Positions 1 through 64,000 of a DNA stretch of 64,000 nt are shown piece after piece (positions within the stretch are counted from its first letter, which is position 1; each line of letters opens with the position of its first letter). Under the pieces are notes generated by a model, which ran no database searches, was not told the origin of the DNA, and worked only from the letters and a program-made list of their open reading frames with translations. The translations under genes and the position numbers were made by a program. Origin of the DNA: Mycoplasmopsis columboralis (GTDB lineage Bacteria; Bacillota_I; Bacilli_A; Mycoplasmatales; Metamycoplasmataceae); the NCBI RefSeq assembly GCF_900660675.1, contig NZ_LR215039.1, positions 310,001 to 374,000 on the forward strand, in the 5' to 3' direction.

Positions 1-451
1 CTAAATAACCGTTTTCAGCTACATCATAAGTAATAGATTCATAAAAAATTCCGCTAAAAGAAATTTTATATCCATGAGTTAAGTGTCCACCAGAAGATAA
101 ACTTAATCCCATGATTTTTCCTTTTTCAGGAACTACAGAAGCTATTGCAGCGGCATTAGCCACTGATCCTGAATAAGGTTGCACATTAGCATATGAAACC
201 TTAAAGATTTCTTTAAGTCTTTCAATAGCTGCATTTTCAACAATATCGACATTTTCACAGCTTCCATAATATCTACGAGATGGATATCCTTCTCCGTATT
301 TATTGGTCAACACCGATCCTTGTGCTTTGAGAACTTGTTCAGAGACATAATTTTCTGAAGCAATCAATTCAATGTGATTTTGTTGGCGTTTGAGTTCAGC
401 ATTAATAGCTTTTTGCACTAAAGTGTCTTCGATTTTAAGTTTTTTGTACAT
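1..451 (-). CDS. glyA: Serine hydroxymethyltransferase, N-terminal part (gene runs off the left edge)
   Basis: This is a PLP enzyme that interconverts serine and glycine with tetrahydrofolate and supplies one-carbon units. Only the first 150 codons are in the window; the rest lies beyond base 1. The protein starts [10 protein letters not shown], and the family-typical stretches [26 protein letters not shown] and [11 protein letters not shown] can be read. The ATG lies 5 nt downstream of the pheT stop, so it is the last visible gene of the rarA-pheS-ung-pheT-glyA run and probably depends on transcription from upstream. No TGA falls in the visible part. Identity is secure; only its length is unknown. 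Confidence 0.95.
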
Positions 452-456
452 ATTAC

Positions 457-2616
457 CTACTTATTAAAATGTTTATCTATTTTTTCAATTTCTTCAGCAG
501 TAGCTAAAGATCTTAATGTCACAAATCTTGTGTTAGTTTCTTTTTTGTAAAAATCATCAATTTGAACAATCTCAAATACTTTGGCAATTGATTTTATTTC
601 AGTTACTTTTGTCGCAATATTATCTTGCACATTTAATTCAAAGGTTAAATCAAGTGTTTTGTATGGGTCATAAGAAATTGAATTAAATTTAGAAGCATGA
701 TTATCTTTTTGATCTAAAAATTCAGCATAAAAAGCATCGGTATCATCATATTTAGGATGAATTTTTCCAATTCAACCAATCATTTCATTTTGAGAATTTA
801 AAATTTTTGCACTTGAGTTAGGATGAATAAATTCATTATCTTTAAAAGGCACTAATGTAACCTCTTGGTTAATTAAGTCTAAAACATCTTGAGCAAATTG
901 GTAGTAATTTTTAGTTGTAGAAGCTAATGAATTAACATAGACGTTGTCATTAATCATTCCTTTTTCAAAAATATTTAAATTGGTTAATTTACGTTTTTGA
1001 TTGTATTGAATTACTTCTTGCAATGATATAGCTAAAGAGTTACGAATAACTTCTCTTTCCTTAGACACAAAAGTTAACAATTTAACACTGCAATTGAAGT
1101 TAAATGGATTAAATTGGGCTTTTTGTTCAGACACTAAAGTAAATGTTCTAGTTTCATCATAACCTTTTGAAGCGAGTAAATTTTTAAAAATATTTCTTTG
1201 TTGAGTTTTAATTGGTGCGTTTTTAAATTTGGCAGGAGCAAAATTATCATAAGAATAAAAACGGAATAATTCTTCAATAATATCAGCAAAAATAGTTACA
1301 TCATAACGATAGTTTGGAACTTTAACTACGTCATTATCAAATTCAAAACCAAGTGTTTTGAGTTGTTGTTTTGGAACCTCAAACACATTTAAGTCACTCA
1401 TTCCAGAATATAATTTGAGTTTTTCTTCATCAAAAGGTATTTGTTGTTTTGTTAATTCAAAATCAGCTCCAACAATGTTTGAATATCTTAAGTTATGCGC
1501 TTTGCTTTGAAGATATTGCATTCCTCTTAAAGCAATTTCTTTTGATATCACTCTTGAACCTTGGTTAGCTGAGTTGGATAAAATTTTAATTTCTTTAGCA
1601 CCATGGCGTACAAGTTTAGGATCAAAAACTCCTATTTCAAAAACAAAGTTATCACTTTGTTCAGTTACTTTAAATTCTTCAATTCCCATTACACATGCAA
1701 GTGACACTACTTCATCATTGTGTTTAATTGCTAATACATTCTCAACTTCTACTTCTTTGTTTCCTAAAATAGTTGTTTTTCCACTGTATAATTGTGCGCT
1801 TAATGTTGAGGTTATCTTTTCTTTTGGGTACACATGAGCTGGAGCTCCTGTTTCAAGTAAACATAAGTTAGTTAAATTAATTGCTCAATTGAATTTAGAA
1901 TCAATTTGGTGTTTAGCTAACAATAAACATTCATCTAAAGATGTTTTCTTTTTACCTTCAACTTCCAAAAACATTAATTCTTTAGCTTCTTGTTTATTTA
2001 CTTTTAAATTTGAAGTGAAACTTTCTACAACTGGATTGTGTTCAATTTTAACTTCAGTTTGATAATAAGCAGCTAATTCAGAAGCAATTGTGTAATATGA
2101 GTTGGCATCATTACGATTAGCAGTAGTGCTAATTTCAATTAAATAATCAGTTAATCCGAATTTTTCATCAGCATTATCACTTAAAGAAGCAAAATCCTTA
2201 TCCAAAACTAACACTTGATCTTTTTCACTTAAAAGAGTTCAATCATAACCCATTTCGCTTCATGAAGCAAACATTCCTTCAGATATTACACCTTGTAATT
2301 TAATTGGAGCAAATACATGCTCTCCTTTTGAAGAACCTTCTACAAAACATACAGTTAAATCACCAGGTTTTAAGATTTTATTATTGGTTTGAATGGTGAT
2401 TTCTTTATCAGATAGTTTCAATTTAACAACATCTAATTTATCAGTGTTAGGATTAGGTTGCACATCTAAAACTTCAGCAAAACGCAATCCTTTTGCATCA
2501 GAAAAAGGTTTAATATATTCAACTTCAAACCCTAGAGCATTTAAATCCTTTTCTACTTCTATGGTTAACTTTTTCTTAGGTAAATATTTATTAAGGTGAT
2601 TAAGCGATAAAATCAT
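457..2616 (-). CDS. pheT: Phenylalanyl-tRNA synthetase beta subunit
   Basis: Beta subunit of the alpha2-beta2 cytosolic PheRS that charges tRNA-Phe. It has 719 residues when in-frame TGA codons are read as Trp. The N-terminus has the EMAP-like tRNA-binding fold (about residues 40-150; [17 protein letters not shown]), followed by B3/B4 and B5 regions. The C-terminal part is compact and ends [12 protein letters not shown]. It is shorter than the roughly 800 residues usual in bacteria, as is common in mycoplasmas. The start is set by an AAGGAGAAT Shine-Dalgarno lying inside the 3' end of ung, whose stop is 1 nt upstream. It must pair with PheS, encoded two genes upstream with ung in between. Confidence 0.95.
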
Positions 2617-2617
2617 T

Positions 2618-3277
2618 TTAATTCTCCTTTAATTCTCAATTAATAACTGACAAATTTAATTTTTCTAAAGTTGTATTAATTTTTTTAAAAATCTGCGATC
2701 CAGCAAATCCTTTATTAACTGAAAAAGGACTCGGATGAGAAGTTTCAAATAGATATTGTGGTCTGACACTTAATGAATTAATAAATTCTTGAGCATGTTT
2801 TCCTAAGGCTACAAAAATGACATCTTTGTTTGCTTTAATTATTTCTTCACAAACTACCTTGGTAAATTGTTCTCAGCCCAAATGTTTGTGTGCAAGAGGT
2901 TTTTTAACCACAGTAGTTAAACTTGTGTTTAGAAGTAACACTCCTTGTTTAGCTCACTTAGTCAAATCATTGCTTTCTAAGGAAATATTAGGGTATGTTT
3001 GTTTAAGTTCAGCAAAAATATTTCTTAAGCTTGGAGGAGTTACTTTTTGACGAGTTGAAAAAGCCAGTCCATCGGCAACATTAGCTTTATGATATGGATC
3101 TTGTCCTAAAATAACGACTTTAGTTTCATTAACTTGAAAAAAGTCAAAAGGTCTAAACATATCAATTTGATGAGGAACAATTTCAAAAGAACTATATTCT
3201 CGTAATCCCTCAATAATATTGTTGAAATAAGGTTTTTGACCTTCGGTTTGTAAAATTCTTAAAAAACTATCTTTCAT
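2618..3277 (-). CDS. ung: Uracil-DNA glycosylase
   Basis: Family 1 UDG, which excises uracil from DNA and starts base-excision repair in the cytoplasm. It has 219 residues, the normal size. The water-activating motif GQDPYH is at residues 58-63, and the C-terminal HPSPFS motif holds the second catalytic His. The start ATG overlaps the pheS 3' end by 11 nt and has a GGAG Shine-Dalgarno inside pheS. The stop is 1 nt from the pheT ATG, so it is translationally embedded between the two PheRS subunit genes. Two TGA codons (after NDLTK and in VINWELKEN) are read as Trp. Confidence 0.95.
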
Positions 3278-4220
3278 CTTTAAATTGCTCCATTATTCTT
3301 AAATCATTACGGTATAAGTCACGAATATCGGTAAATCCGTATTTAATCATTGTGATTCTTTCAACTCCAATTCCAGCTGCAAATCCATTTCAATTATCGC
3401 TGTAACCTGCAAGTTTAAGCACATTTGGATGTAACATTCCAGCACCTAAAATTTCAATTCATTTGTTTTTATAAAATACATCCACTTCAACGCTAGGTTC
3501 AGTAAAAGGGAAATATGAAGGTCTTAAACGAATTTGAACCTGTTCTTCAAGCACATATGAAAGCAAATCTGTTAAGGTTCAAATTAAGTTGGGAAAACTC
3601 ACTTGTCCAACTGAAACAAAATCAATTTGAGTGAATTGGTGTGAATGTGTTGCATCATCTTCATCATGACGATACACTTTTCCAATAGCAAAAGTAGAAA
3701 CTTCTTTATTAGCATTTTCTTCAAGCACTGTTGCAGTAATTCCGGTATTATGAGTTCTTAGTAAAGTTGTGGCATTTAAATAAAGTGAATCATGCATAGC
3801 TCGCGCCGGGTGATCTTGAGGAATATTTAACCGTTCAAAATTATATAAATCCGAAACAATTTCTCCAGCTTCTTGTTCATAGTACCCATGAGAATAAAAT
3901 CAATCTCTTAAACGATTTTCCACAATGGTAATTGGATTTAATGAACCACGCCGTCTAAGAGGAATAGTTACATCAACAAATTCCTTATTTAGTTTGCTTT
4001 GGATTTCTAAATCCTTAATTTTTTGATCCGCTTGCTCAAAAAATGCTGTGTATTGTTGTTTTAAAACATTAATTGCTTGCCCTATTTCTTTTTTTTGCTC
4101 AACTGGAGCGCTTTTTAAACTTTGTTGTAATTTAAAAATTTCACCTTCAGGTCCAAAAGCTAAATTTTTAGCTTTTTTAAGATCTTCTAAGTTATTAATA
4201 TCATCTAAATTTAACTTCAT
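3267..4220 (-). CDS. pheS: Phenylalanyl-tRNA synthetase alpha subunit
   Basis: Catalytic class II subunit of PheRS; it forms Phe-AMP and transfers Phe to tRNA-Phe together with PheT. It has 317 residues. An N-terminal coiled-coil region (about 1-85, Lys/Glu/Gln-rich) that binds tRNA is followed by the class II core with [34 protein letters not shown] (motif 2) and [17 protein letters not shown] (motif 3). Its ATG follows rarA by 9 nt with an AAGGAGAAATC Shine-Dalgarno. It overlaps ung at its 3' end. Several in-frame TGA codons are read as Trp. Confidence 0.96.
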
Positions 4221-4229
4221 GATTTCTCC

Positions 4230-5435
4230 TTATTTTTTAATTTCAGTTCAGTATTTAACTATTTCTTGTTCACGTTTATTCAATCCTGGTTGATAAAATT
4301 TTTCTTCTTTGAGTTCTTTTGGAAGATACTGTTGCTTAACTCAGTTATTTTCAAAATCATGCGGATATTTATATCCAACTCCATCTCCAAGTTTTGATGC
4401 TGATGCATAATGAGAATCTCTAAGATGTTGCGGTATTTGATAAATATTGCCAACATCAATCATACTCAAAGCTTTATCGCGAGCTAAAACAACTGAATTT
4501 GATTTTGGAGCTAGTGCTAGCTCCATTAAAGCGTAAGTAATTGGTAAAAGTCCTTCAGGCACTCCAAGTCGTTCATATGCTTCAATGGCAGCATGAACTT
4601 TTAAATGAATAGTTGGCGAAGCTAGACCAATATCTTCATAAGCTACCGCTAACATTCGACGAAACAAACCATCAAAATCTCCGCTTTTAGCAATTAACAT
4701 TCCATAATATACTGCTGCATCAACATCGCTTCCACGAAGTGATTTATGAAGTGCTGATAAGTTGTTGTAATGGCTTGTGCCTTTTGCATCCGAATAAAAT
4801 TGAACATTAGGGACAATAACTCTAAGATCTTCTTCAGTAACTTCTAAGTTATTTCCTTTTAAAATCGAAAGCATTTGTAAATTATTTAAAGCAATGCGAT
4901 AGTCTCCGCTAGACATAAATGCCAATTTATTTAAAAGTTCATCAGAAATATTTAATGAATTAAAGTGATTGGTTATGTTCTTGCGTAATCCAGCAACAAT
5001 TTGTTCGTTGGTTAATTTAAACAACTGCAAAATTTGCATTCTACTTCGCAAAGCTGGATTAACTTTAAAATAGGGATTTTCAGTTGTGGTCGCATATACA
5101 ATAATGCGATCAAATTCAACATAAGGAAGTAAAATATCTTGCTTATCCTTATTTAAACGATGAATTTCATCAACAATAATAACTTCACAACTTTCAAGAA
5201 TTTCAATTAACTCTTTTTTTGAATCAGTAGCAGCATTAAAGTATCCATAACTTTTGTTTAATTCCTTAGCTAATGCAGTAGCTGCTGAGGATTTTCCAAT
5301 TCCACTTTCTCCAAAAAGTAAAAAACTAGTTGTTAGATTATTCTTAACAACTTCTTTAAAAAGCTTTTTCACATGTTCTTGTCCGACAATTTCATCAATT
5401 GTGTTTGGACGCAATTCATTAGCTAAATTTTTCAT
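4230..5435 (-). CDS. rarA: RarA/MgsA-type AAA+ ATPase (replication-associated recombination protein)
   Basis: Clamp-loader-like AAA+ ATPase thought to act at stalled replication forks. It has 401 residues. Walker A is GESGIGKSS at about 42-50, Walker B is VIIVDEIHR at about 85-93, and sensor 1 is YATTTEN. The C-terminal RarA tetramerisation domain carries AVAYEDIGLASP, ALAPKSNSVVLA and GVGYKYPHDFENN. One TGA (Trp) falls near residue 365. It is first in the pheS-ung-pheT-glyA operon. A TATAAT box at 5456-5461 lies close to the ATG, and no Shine-Dalgarno is seen, so the leader is very short. Family assignment is firm; the in vivo role is inferred from homologues. Confidence 0.93.
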
Positions 5436-5437
5436 AC

Positions 5438-5462
5438 TTATAATTAATAATATTAATTATAA
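5438..5462. repeat. Perfect inverted repeat overlapping the rarA promoter
   Basis: Two 11-base arms (TTATAATTAAT and its complement) flank a 3-base centre. The left minus-strand arm contains the TATAAT -10 box of rarA (5456-5461). It could be an operator, or chance symmetry in very AT-rich DNA. Confidence 0.45.
5456..5461 (-). promoter_or_regulatory. Probable -10 box for rarA-pheS-ung-pheT-glyA
   Basis: TATAAT on the minus strand, 20 nt upstream of the rarA ATG and just downstream of the opp-operon terminator. No convincing -35 hexamer is seen. The predicted leader is only about 12-14 nt and has no Shine-Dalgarno. Confidence 0.55.
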
Positions 5463-5498
5463 CTTTTTTAAAAAAATAGTGCTCTAAGATATAAAAAA

Positions 5499-5518
5499 AC
5501 ATAGCTAAATAGCTATGT
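5499..5518 (-). terminator. Rho-independent terminator of the opp operon
   Basis: Perfect 8-bp stem ACATAGCT/AGCTATGT with a 4-base loop, followed on the minus strand by a run of Ts. It lies just after the lipoprotein gene at 5526-6614. Confidence 0.85.
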
Positions 5519-5525
5519 GAATAAA

Positions 5526-6614
5526 TTAATTTGATCTTGATGCTCTTTGGATTAATTCAGCATTTCTTTTAACTAAAAATGTGTATGTAAATGCAAAAGA
5601 ATAAGGTCTTAAATCATCATTGGTTGGATAAGTTGAAAAACTAATTCTAAAGAATCTTTCTGTTGCATCATCGCTTGGTTGACCATTAGAATCTTTTACT
5701 AATTGACCTCTTAAAAGAGAAGCTAAACGAGAACTATAAATTTGATTATCTAATAAATAATCAATGGTTAGTATCAAAGTAGAAACTGATAAAAACATTG
5801 TTCCGTAAATTGTAAAATCATTAACTAAACGAGCATCTAAATCATAATAAGGACTTACACCAGGTGTTGCGGAATTTACAAGTTTGAAAATTCCTTTAAT
5901 AACTCTTTCTCTAAGAGCTAAAAGTGCGCTTTTACCACTTTTTTGCGAAACACTTAAACCGTCATTTTCAGGGTTATTATCAATGTATTTTAACGGAACA
6001 TTAACAATTGTAGGAACGGCTCTCCGAACAGTTCTTCCATTTTCGTCAGTTGAACGAACAAATCTTCTTACTCTTAATCTAACAGCTAAATTATCACTTG
6101 TAGGATTTCAGTTTTTGTGTGAATCACTAATATAAAATCTTCTTAAAATAGCTAATTGTTCTGTACTTTCAGCTCTTTCATTGTATTCTAAAGAAACTTT
6201 ATTTAATTCTTTTAAAAAATCTTCTTTAGTTACATCAGAGCTTCATTCAACTCTTCCATAAGTTGTATTTGCATCAATTGCTTCTACAGAAAATGTTCCT
6301 GGTTTATCTTCTTGAGCCGGTGTTGCAGAATCAGAAGAAGAATCAGAAGAACCTTCCTGAGTTGGTGTTGAAGTAGCTGTATCAGTGTTTGTGTTAGTTC
6401 CGGTGTTATTTGAAGGAGAAGTGTTTTCAGCTGTATTTTCAGGGTTATTTTGATTTTCAGCAGAAGGTGTTGTTGGATTATTTTCGGTATTAGATTCTGG
6501 TTTATCAACATTAGGTTTGTCAGGTTTGGTTTGAGCAGTAGGGCTACATTGAGCCGCCACAAAAGCCGGGGCTAGTAACGTTGAAGATAACAGAAATAGT
6601 TTTTTTAATTTCAT
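5526..6614 (-). CDS. Opp-operon lipoprotein of unknown function
   Basis: Predicted surface lipoprotein of 362 residues. The signal peptide MKLKKLFLLSSTLLAPAF leads to a lipobox VAAQC with Cys23. Residues 24-110 are a low-complexity Asn/Thr/Ser/Pro/Glu linker. The rest is a folded region of about 250 residues with many Arg pairs and a central hydrophobic helix (MFLSVSTLILTIDYLL). I do not recognise the domain. TGA is read as Trp at about residue 124. It starts 15 nt after the oppF stop with an AAAGGAAAC Shine-Dalgarno and is followed by the terminator at 5499-5518, so it is the last gene of the oppABCDF operon. An accessory role in peptide capture is only an inference from position. Confidence 0.85.
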
Positions 6615-6629
6615 AGTCGTTTCCTTTTT

Positions 6630-8021
6630 TTAATATTTACCTTGTTTTCATTGTTCAACTTCTTCAGGTGTTCCTAAAACATAATGATCATCATTGATTT
6701 TTACTCATTCAGGTTGAACTTCTTCAGAATAATTATGCATAGATGGATCATAAACATATCCAACTAAACTTCCTTTTTCTGAATCAATAGAAGGAACTGC
6801 ATCTAAAAGAGATTTAGTGTATGGGTGAAGTGAATGATTGATAATTTCTTCAGTTTTTCCTACCTCTAGAAGAACACCTTTATTCATAACTGCAATTCTA
6901 TCTGAAATATATTCAACCATACGCAAATCGTGGGCGATAAATAAAATGGTTAAATCAAATTTTTCTTTAAGCTCGTTAAAAATGTTAACTACTTGAGCTT
7001 GAATTGATACGTCAAGAGCTGAAATTGGTTCGTCAGCTACTAAAAGTTGTGGACGTAAAACAACAGCACGAGAAATTCCGATTCTTTGTTGTTGTCCTCC
7101 AGAAAACTCAAGAGGGTAACGTGGAAGTACAGATTCGTCTAATCCAACACTTTTAAGAATTTCTTTAACTAAAATACGTTTGCACTCTTTTTCAGAATAT
7201 TGCATTTCAGTATCACGATGAGCTTTAGTGCTAAGTAAATACTCATGTGCTGTTGGTTCATTTACCAACATTGGTTCAAATTCTTCATATAAAGTTTTGT
7301 AACCTACATGTTCATCAATGGCCACTTTACGGTTTAATTCATTAAATAATTCTTTGGTGAAAGTTTCTTTTTTTCCTTTGGCTGAAATACGAGCAAAAGT
7401 TTCTTTTAAAACATCTTGATCAATGTTATATAAGTAAATTTCTTTAGCATTTTTGGTGTTTTCTAACCCTTCAGAAACAACTTTTTCCACGTTAACATGT
7501 GGATTTAAAGAGTTGGCAGGGTCTTGGAAGATCATTTGCACTTTATTAACTAAGAAGTTTTCAATTGCCTTATATTCTTTAAGCGCTTCACCAAATTTAA
7601 GACCTCTTTTAAGTTTTTTAGGTAAAGTTTTGTTTAAAAGCTGAATATCTCCATGTGAATAAGGAATAAGTCCAACCAATGCTTTACCAGTAGTTGATTT
7701 TCCTGAACCAGATTCACCAACAAGCCCTAAAACTTCTCCTTTGTAAATGTTTAAAGATAAGTCTTTAATAGCTCTAAAAGCTTTTAAACCACTACCATAA
7801 GTGATGTCAACATTTCTCATTTTTACAAGAACTTCTTCTCCGTGCTTTGGAGTTAACATCTCTTCGGTTCCTTTTAAAATAGGTCTATATGAATAAGTGT
7901 GAAACACACCGAATCTTGTTTGTTTATCTACAATAACTCTTTGACCATCTGCAGTTGTTCCAAAAACGGAATTATCTGAATCTAAAGTTATTGATTTGTA
8001 GTCTGATTTGTTTTTCATCAT
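6630..8021 (-). CDS. oppF: Oligopeptide ABC transporter ATP-binding protein OppF
   Basis: Cytoplasmic ATPase that, with OppD, drives peptide import through OppB/OppC. It has 463 residues, much longer than the roughly 310-330 usual for OppF. Walker A is GESGSGKST at 102-110. The signature FSGGQQQR is near residue 307, followed by Walker B LLVADEPISALDVS. About 70 extra N-terminal residues and an insertion of roughly 90 residues between Walker A and the signature (about 165-285, charged) explain the length; such inserts occur in mycoplasma OppF proteins. The stop/start overlap TAATG with oppD implies coupled translation. One TGA (Trp) lies near the C-terminus. Confidence 0.95.
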
Positions 8022-9232
8022 TATTTTTTACCTTCAGTAAATTCCTTTCATAATTTTTGAATTAGCACAGGTGGTTCATATTTTGGAGCTCTTTCGTCAA
8101 GCAAGGCTGATTTAACTCTATGTGTTTCAGAAACTCAATAAAATTTAGGTTCTTCAACAAAATCAATATCTAAAGCATAATCATTTCTAACGGCAAAAGC
8201 ATCTCCAACAATGTTATTAAGTGAAGAAGGAACACTTCCTCTAATTGTTGCTAAACGATCTCCTTTGTTAACATCAGGCATTGATGAAATTAGTCCTCAT
8301 GTGTAAGGGTGTTGAGGGTGTTTTAAAATTTCTCTAGCTGTTCCCTCTTCAATAATTTGTCCAGCATACATAATTGAAATGTAATCACTAATAGAAGCAA
8401 CAACTCCCAAATCGTGAGTAATGAAAACAATTGATAGTTTTAAGTCTTGTTGTAATTCTTTAATTACATCAAGCACTAAAGCTTGAACAGTAGGATCCAA
8501 CGCTGTAGTTGGCTCATCCATAACCAAAATTTTTGGTTCAAGTGCAACAATAGCAGCAATAACAACCCGTTGAATCATTCCTCCTGACATTTCGTGAGGA
8601 TAAAGTTTCATTACCGCTTCAGGATCATGAATTTTAGTTCTTCTTAAGAATTCAACGGCTCTTTGATAAGCTTCTTTTTTGTTTTTAACAATTTTGTTAA
8701 TTAACATCCCTTCCATAATTTGAGCTCCAACTTTCATTGTTGGGTTCAAAGTAGACATAGGGTTTTGGAAAACTGCTGAAACAACTCTACCTCTATAACG
8801 TGAGTGCTCTCAGTTTCTAAAACTAAAGTTTTCAACATTATTGTTATAAAGTTTAACTTCTCCAGAATCAATAACAGCATTATTCCCTGTTAGACCATAT
8901 AAAAGTGATGTTAAAACACTTTTCCCTGATCCAGATTCACCGATAATAGCATGAACTTTTCCTTCATAAATTTGAATAGAAGGTCCTCTTAGAACTTTGT
9001 TTTTTTCTCCAGGACGAGCTGGATTTGTAAAGCTTAAATGAATATCTTTAATTTCAGCAGCAATTGGTAATTTAGTTCCATCACTAAAAGTTTTGTATTG
9101 TACATCTTTGTAAAAATTGTCTCAGTCAAATGTAGATAGTAATTTTTTAGATTTTCTTGAAAACTTATTTCTTAGAGAACTTAAAGCGCTATTTGAGTTA
9201 GCTGATTTGTTTTTATTAAATAACTTTTTCAT
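8021..9232 (-). CDS. oppD: Oligopeptide ABC transporter ATP-binding protein OppD
   Basis: Second ATPase of the peptide importer. It has 403 residues. A charged N-terminal extension of about 55 residues precedes the ABC domain. Walker A is GESGSGKS at about 98-105, then the Q-loop VFQNPMSTLNP, signature EMSGGMIQR, Walker B ILVMDEPTTALDP and switch FITHDLG. The C-terminal region includes the typical OppD segment HPQHPYTWGLISSMPD. It begins 7 nt after the oppC stop and overlaps oppF by one base (TAATG). Several TGA codons are read as Trp. Confidence 0.95.
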
Positions 9233-9239
9233 AACGCTC

Positions 9240-10280
9240 CTATCTTTGTCTTCTTAATGAATCTTGCACACTTGCTCCAATAAGTTGAACACTTGTTGTG
9301 ATTAAAATCAAAATAGAAGCAGGTACAAAAACATATCTTAAATATTGTGGGAAGATTTTTTGTCCTTCAGAAATTAAGTTTCCTAATGTAGCTGTTCCTT
9401 CGATGTTAAGTCCAATGAAAGCAAGTGATGTTTCTGCAAGAATAACTCCAGGAATACTAAATACAAGTTGAGTAATTAAGATTGGTAAAATAACTGGCAC
9501 ATAATTTTTAAGAATTTTTCAAGTTGGTGTTCCAAGGACTCTAGAAGCTGAAACTCATTCAAAGTTTCTTGCTCTTTTTACTTGGGCTCTAATTTGGTTT
9601 GCCATTCCAGTTCATGATGTAAATGAAAGTGAAAAAACAATAACTCAGAAACTAGGAGAAACAACAATTGTCATTAAAATCAAAATTAAAATGGTAGGAA
9701 CAATTGAAATGATTTTAATAATAAAGGTCATAACTTTATCAAAGCGTTCAAATTGACCCATCATAATTCCGATTGTAACTCCAATGAGAACTTCAATAGC
9801 TGTTGTAACAAAAGCTAAAGCTAGTGAATAACGAAGTCCTCATCATAATCTAGCTCATAAGTCTCTTCCTTGAATATCGGTTCCTAATAAATGATAAACT
9901 CCAACATTATCGGTTCTTCCGAAAGTTAAATTACGTGCGTTAACATTACTAAGTAGTGGATCTTGAGTTGTAAAAGGAATAATTAATGCTAATACAACTA
10001 AAAACACTAAAATTCAAAACCCAAAAACTCCACCGGTGTTTTGTGAAAATCTGTGTACAAATTCTTTGAAAACTTTAGTTTCTTTACCTAAGTGTTGTGA
10101 TTCTGAATATTCAAAAGCATCTCCAATTAATTTTCATTTTTGGTAATTAATTGGTTGTAAGAATTGATTTGGTGCTAAATCCAATGTTTCTAAGTTAGTT
10201 TGAGAAAGACTTTGGTTAGCTTTGAGCTTGCTAATTTTGTTAGATGCTTTAGCTTTTAAATTTTTTAATAAATTAGCCAT
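9240..10280 (-). CDS. oppC: Oligopeptide ABC transporter permease OppC
   Basis: Inner subunit of the peptide channel in the cytoplasmic membrane. It has 346 residues. A cytoplasmic N-terminal tail of about 80 residues precedes the first membrane segment (FGFWILVFLVVLALIIPF). It has the OppC hallmark HLLGTDIQGRDLWARL and an EAA loop (VSASRVLGTPTWKILKNYV) that docks the ATPases. The C-terminus is LIGASVQDSLRRQR. About eight TGA-encoded Trp residues break the frame under the standard code. Its ATG overlaps the oppB stop as TAATG. Confidence 0.95.
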
Positions 10281-11347
10281 TATCTACCTCTCCTTCTAAC
10301 TCTAGGGTCAATTGCTTCATATAGTAAATCACGTGAAGCGTAAGATAAAATTGTTAAAATTGCAAAAATTACAATTAAGAACAAAATAACATTATAGTCT
10401 TTTGATTGGATAGCTTGAAGCAAGGTTGCTCCTGATCCGGAAATGAAGAAAATTTGCTCAATGAAGATACTTCCTAAGAATGAACTGAAAATAACAGCAG
10501 GGAAGAAAGTAGCAATTGGGAAAAGAGATGGTTTTAGAGCGTGTTTTCACACAAATCTATTTTTTGATACTCCTTTTAAGTAAGCAAATTTTGCATGCAC
10601 TGAGTTAAGTTCTCTATTTAACTCAGTTCTAATGTATTTGATATACACAATAATACTTCCTAATGAAAGCGCAAGACCTGGCAGAATGTATGTTAAGAGA
10701 TCTTTTTCATTAAATACATATGGAATTCCAATTGAACGACCAATAAATACAAGCACAAGCGCAAACACAATTGAAGGCACTGATGAGAAAATAGAAACTA
10801 CAACTGTTGATGCGTTATCAATGAATTTTCCAGGGTTTTTACCAACTCAAATTCCAAGAGGAATTCCAATTAAAACAGTTAGTAAAACACTAAAAATTCC
10901 AATATAGAATGATTTTAAGAATCTATCTCCAATTCAATCAGAAATTGGTTGGGCTGGGAATAGTGAAAGAGAAATTCCAAAGTCCAAATTAGCCAGTCCT
11001 TTAAGGTAGTTTAAATATCTAGTAAAAATTGGTAAGTCAAGTCCATATTTTTGCTCTAAAGCAGTTTTTTGAGCTTCAGTTAATCCAGCAGTTAATGAGT
11101 TTGAACCAGGTACAGCGTTAATTAAGAAGAAAGTAATGGTAATAACAATAAATCCAATAATGAAGAATTCTAAAATAATTTTTAAAACTCTTCAAATTGA
11201 TTTAGCTACAGGATGTTCCATGAATGAGAATAAATCTCTAAATGAAGATTCACTAACTCTTTTATTGGCAAAATAAACTTTATTTGAGCTTTCACGAGCA
11301 ACAAATGATGTTTTTGAATGATTTTTATTAATTAAATTCTGATTCAT
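10280..11347 (-). CDS. oppB: Oligopeptide ABC transporter permease OppB
   Basis: Partner permease to OppC, with 355 residues. The N-terminal tail of about 50 residues is followed by a membrane segment and the periplasmic-type loop typical of OppB (LEQKYGLDLPIFTRYLNYL, then LDFGISL). The EAA loop reads YLKGVSKNRFVWKHALKP. It ends YEAIDPRVRRRGR, the usual DPRVRY-type OppB tail. It starts 3 nt after the oppA stop, with a purine-rich AGAAAGAGAGAG Shine-Dalgarno region inside the oppA end. It overlaps oppC by one base. Confidence 0.95.
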
Positions 11348-11350
11348 TTT

Positions 11351-14300
11351 TTACTCTCTCTTTCTAGGCAATCCTGGTCTTGGTGGTTTGGTAACATCAT
11401 AAGCATATTGAAGTGAAAATCTGAATAAACTTGAAATTCCTCCAATTTTTGTAACCTCTCAGTTAGTATCAACTTCCATAAGCGGTACCACTGGCACGGT
11501 TTCACGAACCATTTTTTCTAATAAAGCAATTAATCTAAATACTTCTACAGTTGAATTTCAACCTTGAGCAAATTCCTCATCGGTAAAGTTACCACTAAAG
11601 AAAGCAGCTAATCTTGAAGAATATTCAGTAATTCCTTCGGCTGTTCCTGTATATTTGTTATTTTGGTCTTTTTTATCATAAATACGATATGAAAGTTCAA
11701 TGAATTTTACTCAATGTCTAAGAGTTTGTAGTTGGTAATCAAGCATTACAGCATTTGTTTGAGTTTCATCTGCATTTGAATTTAAAGCTTCAATTAACAC
11801 ATCTTTCATATCTTCAATATCAGATGCTTTGTCTAATTTAGCTAAAAGAGCATTTTTGACTGCATCAGTTAAATTATTTAAAGATAAAATTGCATTTTTA
11901 AAGTAATGAATTCTTTCATTGTAATCACTAAAAGGCACAATTAATGCATTTAATCTTTTAGCGGTATCAATAGTAGCTAAAGCAAATTTTTCAGCAAAAG
12001 TAAGAGAATGCATTTTATGAGTGTTTACATCAAGAGATTGAGCATTTTCACTTAAAGTCACTTCTTTTGCAGAATGAGTTCCTTGAATTTTAACGGCAAG
12101 GTTTTTAGTTGTAGATACTACATTAGCATCAATTAAATAATATGTATACACTTCAAAAAGACGATCTAATCTTGATACTTTTAAGTTAGGTTGAGTAACA
12201 CTTAAATATTCAAGTAAAGTTCTCACAAAGTAATCATTATCAAGCAAATTGGTAATTAAAGCATCAGAAGTTTTGGCTAAAGCTTTTTCTTTGAATTGAG
12301 CTAAAACTTCATTAACTTTTGCCGGAATTTCAGCGTTATTTTGTGCACTAAGCAATACATTTGAAATTTCTGAATTTTCTTTGTAAACAGCATCAGCTAA
12401 ATCTAAAACATTTTTAAGCATTGATGCTTTTTGTTGCTCATAATTAGGAATTAAATCATTGTTTAATAATTTTTCTAAAAGCAATTCTGATAAGTATTTA
12501 TTGTAGGTTCAACTTCCAACTGGATTGTATTTAAAAGCAATATTTTTTTGTGATAATGAATCAATTTCATCAGTTCTGAAAAATGAAGCTACATAATCTT
12601 GAGCAGTATTTCCTCCAAGAAAATCATAATTACGATACACAATGTCGTATTGACCTGTTTCAGTAAAGGTTGCATAAGTATTTTCAGGTAAACTTTTTAG
12701 TTCAACTTGTACAAACCCATTTGAAGTTCTATTTAAAATTTCTTGTAAGTAATTTCCAGCATTTCTTTGCTCATCAGTTGAGTTATTTAAATAATTTAAT
12801 TTAACAACTTTAACATCAGGATGTTTTTGTTTGAATCTTTCTAAGTAAAATTCAGCAGTTGCAGGTGCATTAGTTGCATCCTCACGGTTGGTTCTTTCAA
12901 GCTCGTAAGATTTTCCTAAGTGCACTAAAAAGTCATAGTTTTGTAGCGGGAATTCTCTTTCGTCTTTGGCTCTAGAACTTTGACCATCAAAAAACATTTC
13001 TAATGATTTTCCATCTTGAAGACGATATTGTCCAAAAGCAGTTCAGGTATTAACTGGGAATGAGAAATCTCATCCAACAACTTTAAGTAAGTGTTCACGG
13101 TTAATTGAATAATAAATAAAGCTTCTTAAATCTGGATCGTTAATTAAACTATTTGCATTAGTTTCAGTATCTAAGTTAAATCCGTAAGCAATTGTTCCAT
13201 ATCCATGGTTTTTGTTTAAATATTCTTTGTATTTTGGATCTGATCAATAAGAAACGATTTTATTGGCAGGAATATATGTTTGAGAGATATATCCATCTTC
13301 AAAGAAAGTTGCATTTGTGGTTCGATCAGTTGAGAAATAAATTTTGATTTTGTTTGAAATGGTGTTAGATGCATCATAATAATCAGGATTTTTGGTTAAA
13401 ATAATTGATCCTTGAGGTCCTAACACAATATCTTTGGTGCTTTCAATTTTAAATGGACCAGTAGTTAAGAATTTTGAAACATCCGCTCCATATTTATCAA
13501 TACCACCAACTTCAGTTTCAATATATCTACGGTTAATCGGGAATAAAGCACCAAATACTTGTTGAAGTAAATATCCTAAATCAGGAGTTTTATTTCCGTC
13601 AAAAATTAAAGTAAATGAATATTCATCGTTAGCTAAAGTTCCGTATAAACGTTTGTTATTTTCATAACTTTGGTATGGGTTAGCATATTCGTTTTTAACA
13701 AGTTTAACGGTTGTTTTAGCAGCATCGGTATCATTAGCTTTAAGTTGGAATTCTTGAACTTCATCATCTAAATTAAATTCAGGATTTGATGCAGCGTTTT
13801 CAAATACTAAATCATTACCAAAATCTAAAAAGAGTTGTCCGGTGTAAAAACCAAAGTTTAAGGCTGCTTTATGGATATTGTCAACAGCTTCTTTGTCTAA
13901 ATAATTTCCTTGTGCATCTTTGTGAAGATACTCTCATACTTTAGCATCAGGATCTTGGATATATCTTCCTAATTCTTTACTGTAAATATAAGGTCTTCTT
14001 CCTCATGGATTTGGATAAGGACGATTGAATTTAGCAATGTAATCTTTTTGAGCATCAACAAAAGCTTCAGCTCCACGAATACCTAATTTTAGGATTTGAT
14101 CCAATTTTTGTGAACCGGTACTTAAATCAAGTACGTATTCAAGATAATCACGCATATCTTGAGCAGTTACTACATCCCCATTAGATCAAAGGTTATCCCC
14201 TTTGTTTAAATATCCAGTAACTGCTGAATAGTTATTTTGGTTTTTTGGGTTAGCAAAAAAGTAAATTGATGATTGTGTGGCAACATCATTACCACTAGGT

Positions 14301-14734
14301 CTTCCTAATCCACCTAAAACTCCGAAGTTATCTAATGGATAGTATTGACCACTAACAAATCCAAATCCATCATTTTCAGCTAAACGATCTTTATTATCTT
14401 TAAAGATATCAGCAAATTCTGATGAAGTTGTTGATCCTGTTCCTACTCTAGAAAAAGTGAAACTAGATGTAGAAATAATTGATTTTAAAGCCTGACTTGG
14501 TCCTTGCTTTGTGAACGGCTCAACCAATGATGGCAAGACACGATCCATTGATCTATATCTTACATAGTTAAGGTTATTAAGAGGTTCTGAAGCAAGTCCA
14601 AAATCGTAATCTTTAGTAGTTACCTCTTCTGAAACTTGTGGAGCTTGACAACTCATTGCAGTAATGGTTAAAGCCCCTGACAGAAGGGTTCCTGATAAAA
14701 GAAACGCTTTTTTAAAGTTTAGTTTTCTTTTCAT
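11351..14734 (-). CDS. oppA: Oligopeptide-binding lipoprotein OppA
   Basis: Substrate-binding lipoprotein that captures peptides at the cell surface and passes them to OppBC. It has 1127 residues, about twice the Gram-positive OppA size but usual for mycoplasma OppA. The signal peptide ends TITAMSC, with lipidated Cys29. The protein is a family 5 solute-binding fold with long inserts. Many TGA codons (Trp) split it in the standard code. The ATG at 14734 is preferred over an in-frame start at 14755 because a GGAGGG Shine-Dalgarno lies directly upstream of it. It lies 13 nt behind the PDxFFG gene and 3 nt ahead of oppB. Some mycoplasma OppA proteins also act as ecto-ATPases or adhesins; that is not tested here. 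Confidence 0.92.
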
Positions 14735-14747
14735 GTGCCCTCCTAAA

Positions 14748-17700
14748 TTATCCAATAACGTTAAATTGTAAATCTACAGTAATTGTAGCTTTATCAACTT
14801 CTTCGCCTTTTGAATTTGTTGCTTTTGCACTTATTTTAACTGGAGCGTTATCTTGATCTTTTCCGTTTTCAGAAAGTGTTTTTCCGCTTCCAAGTGTAAA
14901 TAACGGTTTATTGTTTTCGTCTTTTAATTCGTTGTTATTTTCATCTACAAAATCAATAGTGAATGAATTTCCAGGGAATAATAGAGCGTCTCTATATTTA
15001 CCCATTAATGCATAATCAGAAATTCATGTGCTATATCCTTCATCAGCTAAAGTTACTTTTGATGAAGAATCACCTTGTTTTTTCAAGTAGAAAATGTTGT
15101 TTGTTTTTTCGATGTTAACATCTAAGTATTTAACTTCACCTGTTTCGATATTAGTGAATTTTAGTTTTTTGATTTTATTAGCATATTCATTTTTAATATA
15201 TCCATAAAGTGCTAATGCATCTATTTTTTTATGTCTGAAAATTCCTGAAACGGTTCTGTCACCAACTCCGTAGTTATATAGTTGAGAAAGGAAGAAAGCT
15301 CTTGGACGAGAAGTGATTTTTTCTCCGTTTAAATCAAGTAAACGAATAGTTTCATCATGAATTTCTTCACCAGTAGTTGGGTCATATAAATGAGTTCCGA
15401 TTGTTTCTTTTTCTCATCTATCTTTAAAGTATCCATTATTGTTGGCTGAGAAACGACCAAAGTATGATGATTGAATTCTTGTGTCGTTTTGAACGTTGGC
15501 TCTTTCAAGGTTGTAAGTATATTTTTTAAGTAAATCACTTAATTCTTTGTCTCTATCAAAAGAAACAGCATTTAATTGTGATCTTAAATTACTTAATTTG
15601 GTGTTATATTCAATTGCAGTAATACCTTGTTCTTCTGCTGATTTAGCTGTAAAATCAGCTAATTCTTTAGCTTTATCCGCTTGTAATTTAGCGTATTTTT
15701 GTTGAATTTCTGATCTTTTAGCAAAGTATTCTGAAGGATTTGAAGTTACTTGAAGAGCAAATAAAGTACCATTTGCAATTCCGTTTCTGCTATTTACCCG
15801 ATCATTTCAAATAGATAAAGCACTTGCATCAGTAATGTAATCTAAACCAGTGTTTGATTCATTAATATTACTTAAGTAACTTGGTAAATTACCAAAATCT
15901 TGTGTACCAGGACTGTAAATTGTTTGCACATAATCTCTAGTTAGTGTTTCAGCCATACTGTATACATAGTCAGTAAATTTATCGTTAAGTAAAGGTTCGT
16001 TTTTAGTGTTAAAGTAATCAATTGCATCTGAAGTTGGAGTACCATCACTAAATTCAGCAAAATTTAATTTAGTTAAGAAATACTCATTATCATCACTTTC
16101 CATAATCAATGAATTACCTAAAAGCACAAATAAATCATTTAATGATAAGTTTTCAAAAGCTTTGTTAGCTGAACCTTGAGGATATTGATTTGCTGCTAAT
16201 TTGTTATAGTAATTTTCTAATACTTCTCTTAATGAATTAACAAATGTATCCACATTAAATAAAGGAGCTTCGACATCTTTTAACGAATCTACATAGCTTC
16301 TGTTAAATTGCGCGTTAAAGAATCTCATTCCATAATCTTTGCTGAAAATTGCTCTGTTTTTAGCTAAGTCTTTGACATTAAAGTCTTTAACGGTAAATAC
16401 TAAAGGCGAAGAAATAAATCTTCTCATAGCTTCATTAGCTAAACTTTGATCACTTGCTAAAATAGCGGTTTTAGATTCAGAATCAGGTTCTTTTTGGATA
16501 CCTTCTCTTAATTTGTCTAAGTTAATTTTAGTTTTTACATAATCAATATCTCAATTGTAAACAACTTTTGAATCTTGTTCAATTGCTGTTGATTTTGAAT
16601 AATCAATAGAACCATATTCCACTAAATCTTCAACAAATTCAAACAATGGCAATTCTCTTCCGTTTACAGTTGTGAGTTTCACTTTATCTGTTGAATATGC
16701 TCCGTATAATCCGGCACGATCTAAAGTTAAATATGAACTTGAGAATAAGTTATATCCAACTTTTGAAATACTATTAACATTTGAGTAATTTGTTATTGGA
16801 TTGTTTTGATCATCAAGTGAGATAAAGTAAACACCAGCATTTCCTAAGTTAATATCATTTACTCCACCATTAGCTGTTGAATATCCAAACCCTTGAGACA
16901 ATATAGCCGCTGGAGAAAGTTGATATCCTGCTTGTGTTGTTTGACGAGTAATTTGGTTAAAGAACTGATTAAATCTTGATTGTCCTAATGCATTTGATGA
17001 AGCTCCACGATCAATTCCAATTGGGAATACATATTTAGTAGCTTCAGTGTGGTCTGAATTAACAAATGCTAAAACTTTATTTGAATAGAAAATTGCTGCA
17101 CTAGGTCCTGAAAAGTTAGGGTTTGAACCAGATTGTAATGTGTTAAATTGATCTCTAAAAAATCCATTTAACACTTCTAAGTTAGTATCTTCATTAGAAA
17201 CTGCATAGTAAAGGTTTGATTTTCTGGTTTTGCTAATGTGACCATTAATTTCACGATAATTTCCAGGCAATCCGTTGTATTGTGGATCTAATTCAGCTGC
17301 TGTATCATCATTACGGTACAAAATACTATTGAAGAATGATTTTGGAGCAACTCCATCAAAAAGTGATCTTCAAGCAAGAGAAATTTCTCCTGAAACAGAT
17401 GTTTGTGAGTTATTTCATCCAGAGTCAAAATTATTTAGATTGTATAAACTTACAATATTACGAGTAATGGCTTGAGTTGTATCTTGCAAGTATTGAAGTT
17501 CTTCATTACTTAAAGGAGTGTTTAAAGGCACATTAACAACTGGTGTCCCATCTTTGTTAAAGACATTAAATTTAGTTACAATTGTTTGTCCTTGTTCATT
17601 TTGAGTTGATTCATAGAATTTAATTGCTATATCTGATGGAGTAGTTCCTGTAAATTCTAATGAATTTCCTTTACCGTCTTTAAATTGAGAAAGCATTTCA

Positions 17701-20153
17701 ACAAGCGAAACACTTTTGAATACTTTTTGCTCACCATCGTTGTAAATTACTTTTCCAACTCCTTCAATAAATGGGTTTAATGTTCCCGATTCAGAATCAA
17801 GTGAGTTAGCTAAGAATAAATCACCTAAACGAACATCACGATTTTTAGCTGCTTGATTTAATCCTTCAAATGTTTGAATAAATCTTCTGTTTTTGTTTCT
17901 AATGGTTGAAATAATGTTTCTGTCTTTTGAACCTCATACATCCTCATATGTTTCTCATTTTGAATTAGTTCCATCATTTTTAATGTATCCAAATTGAGTA
18001 AAGGTTCCTTTTTCATTTGGGTTTCCTAAAGCATCAACTCTACGAACATTTAAAGTAGTACGTGCTTTAATGTAATTTTCTAAGGCTTTGAATGAATAGT
18101 ATGAACTATCGCTAACTCCACCTCTAACATTAATACCTCCAACTAATACAGCACTATCTTTTTCGTCAATGGCCTGACTTTTTTCAAGTGTATAGTGGTG
18201 TCCGTATTCATGAGCTCCAACGTATTTTAAGAAATCAGTTGAAACCCCTTGATAATTTTCAATAGTGTTGGCAAGAATAATTGGAATTCCTATTCCATCA
18301 TCAATTGAGAAGGCCACAAAGTCACCCTCTTTAATTTCGTATTTGTATACTCCATTCTCGTCAATTGTTTTTTCAAGGTGAGGCCCATTTTGTTTTTTCA
18401 TTAAGAATGGATATTTTTGTGCTAATTCATCTAGCAATCCATCATAAGCATCGGTATAGATTTGGAATTTTCTTGAATCTAAACCTCTAAGTAAATTACC
18501 TTCTTGATCTTTTTCGTTTAAACTTTCTGGAGTTGCATTCAATGTACGAGGAATTACAGCTCCTGAATAACCAAGTGAATATTTAAAGTTTCTAAATAAA
18601 GTTGAATCTTTATCAGTTTCTGAAGCTTCAAAAATTTGAACTCTTTTTTGATTAAATGCATCAGCTAATGTTACATACAATGATTTGTTTGCAACTTCAA
18701 AACTTTCAACAGTTAATTCAAGTAAATTAGACTGATCAAAATTATGTTCTTTGTCTCTAGCTTGAATTGGGTTTGAATAATATGTTTTATGTGAATCATC
18801 CTCGTAAAGATAAACTTTTCTACCTTTGTATTGATCCATGTCATAAAAATCTAAGAAATTCTTGAATTTAGAATTTACCATTTTTTCAAGCATTTGCTCA
18901 GCATAATATTGTGCTGGTGAAGAAGTGGAATCAAACATTAATAAAGTAAATTCGTTGTTTTCATTAGTTAAATCTAAAGCTAAGTATGTTGAACGAATTT
19001 CATCTGAAGTAGCAGCTCCAGCTCTAGCGTTTGAAATTGTGTATTCAACTAAATCTGAGTATGAATAGTCTTTATATTCATCACCAAATGTTTTAATTAA
19101 GTCATTAAATTCATCAGCGGTAATATCTGCAGGTAAAACTAAATTACGAGCATTTTGAGTTCTTGGAGGAACTGGTAATTGAGGAGCACGCCCTTGAGCT
19201 CCTCCTTGAATTCATTCCTCAAAGTTTCTTTCGTAAGTTTTTAATGAACTATTGTAAGTTTGATAATCATTAAGATATTGTTGATCAACTAATACTTTAA
19301 CTTTATCTCCTTGTAATCTACCTACAAAGAAAACGTTTTTAAAACTTCTAAGTTGTTCATTTCTGTAAAGTGGAAGCCCATCAGCTTTTGTGAAACTTTC
19401 TGAATTTTTCAAAATAGAAATTTGCACAAGATTTTTTAAAAATCCATCAGCTTGATATTTTGAAACTGGACTTTCAAAAGTAATTTCAGTTAAAGCATCA
19501 CGAGCATTTCCTGCTCCTCCAGCAATAGATCAAATTGGAGCAGTCCCAAAGAACGCATCAGGGAAGAATTTAATTTCACTTGATTCTTTATGAAGTGTAG
19601 AGTGACTACCTAAAGTAATTGAGTTACCATTTCTTTCAACTCCAGGTACAATTCTGAAGCTTTCTAAAGTTAAAAGATCTGGTCCTCACGCAACTTCATT
19701 GATAAATCATTTACTAAACTCTAAGAATTTTTCGGGTCTAACCGCAAGTACATATTCATTGTAAAAATTAAATGAACCATATTTAATTTCTTGAATAAAA
19801 CTTTCTTGATATTTGTCATAGTAAGCATTAAAAAACTCATTAAAAGTCATTTTGTGCTCTGGGTCACTATTAAATCAATATTGTGAACCGTCCTCTGACA
19901 TTTCACCTACAGCTTTTTGTTTAAGAGGATCGACAATAGAAATTTTGGCTTTAAGTTCGCCGTTTTCATCTCTTATACTACTGTAGTCGTTTTTGAAAAG
20001 ATTTTTATCAACTGCTGAGTATGATCCAAGAACTTCGTCAGACTTGCTTGCATAAAACAACATAGAACCTAACGCAACACCTGAACCAACAACAATTGTT
20101 GAAACTGCAAGAAGAGTTTTCTGCAATAGTGTTAATTTTAATTTTCTTTTCAT
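14748..20153 (-). CDS. Giant PDxFFG-type membrane protein with a HEXXH zinc-metalloprotease motif
   Basis: Predicted surface-anchored protein of 1801 residues, the largest in the window. One uncleaved N-terminal membrane helix (about residues 10-33) is followed by an all-extracellular body. The motif PDAFFG (198-203), which names the mycoplasma PDxFFG family, sits in FFPDAFFGTAPIW. At 648-657 there is HEYGHHYTLE, a HEXXH zinc-protease signature (H648, E649, H652) in a suitable hydrophobic context (FLKYVGAHEYGHH). The third zinc ligand is not obvious. A Lys/Ala/Glu-rich helical stretch and an Ig-like tail (KATNSKGEEVDKATITVDL) follow. It is the first gene of the opp operon, 13 nt before oppA, with an AAAGGCGAC Shine-Dalgarno. 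About ten TGA codons are read as Trp. A role in trimming host proteins for Opp uptake is inferred, not shown. Confidence 0.85.
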
Positions 20154-20232
20154 AGTCGCCTTTCTTTTTTATTTGTCGATATATATAAAATATATATTTT
20201 ATATTTTACCATTTTTGTTATTTTTTCATTGC

Positions 20233-20260
20233 ATTATAAGCGAAAAGTTATCTTTTTCAA
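20233..20260 (-). promoter_or_regulatory. Consensus promoter for the PDxFFG-oppABCDF operon
   Basis: Minus-strand -35 TTGAAA (20255-20260), 16-nt spacer, and -10 TATAAT (20233-20238). This is the best sigma-70-type promoter in the window. It leaves a roughly 75-nt AT-rich leader containing a second TGGTAAAAT-type box before the start at 20153. Confidence 0.75.
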
Positions 20261-20311
20261 CTTAAACAATAATTTTTTTGATTTTTTATATTTTTATTAT
20301 TACTTAAATAT

Positions 20312-21490
20312 ATGAAAACTATCCTTAAAAAATACCGTAAATTTGTTTACATGGCAATTGCATTATTAATTATTTTTAGCATAGGAGGATATTTTATTTA
20401 CACTAATTTTAATCAAACTAAAGTTACAAAAGCGCAATCAAATTACCAACCCACTAAAAGTGATAATCAACCAATCGAAGCTAGAGAAGACATTAATTTG
20501 ACTAAAAAGGAAAGTGATCGTGTTGAAATAAAAGAAAAATTCGAAAATTTTAAGACTAAAGAGTTAGAAAATTTACAAATATTCGAAGAGCAACTGCAAC
20601 ATTATAAGCAAAATCAGTCTTCTTTATTACTGGATAAAATATACACAACAAGTAATTGATTTGAATTATTAACTAATGATATAAAGTTGTTTTTAAATTT
20701 TTTAAACACATTTTTAGGTACCGAAAGTATTATTTCATCATCAAGAAAACCTGAAGATGAATTATCTTTAAAGCTTAAAATTGATAGTTTTTTAAGCATT
20801 ATTGAGCCTGAATTAGATTTATACTTGACTCTTTCTCGCGAAATTAATGATAAGTATTTATTTTCAGAATTCTCATTTTTAGTTAACGAAATAGATTCAA
20901 TTAAAACATTAATTTTAAATTTTCGAAACATTGATGACAAAACCTCAAGCTTACAAAATTCAGAAAGCGAAATTAGTGTTTTTACAAGGGTACTTGAAAA
21001 ATTAATTAATGTTAAAGAATTACTGATTCAAATAAATAGAAATTACATCAAATTTATAAAATACAAAGGTGCTCTAACTCATAAAATAAATGATTTTATA
21101 AAATATGGTAATTTGTTAATTAATGAAAATTTTGATTCTCTTAATGAAACATATATACAAGAACTTGATAGTAAAATTAATCTAATTAATTCAATAAATG
21201 TGGAAATTGATAATTTGAAACAGTTAGAAGCTCAATTGCAAGAACAAAAAATACCCTTTTGAAAAGCCTTAAGTGTAAAGAACTTTTTAGAAAATGATTT
21301 AAAAGTTGAATACATTTTAGAAAAATCCAATTTCACAGAAGAAGATACAGAAAAAATTACTTTATTAATAAATGAAGTTATTGCTGAAAAAGCATTTGAA
21401 TCTCAGTTAAACTCTTCAAGTTTTAATTTTTTAGAAGATAAAATTTCTAAAAAAATCATCAAGCTTGAAAAACTAATTAAAAATATATAA
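20312..21490 (+). CDS. Orphan single-span membrane protein with long coiled-coil-like body
   Basis: Protein of 392 residues that I do not recognise. A basic N-terminus (MKTILKKYRK) and one membrane helix (about 12-31, VYMAIALLIIFSIGGYFIYT) are followed by a charged Lys/Glu/Asn/Leu-rich body with long helical, coiled-coil-like stretches and no Cys. The TGA codons at about residues 116 and 318 are Trp. It is divergent from the PDxFFG-opp operon across a 158-nt AT-rich gap and convergent with the lipoprotein at 21519-24578, sharing a bidirectional terminator. A TATTAT box ends 11 nt before the ATG and no Shine-Dalgarno is seen. It could be a structural or surface protein; function is unknown. 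Confidence 0.8.
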
Positions 21491-21514
21491 AAATTCAGCA
21501 TTTTTGCTGAATTT
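21491..21514. terminator. Bidirectional terminator between convergent genes
   Basis: A 10-bp perfect stem AAATTCAGCA/TGCTGAATTT with a 4-T loop. T-rich DNA follows on both strands, serving the plus gene ending at 21490 and the minus lipoprotein gene ending at 21519 or 21843. Confidence 0.8.
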
Positions 21515-21518
21515 CACT

Positions 21519-21842
21519 TTATTTTTTCTGAGTATTTTTAATTTGTGTAAGTGTTGAAACAGAACCAACAAGTTGACCGTAGAAATTAGCTAAATCAAAT
21601 GGAGTAAATCCTTTTTCAATAACTTCTTGAGTTTCTTCGTCTTTTCTTTCAGATTTATACATAAAGTAATCAAATTTAGCTCTAGGTCTTGCACTGCCCA
21701 CAGATTCCATACCATTAAACAATGATGTATTTTCAGGATCGTTTAAAAAGTCATAGTAATCTTTCATAGCTTTTAAAAACTCTGTTTTGGCAGCCTCTTT
21801 GGCTTCTCCAGTTGCTTGCACAGCTTGCTTGTGAGCTTCTAA
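21519..21842 (-). pseudogene. Orphaned 3' end of the large lipoprotein gene, downstream of an in-frame TAA
   Basis: After the TAA at 21843-21845 the same reading frame stays open for 107 codons and then ends at a normal TAA (21519-21521), right at the terminator. The translated segment begins LEAHKQAVQATGEAKEAAKT and ends VSTLTQIKNTQKK. Its Lys/Glu/Ala/Asn-rich composition matches the lipoprotein before the stop. No Shine-Dalgarno and no convincing start codon precede it (only a weak GTG), so it is probably not translated on its own. It looks like the original C-terminus lost by a single-base nonsense change, or by a sequencing error. Confidence 0.7.
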
Positions 21843-24578
21843 TTATGCATTTTCTAAAGTAACTAATCTGTTATAAGCATCAACATAAGGTTGTCTATCT
21901 GCTCCTTGGAATGTTGCAGAAGGAGCTGGTACAAAAATTCTTGCAATAGAGTTAAAATTATCGGTTGAATTTAAAGTATTTAACATACCTTGTGAATTAT
22001 CAAATGCTTGAGGATCACGTTTTTGTCCAGAAGAATTTGTAGCATTATAATATTGTGCTAAAGCATTATTTCTCATTTGCTCACCTAAATCAAAATATGT
22101 TTTTCTTAAAAGAGCATAAATTTCTTGTCCAGGAACTTTTTTCAAGTTTCCGCTTCCAGCCACTAATTTAGCTTTTTCTCTATCAAGACTTTCTTTGTCA
22201 GTATCAACTTGCTCTTTTTCTACATATTCATATTCCATTTCCATCTCTCTTCACATAGATTTTACTTCATCTACGTAATTAGTTAAAAGAACTTTGGCTT
22301 CCTCAGCGCTTAAAGTATCAACTTTTTCATACTGTGCTTTATATTTATCATAAATTGTTTGATATTTTCTAAGACCAGCCTGAGTTGCTTCAACATATTC
22401 AACAGATGGACCATATAATCCGTTTTCAGCAAGTGCTTGTGAAACATAAGTTAATGATTCTTTTAAAGCACCAATATGTTTTTTGATAAGTTCTTTATTG
22501 TGTGCGTCATCATCGCTAGCACTTAAAGCTTCTGTTCTACTTGAACCTTCAGTAAATACATCTATTGCGATAGCAGCTTTATGTTCGATTCAAAAATCAT
22601 ATTTAGCTTTATTATCATTATAATTACGTTCATAGATTCTAATTCTTCTTTCAACTCTTTTTTGTTCTTCAGGAGGTAAAGCATTTCCTTCTGGATAAGC
22701 CAATATTGCTTTAAGTTGAGGGTCATCAAGAGATTCAAATCCTGCATCATAAAAGAAATTATATGCATTTGCTAAAGCTACAATTTGCTGATTTAATCTA
22801 TAAAATGCAACATATTTATCGTAAGCTTTAGCAACTGTATCTTCGTGCATTGCTTTGAGTTTAGCTACTTCAGCATCATAGAAAGTTTTGATATCTTGTA
22901 AGTTAGAGTTTTTGCTAATTTTGTCAGTAACTAATGTTTTATAGTTAGTTGGAAGTGTTCCTGTAGCACTTTGATCACCAGTTTGAGAATAAAGTGCTTG
23001 AATACGACTTTTAATAAGAGAAAGATCGCTCTCTTTTGAGCTATTAAGTGAATTAATTAAATTTTCAAGGGACAATTTCGCATCTTCTAAATATGCGTAA
23101 AAATCTGATTTTGTTTGAATGTCAAGATATTTAATTTCTCTAGGATCAACTCCATCAAATTCATCAAGTTCTTTTCTTTGATTTTCATAAAACACTGATT
23201 CAAGAATAGGTGCAAGTTCCTCACTATTTTTTGCTTGCGTAATTTGTGCGTTTACGCTTGCAGCCTTAGCTTGAATGTTTTTAAGAGCTTCATCAATAAT
23301 AACATTATCAATTGGGTTTGCTGAATATTTAACATCAGTTAAAGTTTTTACATCACCTGTAGCTCTTGTTCCTTCTTCACCAGCTTTTGCATATAAAACA
23401 ACAACATCAAATGCTCTATTTGTTGTAATATAAACTCTAGGAACTGAATCAGAATTAGGAACTTCTCTAATATCAAAATAATCAAGGTTATTACTATAAA
23501 TAACTGTTTGTTCAGCGAATGTTTGAGCTTCGGTGTACACTTTTTCAAGGTTTGATTTAAGATCTTGTAAAGCTTTTAAAACATCTTCTTTAGTAACTTC
23601 TGATCTAAATTGTAAGTCAGGAGTTTCAGTGTAGTATTTAATTGCCTTATCAATTAAAGAAATTCTTCATTTAGCAAGTTCATTCATGAATTCTTCAGGT
23701 TGAGTAGCTAAAGGTTCTACTTTAGGTCCTACTGACTCATGACCTGAACTAAACACTCTAAAATATGTGGCAAATGAGCTAATAAAGTCATTTAAATTTT
23801 GTTGAAGAGAAGTATATGTTTGACTTGTTACTTCAGTATTTCTAATTGATTGTAAAATTGCTGTATCACGATTTAATCTTTGCATTACAGATGAATAATA
23901 TCTACTATCAGGCCCATAAACTCTTAAAATGTCTCTGATATATTGCATAAGTTGAGTTCCCGCAATCAATGCAGCTTCTTTTGGTGAATAGTGACGTTTT
24001 AAAAGTGAAGAAGTAGCACGATCTACTAAACGTTGTAATTTAGCAAGTTGAGCATTTACGTTAGAAATAATATTTAAATTATCGCTATCTTGATCTTGTA
24101 ATTGCTTAATTAAATCTTTGAGCTCATCAATTTGTGTAACCAATGATCCAGATGTTTTTGCTTCTCCATCAGAATTTACATTGGTTCTATTTGAAGTAGC
24201 AGGTTCGATTCCTAAAGTTTCAAATAACTTATCTAAATTTTTTTGAACTTCTAAATCGTTTGGTCTTAATACACCTGATGAAATAAGAGCAATAGTTTTA
24301 CGAGCTTTCATTTGTTCATATAGTTTATCTGCTTTTGCCGCAATATTTTCGCCCTTATTTGCGGAATCTTTTAAAAGCACATATTCTTGGTGTGATTCTT
24401 TATAAATATCAGCTAAAACACTGTCTTTTTCAAATTCTTTAAGTAAAGTCTCAACTTTTTGAAGTGATTCGTTATTTTTTTGATCGTTATTTTCGCTATT
24501 TGTATTACATGCAGCCGCAATTAAAGGTGCTCCACCAAGCATAAGTAAAGACACGGCTAACTTTCTTTTTAATTTCAT
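21843..24578 (-). CDS. Large surface lipoprotein, probably truncated by a nonsense codon
   Basis: Lipoprotein of 911 residues. The signal peptide MKLKRKLAVSLLMLGGAPLI leads to lipobox AAAC with Cys24. The body is almost entirely charged, helical and Asn/Gln/Lys/Glu-rich, with repeated LKALQDLKSNLEK-like heptad stretches, so an elongated coiled-coil surface protein is likely. I recognise no enzymatic motif. TGA is Trp at several points. The frame ends at TAA 21843-21845 but stays open for a further 107 codons to a terminator, so the ancestral protein was probably about 1019 residues. The start has an AAGGAG Shine-Dalgarno and lies just downstream of the tsf terminator; no strong promoter of its own is seen. 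Confidence 0.8.
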
Positions 24579-24614
24579 TTTTTTCTCCTTAAATCTGTAT
24601 TAATTAATAAAAAA

Positions 24615-24657
24615 GGTGAACAAACAAACTCTTGTTTTAAGAATTTGTTTGTTCACC
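24615..24657 (-). terminator. Strong terminator of rpsB-tsf
   Basis: A 14-bp perfect outer stem (GGTGAACAAACAAA and its complement) continues into an imperfect inner stem with an AAAA loop. A T-run follows on the minus strand (24608-24614). It lies directly after tsf. Confidence 0.9.
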
Positions 24658-24670
24658 AAATAATTTATTT

Positions 24671-25555
24671 TTATTTTAAGTTTGCAGCAGCTGCAACTTC
24701 TTCAGCGAAGTTAGATTGAACTTTTTCAATTCCTTCACCAACTTCAAATCTAACAGATTTCACTAATGAACATGAACTGTTAGCTAAATATTTTTCTACA
24801 GTAACCCCGTCATCCATAACAAAAGGTTGGTGAGTTAAAACAAATTCTGATAATTGTTTGTTTAATCAACCTTCTTGGATTTTTTCTTGAATTTGAGCTG
24901 GTTTAGAATCAAAACCATTTGGTTTTTCAAATCCAGCTTTAATTTCTTCCATTCTTTCAGCAGGCATATCTGAAACAAGAGTAAATTCAGGGTTCATAGC
25001 AGAAACATGCATAGCGACATTTCTTGCTACATCAGCATTTTTACCATTTACAACTACAACAGCTGCAACTTGGTTATTTGCGTGTACATAAATTCCTAAA
25101 ACTTGATTTTCTGAAGCCTGAATCCGCATAATACGTCTAAGAGAAATTTTTTCTCCAATAACAGCTGTAGCTTCTGTTAACGCAGCTTCAACTGTTTGAC
25201 CGTCAGCTAACTTAACTGACAATGCTTCTTCAAGTGTATTTGCTCCAGCCTTAAAAATAGCAGGAGTAACTTCATTTACTAACTTAATAAACTTATCGTT
25301 CTTAACAACAAAGTCAGTTTCTGAGTTAATTTCAACTAAAACTGCGTTTTTGTCATCTCCGCTAGCTGCAACAACACCTTCAGCAGCTACACGTCCGGCT
25401 TTCTTAGCAGCCTTAACAATTCCATTTTCTTTTAATCAAGCAATAGCAGCGTCCATATCATAATTTGTTGCTTCCAAAGCTTTTTTAACATCAACAAGAG
25501 CTGAGTTAGTTCTTGCTCTTAATTCTTTAATTTTTTCTAATTTTGAATCAGCCAT
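24671..25555 (-). CDS. tsf: Elongation factor Ts
   Basis: Nucleotide-exchange factor that regenerates EF-Tu-GTP. It has 294 residues. The N-terminal UBA-like domain reads LRARTNSALVDVKKALEATN, and the EF-Tu-contacting motif SETDFVVKND follows at about residues 79-88. The C-terminal dimerisation core includes AMHVSAMNP. TGA (Trp) occurs twice (AAIAWLKENG and the segment before LNKQLSEFV). It follows rpsB by 28 nt with an AAAGGAGTAATC Shine-Dalgarno, the common rpsB-tsf order, and ends at a strong terminator. Confidence 0.97.
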
Positions 25556-25583
25556 GATTACTCCTTTTTTGCTATTTTAAATA

Positions 25584-26399
25584 TTAGTTAGCAGCTTGTT
25601 CAGCTTTTTTAGATTGAAATTCTGGTAATACAACTTTTTCATCACCTTGGTATGCATAAAGTTGTTCTTTACCTTGAGCTTTAGCAATAGCGTCAGCTAA
25701 AACTGTAATAACTAATGTAATTGATTTTGCAGAATCATCATTTGCAGGAATTCCGAAATCAACTGCATCTGGGTTTGCGTTTGAGTCAAGAAGTGAAATA
25801 ACTTTGATTTTTTTTCTTTTTGCTTCTTTAACTGCAATTGCATCTTCAATAGGGTCAGCCACAATCATAACTTGTGGAAGTGACTTCATGTTTTTAATAC
25901 CGTCTAAGTTTTTGTGAAGTTTTTCTAATTTTTTATCAAATTCAAGTGCTTCTTTTTTAGTGTAACCTTTGTATCCTTGAGCTTTTTTCTCTTCAAGTTC
26001 GTTCATTGTTTTAACACTTGACATAATTGTACGGTTGTTTGTTAAAGTTCCACCAAGTCATCTTTCTGAAACGTAGTGAGCTCCAACTCTTTGTGCAGCT
26101 GCTTGAATTGCAGCTTTTGCTTGTTTTTTAGTTCCTACAAAAATAAATGATGCATTTTTTGATGCTAATTTGTTTACAAGTGAGTAAGCAAATTCTAAGT
26201 ATTTTTGAGTTTTAGTTAAATCAATAATGTGTGATCCTTTGTTCTTTTTATTAGGAACTAAGAATTCTTTCATTTTTGGGTTTCAGTCTTTAACTTTGTG
26301 TCCAAAGTATGCTCCTGCTTCTAAAAGTTTGTCTTTTGAAACAATAGGAGTTTGTGCTTTAACAGCTTTTTCTGCTGTTTGTTTTTTTGTATTTTCCAT
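25584..26399 (-). CDS. rpsB: Ribosomal protein S2
   Basis: 30S subunit protein bS2/uS2, the last to join the small subunit and required for S1 or leader docking. It has 271 residues. [39 protein letters not shown] and the conserved [19 protein letters not shown] are visible. A 20-residue Lys/Ala/Gln-rich N-terminal extension precedes the family core. The ATG at 26399 follows an AAAGGAAAAAAT Shine-Dalgarno. A leader of about 130 nt with a stable hairpin (26442-26477) precedes it and may mediate autoregulation. Two TGA codons are Trp. Confidence 0.97.
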
Positions 26400-26441
26400 A
26401 TTTTTTCCTTTAGTTTGTTTTTGATTAATAATTGTTTCTAA

Positions 26442-26477
26442 CGCCTAGCACTCAAATTATTAGAGCACACCCAAGCG
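26442..26477 (-). promoter_or_regulatory. Structured leader hairpin upstream of rpsB
   Basis: On the minus strand, CGCTTGG and then GTGCTC can pair with GAGTGC and then TAGGCG (several G-U pairs) around a loop of about 9 nt. This forms a long two-part stem in the rpsB 5' UTR. It has no T-run, so it is not a simple terminator. A ribosomal-protein autoregulatory element is an inference. Confidence 0.5.
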
Positions 26478-26534
26478 AATCCGCAATTACATTGATTAGT
26501 TGAGATTTAAAAAGTTTAATAAAAACTCTTTATT

Positions 26535-26540
26535 ATTTTA
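26535..26540 (-). promoter_or_regulatory. Extended -10 promoter for rpsB-tsf
   Basis: TGCTAAAAT on the minus strand is an extended -10 (TGN plus TAAAAT), located between the metG terminator and the rpsB leader. No good -35 is seen. It is predicted to give a leader of about 130 nt. Confidence 0.5.
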
Positions 26541-26595
26541 GCACAAATAATTCCTTTTGATGCTTAAAATATAATATTTATTAAGAATAAAAAAA

Positions 26596-26609
26596 CTCTT
26601 TTAAAAGAG
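26596..26609 (-). terminator. Terminator of the secG-rnr-trmN6-metG operon
   Basis: Stem CTCTT/AAGAG around TTAA, followed on the minus strand by seven Ts. It lies 6 nt after the metG stop. Confidence 0.8.
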
Positions 26610-26614
26610 CTTGA

Positions 26615-28159
26615 TTATTTGATTCTGTTAAATAAAATAAAAGAATTAAGAGTTTTTACTTTGTTAAACTTGTGAAAATCAGCAATTTTTCCTAAATCGT
26701 TTTCACTAATTTGTAAGGCATTTAAGACTTCTTGCGATTTTTCTTTTAATACAACTGATAAATAACAATTAACTGCATAAATTCCATTTAAAAGTCTTGC
26801 CAATACTTGTTCAAGGCGAGGTAAATCCTCTTTTAAGGTTCATGGTTGAGTAACATCAATGTATTTGTTTAATTCACTTGATAAGTTAATTGCAACTTTT
26901 AAGGCTTTATCAATTTCAAAATTATCAAAATATTGCTCATAAAGTTTTTGCGAATTAATAATAGTAGCTTCAATTTCTAAATCTTCATCCAAATCAGTGA
27001 CTTTAAATTCAAGAGGTCTATCAAAACTATTAGTAATCATTTTAAGAGTTCGAGACACTAAGTTTCCGAAATTATTTACTAAGTCAGCATTAATTGTGTC
27101 AATAAAGCGGGTTTCTTCGTAAACTCCATCTTCTCCAAGCGCAATTTGACTCGCAAAAAAGTACTTAATCATTTCCTTGTGGTATTTACTTAATAAATCA
27201 TAAGGATTCACAACGTTATTTTTTGACTTAGACATTTTTCCGGTCGGAGTAATTATTCATCCATGTGATTGAATTCGTGAAGGCTGTTTTAAGTTTAATG
27301 CTTGTAGAAAAATTGGTCAATAAATTACATGGAAACGAGAGATCTCTTTTCCAATTAAATGTACAACTTCAGCATTTGAGTTGTTTCAATAATGTTGAAA
27401 CTCTTCGCTTTGATCATTTGTTTTCACCGAATAATCCAAAGCACTAATGTAATTGCACAAAGCATCAAGTCACACATACAAGGTGTGTTTTGGATCGTGA
27501 TCTATTTTAATTCCTCAGGTAACATTAGTTCTTGAAAGCGACAAGTCTTCAAGACCTTTAAAGAGAAAGTTGTTTTTGATTTCATTTTTAATTTTTTCTG
27601 GAGCAACAAATCCTTCATGGGTGTCAATGTATTCTAAAAGTCATTTTTCAAATAAACTCATTTTGAAAAAATAACTTTCTTCAGAAACTCATACCAATTC
27701 ATGATCGCTAGTTGGATGGTAAAATTTGCCATCTCTTTTGACTGCTTGAGTCTCAGTTAAAAATTCTTCATCACTTACTGAGTAAAGTCCTTGATATGAA
27801 CCTTTATAAATAAAACCTTTTTCTAAAAAATAATTAAAAATATCCAAAACAATTTGTTTGTGTTTTACATTGGTTGTACGTGAATAAAAATCATAATCAA
27901 TTCCAAAATCCACTCACATTTGTTTATATTTAGTAGCTAAATTATCAACAAATTCTTGCTCAGAAATATTATTTTGCATTGCTTTTTGTTGGATTTTGAG
28001 TCCATGCTCATCACTACCGGTAAGCATTTTTACATCATATTTTTGTAACTTTTTGTAATTGGCAATTACTCAAGCTAATGTGGTAGTGTATAAATGCCCG
28101 ATATGTAAATCTCCACTAGCGTAATAAATTGGAGTTGTAATAAAAAATGATTTTGACAT
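26615..28159 (-). CDS. metG: Methionyl-tRNA synthetase
   Basis: Class I synthetase charging elongator and initiator tRNA-Met. It has 514 residues. The HIGH motif appears as [10 protein letters not shown] near residue 20, and the KMSKS loop as GKMSKSKNN near residue 310. The anticodon-binding helical domain follows. The C-terminal EMAP-like dimerisation domain of longer MetRS is absent, normal for mycoplasmas. The length is correct only with TGA as Trp (at least ten codons). It starts after trmN6 with a TAGGAGCAAT Shine-Dalgarno, 7 nt behind the trmN6 stop. Confidence 0.97.
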
Positions 28160-28166
28160 ATTGCTC

Positions 28167-28949
28167 CTATACTTTAATAGGTTTGTAAAGTTCCTTTATT
28201 TGTGGTAAATAGTCATGATCGTTTTTGTTATTTGGATCATGTAAATATAAATTAGGTAAAAAATGTGTTCCTCAACCCGCCTGATAACGAGCTTCAATTA
28301 AAGCAAATTTAGGTTTATCTTGCATTCGAGTGAAGACCAATTGAATTCGTTTAGGTTCAAATTTGTATTTTCGTAAATACTCAAAAGTGTCCACTAATCT
28401 TTCTACTGGCAAAACTAGTGATAAAAATCCTTTTTGTTCAATAATTTTTGAGCAACCTTGAATTAATTCTTCTAAGGACAATTCAATTTCATGAGTAGCA
28501 ATGAGTTTTTCTTTTGAAATTTTAGTTGAAACTTTCGTTTTATCAAAATGATAAAAAGGTGGGTTGCAAAAAATAATTTGATATTTACGTTTTGCTGCTT
28601 TTGTGTGTTGCTTGTAAAAAACTTTAAAATCTTCATTAATGACGTTTATTTGTGATTGTAGATTGTTTTCTTTTATATTAAACTCAGCTAATTCAGCAGC
28701 TGATTTTTGTATTTCAACTGCATCAATATGTAGTTTAGGATTTCTTGATGCTACAAACACTGATAATGCACCATTATTGGTCCCAATTTCTAAAGCGTTG
28801 GTAATTTTTGAATTTAAATACACAAAATTACCTAGCAAAATAGTATCCACTGAATAATTAAACATATCTTTGTCTTGATAAATTCATAAATTTGTATCAA
28901 AACCAAGTGAATTTTTAACTAAATTTCTATTTTTCAACTCTTTTTGCAT
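28167..28949 (-). CDS. trmN6: TrmN6/YfiC-type SAM methyltransferase (tRNA1(Val) adenine-N6, or related)
   Basis: SAM-dependent methyltransferase of 260 residues. Family hallmarks are the N-terminal [12 protein letters not shown] and [14 protein letters not shown] segments, motif [15 protein letters not shown] (SAM binding), and the catalytic NPPF of N6-adenine methyltransferases in [11 protein letters not shown]. The start is placed at the ATG at 28949, overlapping rnr by 23 nt, because the conserved N-terminal segment lies upstream of the next ATG (28865). Homologues methylate A37 of tRNA1(Val); the exact substrate here is inferred. It is embedded between rnr and metG, an RNA-processing and charging cluster. 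Confidence 0.85.
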
Positions 28950-31128
28950 TTCTTTTGTTACGTTCTTCTTTATCTTTATTTAATTTGTTTAAAAACTGTG
29001 GATATTGTGAAGTTAGTACACAATCAACCTTTCCTTCAAGTAAATCAACATTAATAACTGTTACTTCCACTACATCACCAATGGTATAAATTTTGTTTTT
29101 TGAAACTAATTTTGTTACTGTTTCATTAATTTCAAAATCGCCATCAAAAAGATTGCTTTTATGCACTAATCCACTTGCTTTAAATTCGAATTCCACAAAA
29201 AACCCAAAATTTAATACGCTTAAAATTTGTGCTTTAAAACTTTGTCCAACTTTTGATTTTAAGTATTCTGCGAATTTAAGATCGTTAACCTTACGTTCAG
29301 TTTGAACCGCTTTTTGTTCGCTGGCGGTGTTTAAATCACCAAAAATATCTAATTGAGCTTGCAATTTTTCAATTTGTAGTGGTTTTTTATCAATTAGATA
29401 ATCCCGAATAATGCGGTGAATAATTAAATCTGGATATCTTCGAATCGGAGAAGTAAAGTGACAATAAAACTCACTTGCTAATCCAAAGTGCTGGATGTTA
29501 TTTTGTGAATATACTGCTTTTTGCATAGTACGCAAAAACAACAATTTAACAAAATCATCATCACGTTTGCTCTTTACTTGCTCAACAAAATTAGCAAATA
29601 ACTTCGGTGTGATTTCATAATATTTAAATTCAGGAGTAGGTAAATTCACAACTTCTAAAGCATTAATTAAACTCTGAAGTTTTTCTTCATTTGGAACTTC
29701 ATGCACCCGGTATAACACAGGAAGTTTTTTATCATATAAAGTTTTAGCAACTACTTCATTGGCTCTAACCATAAAGTCTTCAATTAAAACTTCACTAAAA
29801 CCACGTTCACTAATTACAATGTCTTTAACATGTCCTAGTTCATCTAATTTAATTTTAGGTTCATCAATTTCAAAATCAATGTATCCTTGGTTAGTTTTGA
29901 AATTGTGAATAATTAAACTTAACTCTTTAGCTTGATAAAGCATTTGTTCGAGTTGCTCGCTTAAATGCGGGTGATTGGTAGTATCGATGAATCCATTTTC
30001 GTAAAAAGCATTAACATTTTTATAAGTTAATCTAAACTTACTATTAATAATTCCTTGAAAAATATTAGTTTTAACATTTTCGCCAAATTGATTAATTTCA
30101 ATTTCGCATCCTAATACAAAACGATCTTCATCTGGATTAAGTGAACAAATTCCATTAGACAACTTTTCTGGAAGCATCGGAATAACTCGATCAACTAAAT
30201 AGGTGCTAGTACCACGATTTAAAGCTTCTTTATCAAGTAAGGTATTTTCTTTTACATAATAAGAAACATCAGCAATATACACTCCAAGTTTTCAGTTACC
30301 ATTTGAAAGTTTTTCAACGTTTATAGCATCATCAAAATCTTTAGTATCATCTCCATCAATGGTGACAATTAACTTATCTCTTAAATCTACTCGGTTACTT
30401 AAATCATCTGAATAAATATCATCAGGAATTTGATTTATTTCATCTTTTAAAAATTCCGGAAAATTATCTGGCGCTTTAATAGATTCTAAATAAGCTTTAA
30501 CAAAAACCATTGGATCAGCTTCGTTAGTAATTACTTTAGCAACGCTAATGTAAACAATTTTGGCATCATATTTTAAAATTCTTGCCACAACTAAATCATT
30601 TAGTTTGTAAGTCACACCTGAAGGCATCAATGCTCAGGTACAATTTTTAAAACGTTGATCACTAGGAACAAAATAAAAAGTGTTGTTCTTTTGTTTGATA
30701 AAACCAATAATTGAATCATTTTTACGTTCTAAAATGTTAGTGATAACACCATAGTTTAAGTTATTTTCATCGTGTGGATTCACATAAACATTTACCTGTA
30801 CAACATCATTGGTAATAGCACCATTAAAATTAAATGATTTTACAAAAACACTTTTCTTAGTTTTGTTTTCTTCATCAATATCATAATCAACAAATCCAAA
30901 ACTACCTTTAGGAGAAGCGACAAAAACTCCCGAAGTGGTTTCCACTAATTCTGGAGCATAGTATTCGTCTTTTTCATTTCTAAAAACACGACAATCTTTT
31001 TGCAAAGCTGCTAGAGCTTTATTGAGCAAGTGATTATCTTTAGGTTTGATTTTAAAATGTCGAGCAATTTCTAAAAAGTTTTTGGCTTTTGAAGTTTTTA
31101 TAAACTGATATATTTCTTCAATTTTCAT
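28927..31128 (-). CDS. rnr: Ribonuclease R
   Basis: Processive 3'-5' exoribonuclease, often the only exoribonuclease in mycoplasmas, used in RNA decay and tRNA/rRNA 3' processing. It has 733 residues. An N-terminal helix-turn-helix and cold-shock-like domains (about 1-220) are followed by the RNB catalytic domain, with the metal-binding cluster TIDGDDTKDFDDA near residue 260. The C-terminal S1 domain reads VGQSFKAQILSVLNFGFFVE, and the end is basic ([12 protein letters not shown]). Two TGA codons are Trp. It starts 2 nt after secG and overlaps trmN6 at its end. Confidence 0.96.
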
Positions 31129-31130
31129 TT

Positions 31131-31364
31131 TTAATTAAAGTAAACTCTAAGCACTACTGCTCCAACAAGAAGTAGCAACCCAAAACTAAACATTGAGTAT
31201 TTTAGAATTTTTTTAACTCCCCTTTCTTTTGATACTTTAAATAGTTCCAAATCCCCTGATCCAACCAATGCTCCTGAAAAACCATTAGAATCTGGAGACA
31301 TAAGTAAGGAAATCACAATCAAAAACACCGAAATTATAATTAACAAAATAGTTAAAATCGCCAT
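31131..31364 (-). CDS. secG: Preprotein translocase subunit SecG
   Basis: Small membrane subunit of the SecYEG channel. It has 77 residues with two membrane helices (about 2-21 and 54-74). They are joined by the conserved cytoplasmic loop SPDSNGFSGALVGSGDLELF, which matches the SecG Gly/Ser-rich signature. AAAGGAGCAATTT is the Shine-Dalgarno. It heads the secG-rnr-trmN6-metG operon. The secG-rnr pairing is common in Firmicutes. It is divergent from ptsH. Confidence 0.93.
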   Translation of the reverse strand: MAILTILLIIISVFLIVISLLMSPDSNGFSGALVGSGDLELFKVSKERGVKKILKYSMFSFGLLLLVGAVVLRVYFN

Positions 31365-31481
31365 AAATTGCTCCTTTATTTAAATTTAATTAAATAATAC
31401 CATTTTTTCAAAAAAAGCCTTTTTATCTCTTAGATAACTAAAAAAATCTTTTTTGCTTATTTTTTAAAACTATAAATTTGT

Positions 31482-31487
31482 TATAAT
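31482..31487 (+). promoter_or_regulatory. -10 box for ptsH
   Basis: TATAAT lies about 43 nt upstream of the GTG start. No -35 at standard spacing is convincing. The leader carries a GAAAGGATAATT Shine-Dalgarno. Confidence 0.6.
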
Positions 31488-31530
31488 TTAAATACCAAAA
31501 ATACTATTTTTATAACATGAAAGGATAATT

Positions 31531-31794
31531 GTGAAAGAAATTACAGTAAAAATCGTTGATCCAATCGGATTACACGCTCGTCCAGCTTCAAATTTAGTTT
31601 CAGTTGCAACTAAATTTTCTTCAAATGTTAAACTTGTTGCAAACGGAAGAGAAGCTAACTTAAAATCAATCATGAACGTTATGGCTCTTGGTGTAAAAAG
31701 CGGAGCTGAAGTAACTTTTAAATTTGATGGGGTTGACGAAGAACAAGCTTTAGAAGCGATCCAAGAAGTTTTAAAGAAAGAAAACATCGCTTAA
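31531..31794 (+). CDS. ptsH: Phosphocarrier protein HPr
   Basis: HPr passes phosphate from enzyme I to PTS sugar permeases. It has 87 residues. The active-site His15 lies in GLHARPAS, and the regulatory Ser46 in NLKSIMNVMALG, the site used by HPr kinase in Gram-positives. The start is GTG, placed by an AAAGGATAATT Shine-Dalgarno. It is transcribed alone from a TATAAT promoter and ends at a hairpin terminator, with the permease gene 42 nt further on. It contains no TGA. Confidence 0.97.
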   Translation: MKEITVKIVDPIGLHARPASNLVSVATKFSSNVKLVANGREANLKSIMNVMALGVKSGAEVTFKFDGVDEEQALEAIQEVLKKENIA

Positions 31795-31800
31795 TAAAAG

Positions 31801-31816
31801 ATCGCATTATTGCGAT
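31801..31816 (+). terminator. Terminator of ptsH
   Basis: Stem ATCGCA/TGCGAT with a 4-base loop and a run of seven Ts. The next gene starts 20 nt later with no clear promoter, so partial read-through is possible. Confidence 0.8.
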
Positions 31817-31836
31817 TTTTTTGTAGAAAGACCAAA

Positions 31837-32766
31837 ATGAAAGTACTTAATATTACACTTAAAAAAATATTATGAGGACTTGTGTCTTTATTTTTAGTGT
31901 TAAGTCTTTCATTTTTTATTTTGTCTTTTCTTATTTCACCAAGCGGTAATATATTAATAAATTATTTTAAATATTTAGCAAGTATATTTACCTTTAAGTT
32001 TGGTTTTTTCGCAAACGAAAATAATAACCAATCATTTAATTCAGTTCCTAGTTTATATACATTTTACTTTAGCAAAAGTTTGTTGCTAATTTTACCTAGT
32101 TTTTTATTAGCTTTAATATTTGGTGCAGTTGTGGGCTCAATAATCGCTTATATAAAAAACAAAATATTAAATAATCTAGTGACTATAACCTTATATTTTT
32201 TATCATCTTTACCTATTTTTATTTTGGCACCTATTTTTATTGTGTTTGCTGAACAAGTAAATTGACCTTCGGTAGTCATTGATTTTAAACAATACAACAC
32301 CTTATCATCTTTTGTGAGTTTAATTTTACCTAACTTGCTAATTTTTATCATTTGTGCTTCGTTTTTTACCTTAAAAGTTAAAGAATCAACTCAAGAAATT
32401 CTCGCTCATAAACTTAGAGATTTTGCTTATGCAAAAGGTCTTTCAAAAAGACGAATATTTTTCAAACATATATGAAAAAATGCGTATATTAAATACGCTC
32501 CCTCAATTGCGATTTTATATGCTTTTGTGTTATCTTATTCAATAATTGTCGAAAGAGTCTTTCAGGTGCAAGGGCAAAGTTTAATCTTAATTAATGCCTT
32601 TAAAGAAGGTGAATTGTATTTGATTTTGTACTTTATTTTTGCTACTTTAGTGTCAATAATTGTTTTTCAAATCATTGTGGAATTTACCTTAATTGTTTTT
32701 AATCCAGTGTATAAAGACAATCTTTACAACTCGCTTTGAAAATTGCCAAGGAGGTCAAATGAATAA
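31837..32766 (+). CDS. OppB/DppB-like ABC transporter permease
   Basis: Membrane permease of 309 residues with about six hydrophobic segments. An OppB-style N-terminal helix (LWGLVSLFLVLSLSFFILSF) precedes a short external loop, then a permease core whose EAA loop reads DFAYAKGLSKRRIFFKHIWK. It is shorter and more divergent than the OppB at 10280-11347, with a strongly Phe/Leu/Ile-biased composition. In-frame TGA codons are Trp. It overlaps the next permease gene by 8 nt. No ATPase gene is nearby. The substrate is unknown; peptide or related small molecules are inferred from the family. Confidence 0.75.
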
Positions 32767-33820
32767 ACAATTTCACTTTGTTCCTACCCAGAATATTCCT
32801 AAAGCAAATAATGAGCAATCTCCACATTTACCGCTTTGAAAACAGTTTTTTCATAATAAATTTAATCTCTTTATTGTAATTTGTTTGCTTTTGATTATTT
32901 TTGTATTATTAGCAGGTTCTATTTTTTACAAAAACTCTTCATATAATCCTGAATATAACAGTTTTTTAACCAATAACTTACCATCATCACTAAGTCCAAT
33001 TGTATCTCGTTCATATGATAAAGGGCCAATTACTGATTATTTATTTTATTTAAATGATCACAAAGTAATTAATTTAATTGATGTACAAAACTATCAATCC
33101 ACCTATACAATCACTTATAATCCTTACGATGTAATATATGCAACAACTAAAATCAAATTGCATTATATTTTAGGAACCAATCACAACGGAGTAGATAATT
33201 TAGCAATTTTGTTTAATTCGTTTTCACAAACCTTTGCGATTTTATTTATAGCAGCCTTTTTACAAGGAGTACTCGGAATTTATACAGGTACTGCATTTGG
33301 TTATTTTTACCAAGGTAAAACTTCAAAGATATCATTTTGAATCATTGGAACAATAATGATAATTCCATTTTTATTTTTAAGCATTTTGCTTTTTAATTTA
33401 ACTGGTTATTCATTTGTTAAAGCCATTCTAATTTTGAGTTTTATTGGTTTTTTTGCTATTTTTTACTTTAGCTACACTCATACTGTTGCTTTAATGCAAA
33501 AAGAATATATTATTGCTTATAAAGTTCTTGGTTTAAGGCCTTATAAAATTATTTGAAGAATGTGCAAAATAAATTTGTTTAACACTTTACCGCTAATAGC
33601 CGAACAAATGTCATTAGGACTAATATCGCTTGCTGCTTTATCATTTTTTAACATTGATGGCATCTATTTATTTGCCAATATTGGTAATTTATACAAACAA
33701 TTAATTGATAACCCAAATAATGTCGCTTTATTTATTGTTACATTTGTTTTATCAATTATATTAATTATCTTAATTAAGAGTTTAGCTTATAAAATTGCAC
33801 AGATTTTTTGAAGAAGATAG
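32759..33820 (+). CDS. OppC/DppC-like ABC transporter permease
   Basis: Partner permease of 353 residues. A cytoplasmic N-terminal tail of about 35 residues and a first membrane helix (FNLFIVICLLLIIFVLLAG) are followed by an external domain of about 90 residues. A reduced version of the OppC signature reads HYILGTNHNGVDNLAILF (family consensus HxLGTDxxGRD). The EAA loop is EYIIAYKVLGLRPYKIIWRM. Loss of the usual Asp/Arg in that signature shows strong divergence. Its Shine-Dalgarno AAGGAGG lies inside the upstream gene. The stop is 6 nt before the lipoprotein gene. TGA is Trp. Confidence 0.75.
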
Positions 33821-33826
33821 GAAAAA

Positions 33827-35860
33827 ATGAAAATAAAAAGAATTTGGTTTGCTTTACCTTTAGTTGGTCTAAGTTCACTTGCAACAATTGCATGTGTTTC
33901 TCCTAGTTCAATTAAAACACCAACACATTATGTAAAAACTTTCAATTATGCCAACACTTACGCTGATGGCGTTTTTCCCATTTTTGAAAATCGAAAATAT
34001 CAAAACGAAATTGAAAAAAATCTCTTCGCTCCTTTAATTAAATACACTAGTTTTGATGATTTGCTAACCGATAAGGTCAATAACTTAATTGTCCAATCTT
34101 CTAAGACTTATTTGTCGTTTTATTTGGCAAAAAGTTTAAAAGTATATTTTGATAACAAAAATACTCTGACATATAATAATGATAATTACAAAGATAATAG
34201 TTTGTTTGCTCAAAAGTATCTAGAGATTTTACACTCTAATGATGTTACCTCAATTAATCATAAGGATTTTTTTGATAATTTAAATAAAGCGTGAAAGATC
34301 GAATTTGAATTAAAAGATAATCTTTATTATTCAAATTACCAAGGGGCAAAAACTCAAATCGCTTTTAAGGTTCAAGACTTATTAAGCAGAGTAACTGCTA
34401 GTGATGTTGCTTATTTTCAAAACAATTATGGTGTTGAATTAAAAATTGAAAATAATAAATTTGTAATTTATTCAACCAAACATAAATTAAGTGAATTTTT
34501 TGAAAACGAATTAATGAAAAATTTAATTTTTAACCCTTCTCCTGAAAATATAGTTAATAAAAATTACCAAAACTCCCTTTATTTGTCCAAATATGTTCCA
34601 TTAAAAAATCAAATTGATCAAATCACATTACTAAAAAACACAAATTCTCCTGATGAGTTATTTAATGAGTCTTTGAGTAATTTAAATGAAATCACTTTAA
34701 ACTTTAACCCTACACCTTTGGATGTGGAAACTTTCAGAATTCAACAACTTAGATCGTATCGTCAAAATTTAATTTCTGAAATTCCTTACAATCTGTTTAA
34801 CAGCACTCAAAAAGATGATATTTTATCCCGTTCAAGACAATACGGTTTAAGAGAAACAATTAAAACACAAAACCTAGCATCATCGCAAAGATTTTTATAT
34901 ACAACTGAATATCAAACAAAAAAAATTGATGCTTTTAATACAAATTTTAAAAACTTTTACTTCAAAAAATCTAAAGAATCATACTTATTCAAATATTATT
35001 TAAGTCGATTGTATTCTTTGTTTGCTAAAAGTTATTATTTAGATAATCCATATTATTGAAATTCACTTTCATTGCCATCAACATTATTTGAAAATAATTT
35101 TAACGAACAAAATGGATTTGTTACATTAAGTGATGCATCTACTCTGTTAAACGAACAAACAATTTTCTTAAATTCAAAAAATGAATTTCGAAAAATCAAC
35201 TTTTACAATTTACAAAACGAATTTTTCAAAAACGAAAAAATATTAGATTTTCAGCAACAATTAAAAAATTTATATTTTGATGAAATCGTAAAAGAATTAA
35301 ATTTGCTCATAACTGAATTTATTCAAACTAATAAACTTCCTTTTGGTGCGATATTGGAGTTTGAATATCCAATTTTAAATACCTATTCTGAAAAAGAGAT
35401 ATCCCTTCATCAAGAGTACCTAAAAATGCTAAATGGCGTATCTAAAAACTTAAACATTCATGCTTCATTTGTGGATATTGATTCTTTCAAAAATAAAAAT
35501 TATTTTATTGAACCGCATAAAATCGAATACCCAAGCAAGTCATTAGAGTCGTTTATAAACACTATTTTTGACACTTCAGAAATTAATCAATATCTAAAAT
35601 CGAATTTTTTAAATAATTCTTATAGCATTCTTGATCAAAACAATATTAATAAAGATAGTTTCATTGAAATTATCAAAACACACAATATCCAAGATCAAAT
35701 TAAACTAATTAATGATTTAAACAATTTAATTCCATTACCTTTTGAGCCTTTAAATGTCAACACTTCAAAAAACTTAAACAAAATATTGGTACAACAATAT
35801 TACACTTATCCATTATTTGAAGACGGTATAACTTCTTTTGAAGATATAAAAATCAAATAA
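33827..35860 (+). CDS. Substrate-binding lipoprotein of the second Opp-like importer
   Basis: Lipoprotein of 677 residues. The signal peptide MKIKRIWFALPLVGLSSLAT leads to lipobox TIAC, with Cys23. The body is Asn/Lys/Tyr/Phe-rich and I see no strict family 5 signature, but the arrangement permease-permease-lipoprotein and the size point to a highly divergent OppA-type binding protein. Segments such as PLIKYTSFDD and KNLIFNPSPENIVNKNY resemble OppA-like elements only loosely. The first Trp uses TGG, others TGA. It is followed by a bidirectional terminator. An alternative is an unrelated lipoprotein that joined the operon. Confidence 0.65.
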
Positions 35861-35889
35861 AAACAAGAATTTGGTGAGATTCTTGTTTT
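35860..35889. terminator. Bidirectional terminator
   Basis: An 11-bp perfect stem AAAACAAGAAT/ATTCTTGTTTT with an 8-base loop, lying between the convergent genes ending at 35860 (plus) and 35897 (minus). Confidence 0.8.
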
Positions 35890-35896
35890 TATTTGA

Positions 35897-37930
35897 TTAA
35901 ACTAATTTGATTGTTAAAGTTTCGGTTGTGTTATCAGTTTTTAAGACTTCTAATGTAAGAATTCCGTTTTCTCTGTTATATAAAGCTTTAATGTACTTGT
36001 CTTTCGAAATACCTGAACCTGAGTGCACACCTTTATCATTGACTAATTGTATAGTATTAAAGTACTCAGTTTTTAAAACAATGATTTTATTTACTGCTCC
36101 ATCTGTATATCCTGGAAAACCAAATCCTTTTAAGTTCTCATCACTTAATCTTCCATAATATTGCATAAATTTAATATTATTTTTCTTTGGTTTAGTATCG
36201 AGATAAGCATTTAATTCTTCTAAGTTTCTAGTTGTAATAACTTTATATTTTTCAGTTTCTTTTGGATATTGATCAGATGCTTCGCTTGTGGTTGCCTCGG
36301 TTGGAGCTGTTGAAGCAGCAGGATTAGGTGTTTCTTCAGCTGGAGGGGTTGCGGTTCTTGGGCTCGCTTCTGCTTCTGTAGATTCTGTTGAACTAGGAGA
36401 AGTTGTTGTATTTGATGATTCAGATGAATTTGAAGTATCTACTGAATCAGAATTAGATGGAGAAGTTGTAGGTGAAGAATTTCCTTCGACATTTTCAGTT
36501 GAGGTTCCATCTACGGTTCCTGTAGAAGAATCTCCAGTTGGTGTATTAGAATTTCCGGTTGTAAAACCAGTTGAAGAAGCATCGTTTTCTGAAGCGTTAT
36601 TTGATGTTTCTGAGTCATTGTTTTCTGCTGGGCTAGAAGGTTTTTCTGTACTTTCTGTATTTGCAGGTTGTCCCGCTGAATCATCGGTTCCTGGTTGTGC
36701 TCCAGTTGTTGAAGTACCCGCTCCAGAAGAATCTGAAGTTGCTGCTGAACCACTTCCTCCATCTTGAGAATTGTCGGTTGCTTCCCCGCCAGTAGCGGTC
36801 GCATCTCCTGTTTCTTGGTTATCTGTATCTGGTGCTGATTCTTTTTCGTTTACTTTATCATTATTTTCCTGGCTAAGTTTTTTAGCTAGTGAATTAATTT
36901 CAAGAACTTTGATTTTTGATACACCTTCTAAGTAGCTGTAAATTACATTATCTACAGTTCTTTGTGAATCAACATATTCTAATACTTTAGTATCATCTGA
37001 ATTTGCTTTTAAAACTTCTTTAAGTTTAAGAACTTGAGAGTAGTATTTTTCTAAAAGACTAACATCAGCAGAGAATTGTTCTTCGGTGTAATCTTTATTT
37101 ACAAAAGTATCTTTTTTTGCTTTTAAATCAGCAAAGAATTTATCATAAACCTCTTTAGTGTACATTTCTTTATAAAGAGATAATTTTGTAATATCCTCTC
37201 TTACAGTTGTCGAAGTAGAAGGCACAGCTGCTACAGGTGCATCTTTAGGTTCATCTTGAGTAGTTGATGAATTTTCTTCAGTACCATCAAGTTTAATAAC
37301 TTGAGTTACATTTTTACCATCATAAGTAAATGAAACTTCTAAGTTTCCATCTTCTAAAATTGTTGCATCTAAATAATCATAAGCTCTAGTTGGATCATTG
37401 TTTTCTTGTCTTGAAAATCCTACTTTTGTTAAATCTGTTCCTTCTTTTAGTCTTACTAATTCTTTAGGAGATTTGCCTCCAGATTTTAAAACTCCAGAAT
37501 CATCAAGTTTTCTTAATCTAATTGTTGAATAATTTCTTTTTCTTGAAAATTCCAATTCTGCTTTAAGATTGTCTAATGAGACAATTTCAAGTAATTTTAT
37601 AGATTTTTCTTGGTCTTTTTCTGCACTAGTTCCTTCACCATTTCCAGGTTGAGCGTTTGTTGTACCTCCGTTATCAGTACCTGGTGTTGTTGGATTTGTA
37701 GGAGCTGGTGTTGTTGGCTCTGTTGGTGTACTTGGGGTTGGTGTACTTGGGGTTGGTGTACTTGGGGTTGGTGTACTTGGGGTTGGTGTACTTGGGGTTG
37801 GGGTTGCAGGTTCAGGTTTAGGTTCAGGCGCTGGTTTTTCAGGTTCCTTTGCACATGCCGCACTTGCTGCAATTGCCACTATTGAAACTGGCATAATAAA
37901 TAAACTTTTTAATAACTTACTTTTTTTCAT
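35897..37930 (-). CDS. Ser/Thr-rich repeat lipoprotein with two similar terminal domains
   Basis: Predicted surface lipoprotein of 677 residues. The signal peptide ends AIAASAAC, with Cys26. A Pro/Glu/Lys spacer and five tandem PSTPT units (about 45-70) are followed by an N-terminal domain (about 110-222) and a helical domain (about 245-350). A very long Ser/Thr/Glu/Asn/Pro low-complexity region (about 355-555) comes next, then a C-terminal domain (about 565-677). The two terminal domains look alike: [20 protein letters not shown] against [20 protein letters not shown]. The protein has no Trp, so no TGA. The tandem repeat could change length. A TATAAT box ends 6 nt before the ATG, so the mRNA is probably leaderless. 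Function is unknown; a variable adhesin or shield is a guess. Confidence 0.85.
37723..37797. repeat. Five tandem 15-bp units encoding PSTPT
   Basis: Near-identical TTGGTGTACTTGGGG units read in frame in the minus-strand lipoprotein. As multiples of three, changes in copy number would alter spacer length without a frameshift. Confidence 0.9.
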
Positions 37931-37936
37931 GTCTAA

Positions 37937-37942
37937 ATTATA
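37937..37942 (-). promoter_or_regulatory. -10 box 6 nt before the start of the repeat lipoprotein
   Basis: TATAAT on the minus strand, then TTAGAC, then ATG (37930). There is no room for a Shine-Dalgarno, so a leaderless transcript is likely. Confidence 0.55.
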
Positions 37943-38020
37943 TATTTTTAGAAAACATCAAAACAGCTATATAAAATATTTCCAGAATTTAAAATTTGCT
38001 TTTTTATTTTTAAAAAAGAA

Positions 38021-38026
38021 TATAAT
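38021..38026 (+). promoter_or_regulatory. -10 box 6 nt before the start of the Bax-inhibitor-like gene
   Basis: TATAAT, then TCTTTT, then ATG (38033). A TTGCTT at 37996-38001 could be a -35 with a long 19-nt spacer. No Shine-Dalgarno is present, so leaderless initiation is likely. Confidence 0.55.
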
Positions 38027-38032
38027 TCTTTT

Positions 38033-38812
38033 ATGCTTAATAATAATGAAAATAGTAAACCAGAAATTGTTATAAACTCACTAAATCACAGCTTATTCGC
38101 TAAGAAATATTTTTCAGTTGCTTTCGTAACTTTTGCTTTTAGCTTACTTGTTTTCTTTATAGGTTCTTTAAGTGTATACTTTGGTTTAGATGCATTAGTA
38201 AAAAACGGAACAATTAGACCATACTCAATTTACGTTAGCTTAATTGCTGTAACTATTGCTTACTTTATAGTTTCTCTTATTTTTACATACAAAAAAAGAA
38301 ACGGTTTTTTAATTACCAGCATATTTTGAATCGTTGCTGAATTGTTTTTTTCTTTAATTATTGGAATAGGATTAAATTATGGAAAATCAGCGGGTTTAAT
38401 TACACCTACATCAGTTTTTATCATCTTTGCAATTCCAACACTAATTATGATAATTACAGGAGCGCTCTCATATTTTAATTTAATTGATTTAACTAAAATC
38501 AAAAAACTTTTATTAGTTTTTGCTGTAATTATTATAGTCGCAATAATAGCTTCTATTTTTACAGCTTTCTTATTGCCTTATAGAAGTAATACAAATAGAA
38601 TACTAAACTTTGCAATTCCAGTACTATTGGTGGTCTTTGTTTCGCTTGCAACATTGTTTACTTGAAATAATTTAATTAAAAACGCAGAAGAAGCAGGTAG
38701 TTTCGAAGGAAGTGATTTATATAGAAAAGCAATCATTTCAGGAGTGAGATTGTTTGTAGATTTTGCAACTCTTGTATATTATGTATTATCAATTTTTCTA
38801 AGAAGAAGATAA
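38033..38812 (+). CDS. Bax inhibitor-1/YccA-like seven-helix membrane protein
   Basis: Integral membrane protein of 259 residues with about seven hydrophobic helices (roughly 28-50, 65-85, 91-113, 122-147, 157-181, 188-210, 233-256). The C-terminal pattern fits the BI-1/YccA family: a basic/acidic stretch after helix 6 (WNNLIKNAEEAG), then VDFATLVYYVLSIFLRRR, comparable with the family's Asp-containing last helix and basic tail. Two TGA codons are Trp. It is transcribed alone from a promoter abutting its start. Bacterial homologues are linked to ion leak and protease control, but the role here is unknown. It could instead be another 7-TM family. Confidence 0.65.
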
Positions 38813-38814
38813 TT

Positions 38815-38842
38815 AAAAATTGCCTTTGGGGGGGTGATTTTT
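38815..38842 (+). terminator. Possible terminator of the Bax-inhibitor-like gene
   Basis: AAATTGCC can pair (two G-U pairs) with GGTGATTT across a loop that includes a run of seven Gs, followed by Ts. It is weaker than the other terminators here. Confidence 0.45.
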
Positions 38843-38855
38843 TTATGCAAAAAAA

Positions 38856-38872
38856 CAAGAGAAAATCTCTTG
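38856..38872 (-). terminator. Terminator of mnuA
   Basis: Perfect stem CAAGAGA/TCTCTTG with a 3-base loop, then seven Ts on the minus strand. It starts 8 nt after the mnuA stop. Confidence 0.85.
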
Positions 38873-38880
38873 CTCTTTTG

Positions 38881-40410
38881 TTATTTAAATTTTAAATCTA
38901 ATCAAACCAGTAAGTGATCTGATACAAGACTTCTTACAGCATATCAAAAACTATTCGAATCTGCAGATGTATTTTGACCTTCGTTTAAACGAGTATTAAA
39001 TATGCGAAGATATTCATTTTGAAAGAATTTTTTAAAGTTTTTATCTTCAAAGAATTTTCGAACGATATCATATTTAAACGTATCTTGATTCTCAGGGTTT
39101 TGTGTAAAGGCATTTGAATCATAAAACATTCGATCGTATGGATTGGCATAAGAATCATTAAGGTTTTGATTCTTTACTGCATCTCTAATTTTTGAAGCAG
39201 TTCTTAAAGAAGTTGAATTAATTGGAGCATCTCCTCAACCTTGTAGATATCCTTTTATTGCCAAATTAACGAAAATATCTGAAGATTCAGCCGGTATGTT
39301 GGTATCACCACCAAAAATAACGTTTTGAGCTCCTTTATTTTTAAAATATTCAACTACTTTATCAAGGTTGTAAGCTTCAGCACCTTCTTGAGAACCAATT
39401 GTATTTGCGTAATACAATTCTCTAGGATATTTATAATCTAAATCAAAGAATTTTTTCTCTTTTTTACTTACTCTTGCTCCTGGAGAATCTAAGTGATCAA
39501 AAATAGTTGTAAAGACATTTTCAGTACCAGTAACCTTGAACATAACTCCAAAAGGAGGTCTAACATAAGTGGTAGTTGTCTTTTTAGGCCCATAAGGGTA
39601 ACTTATTGGTTCATTAAAAGATTTTTCAATACTTCCATCATTAAAATGTAACGGGCTAACTTTAAGTGAGTCATACAAAATAACAACCGATTCTTGAGTG
39701 TCTGAATTGGACTCTTTATTGTAATGAGAACTGTCTTGGTAAATCATTTTGTAATTACGTTTTGACATTGAATTTAGTTTATCAACAATTAGCTGTACAT
39801 CTGCCCATTTACCATTATTGATTTCAGTTAAACCAACTACATCTAAATTAACTTCATTCAAAATGTAGCTGATTATATTAACCTTGAACTCATTTTTATA
39901 GGTAGCGGCAGGATAATTCAAAATATTTCAATGTCCGATTTTTAGATTATCCGCATCTTGAACTACAATTGGTTTATCTGGTTGTGGATCCGGTTGTGGT
40001 TTAGGATGGGGTTCAGGATTTGGTCTAGGTTGTGGTTCGGGTTTTGGTTGAGGATTTGGACTAGGTTGTGGCTCAGGTTTTGGTTGAGGATTTGGTCTAG
40101 GTTGCGGTTTTGGTTCAGGTGTCGGTGCTGGTTTAGGTTGAGATTCTATAGAATCTTTAGGAATTGGAGGATTTTGAACTTTTGACCCTTCTTTATTGTC
40201 GACGGGTTGTTTATTATTATTTTCTTTTGCAGGTGTTTTTGGTGTTGCGGTTGGCACAAGTATTATTTTACTAATCCCTTCAAAAGTATCTAGTTCCTTA
40301 TCGTTTTTATTATCATTTTTATTTTCAGCAACACACGAAATTGAAGCGGTAAACACCGCTGCTGAAGAAGTGATTAAACTGATTAATTTAAAGTATTTTA
40401 TTTTACTCAC
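38881..40410 (-). CDS. mnuA: MnuA-type membrane nuclease lipoprotein
   Basis: Surface-anchored DNase/RNase of the endonuclease/exonuclease/phosphatase fold that degrades host nucleic acids to supply nucleotides. It has 509 residues. The signal peptide ends TASISC, with Cys26. A Pro-rich stalk of about 50 residues (PxPxP repeats, about 95-145) is followed by the catalytic domain. Visible motifs are IGHWNILNY (metal-binding Asn), LTEINNG (metal-binding Glu), FDHLDSPG, FGGDTNIP (Asp-x-Asn) and C-terminal SDHLLVW (catalytic Asp-His). The start is GTG. TATAAT ends exactly 6 nt upstream with no Shine-Dalgarno, so it is probably leaderless. TGA is Trp at several sites, including GHW and LLVW. Confidence 0.92.
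40019..40090. repeat. Two 36-bp tandem units in the mnuA proline-rich stalk
   Basis: Imperfect 36-bp repeats encoding a PQPKPEPQPxPN unit, with a partial third copy downstream to about 40116. They form a rigid spacer between the lipid anchor and the nuclease domain. Confidence 0.75.
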
Positions 40411-40416
40411 GTTTTA

Positions 40417-40422
40417 ATTATA
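40417..40422 (-). promoter_or_regulatory. -10 box 6 nt before the GTG start of mnuA
   Basis: TATAAT on the minus strand, then TAAAAC, then GTG (40410). There is no Shine-Dalgarno; leaderless initiation at GTG is predicted. Confidence 0.55.
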
Positions 40423-40498
40423 TTTTGTTCTTGTGCATTCCCGCAAAAAAGGGCTTAATATTTCCAAAATGTAGAAAAAATCATTCATTTCATTTAAA

Positions 40499-40520
40499 CT
40501 CTTTAATTAATATTAAAGAG
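40499..40520. repeat. Perfect inverted repeat just upstream of the hisS -10 box
   Basis: Arms CTCTTTAAT and ATTAAAGAG are separated by TAAT. It covers the -35 region of the promoter whose TAAAAT lies at 40529-40534. It could be an operator; it is not followed by a T-run. Confidence 0.5.
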
Positions 40521-40528
40521 AAATAATG

Positions 40529-40534
40529 TAAAAT
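40529..40534 (+). promoter_or_regulatory. Probable -10 box for hisS-aspS
   Basis: TAAAAT preceded by ATG (TG two bases upstream), 35 nt before the hisS ATG. The leader holds a TTAGGAGC Shine-Dalgarno. No T-box-like structure fits in this short leader. Confidence 0.5.
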
Positions 40535-40569
40535 TAATAAGCATATTACAACAATTAATTAGGAGCAAA

Positions 40570-41886
40570 ATGGTTAATAAAGTAAAAGGAACTATTGATT
40601 ATTCAATTGAACAATACAAAAACAAAAGACTAGTGTTAAACAACTTTGAATTTGTGGCCGAAAAATTTGGTTTTAATTTCATTGAAACCCCAATTTTAGA
40701 ATATTCAGAATTATTTAAACGTTCAAACGAACAAAGTGAAATGGTCAAAAAAGAGATGTTCGAATTCCTTGATAAAGGCGGAAGAGAAATAGTATTGCGT
40801 CCTGAAGGAACAGCTTCTTTTGTTAGAAGCTACATCAACAACAAGTGATACGCACAAAATGAGGTTGACAAATTCGCTTATTGAGGACCTATGTTTAGAT
40901 ACGAGAGACCTCAAGCTGGTAGATACAGACAATTTTACCAAGCTGGCGTGGAGTACGTAGGACCAAAATCACCTTTTAAAGATGTTCATGTAATTATGAC
41001 CGCTACCACTTTATTAGAGTGAGTGTCTCTTGAAAATTCAAAAAATATCAAACTTCACATTAACTCAATCGGGGATGCTACAACTCGCGAAAATTATCAA
41101 AAAGCGTTAAAAGAATTTTTGCTACCTTACAAAGACCAATTAAGCGAAATTTCTCAAGAGAGATTAGAGTCAAATAATGTATTAAGAATTTTGGATGACA
41201 AAATCGACTCTAAATTGCCATTTATGAAAAATGCTCCCAAAATTGCAAAATTTTATTCTGTAGAATCTCAAAAATATTTCAAAGACGTGTTAAATTTACT
41301 TGATTTTTACGATGTTGATTACAAAATCAATCCTAACTTAGTTAGAGGTTTAGATTATTATGATGAAGTGGTCTTTGAGTTTGTATTAGAAACTAAAGAA
41401 GGACAAAACACCATAATTGGTGGAGGAAGATATTCTAATTTAATCAAACAATTAGGCGGACCTGATGTCTCTAGTGTAGGATTTGGATTTGGAGTTGATC
41501 GTTTACTTGATTTAATTGAAAGCGAACCTATTCCAGAACCATCTCATGAAGTACCCAATATCGGAACAGTTATTAATCCTGATTTTATCTTAGCAGCAAG
41601 CTCAAAACAATCAACATTAGAAAATTTATTTGCTTTATATTTTGAATTTATATACGACGAAAACATATACAGCGTAAATTTTGTCCCTGAATTAACAAAA
41701 AGTAAAAAGATTTTTGAGATGGCCAAAAAACAACAAACTAAATATTTAATTTACGAAGATGAACTAATTTCAAATCCGGATGTAGTTTTCATTAAAAATA
41801 TGGAAAACGGTAAGAAAATGCAACTTGATATAAGTGATGCTTCTGAGGCTTTTGATCAAATAATGGATTTTGTAGATTTAGATTAA
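40570..41886 (+). CDS. hisS: Histidyl-tRNA synthetase
   Basis: Class II synthetase charging tRNA-His. It has 438 residues. [11 protein letters not shown] (motif 1 region) starts the core. Motif 2 reads [19 protein letters not shown], the HisA-type motif [15 protein letters not shown] sits near residue 255, and motif 3 is [10 protein letters not shown]. The C-terminal anticodon-binding domain is divergent and short. Three TGA codons are Trp. AGGAGCAAA is the Shine-Dalgarno. It is followed 16 nt later by aspS, the standard hisS-aspS pair. Confidence 0.97.
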
Positions 41887-41902
41887 ATAGAATAGGATAA
41901 CC

Positions 41903-43600
41903 ATGAATAAAAATATAAAAAATAATCAGTTAAGACTCTCTGATGTAAATCAAGAAGTAACTCTTTATGGATGAGTAGCCAATAAAAGACGTTTTGGAGA
42001 ATTAAACTTTGTTGATTTACGAGACAAATATGGAATTACTCAATTGGTATTTAATCAACCAATTAATTTTTCAAAAGAATCAGTATTAGAAGTTTTTGGA
42101 ACTGTTGTAAAAAGAAAAGATCCAAACTTAAATTTACCAACAGGGGAAATTGAAGTATTAGTTAAAGAATATAAAGTTCTTTCTACTGCTGCAGAATTAC
42201 CTTTTGCCATTAAAGATGATTTAGAAACTAAAGAAGATTTAAGATTAAAATATCGTTTTTTAGATTTACGTCGTAACGTAATGCAAAATACTTTAAAGTT
42301 GAAAAATGATTTGTTTTTTGCCATTCGCGAGTTTATGCATTCAAATGAATTTATGGAAATTGAAACTCCAATGCTCGCTAAGGCAACCCCTGAAGGAGCC
42401 AGAGACTTTTTAGTTCCAACAAGAAACAAAGGTGAATTTTATGCATTACCGCAATCACCGCAACTATTTAAACAATTATTAATGATTTCAGGATTTGAAA
42501 GATATTACCAATTTGCTCGCTGTTTTAGAGATGAAGATTCACGTAAAGATCGTCAACCTGAGTTTACTCAACTTGATATTGAAACCAGCTTTTTAAGTGT
42601 GGATAAATTTATGAACATTATTGAAAAGTTGTTTCAACACTTTATGAAAAAAGTTATGAATGTTGATATTCAAATCCCATTTAAAAAACTAAGATTTGAT
42701 GATTGTATTCGCGATTATGGAAGCGATAAACCTGATTTAAGGTACGAAAACAAAATTATTGACATTAATGACTTTTGTTTAGAAACTGATTTTGAAATTA
42801 TAAAAAATGCTCCGTCAAAACGTCTTTTAGCAATTGATGAAGTCATTACCAAAAAAGACTTTAAAGTACTTGAAGAAATAGCTAAGAAAAATAAAGCAAA
42901 TATCTTATTTTACTTTACTGTTGAAAACGGGCAACTTAAAGACACAAATTTTGCTAAGAAAGTACCTAATGCTGTAGAAAAACTAATTAATTCAATTAAT
43001 AAGCAAACTGGAACATATTTAATTGTTGCTAATGAATATGACAATGCTTCTCAAGCACTTGGTGCTGTGAGAGTTCAACTTAACGAAATGTATAATTGAG
43101 CTAAAAATGAATACAATTTTTCATGAATTGTTGATTGACCAATGTTTGAATTTGATAAAGAAACTAACACTTGAGCTGCAGCTCATCACCCATTTACTCA
43201 ATTTGATAACACCTTAGAAGAAATTGATACTTTACCTAAAGAAAAACTTAGAGCCAAAAGTTACGATTTAGTATTAAATGGATTTGAATTAGGTTCAGGT
43301 TCAGCTCGGATTTATGATCGCCAAATGCAAGAGAAAATGTTCCAACTTATCGGAATGGATGAGCAACAACAAAAAGACAAATTCGGGTTCTTTTTAAAAG
43401 CTCTTGATTTTGGGGTTCCACCACACTGTGGAATTGGACTCGGAATTGATCGTTTAACAATGATTTTAGCTAACCAAAAAACAATTCGTGATGTTATTGC
43501 ATTTCCAAAAAACGCAAAAAGTCAAGATGTGTTCACTGAAGCTCCTTCGGGAGTTGATGAGACTCAACTTAAAGAATTATTTATAAAAGTAGATCAATAA
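41903..43600 (+). CDS. aspS: Aspartyl-tRNA synthetase
   Basis: Class II synthetase charging tRNA-Asp. It has 565 residues. The N-terminal OB-fold anticodon domain (VTLYGWVANKRRFGELNFVD) is followed by FLDLRR, the QSPQLFKQLLM segment, motif 2 FRDEDSRKDRQPEFTQLD, a GAD-like insertion that is partly degenerate (about 260-380), and motif 3 GIGLGIDRLTMIL. About seven TGA codons are Trp. The Shine-Dalgarno is AGGATAACC. It is probably co-transcribed with hisS; rpmF downstream has its own promoter. Confidence 0.97.
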
Positions 43601-43640
43601 AATTATCTAAATTTTTGATATTGAATTTTATTTTATAAGT

Positions 43641-43646
43641 TATAAT
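43641..43646 (+). promoter_or_regulatory. -10 box for rpmF
   Basis: TATAAT 40 nt upstream of the rpmF ATG. A TTGAAT lies at 43621-43626, but 14 nt is a short spacer. An AAAGGAGGAAACC Shine-Dalgarno follows. Confidence 0.6.
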
Positions 43647-43686
43647 ATTAAAGCATTTATCAAAAACCACAATAAAGGAGGAAACC

Positions 43687-43887
43687 ATGGCTATAGTACC
43701 AAAAAGAAAGACATCTAAACAACGTAAACACAAAAGAAACAGTCACTCTGCTTTAGAAATGCCAAACCTTGTTGCATGTAAAAACTGTACACAAATGATC
43801 GAACAGCATGTTGTATGTAAATTTTGTGGTTTTTACAAAGGTAAAAAAGTTGAAGGGTATGTTGCTCTTAACGACCGTATTCAATAA
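43687..43887 (+). CDS. rpmF: Ribosomal protein L32
   Basis: 50S subunit protein bL32, 66 residues. The conserved start MAIVPKRKTSKQRKHKR is present. A zinc ribbon is formed by CKNC (about 31-34) and CKFC (about 44-47), so this is the zinc-binding form rather than the Cys-free paralogue. It has a strong AAAGGAGG Shine-Dalgarno, its own promoter and its own terminator. No Trp is present. Confidence 0.97.
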   Translation: MAIVPKRKTSKQRKHKRNSHSALEMPNLVACKNCTQMIEQHVVCKFCGFYKGKKVEGYVALNDRIQ

Positions 43888-43911
43888 TTACATAACATTT
43901 TAATATCGGAA

Positions 43912-43941
43912 AATAACCAGGAAAGTTTTTCTTTGGTTATT
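43912..43941 (+). terminator. Terminator of rpmF
   Basis: Stem AATAACCA/TGGTTATT extended by an inner AAAG/CTTT pairing, followed by a run of Ts. Confidence 0.85.
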
Positions 43942-43979
43942 TTTTTATTTCTCTTATTACTTAAATGAAAAGAGGAAAA

Positions 43980-44582
43980 ATGCTACTTTACAAAATCGGA
44001 GAAATAGTTTATAAAAACAATAACAATTTAATTTTAGAGTGCAAAGGCGAAGGACACATCGTTGTCATTTCAAATGAATCTCGTTATCAAGTTCATGACA
44101 AAATCAAAATGTTTTTTTATGAATATAATAGCGAGTACAATCGCACAACTTATGGGTTTAAAGATTTCAAGGAGCGTCTATTATTTATTGATTTAATTTC
44201 AATTGACAAAATCGGTCCTAAAATCGCTATGAATATTTTAGATAAAGGTTGAGAATACATTGCTGAACTAATTTCGCAAGAAAACTGACAAGAAATATCC
44301 AAAATACCTTTTGTTAACGAAAAGACAGCTCGTTTCTTATGTGTTGAACTTTCTAATAAATGAACTAAAATAATTAATAAAAATAAATCACAAAGTCATA
44401 CATCAAATTTTTCAAATATCAAACAATTAACCGATACACTAAACACTTTAGGATTTAAGAAAAAACAAATTGATTACGCAGTTTCTAGAGTTGACTTGAG
44501 CAAAGACTTAGAACAAATAATTGAAGATAGTATTGAAATTATTGCAAAAAACCAAAATGAAATCAATCTTGCGTCCGCTTAA
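43980..44582 (+). CDS. ruvA: Holliday junction branch-migration protein RuvA
   Basis: DNA-binding subunit that targets RuvB motors to Holliday junctions. It has 200 residues. An N-terminal OB-like domain (MLLYKIGEIVYKN) precedes the helix-hairpin-helix region, where LISIDKIGPKIAMNIL matches the family's GVGPKxAL motif. The C-terminal domain contacting RuvB (TLNTLGFKKKQIDYAVSRV) is clear. The ATG at 43980 is chosen over an in-frame ATG at 43965 because an AGAGG Shine-Dalgarno sits just before it. Four TGA codons are Trp. It overlaps ruvB by 26 nt, implying coupling. Confidence 0.93.
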
Positions 44583-45513
44583 TTTTAGCGAATTTATTGG
44601 TCAAAAAAAATTAATTAAAACTATCAAAGCTATGATTGATAGTTCAATTAAACAAAATAAAATTTTAGATCATATTTTATTACATGGTTTACCTGGGTTA
44701 GGTAAAACCACTTTAGCCACAATTATCGCAAATGAAACAAATAAGCGAATTCACTATATTCAAGGTGCAAATATTGAAAAGAAATCTGATATTATCTCAG
44801 TTTTATCTTTAATCCAAGAAGGAGACATTGTATTTATTGACGAAATTCACAGCATTAACAAATTAGTAATTGAGTTTTTATATAATGCTATGGAAGATTT
44901 TGTTTTTGATTTAATTATTGGTGTTGATTCTAATGCGAAAGCAATAAGAATGAAAATTAAGCCCTTTACTTTAATTGGGGCTACTACAAAACTAAATGAA
45001 ATAAGTCAACCTTTTAAAGATCGTTTCGGTTTTATTGGAAGATTTGTTAATTATGATCTTTCAGATCTTATTCAAATAGCCAAAAATTCAGCAAAGCAAC
45101 TTGAAATGAATATTCCAGAGAATCAATATAAAACGATTGCTTTGTACTCACGTTCTACGCCTAGAATCGTAAATCATTTATTAAGTAGAATTAAAGATTT
45201 TGCTTTATCTTTAAACGATGGAATCATTGATAATAAGGTTATTAAAAAAACTTTTAATTATTTGGAATTATACCCATTAGGACTATCCAAAGATCACATT
45301 GAATATCTACAAATTCTCAAAGATGGTTTTGATGATAAGTCGGTATCTTTGGATGTTTTATGCGGACTTTCAACTCAAACAAAAGAAAATATCTTAAATG
45401 AAATTGAACCCATTTTGCTTTATTTAAAACTTATTGAAAAAAACTCAAAAGGTCGCAAAATTACTACCAAAGGAATTGATTATTTAATAAAAGAAAAACT
45501 TTCATTGACTTAA
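44557..45513 (+). CDS. ruvB: Holliday junction branch-migration helicase RuvB
   Basis: AAA+ motor working with RuvA in recombination repair. It has 318 residues. LRPLNFSEFIGQ opens the domain. Walker A is GLPGLGKTT (about 47-55), Walker B is VFIDEIHS, sensor 1 is IGATT, and the arginine-finger region is FKDRFGFIGR. The C-terminal winged-helix domain ends GIDYLIKEKLSLT. The ATG at 44557 lies inside ruvA and gives MKSILRPLNF, matching family N-termini. The usual C-terminal winged helix is slightly short. It contains no Trp. Confidence 0.94.
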   Translation: MKSILRPLNFSEFIGQKKLIKTIKAMIDSSIKQNKILDHILLHGLPGLGKTTLATIIANETNKRIHYIQGANIEKKSDIISVLSLIQEGDIVFIDEIHSINKLVIEFLYNAMEDFVFDLIIGVDSNAKAIRMKIKPFTLIGATTKLNEISQPFKDRFGFIGRFVNYDLSDLIQIAKNSAKQLEMNIPENQYKTIALYSRSTPRIVNHLLSRIKDFALSLNDGIIDNKVIKKTFNYLELYPLGLSKDHIEYLQILKDGFDDKSVSLDVLCGLSTQTKENILNEIEPILLYLKLIEKNSKGRKITTKGIDYLIKEKLSLT

Positions 45514-45543
45514 AATAAAAAACTCAAAAACTTGCATTTTTGG

Positions 45544-45549
45544 TAAAAT
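45544..45549 (+). promoter_or_regulatory. Extended -10 box abutting secDF
   Basis: TGGTAAAAT, then 8 nt, then the secDF ATG. There is no Shine-Dalgarno. The same TGGTAAAATAA motif precedes ftsY. Confidence 0.5.
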
Positions 45550-45557
45550 AATTAAAT

Positions 45558-48149
45558 ATGAAACGTATTAAAGAATTTTTCAAACTAAAGAATTGAAAAA
45601 GAATTTTAATTAGCGTTTTAACTCTTGCTTCAGCAGCTAGTGCAATTGGTTTTGGAAGTAAATATTACGTTTCCCAAAATGTTAATAAATCAATTGAATA
45701 TGGAGGAGGAGTTGAAGTTGTAGTTCAAGTGTCAACCAACGGAAAAGTTGCTGATGATACTTTAACTGAAAACGTTAATAAATTCCTTTCCGATCGTCTT
45801 TCTGGAGGAACCGGTTTAAACGGTGTTTCAGTAAGCACTGAAGGTGGAGGAAAAATTAGAATTACCAAAAGTGGTGATCTAAATGATTCTCAAAGAGATC
45901 AGTTCTTAAAAGAAATTACAAATAAACCTATTTTGACTATTACTGATTCAGAACTAAAACCGCTATTTTATAATGGTGTGTTTGTAGAAGATGGATCGTT
46001 AGATAGAGGAACTCCAACTGATTGAATTCCACCTTTTGCAGCCAACCAAGCCAAAAATGTAATTCAAAACAACGGAACAAATGTAGTAGAATTGGCTTTA
46101 AATAATCAAGATGCAGTTTTTCAGTGAACAAAAGCTACTGAAAATATTTCAAAAAGACAAAATAAAACTGTTTTAATGTGACTAAACATTCTTGAATTAA
46201 TTCAATTGGCCAAAACTAAATATGCTAGTGATTGATCTGCTGCTCAAGAAAATCTTTGAAACTTTGTCCATGTTAACAATAGACCTTTCGAAACAATTAC
46301 CGATCCTGTAACTGGACAACAAAGAGTTGAGAGAAATCCTTTCAAAAAAGCTTTAATTGATATTGAAGGTCGTTACTTAATTAGTGTTGCAAATGTAAAC
46401 GCTCCAATTAATTCACAAAAAGTAATAATTAGCGGGAACTTTACTAACAATGATGCTTTAAATTTAGCAAATAGAATCAATTTTGGTTTAAGCAATTATG
46501 ATTTATCGGTTGTATACACTCATTATTTAAATTCAACTTTACAAAACAAAGCATTCTTGTACGCGATGATTGCTGGGTTATTAGTTTTTGTTGTAATTGC
46601 TGTATTTATGATTATTAATTATGGATTGCTTGGAATAATAAGTGCCATTTCTATTGCTTTATACATGTTCTTAACATTGCTTATTTTTACAGCAATTAAA
46701 GGAGAATATAGCCCTTCAACAATTGCTGCGTTAATTATTGGAATCGGAATTAGTGTCGATGCTAATGTTATTACCTTCGAAAGACTAAAATCCGAAATAT
46801 ATTCGGGAGATTCGCTAGATAAGTCCTTTAAAACGTCTAATCGGTTGTCTTTATCATCAATTATTGACGCCAACATTACAACTATAATTATTGGTTTTAT
46901 TCTCTTTTATTTAGGAACCAAAGAAGTTAAAGGATTTGGAATTACTTTAATTTTATCTATATTCTTTACCTTGGTTGTTATGTTAGTATTTACTCGTTTC
47001 TTAGCAACTATGATTGTAGGAACTGGATACTTTGATAAAAGATTATGACTACTTGGTGTTAGACCTAAAAAAATTAACAATCCAAGCAAAGTAGTTAAAA
47101 GAATTAGAAACATTGATTACTTAAGAAAATCTAAATGATTCGCTCTTCTTTCATTTGTCTTTATTTTAACTTCATTGATTGTTTTTGGTTCAGTTGCTGG
47201 TACTTCGGGATCATTCTGAAACGGTGTTAACAGATCTCTTGAATTTAGTGGAGGAATTAACATTTTAATTCAAAGTAAGGGTGAATCATATGGTGATTTA
47301 ACTTTAGCTCAGGCCACTGAAATTAAAAACGTATTGGTTGCTAAAGCAAGTGAAATTAACTTACTTGATGCAGCTAATATTACTACAATTAGTAAAGCAA
47401 GTTTATCTACTGAAAACTACATTGTTAATATTAGAACTTCACAAGTGTTGTCAAGTGAACAAATTGAACAAATCATTAATCTAGCCAAAAATGTTAAAGA
47501 TGATATTGAGTGAAACAATTTACAAATTTTACCTTCTGAAGCAGCTAAATTAGTACTAAATGCTTTAATTGCAGTTGCTGTGTCATTTGTAGGTATTGTA
47601 ATTTACACTTTAATTAGAATGAATTGAACATTTGCTATTGCGGCTATCATTGGACTTATGCATGACTTTATAATGGTTTTTGCATTTATTGTAATTACTA
47701 GATTGCAAGTTTCTACAATAATTGTTGCCGCCATGCTTTCAATTATCGGGCTTTCAATTAACGATACAATTGTTACATTCGATCGTATTAAAGAAAAAAT
47801 TAACAATGAATATCCAAACCAAATTCTTACAAAATCAGATATTAAAACCATTGTAAATCAGTCAATTTCAGATACTTTGAAACGTAGTTTATATACATCA
47901 CTATCAACAATCGCAGCTGTTGCAATTCTACTTTCATTTGGAAATGCAACTAACTTTGCCTTCAATATTGTAATGTTATTTGGTATTTCAATTGGAGTTT
48001 ATTCATCTATTTTCATTTGTTCATGAATTTGAAGTAAATTAGAATTATTCAGACAAAAAAGAATTCAAAAAAGAATGGATAATAAATATTGAGATATCTC
48101 AAAACCAGATGAACAAACCTTCCCAGGAATTAATGATTTTAATTATTAA
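45558..48149 (+). CDS. secDF: SecDF protein-export membrane protein (fused SecD and SecF)
   Basis: Fused accessory motor of the Sec translocon that uses ion gradients to pull proteins across the membrane. It has 863 residues. The SecD half has helix 1 near residue 20, a large external region (about 45-330) and a membrane core with GIGISVDANVITFERLKSE. A linker (about 495-530) leads to the SecF half, with ISLEFSGG-like NRSLEFSGGINIL and GLSINDTIVTFDRIKEK. The Asp residues in these two membrane motifs are those expected for proton or sodium coupling. Many TGA codons are Trp. A TGGTAAAAT box lies 8 nt before the ATG with no Shine-Dalgarno. Confidence 0.93.
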
Positions 48150-48152
48150 ATC

Positions 48153-48184
48153 AAAAGCAATGTAATGTAAGTTATATTGCTTTT
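48153..48184 (+). terminator. Hairpin terminator after secDF
   Basis: AAAAGCAAT(g)TAA pairs with TTA(t)ATTGCTTTT around a short loop. The T-run is partly in the stem. Confidence 0.65.
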
Positions 48185-48249
48185 CTTATGCAAAATGAGT
48201 GTAAAACTCATAAATATGGTATTATTTTAAAACTATTAGAAAGGAAAAT

Positions 48250-49515
48250 ATGGCACGTTTTATAGATGAAATTACAATTAGCGTTCAGGCCGGTAAAGGT
48301 GGAAACGGTATGGTTTCTTTCAGAAGAGAAGCTCACGTAGATAAAGGTGGTCCTGATGGAGGAGACGGAGGAAAAGGTGGAGACATTTATTTTGTCGGCG
48401 ACCTTGGAAAAAACACTTTATTAACTTTTTACAAAAATAAACATATCGTTGCTGAAGACGGAGTTAAAGGTGGGCCTAAAAATCTTTATGGAGCAAACGC
48501 TCCACATACATATGTAAAAGTTCCTATTGGTACTTTAGTGTACAATGGTAAAAAATTAGTTGCGGATGTTATTGAGGCTGATAAACCATATTTAATTGCA
48601 AAAGGTGGTAAAGGAGGAAGAGGTAATACCAAATTCAAAACTTCAAAAAATACTGCTCCTCGAATTTCAGAAAATGGAATGCCCGGTGAAAAATTTGAAG
48701 CTAAAATCGTGTTAAAAATTCTTTCTGATGTTGGGATAGTTGGAAAGCCAAGCGCTGGTAAAAGCACATTGCTTTCAGCGCTATCGAACGCAAAAGCCAA
48801 AGTTGCTGAATATGAATTTACAACTTTAGTCCCACAATTAGGAATGGTTGAGTATTTCGAAAATTCATTTACCGTTGCAGATTTACCAGGATTAATTAAA
48901 GGTGCTTCACTTGGAAAAGGCCTTGGTATTCAGTTTTTAAAACACATTGAGCGTTGTCGGGTAATTGCTCATGTTATTGACTTTGGTAGTGAAGAAAAAG
49001 ATCCGGTAATTGATTACAAAGTTATTAATTATGAATTAAAATCATACAACTATAAACTTGAAGAAAAACTTCAAGTGGTTATTGCTAATAAAAAAGATAT
49101 GCCTTTATTTGAAGAAAAATTAAAACATTTCAAACAAGTGTATCCTGATGTTCCTGTAGTAGCTATTTCTGCTGCCTTAAGAGAAAATTTAGAAGAAGTT
49201 AAAGCGAAATTATGACATTTAATTCAACAAGCCGCTTTAAAACCGGTTGAACAAGAAGAAGAGGAAGTTAAAGTTATTACTTTTGAACCTGACTATATTG
49301 TAACTTCTCCATACAGAGGCCACTTTGAAGTCACTGGTAAAAAAGTAGAGGAGTTTTACCACAAGATACCTCTTAATTCATATGATAATTTAATTAGATT
49401 TAATAACATCATGAAAAAAATCGGCGTTTGGAAAGAACTTATGCGTCGTGGTATTAAGCGTGGTGATACTGTTAATATTTATGGCTACGAAATGGAATGA
49501 GAAGATGAAGAATAA
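48250..49515 (+). CDS. obg: GTPase Obg (CgtA)
   Basis: Essential GTPase in 50S maturation and stress response. It has 421 residues. The Gly-rich Obg fold (1-157; GGPDGGDGGKGGDIYF, GGKGGRGN) precedes the G domain, with G1 GKPSAGKST (about 165-173), G2 TTLVPQLG, G3 DLPGLIKG and G4 NKKD. The C-terminal OCT domain (about 340-415) includes FEVTGKKVEEF. It ends EWEDEE with the Trp encoded by TGA. AAAGGAAAAT is the Shine-Dalgarno. It is a single-gene unit with its own terminator. Confidence 0.97.
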
Positions 49516-49531
49516 CTGCTACTAAGCAGTT
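49514..49531 (+). terminator. Terminator of obg
   Basis: Perfect stem AACTGCT/AGCAGTT with a 4-base loop, then G and eight Ts. Confidence 0.9.
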
Positions 49532-49552
49532 GTTTTTTTTGTATAAAAAAAA

Positions 49553-49567
49553 GCGCCAATTAGGCGT
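49553..49567 (-). terminator. Terminator of tRNA-Leu
   Basis: On the minus strand, CGCC-TAATT-GGCG followed by C and eight Ts. Confidence 0.75.
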
Positions 49568-49599
49568 CTTGTGAAAATAAAAATTTTTACAATATCTAC

Positions 49600-49683
49600 T
49601 GGTGCCCAAGACAGGACTTGAACCTGCACGGATTTCTCCAGCGGATTTTGAGTCCGCAGCGTCTACCATTCCACCACTTGGGC
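49600..49683 (-). tRNA. tRNA-Leu (anticodon CAA)
   Basis: An 84-nt tRNA. The acceptor stem is GCCCAAG/CTTGGGC, and CCA is encoded. The anticodon arm is GCGGA-CTCAAAA-TCCGC, giving CAA, which reads the abundant UUG codon. A long variable arm and a TTCAAGT T-loop confirm a class II tRNA-Leu. It has its own promoter and terminator. Confidence 0.95.
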
Positions 49684-49693
49684 ATGTAAAATA

Positions 49694-49699
49694 ATTATA
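49694..49699 (-). promoter_or_regulatory. -10 box for tRNA-Leu
   Basis: TATAAT on the minus strand, ending 10 nt before the tRNA 5' end. Confidence 0.6.
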
Positions 49700-49707
49700 C
49701 TATAAGA

Positions 49708-50205
49708 TTAATAATTATTTTGTAGTCTTTTGTAATTTGTTTGATTTTTAGTTACATATCAAGAATATAGTTCATGATATGAAAAACCTAACATTTCAAA
49801 AGTTCCAATCGCAATTTCAAAAGCTCTTGTAATGGTATCTTTAGAAGGATTTTTCATAATATCAGTTAACGAAATAAAGAGATTTTGTAACTGAACATTT
49901 AAATTGCCCGAAGTTATTCTTGGTTCTATTTCATAATGAACATTGTATCTATTTGAAAACGAAACCAGAAAGTGGATTAGATCAGCAAACTCTTCTAAAA
50001 CTTTGTTGTTATCAATATTTTTATTAGCTTTTCAATATTTAAAGGTTTGAATTTCATTAGCAAATTCAGCTGCTTCTACCACAAGAGCAATGGTTCCATT
50101 GATTATAATTTGTTCATCAGATAATTCAGGATTTGTCAAAAGAGATTTTTCCTTTATTTTAGTATCCAAATCTTTCTGCATTTCAAATATTCTTGATAAA
50201 TTCAT
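49708..50205 (-). CDS. All-alpha dUTP diphosphatase-like protein
   Basis: Probable dUTPase/MazG-fold pyrophosphatase of 165 residues, which would keep uracil out of DNA and supply dUMP. The metal-binding pattern of dimeric dUTPases is visible: VVEAAEFANEIQTFKYW (ExxE-type) followed by VLEEFADLIHFLVSFSN (ExxD-type). The C-terminus is Tyr/Asn-rich. The ATG at 50205 is chosen because a TATAAT box ends 6 nt before it. An upstream in-frame TTG (50250) lies within the promoter region and is unlikely to be used. Two TGA codons are Trp. It would act in the same pathway as the Ung encoded elsewhere in the window. Confidence 0.75.
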
Positions 50206-50211
50206 AATTAG

Positions 50212-50217
50212 ATTATA
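50212..50217 (-). promoter_or_regulatory. -10 box 6 nt before the dUTPase start
   Basis: TATAAT on the minus strand, then CTAATT, then ATG (50205). No Shine-Dalgarno is present; leaderless initiation is likely. Confidence 0.55.
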
Positions 50218-50250
50218 AACTTTTTGTCCCAAAAAATCAGAAAGAAACAA

Positions 50251-50272
50251 AAAAGACCATTGCAGATCTTTT
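50251..50272 (-). terminator. Terminator of the Asn-rich small gene
   Basis: AAAAGATC pairs with GGTCTTTT around a TGCAAT loop, with further Ts on the minus strand. It lies 2 nt after the stop of the 51-residue gene. Confidence 0.7.
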
Positions 50273-50274
50273 AA

Positions 50275-50430
50275 TTACTTTTTACCTTTATAATTAGAAT
50301 TGTTTGGATTTAACTGATTTGAATGATTATTGTTATTAGCTCTATTAGCAGAGTTGTTAGGATTATTTTGGTTTGAATAATTATTCAATTGGTTTTGTGA
50401 ATGAGTATTACCTGATACTTTGCCTGGCAT
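50275..50430 (-). CDS. Small Asn-rich protein (51 residues), unknown
   Basis: A short gene with translation MPGKVSGNTHSQ... ending SNYKGKK. About 19 of 51 residues are Asn, with Ser, Gln and a Gly/Lys C-terminus. It has no hydrophobic stretch, no signal peptide and no Cys or Trp. The case for a real gene is the ideal Shine-Dalgarno AAAGGAGGTG 4-5 nt before the ATG, plus a hairpin terminator right after the stop. It sits between the methyltransferase and dUTPase genes on the same strand. A 17-base A/T homopolymer lies about 65 nt upstream of the start. I know no homologue. It is likely disordered. Confidence 0.7.
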   Translation of the reverse strand: MPGKVSGNTHSQNQLNNYSNQNNPNNSANRANNNNHSNQLNPNNSNYKGKK

Positions 50431-50495
50431 ACACACCTCCTTTATTACAAAAAATCAAAAGATACAATGGTCCATTTAAATTTTACTGAGTGACG

Positions 50496-50512
50496 TTTTT
50501 TTTTTTTTTTTT
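50496..50512. repeat. 17-base homopolymer (T on plus, A on minus)
   Basis: It lies upstream of a TAAAAT box (50480-50485, minus strand) for the Asn-rich gene, where the -35 region would be. Such tracts change length by slippage. Confidence 0.9.
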
Positions 50513-50528
50513 AGAGAGATAAAAAAGA

Positions 50529-50552
50529 AAAACTGCAAATAATTACAGTTTT
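50529..50552 (-). terminator. Terminator of the M42 peptidase-methyltransferase pair
   Basis: AAAACTG/CAGTTTT stem with a 10-base loop, followed by a T-rich run on the minus strand. It overlaps the methyltransferase stop codon. Confidence 0.75.
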
Positions 50553-51310
50553 CGTATTACATAATAATAGGCATTGTCCGAAAATTTCTTAGCTATTTCA
50601 CTTTCAGAAGCTATTTCATCTCGCTTGGCTGTAAAAATAGGTGAAGGAAGATTAGCTTCCTTAATTAAGGATAAAACATCATCTTTATTGTAAAAACACA
50701 AAACACCTTCTTGGTTTTTGATGCGGTAAACCACATCAGCTGGTCTTCAATTTTGAATATTGTTGATTTTTAAATATTCTTCATTTTCCATAATAAAGCG
50801 TTCTTTGTGCGGATCATTATTTACTTCATCTGCGGTAAAAATTAAAATACCTTCTTTATCAAGAGAATTGAAAGCATTTTGCAAAGCGAGAATTTTATTT
50901 TTATGACCAGGAATGCACATTAAAGAATTAAAAGTAAAAAAGACTAAATCATACTTGCCAAACTCTGACAAATTAGTTTCGGTTAAATCAGCTCAATGAA
51001 AAGAAACATTTTGTGCGTATTTTTCAAATTTCGGATTTTCTTTTAAAATATTAGCTTTATAAATGGAAGATTCGCTTATATCAAAACCTACTATTTTGGA
51101 ATATCCTTTTAGTGCAGCGTTTAAAGCAAAACGACCAGTACCACACCCTAAATCAGCTATTCTAATGTTTTTGTTTTCTCCAAAATATCTATAAATTAAT
51201 GTTTCTTCACAATTAAGCATACCTACATTAAAAACCGCTTCAGTATAATATTGAAGCGATTCTTTTGTTTCGTAACTTGAAGTATATTTTAAAGTATCTT
51301 TAATTGGCAT
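50543..51310 (-). CDS. Class I SAM-dependent methyltransferase
   Basis: Predicted cytosolic methyltransferase of 255 residues. Motif I, ADLGCGTGRFALNAALKG (about 51-68), and the acidic post-I strand VGFDISESS are textbook. A motif II-like stretch reads KYDLVFFTFNSLMCIPG and a motif III-like segment is LDKEGILIFTADE. The fold resembles small-molecule or tRNA methyltransferases, but the substrate cannot be told. The C-terminal part is a beta-rich extension. TGA (Trp) occurs twice. It overlaps the M42 peptidase stop by one base (TAATG), implying coupled translation. Confidence 0.85.
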
Positions 51311-52398
51311 TATTTGTATGATAATTCTTCGTGAGTTTTTTGATCGTATGCTTTAATAAATTCAACCATCAAATCTACTGTGGCTTGAATATCCACTAAT
51401 GAAGCAACTCCAATTGGACTGTGTAAGTATCTTTGGGGAATAGAAATTGAAACAGTTTTAGCTCCTCCTTGACCATATTGAATTACACTAGCATCAGTTC
51501 CACCACCCATAGCAATATATTTATATGCAGGAATGTTGTGTTCTTTAGCTAAAAACATTAATAATTTTAAGATTGCAGGATCTGATAAGGTTCCACCATC
51601 TTTAACAAGTAAATTAACACCTTTACCCAATACAGGTACTCCTTTGATACATCCTGTAGTATCATGTGAAGCACCAGTATCTACCGCAAAAGCCACATCA
51701 GGATTAATTAAACTTACAGAAGTTTTAGCTCCACGAGTTCCAACTTCTTCTTGAACTGTTCCAACAATGTATAAATGACAATCTAAATCTAAGTCTGCTA
51801 CAGCATTAGCAATTAATTCAACTGCAGTTACCCCGGCACGGTTGTCCATTGCTTTTCCACCAACTAAGTTGTTTTCAAGAGTAATTGTTTCTCCAGAAAT
51901 ATAAATTCTATCACCGACATCCACACCATGTTTTTTCGCTTCATCTTTAGACATGAAACCAAAATCAACAAACAATTCTTTTTCAGTCATTGCCTGCTTT
52001 ACTTTTTCGCTTTCTAAAATGTGAATTGATGTATGTCCAAATACACCAGTGAATTTTTTACCGTTTTCATTAATAACTAATGTAGCTTTAGTTCCAATAA
52101 CAGCACTTGGTCACACTCCGCCAACTGTTGAAACTAATAAGTTTCCATTTTCTTCAATACTTCTAACAATGTAACCTACTTCATCCATATGTGCCGCTAA
52201 CATAACTTTAGGAGCATTAGGATTTTTTGATTTCTTATAAAAAATTACTGAACCAAATCTGTCTCTTGACACTTCATATTTACCCGCTTTGATAGATTTT
52301 TTTAATTCATCTACAACAGGTTCTTCATAACGAGACATTGCTTCAATATTCATGTATTTATTTAATCTTTCAAATAAATATTCATATTTTTTATCCAT
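51310..52398 (-). CDS. M42 family glutamyl/leucyl aminopeptidase
   Basis: Cytosolic metallo-aminopeptidase that trims imported peptides. It has 362 residues. Metal and catalytic residues are visible: AAHMDEVG (His), GGKAMDNRAG (bridging Asp), VQEEVGTRGA (catalytic Glu and ligand Glu), DTGASHDTTG (Asp) and RYLHSPIG (His). The ATG at 52398 is preferred over GTG 52404 because the GAGGTG Shine-Dalgarno covers the latter. One TGA is Trp. It follows a TAAAAT promoter after the hpt terminator and is co-transcribed with the methyltransferase. Functionally it would complement the Opp importers. Confidence 0.93.
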
Positions 52399-52426
52399 AT
52401 TCACCTCTTTTTTAATATATTTTTAT

Positions 52427-52432
52427 ATTTTA
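52427..52432 (-). promoter_or_regulatory. -10 box for the M42 peptidase gene
   Basis: TAAAAT on the minus strand, about 28 nt upstream of the ATG, between the hpt terminator and the AGAGGTG Shine-Dalgarno. Confidence 0.45.
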
Positions 52433-52461
52433 CTAAAAGATACATAAAAGTATTAAAAAAG

Positions 52462-52477
52462 CCAAGAGTTATCTTGG
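52462..52477 (-). terminator. Terminator of hpt
   Basis: Stem CCAAGA/TCTTGG with a 4-base loop, then C and six Ts on the minus strand. It lies 9 nt after the hpt stop. Confidence 0.85.
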
Positions 52478-52486
52478 AACTTCTAA

Positions 52487-53035
52487 TTAGTTTTTGATAT
52501 ATTTAGGATCTAAAATCCCAATATAAGGTAAGTTTCTGAACTTTTCTTGATAATCTAATCCAAACCCCACTAAAAACTCATCTGGAACGTCAAAACCGTA
52601 GAAATCAGCTTCTAAAGCAACTTTGCGATGGTGTGGTTTGTTCATTAGTGAGAGAATTTTTAAACTTTTAGGTTTACGAGCTAGTAAAATACTTTTAATT
52701 TTATCTAAGGTAATGCCACTATCAATGATGTCTTCCACAAGCAAGACATCTTTGTTTTCAATATCTGAGCTTAAATCCATAATAATTTTGACATTACCAC
52801 TTGAAGCGTGCGAACCATTGTAACTAGAAGCGATCATAAAATCCATTTGGTGATCTACGCTAACATTTTTAATTAGTTGAGCCAAAAAAGGAACGGAACC
52901 TTTTAAAAGACCAACCAATACCAAATTATCTGAGCTAACGTAAGTTTCATTTACTCAATTTGAACATTTTAAAATTGCATCATTAATAAAGCTTTCATCA
53001 AATAAAACTTTTAAAATTCGTTGATCTCTACGCAT
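52487..53035 (-). CDS. hpt: Hypoxanthine(-guanine) phosphoribosyltransferase
   Basis: Purine salvage enzyme that joins hypoxanthine or guanine to PRPP. It has 182 residues, the normal size. The flexible-loop region SSYNGSHASSG and the PRPP-binding motif VLLVEDIIDSGITL are clear. The purine-contacting VALEADFYGFDVPDEFLVGF is also conserved. One TGA is Trp. It overlaps the deoxynucleoside kinase gene by 8 nt, making a nucleotide-salvage pair. Mycoplasmas lack de novo purine synthesis and depend on this enzyme. Confidence 0.95.
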
Positions 53036-53693
53036 TATTAACCTTTGTTTTTTTATATAAGTCTATTGCTACGACAGCTTCTTCAAAAACATCTTTTTCA
53101 CTCTTGTTATTTGTATCAATAACAACATAATTGATTTTGTATTTTTTTACAATTTCTAAAAATGTCTTTTTGTATACTTGATAAAGCTCATAAAAATATT
53201 CTTTGTTTTTTTCATAATTATCAATTTCAACAGCTCGACCACGTTTGAAAAGACGTTTTTGAAAATTCTCAAAAGATACATCTAAAAACAAAGTAAATTC
53301 AGGAAGTTCTTCGTTGCTTACAAGTTCGTTAAAAAGAGCTTTATATGCATTAAAAGCCTTCTTAGGAAGATCTTTAAGATTAACTGAAGCAAACACATAA
53401 TGTTCAGCACTAAAACGATCCAAAAAGATAATATCTTGATCTTTGCTTAAATTTAAATCATTAAATTTATTGACAATTTTATTAACACTAGCTGTATGAT
53501 TTTCCACAACGTACACTTGAAAACTAATATCAATGTGTGGTTTTTGTTCATAAAATCAGTTTAAATAAGTGTTAAATACTACGTCATCTTCTTCATATTC
53601 ATTAAGTAATAACGAGTTTTTGTAATGCTTAGTAAGCTTTTTTGACAAAGTACTTTTTCCGCTACTAATCATTCCTGAAATTCCAATTATCAT
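53028..53693 (-). CDS. Deoxynucleoside kinase (dAK/dGK family)
   Basis: Salvage kinase that phosphorylates imported deoxynucleosides. It has 221 residues. The P-loop is GISGMISSGKST (about 4-15). LDRFSAEHYVFA carries the DR(S/F) motif, and the lid Arg cluster is KRLFKRGRAVEIDNY. This fits the mycoplasma deoxyadenosine kinase group, but substrate preference cannot be read from sequence. AAGGAGGATTTTT is a strong Shine-Dalgarno. It starts 27 nt after the greA terminator stem and overlaps hpt by 8 nt. One TGA (Trp) occurs at YLNWFYE. Confidence 0.9.
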
Positions 53694-53719
53694 AAAAATC
53701 CTCCTTAAAGAAACAAAAA

Positions 53720-53739
53720 ACTAAAGATTATTCTTTAGT
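53720..53739 (-). terminator. Terminator overlapping the greA stop
   Basis: Stem ACTAAAGA/TCTTTAGT with a 4-base loop, then five to six Ts on the minus strand. The left arm uses the last greA codons. Confidence 0.8.
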
Positions 53740-54214
53740 TTTGTTGTGTTACGCTAATAATTTCAACGTTAAATTTTTGTTGAGCATCAACTTCAACAAC
53801 ATCACCAGTTTTTTTACCCATAATTGATACTGCAAGTGGGCTTTTGTTTGAAATTTTATCTTCAAATGGGTTTGCATCGTGTGTCCCCATAATTGTGATG
53901 TTTTTGATTTCTCCGGTTTCAATGAACTTCAAGGTTACAGTAGCACCAATTCCAATTAATGCGCTATTGGCATTTTCAATAATTTCTGCACGATCTAAAA
54001 TTGATTCAAGCTCGTTAATTCTTCCTTCAACAACTCCTTGACGATCTCTAGCTGCATCATACTCAGCGTTTTCAGAAAGGTCACCCTGTGCTCTGGCTTC
54101 TTTAAGAGCGTTTTGTACAGCTGGACGCTCAACATTAACTAAGTGTTCATATTCTTTTTTATATTTTTCTAATGTTTCTTTGGCTAAATAAATTTTTTCA
54201 GTATTTGTTGACAT
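53735..54214 (-). CDS. greA: Transcription elongation factor GreA
   Basis: Rescues backtracked RNA polymerase by stimulating transcript cleavage. It has 159 residues. The N-terminal coiled coil (about 10-75) carries the acidic tip (ARAQGDLSENAEYDAARD) that enters the polymerase channel. The FKBP-like C-terminal domain contains SIMGKKTGDVVEV. A good AAGGAGCATT Shine-Dalgarno is present. It is 39 nt behind the upstream membrane-protein gene. It contains no Trp. Confidence 0.97.
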   Translation of the reverse strand: MSTNTEKIYLAKETLEKYKKEYEHLVNVERPAVQNALKEARAQGDLSENAEYDAARDRQGVVEGRINELESILDRAEIIENANSALIGIGATVTLKFIETGEIKNITIMGTHDANPFEDKISNKSPLAVSIMGKKTGDVVEVDAQQKFNVEIISVTQQN

Positions 54215-54253
54215 AATGCTCCTTAATGTTTTTTAATTATAACAAGTTTGACC

Positions 54254-54913
54254 TTATTGCTTAACAATATATAAAAATTTACTTTCAACATAGGAAATTT
54301 CATAAGTTAAACCTAAGGTTTTAATATGCTTAACGAATTTTACTAACTCTTTTTTAGAATAATTGTCCGTTAGAATCATCATCATTGATTTAGAAATCAT
54401 AAAATCAAAATAAGTATCAAATAATTCCATTAGCGTTTTATTGTTTTTAAATATCACAACAAAATCTAGCATATTTTGTGAATATGAAATTAAATTAGTG
54501 TTCTCTAAATCTTGTGGATATTCAGAAATTGCTTCTTTGAGTTGCTCACTAAAATCATATTCATTTAAATAATAGATTTTTCGTTTAGTTTTATTTGAAA
54601 CTACCGAAGATAAAAACGAATCTTGATTATCAATAATTAAAGTTGACTGAAAGTTATTGGTGTAAATTGTATTAATTACTGCTTCAATATCATATGGCTT
54701 ATAATCATTTTTTAAATAATCTTTTAAATCAAAAGGTAATTGTCCAATGTCATTACGAAGATTTTGCAACATCAAGTATGTTTGTTCACGATCTTGGTTT
54801 AAATACTTAGCTTGTAATTTTTTTATTTTCAATTTGATTAAGATAATTGAAATTGCTGCTATTACAATAACCGCAATCATTGAACCAAACAAAATTCATT
54901 GTAACTTATTCAT
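54254..54913 (-). CDS. Single-span membrane protein of unknown function
   Basis: Protein of 219 residues. An N-terminal membrane helix (about 5-27, LFGSMIAVIVIAAISIILI) precedes a basic Lys-rich stretch and a cytosolic domain of about 190 residues, with an alternating beta/alpha pattern (STLIIDNQDSFLSSVVSN, KIYYLNEYDF, LDFVVIFKN). This looks like a divergent Rossmann/SAM-methyltransferase-type fold without a clear Gly-rich motif. Mycoplasmas have a family annotated as putative membrane methyltransferase (BC85_0335 family) that this may belong to; I recall that only loosely. It overlaps ruvX by 8 nt and precedes greA. Confidence 0.75.
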
Positions 54914-55343
54914 TTTTGCCTCATTTATCTTGGTAATATTCTAAATAATCTTGCAATATGATTTGAGCTGCTAGCTTGTCTTTGTTAGCCTTTCTTTTTT
55001 TACGAGTAAGGCCAGCACTAATCATTACTTGTTGAGCCTTTTTAGTGCTATATTGTTCATTTACTAACATAACTGGTATTTGAAAATTTTCTTCAAGTAG
55101 CTTTTTAAAATCTTCAACCATTAATGTACGATCACTTTTTTCTCCGCTTATTTTCAAAGGGTATCCTAAAACAAAACCGTCAATTTTGTATTCTTGCAAA
55201 TATTGTTCAATACGCTTAATTACCGCGTTGAAATCGCCTTCGTTCATTAGAAAGTTTTCTAGCGAGGTTGAAATAATTTCGTTTTCATCAGTGATGGCAA
55301 ATCCGCAGCTTTTAATTCCTAAATCTAGTCCTAATTTTCTCAT
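54906..55343 (-). CDS. ruvX: RuvX/YqgF Holliday-junction-resolvase-like protein
   Basis: RNase H-fold protein (YqgF family) of 145 residues. It is implicated in 16S rRNA 5' processing in E. coli and proposed as a resolvase elsewhere. The first metal Asp lies in [30 protein letters not shown], the Glu-bearing VNEQYSTKKA and the terminal KDKLAAQIILQDYLE also match the family. Reading TGA as Trp adds WGKNE to the C-terminus. It overlaps alaS by 13 nt and the next gene by 8 nt; alaS-ruvX is a common neighbourhood. Confidence 0.9.
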
Positions 55344-57955
55344 TGAATTTTTTCTAACTCACTAAAAATTAAATCTTTTGAAAGTGTTTGGCCACATTTT
55401 CCCATTGAAAGAAGATTATTTCCTCCACCTCTACCTTCAAAAGTTTTAAATAATTGTTGGGCAATTAAATTAGAATTAAATGATTTTGAACCAATACATA
55501 ACATGTTATTATCATCAAAACCAATCACTAAAGCATTAGGTTGTTTTTCTCTTAAAGTTGAAACACTTGTTTTTAATACACTAGTAGGTACATTTAAAAG
55601 ATAAACACTTTGATTTTGAACTTGTGTAGGAGTTAACTCATCAAAATTTAATTCTGCATTAACTGATTGTTTTTTTATTAATTGTTTATTATCTTCTTTC
55701 AAAGTTTCTAAAGCTTGTTCTAAAGCGCTGATTTGTTGCTCTAAATCATTTTCTTGTGGTAAAACAAAAGCATATTGAGCATCTAAATTTTTGTTTTTAT
55801 CAACTGCTTTTTGCACCTGTTCGGTTAATAATTGAACTTGTTCATTTAGGTATTCGTTAACAATTTTATTTGAAGAAATGGCTCTAATTCTAAACACACC
55901 AGCAGCTTTTTTCTCAACTGAAACAATCTTGAAATTTTCTAACATTCCCGAGTGTTCTAAGTGTGTTCCTCCACATAAATCAGCAGTAATAGTTTCAAAT
56001 TCTACAATACGAATATTCTTAGGATCCATGTATTCAGCTTCTTCTAAAGTCATGATTGCTCCCATGGCTTTTGCTTTGTCAGTTGTAGTAATAAGATAAT
56101 TTCTTTTAACATCTTTAGCAATGTAGCTTTTTACTAAATTCTCGATTTTAGTAATTATTTCTTTAGAAGGTTTCTCGTCAGCTGGAAAATCAAAAGTTAA
56201 TCTTTCTTCGTTATTATCACTACTTAGCTGTTCAATATGAGCGCCCAAAACGTGTCTAAGAGCACAAAATAGCAAGTGAGTCCCTGAGTGATTACGTTTA
56301 AGTCCTAAACGAATTTGTTTATCCACAAAACATTGTACTCTTTCTTTTGAATTAACTTTACCCTCGACTTTGTGAATGTGATTTCCGAATTTATCTTTGA
56401 AAACATTTAGAATTTTTAATTTATTTCCGTTTTGGAGAATATATCCACGGTCATGCTTTTGTCCACCACTTGTGGCATAAAAAGGAGTTTGTTTTAAAAT
56501 TAAATAACTGATTCCTTCATTTTCTTCAACCTCTTCTTCAGTGGTTAAAAGTTTTAAAATTTCACTCTCTCCTTCTTCAACTTCATATCCGATAAATTTA
56601 TCAATTTTGCCTTCAATTAAAGCTAAAGAATTAATAACTTTATCCATTCCGGCAACTTTATTTCCTTTTGAAGCTAAAGCGTGTTTTTCTTTGGCTTGTT
56701 CATATTCATGCATGTTTACTGTGATGTTACGCTCATTAAGAATTTCAATTGTTAATTCAATTGGGAATCCATAAGTTTCAAATAATTTGAAAGCTACATC
56801 ACCAGGAAAAGTTTTGGAATTATCGCTTAAATGTTCTTCAAGAAGCATTCTTCCGCTATCAATTGTTTTAGAGAAAGCTACTTCCTCATCTAAAATGATT
56901 TTTTCAATTTTCTTTACATCATATTCATAAGGCAATGTTGAAGCAATCACTTCAACTAGTTTATGTAAGAAAAGTGGTTCGCTAACTTTTAGTTGCATTC
57001 CTTTGTGTACTGAACGACGAATTAATCTTCTTAAAATATATCCCCGACCCACATTTGAAGGTTTAGCGCCATCATTAATGGCATTCACCACTGTTCTCAT
57101 GTGATCAGCAATAACTTTGAAATAGGTGTTAATTAATGTTTGGTCAGCATCTTTTTCAAAGTAATTACTGGTTTTGTATTTGTATGAAGTAAACTCTTCA
57201 ATTTTGTGAATAATTGGTAAAAACAAGTCAGTATCAAAGTTAGTTGGAGCATCTTGTAAAATTGACACAATTCTTTCTAAACCAGCTCCAGTATCAATGT
57301 TTTTTTGGTTTAACTCAGTGTAATTTCCTTCTCCATCAGAATTGTAAGTCGAAAACACAATATTTCAAATTTCAATATAACGATCGTTCTCAATATCTTC
57401 TTTAAGAAGCTCAATTCCTCTAGTATCATACTTTTGACCACGATCATAGAAAATTTCAGTATTTGGACCACAAGGACCTGAACCAACTTCTCAGAAATTA
57501 GTTGATTTATCTCCGGGAATAAGTTGTTCTTCAGCAAAACCATGAGACATTCATTCAGATTTAGTTTCCAAATCTTCATAGTAATAGGTAAAATATAATC
57601 TATTTTTATCTAATTTTAATTCATTAAGTAAAAAATCAACCGCAAAAGCAATTGCTTCTTTTTTGAAGTAATCTCCAATTGAAAAGTTTCCTAACATTTC
57701 AAAAAAGGTGTGGTGTCTAGCGGTTACTCCAACATTTTCAATATCATTGGTTCTTATTGCTTTTTGTGAGTTAGTTAATCTTTTTGAAGGAGGTATTTTT
57801 TTACCAGAAAAATAATCTTTCAAAGTTGCCACTCCACTATTAATTCACAATAGTGAAGGATCATTTTGCGGTACTAAACTTTTTGAAGGAACAACAAAAT
57901 GGTTATTTTTTTCAAAAAAGGATAATCATTTATTTCTAATTTCTTGTGATGTCAT
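55331..57955 (-). CDS. alaS: Alanyl-tRNA synthetase
   Basis: Class II synthetase charging tRNA-Ala and editing mischarged Ser/Gly. It has 874 residues. The catalytic core shows [19 protein letters not shown] and [12 protein letters not shown]. The editing domain carries the zinc ligands HSGTHLL and [10 protein letters not shown]. The C-terminal C-Ala domain ends [15 protein letters not shown] and is complete. The true stop is TAG at 55331-55333; the earlier TGA at 55340 is Trp. An AGAGGTAAAAC Shine-Dalgarno is present. It lies 10 nt behind mnmA. Confidence 0.97.
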
Positions 57956-57965
57956 GTTTTACCTC

Positions 57966-59120
<1,155 letters not shown>

Positions 59121-59217
59121 TTATTTTTGCTTTTTTTTGAAAGTATAAACACCATAAAAAACGGGTATTTTCGGATATTTTAAAAGTTAATAAAAGGCAA
59201 TAAATTTTCAAAAATGG

Positions 59218-59223
59218 TAAAAT
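59218..59223 (+). promoter_or_regulatory. Extended -10 box 6 nt before ftsY
   Basis: TGGTAAAAT, then AAAAAT, then ATG (59230). No Shine-Dalgarno is present, so a leaderless mRNA is likely. The motif is shared with secDF. Confidence 0.55.
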
Positions 59224-59229
59224 AAAAAT

Positions 59230-60282
59230 ATGGGATTTTTTAAAAATTTAGTAAAAAAAGTTTTTTCAAAAAATGATGATCAATTATCTCAAAAAGAGCA
59301 AGCTATTGAGCAAAAAATCACTCAAGAAATTGAAAAATCTGGAAAATTAGAAAAATATAAAACAGGATTATCTAACGCAAGCAATTTTGGAAAACAGTTG
59401 CTTGAACTCCAAAATCGTTACAACAAAATTGATGAAGATTTTTTTGAAGAACTAGAAGAATTGCTTATCATGGCTGACATTAACGCTTCGCTAGTATATT
59501 TAATTATTGAAAAAATTAAGCGCGAAGTTAAAACCAATAATATCGATGATCCAAAATTAATCGGAGAGATTGTTGCTGACCAAATGTTTGTTATTTACAC
59601 TAACAACAGCGTAACTAATACTAATTTAAATTATCAAGATGGTCGTTTAAATGTGTTTGTATTTGTAGGTGTTAACGGAAGCGGAAAAACCACTTCAATT
59701 GCCAAAATGGCTTATAAATTCAAGCAAGAAAATAAAAAGGTCTTAATTGCTGCAGCTGATACCTTCAGAGCCGGAGCGGTTAATCAATTAGATGTATGAG
59801 CTCAAAGAATTGGAGTAAACATTGTTAAACCTGACAAAGAAGGAGCCGATCCAGCATCAGTGGTATATAAGGCAATGGAAAAAGCTACAAATGACAAATA
59901 TGACCTTTTAATCGTGGATACTGCCGGAAGATTACAAAACAAAGTAAATTTAATGAACGAGCTTAACAAAATGATTTCAATCATGCAGCGCTTTGAAACT
60001 TCAGCTCCACATGAATCATTGCTTGTGCTTGACGCTACAACCGGACAAAACGGTCTAAGTCAAGCTAAAGCTTTTAAAGAAGTAGCTAACTTAAGTGGAA
60101 TTATCTTAACTAAAATGGATGGAACTTCAAAAGGTGGAATTGTCTTATCAATTAAAGATGAGTATGAACTTAATGTCAAATATATTGGTTTGGGCGAGAA
60201 ATTAGATGATCTGCAAGAATTTGATTTAGAAATGTTTATTTATCAAATGACTAAGGATTTAATAAATGAACAAGGAAACTAA
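59230..60282 (+). CDS. ftsY: Signal recognition particle receptor FtsY
   Basis: SRP receptor GTPase that docks ribosome-nascent-chain-SRP complexes at the membrane. It has 350 residues. A short basic amphipathic N-terminus (MGFFKNLVKKVFSK) replaces the acidic A domain. The N domain is followed by G1 GVNGSGKTTSIAKM (about 153-166), the AAADTFRAGAVNQLD box, DTAGRLQNK and G4 TKMDGTSKGG. It ends GLGEKLDDLQEFD. One TGA is Trp (DVWAQ). Its last 17 nt overlap ylxM, tying the two SRP genes together. Confidence 0.97.
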
Positions 60283-60508
60283 AAAATCATTAAACAATAT
60301 TCAAAAATATACTTTGTTATATGAAAAATATGGTTTTATGCTCACTAAAGTTCAACAACAAGCATTTGAACTGTATGTTTATAAAGACTTATCTTATGCG
60401 GAAGTGGCTCAAATTTTAGCTACCACTCGCACAAGTGTGTATGATGCTGTTGATAAAGCTTTTAAGAAATTAGATAAAATCAACAACCAAAAGAATTTAA
60501 GCAAATAA
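60266..60508 (+). CDS. ylxM: YlxM-like SRP-associated helix-turn-helix protein
   Basis: Small protein of 80 residues of the YlxM/p13 family, which in Gram-positives is encoded with SRP genes and modulates SRP GTPase activity. The sigma-factor-like helix-turn-helix is LSYAEVAQILATTRTSVYDAVDKAFKKL (about 42-69; shown here as LSYAEVAQILATT plus SVYDAVDKAF). The start overlaps ftsY by 17 nt, with a weak Shine-Dalgarno (AAGGATTTAATAA), suggesting coupling. It ends at a bidirectional terminator. It contains no Trp. Confidence 0.88.
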   Translation: MNKETKKSLNNIQKYTLLYEKYGFMLTKVQQQAFELYVYKDLSYAEVAQILATTRTSVYDAVDKAFKKLDKINNQKNLSK

Positions 60509-60536
60509 AAAAGCACTTTTGAATTTGTGCTTTTTT
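60506..60536. terminator. Bidirectional terminator
   Basis: A 10-bp stem AAAAAAGCAC/GTGCTTTTTT lies between ylxM (plus) and the surface protein gene (minus). Confidence 0.85.
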
Positions 60537-60544
60537 ATTTTGAA

Positions 60545-62113
60545 TTATTTATCTTCTTTGTTTTTTCTTTTTTTACCAGCAAATAAAGCAATTAATAATC
60601 CTGCTACAAGCAATACAGCTGAGATAGCTCCAAATGCGATGTATTCATAGTATGTAGGTTTTGGATCATTTTTGTTTTCTTCTGCATATTTGTAATCTGG
60701 AGCAAGAACTTCTTTAGCTTTTGAATATTCTCTGGCCACATTAGTTGCAACATTTTGAATTACTGGAACGTTTAATTCGTTTTTAGTTAATAATTCATTT
60801 GCATCGTTAAGAACAGCTTGAATTGCATCTTTGTTTGATTGAGGTAATTTATCATTTGTTAAAAGATCTTTTAATTCTTTTTCATATTTTGAAAGGTTTT
60901 CTCTTAAGGTTACCATTTCATCATTAACAGTTTTTACTAATGAACTAAATTGTTCAACTGTTTTAGGATCTTCACTTTTTTGAGCATTTAATTTAGCTTG
61001 ATCTGAATAAGTTTGTCTTTGAGCATCATTTAAAGCTTCAGCATCGCTTAAAATAGCGTCATAATTTTTTGTTTTAGCGTGTTGTTCTTTTAAGGCTGCG
61101 TATTTATCTGATAATTTAGTTAAATCAGCTTCATACATATCAGCATCTTTAACATACATTTCACCAGCAGCTACATCTGCTTTATTTTCTAATGATGAAG
61201 ATAATTTATCGTAATAAGTTTTAAGTGTATCTTTATCTTCTTGAGCAATAAGTGAGTTAGCTAAAATTTCATTAACAACAACTTTAATGTCCATATTTGA
61301 ATCAGCAAATTCTTTAACTTTAACACTAGCTACAACCAATGTATTAACTGAATCATTAACCATCATAATGTCGGCTTTTGTTTCATCAGTTAATTTAGCT
61401 GTTTCAGATGCTAATTGTTCATTAGCTTTGTTTAATAAGTCATTGTAATATGAAGTAACAACAGCATTAACAACAGGAGCAGTAACGTCGTTTAATCCAT
61501 TTAATACTACATTTAAAATTGATACTAATCCTTTATTGTAGCTTTCGTCAAATTTAGCATTTAATGCATCCACTTGTTCTTTTGAAGTTAATGTTGAATC
61601 TGATTTTGTTGATTCAGCAATTGCAGCATCAGCTTCGGTTTTAGCTTCACTTAATTGAGCTTTGTATGTTTTGGCATCTTCAGCTTCTGAAACTTTGCTT
61701 TCGTAATACATTGATTTAGAAAGTTTTTCATACATTGAGTTTGAAGCGTTTTGTGATAAAACAAGCATTGCTGTTGCTAAGTCATTTGCTTTAGCTAAGT
61801 ATTCATCAAGTTTTTCAACAGTAACATCATCTGCATCAGCCATTGCTTTGTAAGCCTCAATTTGAGCAGCTGATAAAAATGGATTTGCTTGTTCGCTTTT
61901 TGCTAACGCATCAATAGCAGCTTTGTATTCAACTTTTTTAGTTTCTAAAGCTTGTGCTTGATTATCTGCAGGAGCTCCACTTTCATTTGAATTTACAGGT
62001 GTATCTGCGTTATTTACATTAGCAGTTGAAGATGTTTGAGCTGATAAAGCCATAGCTGGAGTTGCGGCTACAACTGGTGCTAAAATCAATAATTTATTTT
62101 TTAATTTTTTCAT
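60545..62113 (-). CDS. Ala/Lys-rich helical surface protein with C-terminal membrane anchor
   Basis: Protein of 522 residues of unknown function. An N-terminal signal sequence (MKKLKNKLLILAPVVAATPA) has a likely signal-peptidase I site after AMA; there is no Cys, so no lipid anchor. A short Ser/Asn/Thr/Pro linker (27-50) is followed by a long Ala/Lys/Glu/Asp helical body (about 52-480) with repeated FIVAR-like helices. One membrane helix follows (about 488-511) and then a basic tail KKRKNKEDK, giving type I topology. It resembles Gram-positive wall proteins in layout but lacks LPxTG. It has no Trp. AAAGGATTTTT is the Shine-Dalgarno. TATAAT at 62150-62155 is its promoter. A surface adhesin or structural role is inferred. 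Confidence 0.85.
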   Translation of the reverse strand: MKKLKNKLLILAPVVAATPAMALSAQTSSTANVNNADTPVNSNESGAPADNQAQALETKKVEYKAAIDALAKSEQANPFLSAAQIEAYKAMADADDVTVEKLDEYLAKANDLATAMLVLSQNASNSMYEKLSKSMYYESKVSEAEDAKTYKAQLSEAKTEADAAIAESTKSDSTLTSKEQVDALNAKFDESYNKGLVSILNVVLNGLNDVTAPVVNAVVTSYYNDLLNKANEQLASETAKLTDETKADIMMVNDSVNTLVVASVKVKEFADSNMDIKVVVNEILANSLIAQEDKDTLKTYYDKLSSSLENKADVAAGEMYVKDADMYEADLTKLSDKYAALKEQHAKTKNYDAILSDAEALNDAQRQTYSDQAKLNAQKSEDPKTVEQFSSLVKTVNDEMVTLRENLSKYEKELKDLLTNDKLPQSNKDAIQAVLNDANELLTKNELNVPVIQNVATNVAREYSKAKEVLAPDYKYAEENKNDPKPTYYEYIAFGAISAVLLVAGLLIALFAGKKRKNKEDK

Positions 62114-62149
62114 AAAAATCCTTTGTAAGTAACTATGTATTTTTAGATA

Positions 62150-62155
62150 ATTATA
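62150..62155 (-). promoter_or_regulatory. -10 box for the Ala/Lys-rich surface protein
   Basis: TATAAT on the minus strand, 36 nt upstream of the ATG, leaving a roughly 30-nt leader that carries AAAGGA. Confidence 0.55.
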
Positions 62156-62230
62156 AGTTTACTTTTTATATTCATAATTATAAGATATTTTTAAAAAAAA
62201 TAAATATAAAAATAGACCTATTTAAAAATG

Positions 62231-62256
62231 AAAAACAGGGTAAATTCCCTGTTTTT
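62231..62256 (-). terminator. Terminator of tRNA-Ile
   Basis: AAAAACAGGG/CCCTGTTTTT stem with a 6-base loop and Ts on the minus strand. It starts 16 nt after the tRNA 3' end. Confidence 0.85.
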
Positions 62257-62272
62257 TTCGGTCAAAATGAAA

Positions 62273-62349
62273 TGGTGCGAACGAATGGACTTGAACCATC
62301 GACCTCACGATTATCAGTCGTGTGCTCTAACCAGCTGAGCTACGCTCGC
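62273..62349 (-). tRNA. tRNA-Ile (anticodon GAT)
   Basis: A 77-nt tRNA with acceptor stem GCGAGCG/CGTTCGC (one G-T pair) and encoded CCA. The anticodon arm is CACGA-CTGATAA-TCGTG, giving GAT. The D-arm AGCTCAGCTGGTTAGAGC and T-arm GGTTCAAGTCC are standard. Confidence 0.96.
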
Positions 62350-62362
62350 ATAGTGTATTCCT

Positions 62363-62368
62363 ATTATA
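62363..62368 (-). promoter_or_regulatory. -10 box for tRNA-Ile
   Basis: TATAAT on the minus strand, 13 nt before the tRNA 5' end, after the rpsI stop. Confidence 0.6.
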
Positions 62369-62405
62369 TCACTTTTGAAACATAACAGGAATAAAATTAT
62401 GAAAA

Positions 62406-62804
62406 TTAACGTTTTGAGAATTGTCTTGAACGACGTGCTTTTCTAAGACCAGGTTTTTTACGTTCTTTAGCACGGGCATCTCTTGTAAGCATTCCAGCTT
62501 GTTTAAGAACTGAACGATAGTCCGCACTAGCTTCTAATAAAGCACGAGCAATTCCAAGTCTAATAGCTCCAGCTTGACCACTAAGACCACCACCAGCAAC
62601 TTTAACAGAAACATCAAATTGTCCCATTGTTTCAGTTAAAACAAATGGTTGATTTGCATCTTGAAGGTAAATATCTGAAGTTAAGTAATCTTTTGCTCCT
62701 CTACCGTTAATTACAAAATCACCTTTTCCAGGTTTAATAATAACACGAGCAACTGAAGATTTTCTTCTTCCTAATCCACGGTATTTAACTTGTTCTTTAG
62801 CCAT
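62406..62804 (-). CDS. rpsI: Ribosomal protein S9
   Basis: 30S subunit protein uS9, 132 residues, whose C-terminal tail reaches the P-site t[36 protein letters not shown] and the terminal RRSRQFSKR are all conserved, including the invariant final Lys-Arg. It starts 2 nt after the rplM stop, with the Shine-Dalgarno region inside the rplM 3' end (AGGTTAGATAATT). The rplM-rpsI order is near universal. Confidence 0.98.
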
Positions 62805-62806
62805 AA

Positions 62807-63241
62807 TTATCTAACCTCTAATCTTTCTGGGTTTTGAGCTTGATGTTTGTGTTCTGAACCAGCGTAAATAAATACATTACGACGTTGTTTGTTTCCTAAT
62901 TTTGTGTGTGGAAGCATTCCGTAAATAGCTTTTTCTACTAAAGCGGTTGGTTTTTTAGCTCTAAGTTTTGCAGCATTAATGCTTTTAAGTCCACCAGGGA
63001 AACCTGAGTGTGAATAGTAAATTTTATCTTGTTCTTTTTTTGCTGTTAAAATAGCTTTTTCAGCGTTGATAACAATAACGTTATCTCCCATGTCTGCATG
63101 TGGTGTAAATGTTGGTTTAGTTTTTCCTCTAAGCACTGAAGCAACAAAAGCAGCTAAACGTCCTACAACTTGACCTTCTGCGTCAACAACGTATCATTTT
63201 TTGTCAGCTTTTTGTGTGTTAACAATTGTTGTTTGTCTCAT
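62807..63241 (-). CDS. rplM: Ribosomal protein L13
   Basis: 50S subunit protein uL13, an early assembly protein, 144 residues. The family features [42 protein letters not shown] and [10 protein letters not shown] are visible. One TGA (Trp) falls near the N-terminus, so the standard code misses the true start. The ATG at 63241 has a GGAGGATCAA Shine-Dalgarno. Its leader is about 60 nt from a TGTTATAAT promoter. Confidence 0.98.
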
Positions 63242-63298
63242 TTGATCCTCCTACGTTAATTTGTTTGGAATTTATTCGGTTCTATAAATTGCTTTTTA

Positions 63299-63304
63299 AT
63301 TATA
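63299..63304 (-). promoter_or_regulatory. Extended -10 promoter for rplM-rpsI
   Basis: TGTTATAAT on the minus strand (TGN plus TATAAT), giving a leader of about 50 nt before the rplM ATG. Confidence 0.65.
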
Positions 63305-63408
63305 ACACAAAGACAAAAAACATAAGTATTTTTTTAAATCTTATAAAAAAAGTATTTTGAGATTTTAGATATAACTTTTTAGCACAATTTATGCATCAAA
63401 ACAAAAAA

Positions 63409-63426
63409 GCACCATAAAAATGGTAC
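63409..63426 (-). terminator. Terminator of rpoC
   Basis: GTACCA pairs with TGGTGC (one G-T pair) around a 6-base loop, followed by six Ts on the minus strand. It starts 16 nt after the rpoC stop. Confidence 0.8.
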
Positions 63427-63442
63427 TTTAAATTATTAGTAA

Positions 63443-64000
63443 TTATTCATTGTCATATTCATCATCAAATGAATCATTCATTGAATGGTCTTCATAAAGC
63501 TCAACTTCGTCTAAACTAACATTGTCAAATAAGTTGTCAATATCGTAGACAATTCTTTCTGTTGGAATTTCTTGAGCAGCAGATTTATTGGTGAAATATG
63601 ATTTAGGATCACGAATATCGTATTTGCTTTTTGGATCGTAATTTGAATTTGTTCCAGCAGGAATTTTGTATCCTAAAATGATATTTTCTTTAAGTCCTTG
63701 AAGATAATCAACACGATTTGAAATTGATGAGTTAACTAGAATTTTAGCTGTCTCTTGGTATGATGCAGCAGCTAAGAACGAATCACTAAGAAGAGGAGTT
63801 TGTTTTGCTCCTTTGATTTTTACTTCTCCAAATGCTGGACGTTTACCTTGAGCAATTAAACGTCCATTTTCTCTTTGATAGATAAATCTATCAACTAAAC
63901 TTCCGGTGAAGAAATCTGAATCTCCTGGATCGGTAATAATAATTTTTGAAAGCATTTGACGAATAATGATTTCAATGTATTTATCTGCAATTGCAATCCC
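63443..64000 (-). CDS. rpoC: RNA polymerase beta' subunit, C-terminal part (gene runs off the right edge)
   Basis: Only the last 185 codons lie in the window. The diagnostic C-terminal region is clear: [19 protein letters not shown] followed by [15 protein letters not shown], which form the jaw/secondary-channel end of beta'. The tail after it is an acidic extension (about 60 residues; DDEYDNE end) longer than in most bacteria. The frame stays open to base 64000 ([16 protein letters not shown]). A terminator follows, so rplM-rpsI are a separate unit. Confidence 0.95.

Follow-up and report, generated by a model that had tools for sequence, protein, structure and literature searches.

A small asparagine-rich gene of Mycoplasmopsis columboralis is a member of a widespread NPNN-repeat family and carries a candidate phase-variation tract

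Phase-variable genes of the vlp type are among the described systems that come closest to the gene presented here. The vlp genes (Vlp of M. hyorhinis) are switched by poly(A) tracts in their promoters, and the vmm genes (Vmm of M. mycoides) by promoter dinucleotide repeats (PMC10502178). Morons, i.e. accessory genes of phages, possess their own ribosome binding site and terminator and are inserted as extras between two genes that would otherwise be neighbours. Hydrophilins and other small stress proteins are short and strongly hydrophilic. Finally, a hypothetical protein encoded on an Acinetobacter plasmid (WP_004969301.1) belongs to the same family as the protein described below and is ~60% identical to one of its mollicute members.

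The gene studied here lies in a stretch of 64,000 nucleotides of the M. columboralis chromosome (the window) and shares features with each of these systems. As in vlp-type genes, a long A tract is found at the promoter, and likewise most of the other such tracts of the genome are located near genes for exported and membrane proteins. In contrast to vlp-type genes, the product comprises only 51 aa without visible export signals, and no variation in tract length was seen in the single genome covered. Like a moron, it has its own Shine-Dalgarno sequence and terminator and is an extra between otherwise adjoining genes, positions that are also held by its phage-borne relatives; the window copy, however, is chromosomal and surrounded by housekeeping genes, with no phage nearby. 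The shortness and strong hydrophilicity of hydrophilins recur in the family, but the Gly content of most members is too low for this class and the family has no Pfam match. In comparison to the protein of the window, WP_004969301.1 represents another subtype (NDQR) and is plasmid-borne.

The explanation we favor, to which we assign as a whole a probability of roughly one in three, is that the gene is a horizontally acquired, self-contained and tract-switched accessory gene, whose cytoplasmic NPNN protein takes part in conflicts with mobile elements. According to this model, a unit consisting of promoter, Shine-Dalgarno sequence, ORF and terminator would have been inserted between a methyltransferase and a dUTPase gene. 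Slippage of the A17 tract at the promoter side would switch transcription from cell to cell as in vlp-type genes, and the product would be a hydrophilic and soluble protein of helix-NPNN-helix repeats, kept in the cytoplasm. Our best guess for its task is that of an accessory factor against phages or other mobile elements, which may be useful sometimes and costly otherwise. The competing explanations rank in the order general stress protectant, nuclease partner, nucleic-acid chaperone and exported peptide.

A short gene with its own signals belongs to a widespread family

The gene is located on the minus strand at 50275..50430 (coding sequence 50430-50278, stop codon TAA at 50277-50275) and encodes 51 aa (MPGKVSGNTHSQNQLNNYSNQNNPNNSANRANNNNHSNQLNPNNSNYKGKK), 19 of which (37%) are Asn. 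The genome comprises 967 kb and reads TGA as Trp; the frame of the downstream dUTPase gene is open under table 4 only. The start codon ATG is preceded at a distance of 4 nt by the Shine-Dalgarno sequence AAAGGAGGT (50435..50443, minus strand), a 9-mer that occurs only twice in the 64-kb window. Across the family, matches of 6-8 nt to AAGGAGGT precede 64 of 97 ORFs. An intrinsic-terminator-like hairpin with an 8-bp stem and a 6-nt loop, followed by a U run, begins 2 nt past the stop codon (50251..50272, minus strand; -6.8 kcal/mol, z -3.33 relative to shuffles). A consensus terminator scan did not report this hairpin because the scan demands three G-C pairs. An Rfam search of the window region returned tRNA only. 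The conserved 5' hairpin that is strong upstream of the Shine-Dalgarno sequence in several mollicute members is absent at the window gene. An imperfect inverted repeat flanks the gene (50250-50276 versus 50453-50477), the terminator sequence being nearly complementary to the 5' leader. A fold of the whole cassette including this repeat was considered and dismissed, as it performed no better than shuffles (z -0.6).

The initial annotation, which was made without database searches, had listed the 51 codons, the Asn content of ~37%, the near-perfect Shine-Dalgarno sequence and the hairpin 2 nt past the stop codon, all of which were confirmed on the minus strand. It had also proposed high expression. 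This is suggested by the strength of the Shine-Dalgarno sequence, to which codon usage adds nothing: 6 of the 19 Asn codons are AAC, an ordinary choice compared to 35% AAC in the other ORFs of the window. Neither the A17 tract nor the family membership had been part of this annotation.

The gene is real and represents a widespread, unnamed family of small proteins, which is distributed across bacteria and some archaea. A profile derived from 51 other members, with the window protein excluded, scored this protein with 73.9 bits, compared to 6.5 bits for the best of 2000 shuffled versions. Therefore, composition fails to explain the match. One protein search detected a copy with 71% identity in another species of the genus, and profile searches found NPNN genes in 11 of 61 genomes of the genus and in 25 of 392 from the phylum. 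Scanning one genome per species yielded 120 loci in Clostridia, Mollicutes and their relatives, Treponema, Fibrobacterota, Helicobacter, Pseudomonadota, Bacteroidota, Chloroflexota and several archaea, including one member on an archaeal contig of 4.36 Mb. Since part of these loci stem from metagenome bins, contamination may account for individual odd phyla; one identical protein is carried by L059, L061, L065 and L067. Isolates among the carriers are Acholeplasma oculi, Helicobacter saguini, Pseudomonas, Massilia, Muribacter, Orenia and Epilithonimonas. Further members reside on Acinetobacter plasmids, on viral contigs and in a Dorea phage. Pairs of close relatives exhibit dN/dS ratios of 0.03-0.29, indicating purifying selection; most pairs involving the window gene itself are saturated at synonymous sites. 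The proposal that the ORF is a genuine small gene equipped with start and stop signals of its own, which was to be abandoned if the frame were not conserved in relatives, is thus borne out by homologs with a conserved frame under purifying selection.

Sequence searches against Pfam, NCBIfam, PHROGs and PDB matched no family model, PADLOC models gave no match to 52 members, and a literature search by sequence motif likewise found none. Given that the family crosses phyla and domains and is under purifying selection, its lack of a model in the main libraries is a gap that deserves to be closed.

The family consensus VSGxTHTQxQL[ND]HYANQxNPNNxAYxANxDNHANQLNPNNxxYxG comprises two repeats of ~18 residues, each terminated by NPNN, and conservation of Asn, Gln and Pro is position-specific. 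In the window gene, the two copies of the ~54-nt (18-codon) repeat are 74% alike (50279-50331 and 50333-50385, minus strand), and the encoded repeats, which are kept in the family, end with NNPNN and LNPNN at a spacing of 18 residues. The previous description as a low-complexity peptide is correct in so far as the protein is Asn-rich, but the Asn residues are part of a conserved two-repeat pattern, in which order matters beyond composition. The MPGKVSGN start, recommended as a search handle, proved well chosen, since the subfamily to which the window protein belongs has [KG]VSGxTH as its conserved N-terminus.

These properties bear on the alternative that survives best, i.e. a protein that protects generally against stress or desiccation: an abundant and very hydrophilic, hydrophilin-like product, which could have spread since it needs no specific partners. 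A short and hydrophilic product, a strong Shine-Dalgarno sequence and the distribution over bacteria and archaea are what such a protectant would predict. However, the position-specific conservation of Asn, Gln and Pro and the low dN/dS ratios exceed the needs of solubility. Moreover, a Gly content above 6%, as expected for hydrophilins, is reached by only 29 of 96 members, with 5.9% in the window protein. We therefore regard this explanation as unlikely.

Neighbours of family members and predicted structure

The neighbours of NPNN genes differ between genomes and many of them are housekeeping genes. A gene for an HNH nuclease is found beside the NPNN gene at seven loci, and in Clostridia and Anaeroplasmataceae it is positioned 14-26 nt upstream. 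Four genomes of the genus possess both genes, which are adjacent in three of them. The idea of an HNH nuclease as obligate partner was discarded, as only 4 of 30 loci of HNH relatives in the phylum have an NPNN gene nearby. At three loci, namely L009 (Christensenella), L107 (a mollicute) and L125 (a viral contig), the NPNN gene immediately follows the end of an RNase III-like gene, the distance being 12 nt in L107. Loci L009 and L107 are 73% alike at the DNA level over 117 nt. Nucleotidyltransferase-like genes recur among the neighbours, which also include Fic proteins and, ~300 nt upstream of one NPNN gene, a viperin-like radical SAM gene (L103:379-1167; PADLOC pVip, 1e-80). A role as RiPP precursor was considered in view of radical SAM genes near some members and rejected, as these genes are no steady partner. 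On phage contigs, the NPNN gene is located beside TerL or between the genes for tail chaperone and tape measure protein, once in antisense orientation to them. NPNN repeats are also fused into larger proteins at L024, L033, L080, L083 and L088: in L024 and L033 they are attached C-terminally to a nucleotidyltransferase-like protein, and in the other fusions they lie within proteins of Pseudomonas and Azonexus or form the N-terminal part of a protein of Orenia.

If these neighbours are meaningful, they may place the function in defence or in the biology of mobile elements. The NPNN gene would then be accessory cargo, perhaps engaged in mobile-element conflict. We keep this latter role tentative because the copy in the window stands alone.

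The same neighbours could be read differently, namely as nucleases that are bound or tempered by the peptide in the style of an antitoxin or immunity protein, the window copy being a solitary representative. The location of NPNN genes directly downstream of HNH (14-26 nt) and RNase III-like genes at several loci, and the fusions to the nucleotidyltransferase-like C-terminus in L024 and L033, are in agreement with such an accessory function. Nevertheless, such a partner is missing from the vicinity of most members, a same-strand gene of any kind being present within 80 nt upstream in only 27 of 95 cases, and the window copy has none. Hence, a nuclease accessory appears distinctly unlikely.

AlphaFold modelling with 52 sequences predicted one helix on each side of the first NPNN (12-21 and 27-40), this motif serving as the connection. 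This helix-NPNN-helix shape is to be taken as a lead and not as a structure, because pLDDT reached 80.5 in the best model and 58-67 in the remaining four. Foldseek searches against PDB and BFVD revealed no solved or viral fold resembling the prediction. Both the model and residue counts speak to the earlier suggestion of a DNA/RNA chaperone or phase-separating peptide. The richness in Asn and the net charge of +5 would suit this idea as far as the window protein is concerned. Across the family, however, net charge is not conserved and ranges from -12 to +10, so charge-driven binding of nucleic acids is unlikely as a shared function. In addition, two helices are modelled rather than full disorder. 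The chaperone proposal is thus not supported, and we consider this group of explanations improbable.

The genomic site and the A17 tract

The favored scenario of an acquired and switched accessory gene relies on the site and on the promoter region. In the window, the NPNN gene is preceded by a SAM methyltransferase gene (50543..51310, minus strand; Pfam) and followed by a dUTPase_2 gene (49708..50205, minus strand; Pfam 1.1e-41), the gap of ~340 nt between both genes containing the NPNN unit. The dUTPase gene is present in all 61 genomes of the genus. In L128 and L129, which are the two closest relatives according to dUTPase (73-76% identical), the methyltransferase gene is directly followed by the dUTPase gene with ~50 nt in between and no NPNN gene. 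So the unit was either gained in the window lineage or lost in both relatives, and the patchy distribution of the family favors gain over a double loss. Adjacency to dUTPase, previously considered as a trait by which further members might be recognized, turned out to be local to the genome of the window: it is absent from L128 and L129, and the other members stand beside many different genes.

In a phylogenetic tree, the window protein is closest to L107 from a mollicute of a sister genus (78%), followed by members from Clostridia and Anaeroplasmataceae. Most other members from the genus represent a different subtype (NDQRSN...), and the plasmid copies from Acinetobacter cluster with it. Mollicute members are placed in more than one spot of the tree; a single origin is not rejected (AU p = 0.155) by an alignment of only 58 columns. 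Judged from these comparisons, the gene was probably acquired as a ready-made unit.

A poly(A) tract, A17, is located at 50496..50512 (minus strand), with 65 nt separating its end from the start codon. The tract is followed after 10 nt by a candidate -10 box, TAAAAT (50480..50485, minus strand), which was picked by eye and not reported by a sigma-70 consensus scan. The tract is the sole homopolymer of at least 9 nt in the 64-kb window and one of 12 A/T tracts of 16-22 nt genome-wide. Most of the other 11 tracts lie near genes whose predicted products start with a signal-like or membrane segment. The tract at L180 shares the flanks CTCTCT-A17-CG with the tract of the window and lies ahead of TATAAT and a gene for a membrane protein. 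Positions in the genomic list (G000:C1) include 390066 and 390645 (L174), 873124 (L177), 882707 (L178) and 939577 (L180). The 12 tracts provide a candidate list of phase-variable genes in this genome.

Long tracts recur upstream of related NPNN genes. Five of 15 mollicute members, including that of the window, carry a homopolymer of at least 14 nt in the 200 nt preceding the gene, and (TA)10 is found near the start in a further member; the tracts in the related members are A14, A14, T15, T16 and (TA)10. In L106 and L108 the tract is placed between CTTTG and GTAAAAT/GTATAAT, a layout that is also found at two membrane-protein genes in the genome of the window. The share of 5 in 15 has a chance of ~1e-8 at the measured genome rate, and of ~6e-4 if 5% of upstream regions had such a tract. 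Taken together, the rarity of the tract, its recurrence in mollicute members and the precedent of vlp and Vmm suggest that the NPNN gene of the window is likely phase-variable, even though a tract is carried by only 6 of 16 mollicute members, which counts against a switch. The promoter tracts make it testable in a minimal organism why a small non-surface protein should be switched on and off.

Promoter tracts of this class mostly serve surface proteins, and hence the product may alternatively be an exported or antigenic peptide. The location of most other long A tracts of the genome near genes for exported or membrane proteins is compatible with this possibility. However, no signal peptide, lipobox or membrane segment is visible in the window protein, and relatives occur in archaea, Clostridia and phages, leaving little likelihood for export and making a cytoplasmic location of the protein plausible. 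That the ORF is no protein gene, but a leader peptide, a chance ORF or an RNA element, as its very short length, biased composition and possible dUTPase leader position might suggest, is hardly credible in view of the low dN/dS ratios in relatives, the profile score far above shuffles, the terminator of its own and the empty site in relatives.

A structured leader RNA in Clostridia

In Clostridia, at least 15 loci have a structured RNA of ~270 nt with a terminator at its end, which precedes the NPNN gene immediately or at a short distance, the terminator being placed just before the NPNN Shine-Dalgarno sequence. The best 11 loci are L017, L018, L027, L030, L034, L045, L054, L071, L074, L075 and L081 (~300 nt upstream), and weaker cases are L013, L023, L037, L059, L073, L036 and L121. 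Within the best 11 loci, 18 of 50 predicted base pairs exhibit two-sided compensatory changes. An Rfam search with this RNA gave no match. The leader RNA offers a second entry point to the function of the NPNN family. It would also fit a broader and more doubtful version of the conflict model, in which NPNN genes are a mobile class of small accessory genes of bacteria, archaea and phages, phase-variable and cytoplasmic in mycoplasmas and controlled by leader RNA in Clostridia.

Two further small ORFs were observed next to NPNN genes. A second type of small protein (...SDNMAMDSDGDLLMRMGDNMAMDMDTGE...) adjoins the NPNN gene in L030, L074, L081 and L045 (downstream), in L020 (upstream) and in the phages L169 and L188. 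In the Acinetobacter plasmid copies L007 and L008, a tiny ORF, MSTAGWPSTTGNPSGGGRDNNPPRK, is located ~15 nt downstream of the NPNN gene. The core pattern of the Clostridial leader RNA matches four viral contigs, all four of which carry an NPNN gene.
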